The notes below the pieces were generated by a model that saw only the letters and a program-made list of their open reading frames with translations, made no database searches and was not told where the DNA came from. Positions 1-18,783 of a stretch of 18,783 nt of DNA are shown one piece after another. Position numbers and translations under genes: made by a program. The stretch spans positions 1-18,783 of the forward strand of contig JAQTWR010000008.1 of assembly GCA_028689195.1 (NCBI GenBank), written 5' to 3'. This stretch comes from Anaerolineales bacterium (GTDB lineage Bacteria > Chloroflexota > Anaerolineae > Anaerolineales > Villigracilaceae). Numbering within the stretch: position 1 is the first letter of the stretch; every line of letters starts with the position of its first letter.

Positions 1-21
1 AGTTTTCCCCGAATAACTCCC

Positions 22-58
22 GTAACGCGACATCAATAAATGTCGCGTTACTTTTTTT
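22..58 (+). terminator. Rho-independent terminator of an upstream off-window gene
   Basis: A perfect 11-bp inverted repeat (22-32 with 41-51, GTAACGCGACA and its complement) encloses an 8-base loop and is followed at once by seven T residues (52-58). This is a textbook intrinsic terminator for plus-strand transcription. It ends a gene lying left of the window and insulates the penicillin-binding protein gene that starts at 80. The stem is also symmetric for the other strand, but the T-run exists only on the plus side. Confidence 0.9.
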
Positions 59-67
59 AATCCCCTG

Positions 68-73
68 TATAAT
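68..73 (+). promoter_or_regulatory. -10 box (TATAAT) of a probably leaderless promoter
   Basis: A perfect TATAAT lies at 68-73 and the ATG of the penicillin-binding protein gene is at 80, so transcription would be expected to begin at or next to the start codon. No Shine-Dalgarno sequence is visible between the terminator and the ATG. No good -35 box is present at 16-18 bases, since that position falls in the terminator stem. The inference is a leaderless mRNA. Confidence 0.6.
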
Positions 74-79
74 CGCTTT

Positions 80-2356
80 ATGCAAAAACTAAAATCGAGG
101 GTCGCGCATTTTTTATTATTCGCGCTGGCTTTATTGTTTGTATTCTGCGTTTACGTTTTCTACGATCTTCCTTCCATCAATTCTCTTCCCGAAAAATTAA
201 ACCAGCCAAGCGTAAAAATTACAGACCGCAGCGGACGATTGTTGTACGAGGTCATCCCGGCAGAAGGGAGAAACGCCGCGCTTGCAATCGAGAATATTCC
301 GCAGTGCATGAAAAACGCGACCATCGCGGTGGAAGACAAAAATTTCTATAAAAACTCAGGCGTGGATTTTGCCGGAATCATCCGCGCGCTATGGATTAAT
401 ATCAGGGGCGGAGAGACGCTTTCAGGCGGAAGCACCATCACGCAGCAAACCGCGCGGACTTTGTTATTGAGCGACGAAAAAACCGAGCGCACGCTGCGCC
501 GCAAACTACGAGAAACCGTCCTCGCATGGCAGTTGACGCGCGCCTACTCAAAGGATGAAATCCTCGCGTTATATCTTAATCAAATCTACTATGGCGGCAT
601 GGCGTATGGAATTGAAGCCGCATCGCAGACTTATTTTGGCAAGCCCGCCGCAGACTTGTTGCTGCCCGAATGCGCCTTACTTGCAGGTTTGCCGCAAACT
701 CCGGGCGTTTATAACCCATTCACTAATCCCGACCTTGCATTGGAACGTCAGCGCGTTGTGTTGGGATTGATGGAGAAAAACGGCTTCATCACAACCGAAC
801 AGCGCATCGAAGCCGAGAGCGCGCCATTAAGTTACAACGCCGCGCCCTACCCCATCGAAGCGCCGCACTTTATATGGATGATCAAAGATCAACTGGACGA
901 ACTTTACGCATCGGGGCGATTAAATAGATCGCAAAGTTTAATCGTCCGCACTACGCTTGATCTGAGTATGCAAAATCTCGTCGAAGAAATTATTCGGCGG
1001 CGCATCGAGGATTTCAAACCAAAACCCGGGGAGATCAATCGCAACGTGAATAACGCGGCGGCGGTTGTATTAGACCCGCGCGCGGGCGAAATCCTCGCAT
1101 TGGTCGGCAGCGCGGATTATTTCGACGCGTCTATTCATGGCGCGCTCAATATGGCGATCTCGCCGCGTCAAAGCGGATCGGCGTTCAAGCCAATCATCTA
1201 CGCCGCCGCGCTTGACCCAACGCGGACAAAACCCTTCACGGCAGCCACATCCATTTTAGACGCCGCCACAACATTCAAGACGAAAGACAACCAGCCGTAT
1301 AAACCCGTCAACTACGACAGCCGCGAACACGGTTATGTTTCAATGCGCGAAGCGCTGGCTTCTTCGTTGAACATCCCCGCCGTGTTGACACTGCAAAATA
1401 TCGGCGTAGAAAAAGCAATCGCGCTTGCGAATCAACTTGGCGTAAAGTCTCTCCGCGCGCCGCAAAACTACGACCTGTCGCTTGCGTTGGGCGGCGGGGA
1501 AATGTCGCTGCTGGAATTATCCACCGCGTATTCGGCGTTTGCAAACGATGGAATTTACGCGGGGAACTCCTCTATTCTCGGTATTCGCAACGCCGACGGG
1601 ACTCTTTTGTACGCGCAGGAAAAACCTCCCGCGCAGCAAGCGCTTGACGCGCGCGTCGCGTGGTTGATTTCCGACATCCTCAGCGACGACAACGCGCGCG
1701 CGACGGGATTTGGAGTCAACAGCATTTTGAAGATTGACCGCGTCGCCGCCGTCAAAACGGGAACGACTACAAATTTCCACGACAACTGGACTATTGGATA
1801 CACGCAAGATTTACTAATCGGCGTTTGGGTCGGCAACAGCAATTACCAAGCCATGCACAATGTCTCTGGATTGACGGGCGCGGCGCCAATTTGGGCTGAA
1901 GCCATGCGCTCGATATTGCAGGGACAACCCGATAAAGTTTTCACACGCCCCGCTGGTTTGACGCGATTTCAAACAGAGTGGTTTATTGACGGCACGCAAA
2001 CGCGCGCATGGAACGTGGTGCAAAACGACGACCAGCGAGTCAACGCGCAAGCAAGTCGGCAAGTTGAAGAGTCCGCAAAATTAATACTCGCCTTGCCCAT
2101 AGATAACACAACTTACCGCGTCGCTCCCAATCTCGATGCAGCCATGCAACAGTTAAAAGTTTCGGCTCTCGCGGGGACGGGTTTTACGCAAATTATTTTT
2201 TACGCAGACGGCGTCGCCATACAAACGCTTTCCGCGCCGCCGTTTGAGACATGGTGGAGGCTGTCTATTGGCGTTCATCAATTTTGGGCGGAGGGCGCGG
2301 CGGCGAACGGGGAAACAATAAAAAGCGCCGTAACGACTATTACGGTAACGGAATAA
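80..2356 (+). CDS. Class A penicillin-binding protein (PBP1A/1C-like)
   Basis: Bifunctional peptidoglycan synthase of 758 residues: it polymerises lipid II and cross-links the glycan strands, acting outside the membrane from an N-terminal anchor. One transmembrane segment lies at residues 9-29. The GT51 glycosyltransferase domain covers about 55-235, with the catalytic Glu85 in EDKNFY and the GGSTITQQ block at 116-123. The transpeptidase domain covers about 325-615, with SxxK (Ser367-Lys370), SxN (Ser429-Asn431) and KTGT (559-562) all present, so both activities should be intact. Residues about 675-757 look like the small beta domain found at the C-terminus of PBP1C proteins; family length fits. 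The ATG at 80 lies 6 bases behind a TATAAT box, with no ribosome binding site. Whether it is closer to PBP1A or PBP1C needs a family comparison. Confidence 0.93.
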   Translation: MQKLKSRVAHFLLFALALLFVFCVYVFYDLPSINSLPEKLNQPSVKITDRSGRLLYEVIPAEGRNAALAIENIPQCMKNATIAVEDKNFYKNSGVDFAGIIRALWINIRGGETLSGGSTITQQTARTLLLSDEKTERTLRRKLRETVLAWQLTRAYSKDEILALYLNQIYYGGMAYGIEAASQTYFGKPAADLLLPECALLAGLPQTPGVYNPFTNPDLALERQRVVLGLMEKNGFITTEQRIEAESAPLSYNAAPYPIEAPHFIWMIKDQLDELYASGRLNRSQSLIVRTTLDLSMQNLVEEIIRRRIEDFKPKPGEINRNVNNAAAVVLDPRAGEILALVGSADYFDASIHGALNMAISPRQSGSAFKPIIYAAALDPTRTKPFTAATSILDAATTFKTKDNQPYKPVNYDSREHGYVSMREALASSLNIPAVLTLQNIGVEKAIALANQLGVKSLRAPQNYDLSLALGGGEMSLLELSTAYSAFANDGIYAGNSSILGIRNADGTLLYAQEKPPAQQALDARVAWLISDILSDDNARATGFGVNSILKIDRVAAVKTGTTTNFHDNWTIGYTQDLLIGVWVGNSNYQAMHNVSGLTGAAPIWAEAMRSILQGQPDKVFTRPAGLTRFQTEWFIDGTQTRAWNVVQNDDQRVNAQASRQVEESAKLILALPIDNTTYRVAPNLDAAMQQLKVSALAGTGFTQIIFYADGVAIQTLSAPPFETWWRLSIGVHQFWAEGAAANGETIKSAVTTITVTE

Positions 2357-2403
2357 TCCCCGCATGATTTTGCCGATAAGACATTCGCTGAAAAGGAGAA
2401 AAT

Positions 2404-3222
2404 ATGGTTGACCCAAATTTCTTTAACGATGTTCCGATTTTTGAATTGCTCGACGCGGAAGAACGCAAAGCGCTCGCGGACCAAGTTTCAATCCGCAAAT
2501 TTAAGGCGGGGCAAGTCGTCTTTAAAGCGGGCGACCCCGGCGGGCTGGCGTACCTCGTGCAAAAGGGACTTATCCACGTTACGATTAAGGATGCAAATTT
2601 CGAGGACGCCATCGTAGGCGTCGCCGACGACGGCGGATTGGTCGGCATGTCTTCTTTAATGGCAAACGAGAATCACCAAACAACCGCCGTCGCAACCGAA
2701 GACACAACCGCCGTCGAAATTGACCGTAACGATATTATGGTATTGCTAACCGCAAAGCCAATGGCTGGCTTGGATATGATGACCATTATCGAAAAACAAC
2801 TGCGCGCAGCGCACAAACTCATGCGAACGCGCGTTTCTAAAAACCCCAACGAAGAGATCGAGGGTCAGGAAACTTTCGGCGAAAGAATGGCAGACGCGGT
2901 GGCAAAATTCGGCGGTTCATGGGGATTCGTCATCGTCTTCTTCATTGTACTGGTTACGTATACGACGATCAATTCCGTTGTCGGCAAACCCTGGGACCCA
3001 TATCCGTTTATTTTGCTGAATTTATTTCTATCCATGCTCGCGGCAATTCAAGCGCCTGTCATTATGATGAGTCAAAACAGGCAGGACTCAAAAGACCGCT
3101 TGCGAAGCGAACTCGATTATCGCGTTAACCTCAAAGCCGAGTTGGAGATCGAAGAACTGCTTCATCGCATGGGCAAGATTGAGGAAATTCTCGTAGAGCA
3201 TACATCCGAAAGCGGCGAGTGA
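2404..3222 (+). CDS. Cyclic-nucleotide-fold plus DUF1003 membrane protein
   Basis: Residues about 10-135 have the beta-roll pattern of the CRP-type cyclic-nucleotide-binding domain (FELLDAEERKAL, then KFKAGQVVFKAGDPGG). They are followed by a DUF1003 region (157-260) with two transmembrane segments at 172-191 and 200-222, the QNRQDSKDR block right after the second segment, and a charged helical tail. The phosphate-binding cassette looks degraded: where the family has FGE and a conserved Arg, this protein has LVGMSSL (79-85) and Thr-Thr (93-94). Binding of cAMP in the usual way is therefore doubtful, and the fold may serve as another sensor. The start is well supported by AAGGAG at 2393-2398, five bases before the ATG. 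It lies 47 bases behind the penicillin-binding protein gene with no terminator between, so the two may be cotranscribed. Function of DUF1003 is unknown. Confidence 0.87.
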   Translation: MVDPNFFNDVPIFELLDAEERKALADQVSIRKFKAGQVVFKAGDPGGLAYLVQKGLIHVTIKDANFEDAIVGVADDGGLVGMSSLMANENHQTTAVATEDTTAVEIDRNDIMVLLTAKPMAGLDMMTIIEKQLRAAHKLMRTRVSKNPNEEIEGQETFGERMADAVAKFGGSWGFVIVFFIVLVTYTTINSVVGKPWDPYPFILLNLFLSMLAAIQAPVIMMSQNRQDSKDRLRSELDYRVNLKAELEIEELLHRMGKIEEILVEHTSESGE

Positions 3223-3241
3223 AAATCGCCCGCGTCCTCAG

Positions 3242-3262
3242 CCCTTCTCCGCAGAGAGAGGG
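3242..3262. repeat. CT/GA-rich intergenic hairpin, imperfect copy
   Basis: CCCTTCTC (3242-3249) pairs with GAGA-G-AGGG (3254-3262) with one bulged G and a four-base loop. It sits between the DUF1003 gene and the lipoprotein gene. No T-run follows on either strand in the useful direction, so it is not an intrinsic terminator. It resembles the hairpin at 10747-10769 in base pattern and in position between genes. Confidence 0.5.
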
Positions 3263-3282
3263 AAATTAAATTGGAGATTGAT

Positions 3283-3924
3283 ATGAAAAAAATTATCCCG
3301 CTGTTTTTGATGTCTTTCCTGCTCGCCGCATGTGATATGTGGAACGCGCAGCCGCAGCCCTTCCCCGTATGGACCGCGATTCCTTCGCGCACGCCGAGTA
3401 TTATCACCGCCACGCCAATCATCCTGACCCCGAATGTAATCGTCGTCACACCTATTACGCCGACAAGTACAGAAACTCCCCCGCCAACTATCGAACCGAC
3501 ATTCACGCCCATATTGTCTACCGAGACACTTGCCATCGTCCCCGCGCCATCTGTCTCGATAGACGTTCTCGGCTGCAACACCAGCATTGACATCATGCAC
3601 GGCATGGGCGAAGTCACCAACGCGTATGTAACCGTGAAAAATACGGGCAACGCAGACCTGCCCAATACCTGCGCCCTGCTCCGCGCCATTGACGAAGGAC
3701 GCGAACATCCCGATAAAAAAGTTTGCGTTCCCAATCTGCCCATCGGCAATCAAGTCACGCTGAAATTAACCGTCGACTCGACTTACAAGGAAGGCACCAT
3801 CATCCAAGTGGACGCTTTGTCCAACGACGCGATTCTCCTCCGCGTGGATAAACAATCCTGCACAGATATTGGACTCTTCGGCGGCGCGCCGTCGGACACG
3901 GGCGTCGTAAAGCCGATAGAGTAG
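3283..3924 (+). CDS. Secreted lipoprotein, Thr/Pro-rich linker, unknown C-terminal domain
   Basis: A 213-residue lipoprotein. The signal peptide MKKIIPLFLMSFLLAAC carries a lipobox (LAAC) with the lipidated Cys17. A Thr/Pro-rich linker (about 25-90) then presents a globular C-terminal domain (about 90-200) outside the membrane. That domain has four cysteines (98, 130, 148, 193), which could form two disulfides, and a VTVKNTGNADL stretch (117-127) typical of CARDB-like or other immunoglobulin-like beta domains. I do not recognise a specific function. The frame is open from a TTG at 3271, but GGAG at 3273-3276 is the natural ribosome binding site for the ATG at 3283, which starts the signal peptide cleanly. 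It converges on the kinase gene with only 8 bases between the two stop codons. Confidence 0.8.
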   Translation: MKKIIPLFLMSFLLAACDMWNAQPQPFPVWTAIPSRTPSIITATPIILTPNVIVVTPITPTSTETPPPTIEPTFTPILSTETLAIVPAPSVSIDVLGCNTSIDIMHGMGEVTNAYVTVKNTGNADLPNTCALLRAIDEGREHPDKKVCVPNLPIGNQVTLKLTVDSTYKEGTIIQVDALSNDAILLRVDKQSCTDIGLFGGAPSDTGVVKPIE

Positions 3925-3932
3925 TAGAAATA

Positions 3933-5186
3933 TCAACTGCGAAATTCAAAAATTTGGTAATAGCCTATCTGAATCACATCCCCTTGACGAAGCGCAATGG
4001 GCGCGCCCCGCGGAACGGGATTCCCATTGACGTACGTTCCCAACGCGCTCGATTCGTCGCGAATATACGCGCCCCTTTTTGTAAGGAGAATTGTCGCGTG
4101 AGCGCGCGAAACGCTCTTTTCATACAAACGGATATGGCAATTCGCTCCCCTGCCGATTAACGTTTCGTGCCCCGCAAATTGGACAACCTGCCCGGATAAA
4201 TCTCCTGAGCGGGCGTATAGATGAGGAACGCCGGGTTTAATTGGAGGCTGAGGCTGTTGCGGCGTTGGGGGCTTTATCGGCGGAGGCGAAGGGATTTCAA
4301 ATATCGTTTTCGAATAATCCTCTTTCGGCTTGGGCGGTTCGACGCGAACGTCGCCGCACGCCTGAATAAAGGCGTTATAAAAATCAAGCATGGAGCCATA
4401 TCGCTCGGCGGGATTCTTGCTCGCGGCTTTTTGAATCACAGGAAAAACGCCCGACGGCAACTTTGAATTGAATTTTGAAAGCGGCGGCAAAGGCAGGTAG
4501 GAATGCTCGTAGGCGTAACGTTCGCGCGGCGTAGAACCGGGGCTTTTTGTATCGCCATGATACGGCACAACGCCGCCGCTCAACATTTGGTAAACCGTGA
4601 TGCCCAGCGAATAAATATCCGTTTGCGCGCTGACAATGCCTTGCGAAAACTGTTCGGGCGCCATGTAAGGAAGCGTCCCGCCCGCCGCTTGTTCGCGCGC
4701 AACATGCGCTACGCCAAAATCCGCGAGAAAAACGTCTTTGCCATTCTCGTGCAATAAAATATTGGACGGTTTTATATCGCAATGAAACAGCCGTTTTTGA
4801 TGCGCAAAGTTCAGCGCGCTGCAAATCGGTTGAAGGATGGGAAGCGCTTCGGACAGATACAAAGGGCGGTTTAAGTCTTCAATTCTTTTCTTCAAATCCG
4901 TCCCGTCCACCCAAGCCATCACGATGAAAATAATTCCGCGCTCGCTGCCGAATTCATAGAAGCGCACAATATAAGGGTGCGTCAAATCCTGCAAAAATCC
5001 CGCTTCTTTTTGAAACGCCTGAATCACCCTGGGGTTTTCAGACAAATCGCGGCGCAAAACCTTTACCGCCATCTTAGCGGAGCGCAATGTATCCCACGCG
5101 AGGTATACGTCAGCCATGCCGCCGCTGCCGACAATCTCGCGCAGGAAATACTGGTTCTTAAGGGTGTCGCCTTTAAGTGAACTCAT
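3933..5186 (-). CDS. Soluble Ser/Thr protein kinase with C-terminal FHA domain
   Basis: Hanks-type kinase of 417 residues, the last gene of the minus-strand cluster. Kinase domain about 13-275: glycine loop VGSGGMADV, Lys42, helix-C Glu61, catalytic loop HCDIKPSN (Asp137, Lys139, Asn142), DFG 156-158 and APE 176-178. The HRD arginine is Cys136 (non-RD). The activation segment is short, with Thr171 as its only Thr or Ser. A proline-rich linker (about 284-320) joins a canonical FHA domain (about 322-415) with Gly345-Arg346, Ser360-Arg361, His363 and Asn387, predicted to bind phosphothreonine. No transmembrane segment is visible, so it is probably cytosolic or docked to membrane partners through FHA. 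An in-frame ATG at 5213 would add nine residues and overlap the preceding gene. I prefer 5186, where the kinase leader starts 8 bases after that gene's stop; a GGGA lies close upstream, though it is a weak ribosome site. Confidence 0.9.
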   Translation of the reverse strand: MSSLKGDTLKNQYFLREIVGSGGMADVYLAWDTLRSAKMAVKVLRRDLSENPRVIQAFQKEAGFLQDLTHPYIVRFYEFGSERGIIFIVMAWVDGTDLKKRIEDLNRPLYLSEALPILQPICSALNFAHQKRLFHCDIKPSNILLHENGKDVFLADFGVAHVAREQAAGGTLPYMAPEQFSQGIVSAQTDIYSLGITVYQMLSGGVVPYHGDTKSPGSTPRERYAYEHSYLPLPPLSKFNSKLPSGVFPVIQKAASKNPAERYGSMLDFYNAFIQACGDVRVEPPKPKEDYSKTIFEIPSPPPIKPPTPQQPQPPIKPGVPHLYARSGDLSGQVVQFAGHETLIGRGANCHIRLYEKSVSRAHATILLTKRGAYIRDESSALGTYVNGNPVPRGAPIALRQGDVIQIGYYQIFEFRS

Positions 5187-5194
5187 AATCCCAT

Positions 5195-6808
5195 TTATGG
5201 ATTTGACAACCATGTGGGAATTTCAACGGTTGCAGTTTGGTTATACAAGATTTCGGTAATGAACGCAATGTACGGGCGTCCATTTGAAAAAGATATATTG
5301 TATTGAGGGTCGTCGTGATTTCTTACGGCGGTGAATTTATCTTTGAGGCTGGCAAGAGTTCGAATTTGATTTCCCTCGCCGACCGTCGTCGCGTATACTT
5401 TTCCGCTCGACGCAACATAGATAAAAAATTGACCGTTCGGACCTTCCGCAAAGTTTCCTTTTTCCCATGGACCCATTTCGTAATCCCCACCCGGATAACA
5501 AATCATCAAGTACATCCCTTTGCTGGTGGGCTTCTCGGTGATGCGCAAGTCATTGCAGAACGGAGAGGAAGGCGACGGAGCGACCGTGGGGGTGAAATGA
5601 AGTTCGCGTTCAATTTGCGTCGCCAGCGCGACGGCGGTCATCACTTGATAATCCGGCGTGCTAGTGACGGGACGGGAAGTCCGCGTTGGCAGAGGGTTCG
5701 AAAACGACGCCGAGGTCGCGCGCAAAGTAGGAGCCGCGGGAGTTTGCGCGCTCCGATTCCACAAAAACGCTCCGCCAATAACAGATGCGACGCATAACAG
5801 CAAGGCAATAAACGCGCCGCCGGCAAGTAACGCGGGGAGAAAAGATTTACTCGTTTTCTCAGGCGTTATCGCGGGAAGAGTCGCGTCGCCGACGGTCATT
5901 TTGAGGGCGGCGGGCAAAACGGCGCGATCCGCTATCGAAGCGGGCGAAATGTTCACCGCGGCGCAAATCGCTTCGAAAAATTCCTGGGCATTTTGATAGC
6001 GATTCACAGATTCTTTTTCCAGAGCCTTGAGCGTCACATTCGCCAAGCCTTCCGAAATTTCTGGATTAAGTTCGCGCGGATTCTGCACCTGCGAATGTAA
6101 CTGCTCCTGACGAATCCGCATACTCAGCGTGGGAGTGCTTTTATCAGATGACGTATTTGAAGCGGAACCCCTGAAAGGGCGGGCGCCGGTTAGCATTTCA
6201 TATAACATAATCCCAAGCGCGTACACGTCGGTCGCGGGCGTAACGGGTTCGCCGCGAATCTGCTCCGGCGGCATGTAAGCGGACGTACCCGCCGAATCAA
6301 TCGTGGTTGTGGCGCTTTCCGCGTGGCGGGCAATACCAAAATCGGTGAGGTAGATTTGCCCGCTGCTGTCAACCATCACATTACCGGGTTTAACATCGCA
6401 ATGCACCACGCCGTTGGCGTGGGCGTATCCCAAAGCGGCGCACAAAGCCTTGAAATAAATTAGGGTATCCTCCACAGGCAAGAGCGCGCCTTTGCGATGC
6501 TTCAAAACATCCTTCAAAGAGGGACCATCCACAAAACGCTCCAGCATGAAAACAACATCCATGCTGTTGTATAAGCCATAGAACGGCACAATATTGGGAT
6601 GTCCCAATTTTTGCAAATCGCGAGCCTCGCGCTGAAACTTCGTGAACATAGACGGGTCTTCCGCCAGTTCGCTATGCAATACCTTCATGGCAAGCGGCAC
6701 GTTGCGCTTCAAATCCCACACGCGATACACCGAACCCATGCCGCCTGCTGCGACAAACGCGTCAACACGGAATTGCGATAGTAAATTCTGTCCAACCAAA
6801 GTAGCCAT
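5195..6808 (-). CDS. Transmembrane Ser/Thr protein kinase with unknown ectodomain
   Basis: Hanks-type receptor-like kinase of 537 residues. Kinase domain about 13-285: Lys42, Glu61, HCDVKPGN (Asp138, Lys140, Asn143), DFG 156-158, PPE 180-182. Two departures stand out: the first Gly of the loop is Ala (AAGGMGSV) and the HRD Arg is Cys137. The activation segment carries Thr167-Thr169, Ser172 and Thr175, so autophosphorylation is possible. After a juxtamembrane stretch, a transmembrane helix (about 323-350) leads to a Thr/Pro-rich stalk and an extracytoplasmic domain (about 410-537) with exactly two cysteines (418 and 437) and no family I recognise. AAAGGAA seven bases upstream supports the ATG at 6808. 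It lies 68 bases behind the VWA lipoprotein gene. The inferred role is to sense an envelope or external cue and phosphorylate cluster partners. Confidence 0.9.
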   Translation of the reverse strand: MATLVGQNLLSQFRVDAFVAAGGMGSVYRVWDLKRNVPLAMKVLHSELAEDPSMFTKFQREARDLQKLGHPNIVPFYGLYNSMDVVFMLERFVDGPSLKDVLKHRKGALLPVEDTLIYFKALCAALGYAHANGVVHCDVKPGNVMVDSSGQIYLTDFGIARHAESATTTIDSAGTSAYMPPEQIRGEPVTPATDVYALGIMLYEMLTGARPFRGSASNTSSDKSTPTLSMRIRQEQLHSQVQNPRELNPEISEGLANVTLKALEKESVNRYQNAQEFFEAICAAVNISPASIADRAVLPAALKMTVGDATLPAITPEKTSKSFLPALLAGGAFIALLLCVASVIGGAFLWNRSAQTPAAPTLRATSASFSNPLPTRTSRPVTSTPDYQVMTAVALATQIERELHFTPTVAPSPSSPFCNDLRITEKPTSKGMYLMICYPGGDYEMGPWEKGNFAEGPNGQFFIYVASSGKVYATTVGEGNQIRTLASLKDKFTAVRNHDDPQYNISFSNGRPYIAFITEILYNQTATVEIPTWLSNP

Positions 6809-6876
6809 TATAAAATTCCTTTAGACCATTTCTGGACGCCTATAACGTCCTTATTTCATTTCTTTCTTGCGCAATC

Positions 6877-8397
6877 TTATTGTTGAAATTGAAGTTCGGT
6901 CGAGCCAACGCGGATGTGGTCGCCTGACCTCAAAACAGACGCGGTGATTCTCGCGCCATTCAAGTATACGCCGCTGGAACTTCCTATATCCTGAATAAAC
7001 CACTGACCGTTGGAGAATCGAATCCGCGCGTGGCTGCGCGAAACGGATGGATCTTCAACATAGACGCCGCTCGTGCGGCTGCGTCCGATAACCGAATTAT
7101 CGCGGATGGAAACGGCGCGCCCCGCTCCCTGCCCCGAAACAATATACAGCGTTGCGACCGCGCCGCCAACCCTTGCCGCGCCGCTTCGCTTTTGATTGCG
7201 CTTCGCCGAGGTTACGAAAATATACGTCAACAACCCGCCCAGAATTAATGGGACAAGGATCAGAATTGCCGGGAATTCTACTACGGGTTGCGGCGCGATT
7301 TTACCCATTCGCGCAGAAACGACCGCATTATATTCAATGATCCCTTCAGGGACTTCAACGCCAAGCGCGGTAAATGTCCAATTGCCCTGTATGGGATTCT
7401 GGATAATAACGCTCGCCAGCGACTTGGTCTGGAAAAAATGCGCGCCCGGATAATTTTGATCCACGATTTTTCCGTTTGGATCAACCAGAGACGGGTCAAG
7501 TTTGCTGCCGGGCCAGTTCAACGTAAACAACATTTCTTCCGTTCCCTGAGCAATATCGGCGCCGCCCAGTTGAACGGTTTGCCCCTGCGAGATGCTCCCC
7601 GTTTGCGCAAGCAGGATCGTCCCCGTAGACGAATGCCTGAGATTCACATAAACGTTTGCAAGTTCGGTTGCGTTTTGAGCGTTGTAGTAAGCGCCGCAGC
7701 CTGAATTTGCGGAAACCTGTTTAAGGAACTCTTCGTCAATAGAAGCCTCTCCGCTAACATTTCCGACCGTATTTGGAACCCCAAAGCCAACCGTGTAAAT
7801 ACAAATCCCCTTGCCGCCCGCTTCCGAAGCCAAATCTAAAACCTGTTGGCGCACCTCGTTTAAGTCGGTCAGTTCGACATTGCCCAGCCCGATATTGGGC
7901 ATCCCGTCGCTGAGCAGAATAATGATGGGCTTGCCGTCTTTATTCTGGAATTGATCAATCGCCAAACGCAAACCGTCCGACATGCCCGTTCCGTTGCGCG
8001 CCGATAGATTAACAAGCGCGGCGCGCGCGGAGTTTACGTCAGCGGACAGCGGAGAATCCACCCATGCGCCGTCAGAGAAACTGAGGATGCCCACTTCCGC
8101 CCCCTGCGACGCGGAATTCTCCGCCTGAATGATGTCCAAGATTCGCGCGCCCGCGCCCTTCGCGGAATCCAGTTTCGTAACGCCTGAAAGGTCCTGTTCG
8201 TCCATGCTGCCTGAAATATCAAAAAGCAGCGCGGTGGAAGACGTTCCAGAAGCGGTTTGAGAAGGAGTCTCTGTTACCGCATATTGAGCGACTGGATTGA
8301 AAACGGCTTTTCCTTTTGCGTTTTCAGACGCGCAGGAAGATGCAAAGATAAGAATGGCTACGACAAAAGCCAATTGAAGTTTTCGAAAAATATTCAT
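6877..8397 (-). CDS. VWA-FHA membrane lipoprotein
   Basis: A 506-residue protein that faces both sides of the membrane. The signal peptide ends in a lipobox-like ASSC with Cys22, although Ala at -3 is less usual than Leu. A von Willebrand A domain (about 54-255) has a complete metal site: DISGS (Asp60, Ser62, Ser64), Thr137 and Asp164 in LLSDG. A beta-rich region (about 256-365) follows, then one transmembrane helix (about 376-396). A cytoplasmic FHA domain (about 415-505) has Gly438-Arg439, Ser453-Arg454, His456 and Asn480. VWA domains bind proteins through the metal ion and FHA binds phosphothreonine, so this protein could couple an external contact to kinase status inside. AAGGAG lies six bases before the ATG. 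It sits between two kinase genes, 15 bases behind the upstream one. The outside/inside assignment is inferred from the signal and helix. Confidence 0.9.
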   Translation of the reverse strand: MNIFRKLQLAFVVAILIFASSCASENAKGKAVFNPVAQYAVTETPSQTASGTSSTALLFDISGSMDEQDLSGVTKLDSAKGAGARILDIIQAENSASQGAEVGILSFSDGAWVDSPLSADVNSARAALVNLSARNGTGMSDGLRLAIDQFQNKDGKPIIILLSDGMPNIGLGNVELTDLNEVRQQVLDLASEAGGKGICIYTVGFGVPNTVGNVSGEASIDEEFLKQVSANSGCGAYYNAQNATELANVYVNLRHSSTGTILLAQTGSISQGQTVQLGGADIAQGTEEMLFTLNWPGSKLDPSLVDPNGKIVDQNYPGAHFFQTKSLASVIIQNPIQGNWTFTALGVEVPEGIIEYNAVVSARMGKIAPQPVVEFPAILILVPLILGGLLTYIFVTSAKRNQKRSGAARVGGAVATLYIVSGQGAGRAVSIRDNSVIGRSRTSGVYVEDPSVSRSHARIRFSNGQWFIQDIGSSSGVYLNGARITASVLRSGDHIRVGSTELQFQQ

Positions 8398-8412
8398 TCC
8401 GTTCTCCTTGCG

Positions 8413-9927
8413 CTATTTTACGTTCACCGTAAGCTCGTAGATATAATCGCCTGCCGGGTAATTTGTATTGCCGTCGAAAATATCTTGGATAACCCGCATG
8501 GTTTCAACGTAGGCATACCTCCCCGGCGGCAAGCCCGAAAGAACGCCCGCTCTTTCCTGACACGACATTCCATTTTGAGACGCATTGAAAACGTTGAAAT
8601 TCGACTCGTCGATTTTCACGCCGTCAATTGCGGCGCTATAGATCATGTAACGTAAGTTTGCATTAAGCGTGGACGCATCCGACGCGCACCATCCCAAATT
8701 GAGCAAGACGGTTGTGTTGGCGGGAATATCCGCCTGCCAGTAATAATGTCCCGGCATTTCGGGGAAGTTCAAATTGCTTACGAAACTCCACAGGCTTTTT
8801 ATATTCGTATCGGCGTATGTATTATATGGGCGTACCGAAAATGAAAGGCGGGGAGCAAAGGTAGCCGTTGGCGCGGCAGGCGGAATTTGCGCGATAGGCG
8901 TTGCGTTATTAAAGTCGGGTTTGGGCGCAGATAGCCTTCCGCCGCCTATAACTAAAATTGATATAACCACAAGCATAAAACCCAGAGATACCAACCAAAA
9001 CGCGAGATTCTTTTTCTTTACGCGAACGATATTCTCGACCGCGTCATTCGTCGCGGCGGGGTCAACTCGAAGTTTGTTGTCGCTATAAAAATCGGCATGT
9101 TCGAGCGCGTTCAGCAAATCCATTGCGCTGCGAAAACGCCGCGAGGGGTCTTTTTCCAAACAGAATAAAATGATCCGCTCGAGCTGCGGAGAAATCGCGG
9201 AGTTGTAAGCGCGCGGCGAAGGCGGCAGGGAATGTAAGTGTTCCTGACGCACCCGCTCGGAGGGCGTCCCCGCCGTATTTGCAGATTGCCCGTTGAACGG
9301 ACGCGTTCCCGTCGTCATTTCATAAAGCAACACGCCTAAAGAATAAATATCCGAAGCGGGAATGGACGGCTCGCCGCGAATTTGTTCCGGCGGCATATAG
9401 CCGGGCGTGCCAACCTGCCCCAAATCGGACGAGTTCCCCGAAAACCGCGCGATGCCAAAATCGGTAACGAAGACTTTATCGTCGCGGCTTATCAATATGT
9501 TCGTGGGTTTGATGTCGCGGTGGACGTAACCGCTTTTATGGGCGTAATTCAACGCGGCGCAAATTCCGCGCATGATTTTCAAAATACGGTCGCGGGCAAG
9601 CGGTTTATTATCGCGCGCGCGCATTTCTTCGCGCAGGGTGACGCCGTCCACATAATCCATTACGATAAATAAAATATCATCGTCGCGTTCAAGATTATAG
9701 AAGCGGACAATATTCGGATGGTCTAGTTTCTTCAACGTAGTCGCTTCGTCGCGAAAATGTTCGACGAATGCGCGATTTGCGGCAAGTTCTGGGTTGAGGA
9801 CTTTTATAGCCAAATCTGCGTTGCGGTCTACGTCGCGCACCTTGTATACGCCAGCCATACCGCCTTTGCCGACGGCGGATAGAACGCGATAGCGCTTAGC
9901 GAGGGTTTGACCAACGAGGTTTGGCAT
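8413..9927 (-). CDS. Transmembrane Ser/Thr protein kinase with unknown ectodomain
   Basis: A 504-residue Hanks-type kinase and the only one of the three in this cluster with a standard catalytic loop, HRDIKPTN (136-143). Other key residues are Lys42, Glu61, DFG 156-158 and PPE 179-181; the glycine loop is VGKGGMAGV. The activation segment contains Ser163, Ser166, Ser167 and Thr174. A basic juxtamembrane patch (RVKKK, 302-306) precedes a transmembrane helix (308-328), a Pro/Ala/Thr stalk and an ectodomain of about 145 residues with two cysteines (414 and 456) and a beta-rich pattern; I do not recognise it. The intervals from the glycine loop to DFG match the 537-residue kinase almost residue for residue, and both have a polar insert before a RQE-x-LHS motif, so they are probably paralogues. 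The ATG lies 9 bases after the previous stop and has no clear Shine-Dalgarno sequence, which suggests translational coupling. Confidence 0.91.
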   Translation of the reverse strand: MPNLVGQTLAKRYRVLSAVGKGGMAGVYKVRDVDRNADLAIKVLNPELAANRAFVEHFRDEATTLKKLDHPNIVRFYNLERDDDILFIVMDYVDGVTLREEMRARDNKPLARDRILKIMRGICAALNYAHKSGYVHRDIKPTNILISRDDKVFVTDFGIARFSGNSSDLGQVGTPGYMPPEQIRGEPSIPASDIYSLGVLLYEMTTGTRPFNGQSANTAGTPSERVRQEHLHSLPPSPRAYNSAISPQLERIILFCLEKDPSRRFRSAMDLLNALEHADFYSDNKLRVDPAATNDAVENIVRVKKKNLAFWLVSLGFMLVVISILVIGGGRLSAPKPDFNNATPIAQIPPAAPTATFAPRLSFSVRPYNTYADTNIKSLWSFVSNLNFPEMPGHYYWQADIPANTTVLLNLGWCASDASTLNANLRYMIYSAAIDGVKIDESNFNVFNASQNGMSCQERAGVLSGLPPGRYAYVETMRVIQDIFDGNTNYPAGDYIYELTVNVK

Positions 9928-9936
9928 AAGGACTAA

Positions 9937-10728
9937 TTACATTCGAAATCGAAACGTCGTTTCGCCGATGCAGACTTCGTCGCCGTCGTTCAAACGCTGG
10001 GCTTGAATGCGCTTGCCGTTAACAAAAGTCCCGCCGGCGCTTTCCTGGTCTTGAATAAACCACGAACCTTGCGCGCCGCGAATACGAACATGCACGCGCG
10101 AGATTTGCGGATCGTTAATAGGGCAATCATTTTGACTGCTTCTGCCAATGTGAAAATCGGGGTTGGAAATTGGCACGCTGCGCGGCGCATTTCCGCTGAC
10201 CAATTCAAGACGCGGCGCGGCGCTGGGTTGATGTATCGGCGGCGGCGGAGAATAAACGGGCGGCGCAAAATTTGGCGTCGGAGCGCCATATTGAGGTCGA
10301 GTATCTTTGCGCGCGGGTTCGAACAATTCGAGGATGATTCCAAATCCCGCCGCGCAGTATCCTAAAAACAAAACAAAAAAACCGGCTTTGATTTTAAATT
10401 CCAAACCTAATTGTTGCATTTGCGAATATAGCGTGGCAACCGAAATTAGAATGCCCAATATTCCCAATCCCAATCCGCCGCCTTCGCCAAAAATAAACAG
10501 GTATCGCTGCTGGTTGGTGCGCGCAACAAGGAAGGAAAAGACGATGGCGATCAACGCGCCCGCAAGAACCAGATAAAGAACGCCTTGATTAAGTTGAGAC
10601 GCCGCCGTATTCATACTAAAAGACTGCTCCTGCCCCACGCAAGAGACCGCCATGCTTGGAATAAAAAATCCAAACAGAATCAAAAACGATCCCGCCCGTA
10701 CAAGCCATTTCTTTATGCTGTTATCCAT
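9937..10728 (-). CDS. Four-TM membrane protein with C-terminal FHA domain
   Basis: A 263-residue protein with four hydrophobic segments (about 10-30, 47-69, 82-102 and 113-135), a proline-rich linker (145-172) and a canonical FHA domain (about 173-262) with Gly195-Arg196, Ser210-Arg211, His213 and Asn237. With an even number of helices, both ends are expected in the cytoplasm, placing the FHA domain where it can bind phosphorylated kinases or substrates. The membrane part matches no family I can name, although a short extracytoplasmic loop follows the first helix (Cys30 lies at its end). GGGAGG six bases before the ATG supports the start. The gene is followed after 9 bases by a kinase gene and is preceded by a strong intergenic hairpin (10747-10769). 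Likely a membrane scaffold; this is inference from domain content. Confidence 0.87.
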   Translation of the reverse strand: MDNSIKKWLVRAGSFLILFGFFIPSMAVSCVGQEQSFSMNTAASQLNQGVLYLVLAGALIAIVFSFLVARTNQQRYLFIFGEGGGLGLGILGILISVATLYSQMQQLGLEFKIKAGFFVLFLGYCAAGFGIILELFEPARKDTRPQYGAPTPNFAPPVYSPPPPIHQPSAAPRLELVSGNAPRSVPISNPDFHIGRSSQNDCPINDPQISRVHVRIRGAQGSWFIQDQESAGGTFVNGKRIQAQRLNDGDEVCIGETTFRFRM

Positions 10729-10746
10729 TTCGCGCCTCCCGAAACG

Positions 10747-10769
10747 CCCCTCTCCTTTTGGGAGAGGGG
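10747..10769. repeat. CT/GA-rich intergenic hairpin, perfect 9-bp stem
   Basis: CCCCTCTCC (10747-10755) and GGAGAGGGG (10761-10769) are perfect complements around a five-base loop. The hairpin lies in the 66-base gap between two FHA genes of the minus-strand cluster. No U-run follows it on the minus strand, so it is not a normal terminator. It could slow decay or partly block transcription, or be a copy of a dispersed palindromic repeat; the similar element at 3242-3262 favours the latter. Confidence 0.65.
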
Positions 10770-10794
10770 AATTAACTCGAGGGAAAAATCCGCA

Positions 10795-11490
10795 TTAACT
10801 TTCAGCGGTTTTTTTAGATCTTTTGGCTGCTGTGCGCGGTTTTCGTTTTGCCTTTGGTTCGAGCAATTTGATGACAAAAACCGTCTCGCCGATTCTAATC
10901 GTATCGTTTTCGTACAGCGCGGTGGCTTCGCGGATTCTCTTGTCGTTGACATACGTTCCGTTGGCAGAGGCAAGGTCCCAAATAATGAAATCGTCGTCTT
11001 CTATCGTGAATTTGGCGTGCCTGCTGGAAACCTTCGGGTCGTCGAGAATAAGCGCGCCCTCTTTCCGTCCGACAACCGTGCCTTGTTTTACAGGATAAAA
11101 ACGCCCGCGACGCGAACCTTCTTTGACCCATAACAAACCCAAAGTGACGCTCAACGGCTCTGCGAGTTCGGTTTTATCCAGTTCGTCGTCATCGCCGCGC
11201 CCGCGACGCGGAAGTTCGGTGGCTTCTTCTTCGTCGTAGTCCAAAATACCGCGACCAGAACGGCGCGAGGCGGGAAGTTCAGTCGCGCCTTCATCGCCGC
11301 CATTTCCGCCGCCTTGCTCGTCTGGAAGCAAGGTCGGCGCGGTGCGTCCGCCATAAATATCGGTCGGAAGGTCGTCATCCAAAGAGATAGGCATTCCGGG
11401 ACGCGGAGACGCTCCCGCGTGCGGATAAGGACAAGCGCCTAGCGAGGCGTCGTAGGGACCGTGTTCGGGGCAAAATGCTTCTTGAGCCAT
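10795..11490 (-). CDS. Soluble FHA adaptor with Cys/His motif and ATELP repeats
   Basis: A 231-residue protein with no membrane segment. The N-terminus has a compact Cys/His cluster (Cys7, His10, Cys20, His24) that could hold a zinc ion. An acidic, low-complexity middle (35-112) contains GATELP (69-73), EATELP (90-94) and KTELAE (106-111), three similar Thr-centred motifs. An FHA domain (about 115-208) has Gly141-Arg142, Ser156-Arg157, His158 and Asn182. The last 20 residues are strongly basic (Lys/Arg-rich, 211-227). The layout recalls GarA and OdhI, small FHA proteins whose N-terminal threonines are phosphorylated by Ser/Thr kinases and then bound by their own FHA domain; that likeness is in layout, not proven homology. 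AAGGAG is seven bases before the ATG. It lies 16 bases after the three-TM FHA gene. Likely a kinase substrate and adaptor of the cluster. Confidence 0.88.
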   Translation of the reverse strand: MAQEAFCPEHGPYDASLGACPYPHAGASPRPGMPISLDDDLPTDIYGGRTAPTLLPDEQGGGNGGDEGATELPASRRSGRGILDYDEEEATELPRRGRGDDDELDKTELAEPLSVTLGLLWVKEGSRRGRFYPVKQGTVVGRKEGALILDDPKVSSRHAKFTIEDDDFIIWDLASANGTYVNDKRIREATALYENDTIRIGETVFVIKLLEPKAKRKPRTAAKRSKKTAES

Positions 11491-11506
11491 AGTAAATTCT
11501 CCTTAC

Positions 11507-12325
11507 TTAACGAATCGCGCCGACAAAGCGCAGAACGGTGTTATCGCCTAAGCGGATTTCATCATCGGGTTCGAGCAATACGGGTTCGCGCACTACGCGT
11601 TCATTGACGCGGGTAAGTCCCTTTGAACCGAGATCATACAACTTGAAGCGTCCATTTTGCTCGACGATTTTGGCGTGCTGGCGGCTGACGGTGCTGTCGC
11701 CTGTGAGGTAAATGTCATTGCTGGGAAGGCGACCAATGACGGTTTCATGTTCGCAGAGTTGATAATTTTTCCCGTTAGAGGCAACCAGCCACGCCTGAAC
11801 CTTGCGCTTATTAGACGGCGGCGGCGCGGACGAAACGCCGGTATTGTTCGCGGGCTGCCGATAACCTCCCCTGTCGTTATTGGGCGCGTGCATAATGATC
11901 GGGTCGCGCGGTCTATCCATAGCGGCGCACTCAGGGCATTGACCTAAAACCTTTTCGTACGCGCCGTGCATTCCGCGCGGACAACCCATCATCCCTTGAA
12001 AAGTGACGTAGTATCCAATCGCCAAAACGACGGGGAGTAGCCCGCCTAACACGCCAAGATAGAAGACCGGCTCGGCAAAAAGCGCGAGCGGCGAAAGCAG
12101 CGGATTGGCGGGGTCGGTGGTGAAGCGATAAACAATCGCGGGCAGAATCAAAGCGGCGGAAAATAATATGCCAAGTTTCCAGCCCAGCGCGGGAAGGCGG
12201 CGCGTTCCGCTGTCATAGATGATTGCGATGACAGCCGCCACGCCAAACATCAGGAATATTGTCCAACCGCCCAAGCCTAATATTCCGTAATAGAACCATA
12301 CAAAAAACGCGTTTGTTACAGTCAT
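11507..12325 (-). CDS. Three-TM membrane protein with Cys/His motif and FHA domain
   Basis: A 272-residue protein with hydrophobic segments at about 12-36, 49-68 and 86-108. Next comes a Cys/His cluster (Cys115, His120, Cys130, Cys133), a flexible linker (140-172) and an FHA domain (about 175-270) with Gly198-Arg199, Ser214-Arg215, His217 and Asn241. The Cys/His block has the pattern CP-x(n)-HG-x-Y-x(3)-LG-x-CP, nearly identical to the N-terminus of the next protein in the cluster, so the two are likely related or bind the same partner. The FHA domain is expected in the cytoplasm with the N-terminus outside. GGAGG lies eight bases before the ATG. A possible internal promoter precedes it (12352-12381). 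I do not recognise the membrane part. Confidence 0.87.
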   Translation of the reverse strand: MTVTNAFFVWFYYGILGLGGWTIFLMFGVAAVIAIIYDSGTRRLPALGWKLGILFSAALILPAIVYRFTTDPANPLLSPLALFAEPVFYLGVLGGLLPVVLAIGYYVTFQGMMGCPRGMHGAYEKVLGQCPECAAMDRPRDPIIMHAPNNDRGGYRQPANNTGVSSAPPPSNKRKVQAWLVASNGKNYQLCEHETVIGRLPSNDIYLTGDSTVSRQHAKIVEQNGRFKLYDLGSKGLTRVNERVVREPVLLEPDDEIRLGDNTVLRFVGAIR

Positions 12326-12351
12326 TTTTTCATCCTCCGAAAATTTGATGG

Positions 12352-12381
12352 ATTATTATTTTTGTGGCGCGATATTAACAA
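12352..12381 (-). promoter_or_regulatory. Possible internal promoter of the FHA/kinase genes
   Basis: On the minus strand TTGTTA (12376-12381), an 18-base spacer and AATAAT (12352-12357) lie just after the phosphatase stop codon. This is the most AT-rich gap inside the cluster. It would give a leader of about 20 bases ending in the GGAGG site of the three-TM FHA gene. The match to the sigma-70 consensus is only fair. Confidence 0.35.
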
Positions 12382-13878
12382 TTACTTGAGAGGGGTCTTA
12401 GTAGCAGTTACAGTAAAAATAGAAATAGGGGTTTCAAATTGCAGCATGTCTACATTCAACGACACGCCTGGCGGAATCTTAATGCAACCGCTATACCATA
12501 CCCAACCTATTACGCTGTCTGCTGTGCGAACCTTCAACCACACATCGCTTGCTCCATGAGCGCGCCCCTTTGCCAAACCAGTTACAGCGAAAGCGTTATG
12601 CAATTCTATGCTCCCAATACCTTTGCCATTGTTTGGATCGTCTAATATGTAAACTAATCCGTTTGCATTTTGAGCACATTCGTTTGTTGCCACAACCAAA
12701 TCTACATTGGTCGCCGTTGGGGAGTTTGTTTCTGTCGGGGCAAGGGATGGGGTTTGCGTCGGCTCTGGCGGCGCCTGTTGTTGCGGCGGCGCGGCTGGAG
12801 GCGCTTCTTGTTGCGCTACAGGCGGCTCTGTAGCAAGAGGCGGGACAGAAGCAAGAGACGGCGTCTCAAGATTTTCTTTGGTAACAGAAAAAGCCGCCAG
12901 TCCTGCGGCAACCGCCAAAGCCAAAAACAAAACGAGTAAAAGCATCACAATTGCCGCCTGCCATTTTCTCTCATTCAAAACAGAGAGAAAATCCATTTCC
13001 CGTTTGCGATTTTTCTTGCCGCGATTTGCCTTGTACGATGGCAAAGTCGGCTGCAAGGTATCCAAATCCACATCTTTTGGACGGATAATCGGGATGGCGG
13101 GAGATTCCGAAGTCAGCGATGGTTGATAGAAAACGACAATAACAGAGATATTATCCGCGCCGCCTTTGTCGTTGGCATATTTTATAAATCTTTCGGCAAG
13201 ATCTTCGGGCTCGCCTATCGCCATCATGCTGGCAACGTCTTCTTTCAAAGCGTAACGCGTAAGCCCGTCGGAGCATAAAAGGATTTTATCGCCGCTTTGC
13301 AGGCGCAACGGTTCGTATGTTTCCACCGCCACATCGGGGTCGCCGCCCAAACTTCGCGTAAGCCGATTTTTGATGCTGGAAGCCATCGCTTCGGCTTCGG
13401 TCATTTCGCCCTGATCCACCATCTCGCCGACAAAACTATGATCGCGGTTGATCTGCGTCGCGCCGCCGTTACGAATCAAATATGCGCGGCTGTCGCCTAC
13501 GTTCGCCACATACAAAAAACCTTCGCGCACCACCGCCGCGACAATCGTCGTCGCCATGCGGGTATCGTGCTGCGCTGCGTATTCGTGAATTTCCTCATTG
13601 ACTTGCTTGAGAATGGAGCGTAAATATCCAAGCGGTTCGATCAAGCCGGGCTGATCGGGATCTGGATGGTACGTCTGATAATAATCAAATACGAGTTTTT
13701 GCGCGGCGTACTGACTGGCGCGCTCGCCCTTTGCCGCGCCGCCCACGCCGTCGGCAACAACGTAAAGGGAGCCGTAATTCTTTAATTCGGCGGAGTCGGT
13801 CGGCTCAAAATATGCGATGAAGTCCTCGTTATTTTTTCGCCGTCCCTGATCGGAACGTCCGGCGGTTTGAGTATTCAC
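12382..13878 (-). CDS. Membrane-anchored PP2C-type Ser/Thr phosphatase with ectodomain
   Basis: A 498-residue phosphatase that should remove phosphate from phospho-Ser/Thr of the cluster's kinases and their targets. PP2C domain about 5-252 has all metal-binding blocks: NNED (16-19), ADGVGG (42-47), VGDSRAYL (127-134), CSDGLT (202-207) and GGADN (239-243). A linker leads to a transmembrane helix (about 307-330), a Pro/Gln/Thr-rich stalk (335-392) and an extracytoplasmic domain (about 395-475) with two cysteines (401 and 465) and a WLKV...GWVW pattern that suggests an SH3-like fold. Most bacterial PP2C regulators lack such an outer domain. The frame is open from a TTG at 13896, but AGGAG at 13885-13889 lies six bases before a GTG at 13878, and the phosphatase fold starts there. 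The gene starts 14 bases after the VWA-FHA stop. Confidence 0.92.
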   Translation of the reverse strand: MNTQTAGRSDQGRRKNNEDFIAYFEPTDSAELKNYGSLYVVADGVGGAAKGERASQYAAQKLVFDYYQTYHPDPDQPGLIEPLGYLRSILKQVNEEIHEYAAQHDTRMATTIVAAVVREGFLYVANVGDSRAYLIRNGGATQINRDHSFVGEMVDQGEMTEAEAMASSIKNRLTRSLGGDPDVAVETYEPLRLQSGDKILLCSDGLTRYALKEDVASMMAIGEPEDLAERFIKYANDKGGADNISVIVVFYQPSLTSESPAIPIIRPKDVDLDTLQPTLPSYKANRGKKNRKREMDFLSVLNERKWQAAIVMLLLVLFLALAVAAGLAAFSVTKENLETPSLASVPPLATEPPVAQQEAPPAAPPQQQAPPEPTQTPSLAPTETNSPTATNVDLVVATNECAQNANGLVYILDDPNNGKGIGSIELHNAFAVTGLAKGRAHGASDVWLKVRTADSVIGWVWYSGCIKIPPGVSLNVDMLQFETPISIFTVTATKTPLK

Positions 13879-13884
13879 TAAAAT

Positions 13885-13890
13885 CTCCTG
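13885..13890 (-). promoter_or_regulatory. Ribosome binding site that sets the phosphatase start
   Basis: CAGGAG on the minus strand, six bases before the GTG at 13878. It argues for that GTG over the TTG at 13896, which would place this site inside the coding sequence. Confidence 0.75.
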
Positions 13891-13892
13891 AA

Positions 13893-15779
13893 TCAAGAAT
13901 CAAAACGCAAAACGGTTTCGCCAAGTCGGATGACGTCGCCGCGCATCAACGCCTGTTTTTGCGCCACAGGAATATTGTTCACGATGACGGGATTTTCCGC
14001 GCTAAGACTATAGATGAAGTATTGTCCCTGTTCAAAACGTATCGCCGCATGACGGCGCGACGCGTTCAATCCCTTTAGCGGAATATCGTTCTCTTCGCGC
14101 TTTCTTCCCAACTTCGTTTCTGTCGCGCCCAACCGCCAAACTTGATTTGGGTTCATGCCTTCCAATTCATACAGCGACGGTTTGCCCGACGCGGCGGCGG
14201 CGATTCCCTTGCGCTTTCGAGAGAGCAGCGCCAGCGGAATCACAAGCGCGGCAAGCGCGAGAATAAAAATCACAACTACGCCGCCCAATCCGCCCGGCTC
14301 GACATTTACGAAGATAGTCTCCGTCTCGGTGGTAAATAAACCAGCCGCGTCATACGCGATGATTCTGACGGGATACTGCCGCGACTCGTTGGGCTTCCAA
14401 TCTGCGGAGTATTCGTTTGTGTTCGAATCTGCCGGAACAGAAGCGACCTCGCGGTTATCCACCATGAAGGCAACCCTGCTCAGCGCGACGCCATCCAGCG
14501 CGGTTACCCTTGCCTTAATCTGTACCGTCCCCGAAAGCGACGCGCCGTCTTGCGGCGAAACAACTTCAATTGTGATTGGCGGTTGAACGTTCAACGCAAC
14601 GCTTGCCTGCCCCGTATTGCCGCCAACATCCGTAACCTTTACGAGAAAATTATGCGTATCCGCCGTCAGGCCAGAGTTGAACGAATTCCATTCATATGAA
14701 CCATCGGCAGATTTGGCGATAGGGATTTGCGCGCCATCCACAGAAATATCCACGCTTTTGATAAGCGCGGGGGGCCAGTCAATTACGGGAGAAAATTTCA
14801 CCAATCCGCCAACCACTTGATTTGGCTGAAGGTCGGGCAAGGTTATTGGAATGGAACTTTGTTTGGCTATGAAAAGATAAGTCGTTTTTTCCTGTCCGCC
14901 GCCGTAACTAACCGTAGCCAATAATTCATGTTGTTTATCATCGGCGGGGAAAGAAGATGTATAGCGAATTAAATATTGCTCGCGCAGGCTGCTCAATACT
15001 TCGTCGAACGATTTACTCAACTCTGATACGCTCGGAAGAATCTTCGCACTTCCGCCGGTTAGTTCCGCCATTTTCTTGAGTTCAACCGCGTTGACTTGCC
15101 CAAACCCCATTGGATATATAGGAATAGACGCGGCGCTTAATTCGCGCATTGCGTCATCCGACTTGAACACTCCCCTGCCCGTGTCTTTTCCGTCCGTAAT
15201 CAAAACGATAATCCGCCGCCCCGATTGACTCTCCAGCGAGTTAAGCCCCTTGATCACCGCGTCGTACAAAGACGTATATTGACCCTCAGGCTGCAATGAT
15301 TGTATGGCTTGCGTCACGCGCGCTTTGTCCTCGGTCAACGGCAGGATTTCATTCGGCTTATCGGAAAAATTGATTATTGCGACTCTATCTTTTGGCGATA
15401 GTTTCCCCACAAACGCAATCGCCGCCTCCATTGATTTTTGCATTGGCGTAGGCGAACCCTTACCGCGCATACTTCCGCTCGTATCCATAATCAATACAAT
15501 GGATAATGGCTGTTCCTTATTCTGAACCGCCTGAAAAGCCTGGGCGGCAATTGGAGAGCCGTCTTCCGTCAGGACAAACGCATCTTGCTTCAAATTTTTA
15601 ATAGGAAGCCCGTTCGCGTCTGAAACGGAAATATACGCGTCCACTTGCGGGAATTTTGAATTATCCAGATAATCTACGCGCGCGCGGAATCCCTCAAGCG
15701 CGGTCGCGGGCAACGGAAACAACAGCCCAATGAGAATCATCGAGCGAATCAGGTACTTGGTGACAATTTGCAGTTTCAC
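13893..15779 (-). CDS. VWA-FHA membrane protein, first gene of the cluster
   Basis: A 628-residue protein. A signal peptide (about 1-27, ending in PATA) exports a short beta domain (30-85) and a von Willebrand A domain (about 90-270) with an intact metal site: DTSGS (Asp99, Ser101, Ser103), Thr169 and Asp196 in LITDG. Two immunoglobulin-like or Big-type beta domains follow (about 335-398 and 400-493), then one transmembrane helix (498-520) and a cytoplasmic FHA domain (about 545-627) with Gly558-Arg559, Ser574-Arg575, His577 and Asn601. The layout parallels the 506-residue VWA-FHA protein, but without a lipobox and with added beta domains. The frame is open as far as 15944, but the extra 55 residues look unlike a signal and cross the promoter region. 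AAGGAG at 15785-15790, five bases before the GTG at 15779, settles the start. Confidence 0.91.
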   Translation of the reverse strand: MKLQIVTKYLIRSMILIGLLFPLPATALEGFRARVDYLDNSKFPQVDAYISVSDANGLPIKNLKQDAFVLTEDGSPIAAQAFQAVQNKEQPLSIVLIMDTSGSMRGKGSPTPMQKSMEAAIAFVGKLSPKDRVAIINFSDKPNEILPLTEDKARVTQAIQSLQPEGQYTSLYDAVIKGLNSLESQSGRRIIVLITDGKDTGRGVFKSDDAMRELSAASIPIYPMGFGQVNAVELKKMAELTGGSAKILPSVSELSKSFDEVLSSLREQYLIRYTSSFPADDKQHELLATVSYGGGQEKTTYLFIAKQSSIPITLPDLQPNQVVGGLVKFSPVIDWPPALIKSVDISVDGAQIPIAKSADGSYEWNSFNSGLTADTHNFLVKVTDVGGNTGQASVALNVQPPITIEVVSPQDGASLSGTVQIKARVTALDGVALSRVAFMVDNREVASVPADSNTNEYSADWKPNESRQYPVRIIAYDAAGLFTTETETIFVNVEPGGLGGVVVIFILALAALVIPLALLSRKRKGIAAAASGKPSLYELEGMNPNQVWRLGATETKLGRKREENDIPLKGLNASRRHAAIRFEQGQYFIYSLSAENPVIVNNIPVAQKQALMRGDVIRLGETVLRFDS

Positions 15780-15784
15780 AGACG

Positions 15785-15790
15785 CTCCTT
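15785..15790 (-). promoter_or_regulatory. Ribosome binding site that sets the VWA-FHA start
   Basis: AAGGAG on the minus strand, five bases before the GTG at 15779. It is the strongest translation signal in the region and decides against the far upstream ATG at 15944. Confidence 0.8.
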
Positions 15791-15845
15791 CCCCAAAACA
15801 GCCAGGCAAACAATCCACACTTGACGAGCAGTTCAACTGTCTTAA

Positions 15846-15874
15846 AGTATACAGTATCTTTATAAATTTGGCAT
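15846..15874 (-). promoter_or_regulatory. Candidate promoter of the nine-gene minus-strand cluster
   Basis: On the minus strand ATGCCA (15869-15874, 4 of 6 to TTGACA), a 17-base spacer and TATACT (15846-15851, 5 of 6 to TATAAT). It would give a leader of about 60 bases before the GTG at 15779. It lies in the AT-rich part of the divergent gap, back to back with the presumed ABC exporter promoter. Confidence 0.5.
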
Positions 15875-15902
15875 GGAGAATTATATCAGCGCCAGCCCAA
15901 AG

Positions 15903-15908
15903 TATAAT
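15903..15908 (+). promoter_or_regulatory. Candidate -10 box of the ABC exporter gene
   Basis: A perfect TATAAT on the plus strand, about 48 bases before the ATG at 15957. No convincing -35 box stands 16-18 bases upstream, so the promoter would need an activator or the match is chance. If real, it lies inside the longest open frame and supports the shorter start. Confidence 0.35.
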
Positions 15909-15956
15909 CACGGCGCCGCAGAACATCGCGGCAAGGAAGCGCAAAGACTAAAAACT

Positions 15957-17765
15957 ATGAAAACAAAAATTATCCCTCCCGTATTTATCACCCAATCTGA
16001 GGACGCGCTGGATAAAGGCTACGATCCCAAAGTGGCGCGCGGACTCTTGCGTTTTATAAAGCCCTACGCGGGGCAGATGGCTCTCGCGCTGTTCTTTATG
16101 ATTCTCGTTACGGCGGCTTCTGTTTCGGGTCCATACTTTGTGAAGTTGGCAATTGACAATGGAATCAGAGCGGGCGACGCGGCGGCGCTAAAAAAGATTG
16201 TGCTGGCGTTTTTCATCGTCTCCACCGTTCAATTGGGATTCAACTATCTGCGCGTAAGAATCATGTCGCGGGTGGGGCAGCATGTTTTATACGATGTGCG
16301 TACCGCCATGTTCGACCATTTGCAAAAACTTTCGCTTGGGTTTTACAACCGTTACAGCGTAGGACGCGTAATTACGCGCGTCATCAACGACGTAGGAACG
16401 CTGCGCGAATTCATCACATGGGCGGTTCTTGCCATTGTGCGAAACCTGCTCGGCATCATCGGCACAATCATCGCCATGCTGACGTTGAATTTGAAGTTGT
16501 CGCTATTGACCTTCACCGTCCTGCCTTTCATGGCGCTGGCGACGATTCTCTTTCGTCAAGTTGCGCGCAGAAATTATCGCAGGGTGCGCGCGGCAATTTC
16601 GTGGGCAAACTCGACGCTGGCTGAAAACATCAACGGCGTGCGCGTGGTGCAGGCGTTCTCGCGTCAGGAACATAATTACAAAAACTTCAAGGAATACGTC
16701 AATCAATATTTTTACGAAACCAGCCTCGACGCGGCAAAGGTCGCCTCGGTATACACCCCAATTGTGGAGGCGCTTGGCGCGGCGGCGACCGCGCTTGTCG
16801 TTTATGTGGGCGGAGCCGCTGTGCTGGGAGAATCCATCACGCCGGGCGTGTTGATTGCTTTCGTGTTGTATGTAGACCGTTTCTTTGAACCCATCCGCGA
16901 CCTGAGCCGCCGCTTCGACACGCTGCAATCCACAATGGCTGGCGGAGAGAGAATCCTCGATCTGTTGAATACAACGGTGGACGTCGAAGACGCGGTCAAT
17001 TCGCGCGCAATGCCCCACATCGCGGGCAAAGTCCAATTTGAAAACGTATCGTTTCACTATTCGGACGATCCCGCGTTAGTGTTGGATCAAATTAATTTAA
17101 CTGCGGCCGCCGGTCAAACGATTGCGCTGGTCGGCGAAACGGGCGCAGGCAAGACCACCATTGTCAAACTGCTTGCGCGATTTTACGACCCAACCGCGGG
17201 ATTTGTCCGCGTGGACGACGTTGACCTGCGCGATGTAACGCAGCAATCCTTACGCAAACAGATGGGCATGGTGCTACAAGACCCGTTTCTGTTCAACGGC
17301 TCGGTGAAGGAAAATATTTTATTCGGCAGATTAAACGCCAGCGACAAAGACGTTATCGCCGCCGCGCAAGCCGTAGGCGCGCACGAATTCATCGTCAACT
17401 TGAAAAACGGATATGATACTTCGGTGGAAGAAGGCGGCGCGACGTTGAGCGTCGGTCAGCGCCAGTTGCTTTCATTTGCGCGCGCGCTGCTGGCTGATCC
17501 GCGTATTTTGATTTTGGACGAAGCCACATCTTCGGTGGATATTCAAACCGAGCAAATCATTCAAAAAGCGCTGGCGCGTTTACTGAAAGGACGCACGTCT
17601 TTTGTCATCGCGCATCGCTTATCTACCATCACCAACGCGGATAAGATCGTGGTCATAGAGGGCGGCGAGATCAGCGAACAGGGGACGCATCGGGAATTAA
17701 TGGCGCTGCAAGGAAAATATTCCAGGTTGTATCAAACAGGGTTCGGGGAAGAAAGCGTCCATTGA
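15957..17765 (+). CDS. ABC exporter half-transporter (membrane plus ATPase domains)
   Basis: A 602-residue MsbA/MdlB-type protein that should dimerise in the membrane and use ATP to move a substrate outward, such as a lipid, peptide or drug; the substrate cannot be read from sequence. The six-helix membrane domain covers about 38-325. The nucleotide-binding domain (about 355-595) has Walker A GETGAGKTT (393-401, Lys399), Q-loop Gln441, signature LSVGQRQ (497-503), Walker B ILILDE (517-522, catalytic Glu522), D-loop SSVD and the switch His553. All are intact. LSVGQ instead of LSGGQ is common in this branch. The frame is open from an ATG at 15873, but those 28 residues look unstructured and overlap a -10-like box, so I chose 15957; no clear ribosome site precedes it. 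Some relatives act as heterodimers with an adjacent partner; none is present here. Confidence 0.92.
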   Translation: MKTKIIPPVFITQSEDALDKGYDPKVARGLLRFIKPYAGQMALALFFMILVTAASVSGPYFVKLAIDNGIRAGDAAALKKIVLAFFIVSTVQLGFNYLRVRIMSRVGQHVLYDVRTAMFDHLQKLSLGFYNRYSVGRVITRVINDVGTLREFITWAVLAIVRNLLGIIGTIIAMLTLNLKLSLLTFTVLPFMALATILFRQVARRNYRRVRAAISWANSTLAENINGVRVVQAFSRQEHNYKNFKEYVNQYFYETSLDAAKVASVYTPIVEALGAAATALVVYVGGAAVLGESITPGVLIAFVLYVDRFFEPIRDLSRRFDTLQSTMAGGERILDLLNTTVDVEDAVNSRAMPHIAGKVQFENVSFHYSDDPALVLDQINLTAAAGQTIALVGETGAGKTTIVKLLARFYDPTAGFVRVDDVDLRDVTQQSLRKQMGMVLQDPFLFNGSVKENILFGRLNASDKDVIAAAQAVGAHEFIVNLKNGYDTSVEEGGATLSVGQRQLLSFARALLADPRILILDEATSSVDIQTEQIIQKALARLLKGRTSFVIAHRLSTITNADKIVVIEGGEISEQGTHRELMALQGKYSRLYQTGFGEESVH

Positions 17766-17862
17766 GGGTCGAAATTCGCGGCGTTTTAACGCATCTTTTG
17801 TGAAAAATAGAGCGGATTAGGAAACTATCCAACTTCTGAGTGTTATATTCGGAAGAACGCGG

Positions 17863-17890
17863 TTGACTTCTTATTTACCTCCAATATAAT
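17863..17890 (+). promoter_or_regulatory. Near-consensus sigma-70 promoter of the substrate-binding protein
   Basis: TTGACT (17863-17868), a 16-base spacer and TATAAT (17885-17890): 11 of 12 bases match the consensus, the best promoter in the window. Transcription should start near 17897, leaving a leader of about 40 bases with the ribosome site AAAGGAG at 17924-17930. Strong constitutive expression is expected unless a repressor binds here. Confidence 0.8.
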
Positions 17891-17936
17891 TGGGGGCGCG
17901 TTACAATCCAAATCAGATCGCTCAAAGGAGAGAGAA

Positions 17937-18783
17937 ATGAAACAAATTGCTATTAAGTTAGGGGCAGCGCTGGTGATAGCCAGCTTCGTCCTTTCTGCGT
18001 GCGGCGCTCCGGCAGCCCCCGCGACAGAGAAACCCGCCGCGCCTGCTGCAACAGAAGCGCCTGCCGCAACGCAAGCCCCGGCGGCTACTGAAGCGCCTGC
18101 CGCCGCAAAAGGCGAAGGCGAAGTTGCCATCGTCGCGTGGCCCGGTTACATCGAGCGCGGCGCAAACGACGCCGCTTACGACTGGGTGACTTCGTTTGAA
18201 ACCGAAACTGGCTGCAAAGTCACCGTAAAAGACGCGGCGACCTCCGATGAAATGGTGTCGCTGATGTCCTCCGGCGGGTATGACCTCGTCACCGCGTCTG
18301 GCGACTCCAGCCTGCGCATGATCTACGGCAATGTCGTTCAGGAAGTTGACGTCGCCAAGATTCCTTCCTACAGCGCCGTAGACGAACGCCTTCAAAGCGC
18401 TCCGTGGCATACTGTGGACGGCAAACATTACGGCGTGCCTTATCAATGGGGACCGAATGTGTTGATGTACAACACCGAAGCGTTTGGCGGCACGGCTCCT
18501 ACATCGTGGAATGTCGTTTTTGAAGAGCAGACTCTTGCCGACGGAAAATCAAACAAGGATCGCGTTCAGGCGTACTCTGGTCCGATCTACATTGCGGACG
18601 CCGCGCTGTATCTGAAAGCGAAAAATCCCGAATTAGGCATCGAAGACCCCTACGAACTGAACGAAGAACAGTTTGCCGCCGCGCTGGCGCTCCTTGCCGA
18701 GCAGCGCAAAATTGCCCCCAAATATTGGGGCGATTATTTGCTTCAGGTTGAAGATTTCACGAACGAAGGTTTTGTCGCTTCTT
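17937..18783 (+). CDS. ABC importer substrate-binding lipoprotein, YdcS/PotD-like (partial)
   Basis: The first 282 codons of a gene that runs past the window end. The signal peptide ends in the lipobox LSAC with Cys22. An Ala/Pro/Thr/Glu linker with repeats of the APAATEAP type (23-58) tethers a solute-binding domain from about residue 61. AWPGYIERG (67-75), YDWVTSFE (81-88), ATSDEMVSLM (101-110), GYDLVTASGD (114-123) and PYQWGPNVLMYNT (168-180) closely resemble what I recall of E. coli YdcS, in the spermidine/putrescine (PotD) superfamily. The likely ligand is a polyamine or related amine, but this is by family only. It should capture substrate outside the membrane for an importer whose permease and ATPase genes would be expected just downstream. 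The ATG is preceded by AAAGGAG and a strong promoter. The YdcS likeness would need an alignment to confirm. Confidence 0.88.
   Translation, partial: MKQIAIKLGAALVIASFVLSACGAPAAPATEKPAAPAATEAPAATQAPAATEAPAAAKGEGEVAIVAWPGYIERGANDAAYDWVTSFETETGCKVTVKDAATSDEMVSLMSSGGYDLVTASGDSSLRMIYGNVVQEVDVAKIPSYSAVDERLQSAPWHTVDGKHYGVPYQWGPNVLMYNTEAFGGTAPTSWNVVFEEQTLADGKSNKDRVQAYSGPIYIADAALYLKAKNPELGIEDPYELNEEQFAAALALLAEQRKIAPKYWGDYLLQVEDFTNEGFVAS

Follow-up and report, generated by a model that had tools for sequence, protein, structure and literature searches.

The locus described here raises the question of whether nine neighbouring genes for phosphothreonine signalling proteins work as one system, and of how this system relates to known ones. 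The DNA analysed (the window, 18,783 nt) is a complete contig from a 2.85 Mb assembly of a Chloroflexota bacterium, the assembly being 82% complete. Pfam searches found three Pkinase, one PP2C, six FHA and two VWA domains across nine collinear genes (positions 3933-15779), in agreement with the counts of a preliminary description of the sequence, and the FHA calls in K1, V1, F1, F2, F3 and V2 all exceed the Pfam cut-off. The nine genes are all on the minus strand, in the transcription order V2, P, F3, F2, F1, K3, V1, K2 and K1, and the mostly short gaps noticed earlier are, by rising coordinate, of -19, 68, 15, 9, 66, 16, 56 and -4 nt; since neighbouring ends lie only -19 to 68 nt apart, the nine genes are likely to form a single transcript. 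Transmembrane (TM) segments were located by a hydropathy scan in seven of the nine proteins, again as first described, K1 and F2 having none. The cluster holds six of the 12 FHA matches and three of the 19 kinase matches of the whole assembly. The Poisson probability of six FHA domains in 11.8 kb is about 2e-11, a value that ignores tandem duplication and so shows clustering only. No foreign stretch was apparent from the base composition of the window, and its 18 promoter-like sites, versus 13.2 ± 4.0 by chance, are near the chance count.

The first gene of the run, V2 (13893-15779), codes for a protein with a signal peptide, a VWA domain with a MIDAS, an Ig-like domain (Big_7), a TM segment and an FHA domain. 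Its open frame extends to 15944, and the candidate GTG at 15779 is very probably the start codon, because relatives align from that later position. The following genes code for P (12382-13896), a PP2C phosphatase with a TM segment and a variable ectodomain; F3 (11507-12325), with three TM segments, a Cys motif and an FHA domain; F2 (10795-11490), a soluble protein with a Cys/His N-terminal motif, an acidic Thr-rich tail and an OdhI/GarA-like FHA domain; and F1 (9937-10728), with four TM segments, then an FHA domain. K3 (8413-9927) and K2 (5195-6808) both have a kinase-TM-ectodomain arrangement, K2 with an HCD catalytic loop and K3 with HRD instead of HCD; the K2 ectodomain gave no convincing match in Pfam. 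V1 (6877-8397) is predicted to consist of a signal peptide, an extracytoplasmic VWA domain with a MIDAS, a TM segment and a cytoplasmic FHA domain, and K1 (3933-5213) is a soluble Ser/Thr kinase with an FHA domain at its C-terminus and an HCD catalytic loop.

The cluster kinases mostly belong to one family with an HCD catalytic loop. In a tree of kinase domains (200 aa or longer) from the cluster loci, from which the five of genome G773 are absent, 29 of 32 domains formed one clade (support 100/98); outside it were the kinase of G035 and both domains of a 1061-aa protein encoded upstream of the G009 cluster. Nine other kinases from the window's genome (among 16 further matches) and nine from looser modules also fell outside the clade. 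The HCD motif replaces HRD in 31 of 34 cluster kinases versus one of 54 control domains from 152 other loci (44 HRD, 5 HLD, 1 HHD, 1 HCD and 3 that do not fit the pattern). Within the clade, 27 of 29 domains have HCD, one has HAD and one, K3 of the window, has HRD; in G773 four of the five kinases have HCD and the fifth, the K3 orthologue, has HRD. The three window kinases keep the Gly-rich loop, the VAIK-type Lys, the catalytic Asp and the DFG motif, and the nearest kinases of solved structure are PknB, StkP and PknA. The HCD triplet offers a sequence mark for the kinases of this module.

The order and orientation V2 (VWA-TM-FHA), PP2C, F3 (TM-FHA), F2 (FHA) was found in eight other genomes (G009, G068, G238, G326, G603, G572, G665 and G773) at 29-79% identity. 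F1 comes next after F2 in five of the eight (G009, G068, G326, G603 and G773); G238 has no F1, and the F1 slot is occupied by a different four-TM FHA protein in G572 and by an FHA protein without TM segments in G665. Parts of the arrangement were seen in G002, where V2-P is followed by the contig end, in G035, with V2-P-kinase only, and in G437, where K1 is accompanied by a kinase-FHA fusion whose FHA domain is of F3 type. The K1-type kinases of eight loci form one subclade of the tree and V1 is present in five genomes, some clusters being without K1 or V1. Taken as V2-P-F3-F2 in order together with kinases of the HCD clade, the module is present in the window and the eight genomes, the clade having been built without G773. 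The preliminary description had weighed scattered homologues against its own reading of one membrane-bound signalling complex; the order kept in the eight genomes, and the kinases mostly of one family, bear that reading out in the part that concerns one conserved module, for which these comparisons argue strongly. Chance clustering is ruled out by the kept gene order.

By its distribution the cluster appears to be a rare accessory module. The F3 search matched 8 of 400 genomes of the order and 5 of 400 in the phylum sample, where G207 alone lies outside the order and is a weak match; the V2 search matched 4 of 57 genus genomes and none of the 32 of these with a completeness of 90% or more and a contamination of 5% or less, the three samples overlapping. 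Elsewhere in the phylum, G207, G167, G260 and G095 have kinases together with VWA, PP2C or FHA-TM genes in a less tight, rearranged form (no PP2C was found on the G167 contig), and the remaining V2-like matches are VWA proteins without a cluster neighbourhood. In a contig scan with F2, two among at least 80 loci match nearly the whole protein (42-50% identity) and most others match the FHA part only.

The comparison of the cluster with its surroundings suggests that it is accessory and often lost or gained. In the window, a class A PBP gene (80-2356), a cNMP-DUF1003 gene and a small lipoprotein-like gene lie on the strand opposite to the cluster, and an ABC exporter gene diverges from V2. The window has other flanking genes than G002 or G009; in the sequence surrounding the clusters of these two genomes, nothing matched its PBP or DUF1003 neighbours. 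The ABC gene is carried by 37 of the 57 genomes of the genus, and most of these lack the cluster. A functional link to the PBP or ABC neighbours was rejected on these grounds. A partner half-transporter adjoins the ABC gene in six of seven loci compared; since the partner is missing there also in the cluster-less G571, no clean empty site was demonstrated, and a clean insertion next to a split ABC pair was discarded. The window genome and G009 share 90% identity in RpoB versus 39% in V2. G002 and G009 are sisters in the RpoB tree (97/95), whereas in the V2 tree G002 groups with the window and G773 (100/100) and the pair G002+G009 is rejected (p 7e-60). RpoB rejects window+G002 mildly (p 0.043), the window RpoB being partial (604 aa). 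As genus monophyly of V2 is compatible with the data (p 0.148), the case for transfer rests on G009, and some horizontal transfer of the cluster has probably taken place. Mis-binning was considered because the four genus carriers are all in less complete or more contaminated bins; against it, there are good bins among the carriers outside the genus (G068, G238 and G326), and on both the G009 and the window contig the flanking sequence matches genes of the genus. Phage or plasmid carriage was rejected as well, a plasmid search with F3 giving no match and a viral scan with one narrow pattern, a weak test, confirming none of 25 stretches.

The reader and phosphatase core is constant while the number and the ectodomains of the kinases vary between otherwise similar clusters. 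Between the window and G773, V2, F3, F2 and V1 are 74%, 79%, 77% and 70% identical, yet G773 has five kinases versus three in the window, its contig lacks K1 and its cluster ends with a GH3 gene, and the phosphatase ectodomains of the two gave no match to each other. G068 has ten kinases across about 42 kb, with other genes interspersed. Tandem duplication is plain. In a neighbouring kinase pair of G603, the kinase domains are 99.6% identical and the ectodomains 45%; identity of the DNA, taken per 100 nt, is 89-100% for about 1000 nt and drops to 39-70% beyond. Third codon positions of this pair are 92% alike, so that protein-level selection is a less likely cause than a recent event, either duplication or gene conversion, in which the ectodomain was replaced. 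Although the genome is a draft MAG, the differences inside the shared part speak against a simple assembly artefact. In a G773 pair, 94% alike in the kinase and with a K3-type ectodomain in one member, third positions are 69% alike, so that selection alone could explain that pair. Among G068 paralogues with kinases 73-78% alike, the three pairs tested had ectodomains without a detectable match. The DG and DN motifs of the PP2C, which we take to be its metal-site motifs, are kept in eight of eight aligned orthologues. The whole looks like a single signalling module in which sensors are exchanged and the core stays unchanged, and our main reading of the locus is one inherited membrane module whose core is constant and whose receptors can be exchanged; taken together with the mechanism proposed below, this reading has a probability of about 0.55. 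Such a module would bring writers, readers, an eraser and exported VWA proteins together, in fixed order, in one small natural circuit, and would offer natural sensor swaps on one core, making testable how bacteria add inputs to one phosphothreonine circuit.

How such a module might work is suggested by its readers. Of 50 distinct FHA domains from cluster loci, 48 have the phosphothreonine-binding Arg, 49 the Ser, 46 the His and 49 the Asn. The FHA domain of F2 is closest, among solved structures, to OdhI and GarA (E 1.4e-11), although F2 reached only 57.8 bits with the OdhI model (cut-off 200 bits). OdhI and GarA are phosphorylated on their tails, which are then bound by their own FHA domain. 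Like them, F2 combines an FHA domain with a Thr-containing N-terminal tail, but it differs from them by its Cys/His motif and by its Thr motif: D-x-T-x-[LI] precedes the FHA domain in 10 of 10 F2 proteins, and of four threonines invariant in five sequences only the last, in this motif, is found in all ten. The Thr-rich tail and the likeness to OdhI/GarA make F2 the best candidate for kinase substrate and hub. In the exported proteins, the MIDAS DxSxS is kept in 11 of 11 V2 and 5 of 5 V1 and a later Asp in 16 of 16, and the MIDAS Thr fits a crude pattern in 8 of 11 V2 and 4 of 5 V1 (12 of 16). V2 also passes the VWA model TIGR03436 (110 bits, cut-off 81.25), V1 not being among the matches.

From these features we propose, tentatively and with more doubt than confidence in its detail, a chain from receptor kinase through F2 and the FHA domains to the VWA proteins. 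Each receptor kinase, made of a cytoplasmic kinase, one TM segment and its own ectodomain, would sense something at or outside the envelope. Activated kinases would phosphorylate threonines, first those of the acidic F2 tail at D-x-T-x-[LI] and also those of one another, and the FHA domains of K1, F1, F2, F3, V1 and V2 would dock on these phosphothreonines at the membrane, until the state is reset by the PP2C, whose ectodomain is likewise its own and variable. The most likely output would be V1 and V2, whose outer MIDAS may bind a ligand or matrix once the inner FHA domain is engaged, a switch that we liken to the inside-out switching of integrins; it is our preferred, unproven candidate for the output of the module, which makes testable whether FHA docking controls an outer VWA domain from inside.

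The alternative that best withstands the data, though still a rather unlikely one, is an envelope-homeostasis switch of PknB/PASTA type, where receptors would sense wall or sugar fragments and the circuit would tune wall synthesis. Phosphatase ectodomains have a wall-facing look (SH3_3 in two of eight, a weak LysM in one of eight), and the identifiable receptor ectodomains include, besides PD40 propellers, weak matches to SH3_3 and to the 3-keto-disaccharide hydrolase fold. In G326 the kinase genes are followed by one for an M14 peptidase, G603 has a gene of the same size, and the GH3 gene of G773 and the PBP gene of the window could be read in the same way, but the latter is on the opposite strand with two genes intervening, and no wall gene recurs beside the core among the loci examined. 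A rare accessory cluster would also be odd as a housekeeping circuit. Mycobacteria have the locus fhaA-fhaB-pstP-rodA-pbpA-pknA-pknB, and the present cluster resembles it in its membrane Hanks kinases, its PP2C with a TM segment and its FHA readers in one run. Unlike it, the cluster has no RodA, class B PBP or PASTA domain; its kinase set is variable, and two VWA-TM-FHA proteins as well as FHA proteins with several TM segments come in addition. The three kinases scored 246.4, 260.1 and 303.9 bits with the PASTA kinase model NF033483 (Stk1/PknB, cut-off 450 bits), Pfam finding no PASTA domain in them; the PP2C, clear as a domain, gave 200.6 bits with NF033484 (Stp1/IreP, cut-off 230 bits), and the six FHA proteins gave 33.3-69.5 bits with NF049868 (FhaB, cut-off 125 bits).

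A defence or cell-death module comparable to KKP or TerY-P-like systems, whose diversifying receptor kinases would recognise invaders and set off an effector, seems to us improbable. The cluster is rare and changes place and its receptor ectodomains diversify, and in G068 a gene with a caspase domain (55 bits) and an EAD7 tail lies inside the array, as does a second EAD7 gene (41.9 bits), EAD7 being found in G068 only among 13 genomes searched; in conflict systems, EAD7 and caspase-type domains couple sensors to effectors (PMC7159879). However, the EAD7 tail of the caspase gene, with 21.6 bits, is under the Pfam cut-off of 32, and no effector gene was recognised in the window or the other arrays examined. 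Nor did PADLOC point to a known defence system: it gave generic kinase matches and one weak PP2C match, and none for the VWA or FHA-only proteins. KKP kinases with a PP2C confer phage defence (PMC11341870), and the cluster is like KKP in its paired kinases, one with FHA, and its PP2C; it differs in domain order and content, with no cold-shock domain in Pfam as compared with the KKP set of a PP2C followed by two kinases with cold-shock and FHA tails, and with receptor-type kinases and extra FHA and VWA proteins. The TerY-P triad likewise has a VWA protein, a PP2C and a kinase, the latter fused to a zinc ribbon or an OB-fold (PMC11090510), but the cluster kinases have TM segments and neither fusion domain in Pfam, and the cluster VWA proteins, unmatched by PADLOC, are exported and joined to FHA domains.

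Under our main reading, a related and doubtful extension would be that the module is a convergent bacterial counterpart of diversifying receptor-kinase recognition, in immunity or kin recognition: non-RD (HCD) receptors with kinase domains kept similar and outer domains replaced would all feed a fixed phosphothreonine core, and the executioner would be the integrin-like VWA-FHA proteins or, in G068, the caspase. Kinases without the HRD Arg are termed non-RD, and plant kinases of this type are often immune receptors. The cluster resembles these in Cys for the HRD Arg, tandem receptors and a PP2C counterpart, a likeness of convergence only, but the ectodomains are unrelated and an immune link for the cluster would be a matter of analogy alone.

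In the literature covered (titles and abstract openings, with few subscription papers) no description of the module was found, which is no proof of novelty. Kinase/phosphatase/FHA gene clusters are already known in kind; new are the HCD kinase clade, the constant core with variable receptors, the rarity and the caspase-EAD7 gene in one relative's array. As a side observation, kinase, phosphatase and FHA genes are often neighbours in bacteria, and the role of the readers is mostly obscure.

It is very improbable that the cluster regulates a secretion system encoded elsewhere, of the T6SS PpkA-Fha-PppA or T7SS kinase/PPM/FHA/vWA type. The same signalling parts are indeed shared, as T7SSc-f carry kinases, phosphatases, FHA proteins and a vWA protein (PMC11217815), but the cluster has no ATPase or WXG100 partner. 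WXG100 was above cut-off in one of nine carriers, on contigs other than that of the cluster (a search without G773 and G437), and the T7SS link was dropped; TIGR03354 (TagH/Fha of T6SS, cut-off 120.25 bits) gave 27.4-46 bits with proteins of the window, and no secretion ATPase was recognised in the window, which agrees with the absence of secretion genes noticed at first. Equally hard to credit is a passive pile of tandem duplicates of promiscuous kinase and FHA genes without module function, for plain as the duplication is, the gene order is kept across families at 29-60% identity and the catalytic, FHA and MIDAS residues are kept with it.

The signalling cluster of the window is flanked on one side by a cNMP-DUF1003 gene (window 2404-3222), for which a search of 56 further genomes of the genus gave no match at E 1e-40, and on the other by an ABC half-exporter gene (window 15873-17765) that lacks a partner gene, whereas the partner was adjacent in six of the seven fetched genus loci. 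In the corresponding clusters of two other genomes, the last gene codes for an M14 peptidase in G326 (L043:14078-15076) and for a GH3 protein in G773 (L206:90-1931). A gene of the same size as the G326 peptidase gene occupies the equivalent place in G603.

Within the kinase array of G068, a caspase-EAD7 gene (L047:13851-14933) and a second EAD7 gene (L047:17903-18487) were found. Upstream of the G009 cluster, a 1061-aa protein (L045:7404-10589) carries, besides a PBP_like_2 domain, two kinase domains that fall outside the clade of cluster kinases, most of which have HCD instead of HRD in the catalytic loop. A 798-aa protein of G437 (L062:2549-4945) combines an F3-type FHA with a kinase region.

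Besides the cluster, the window's genome contains a TM-FHA protein gene adjoining a PP2C gene (contig C120, L004:2581-5351); beside this pair lie genes for a DUF7544 protein and a GMP-synthase-like protein. It also possesses, apart from the cluster, a triad of DnaJ-VWA, PP2C and kinase genes (contig C300, L007:295-4461), and the J-domain-VWA fusion in such a kinase/phosphatase triad seems to merit separate study. Similar sets, with an additional FHA gene, were present in G034 (L008) and G030 (L011).
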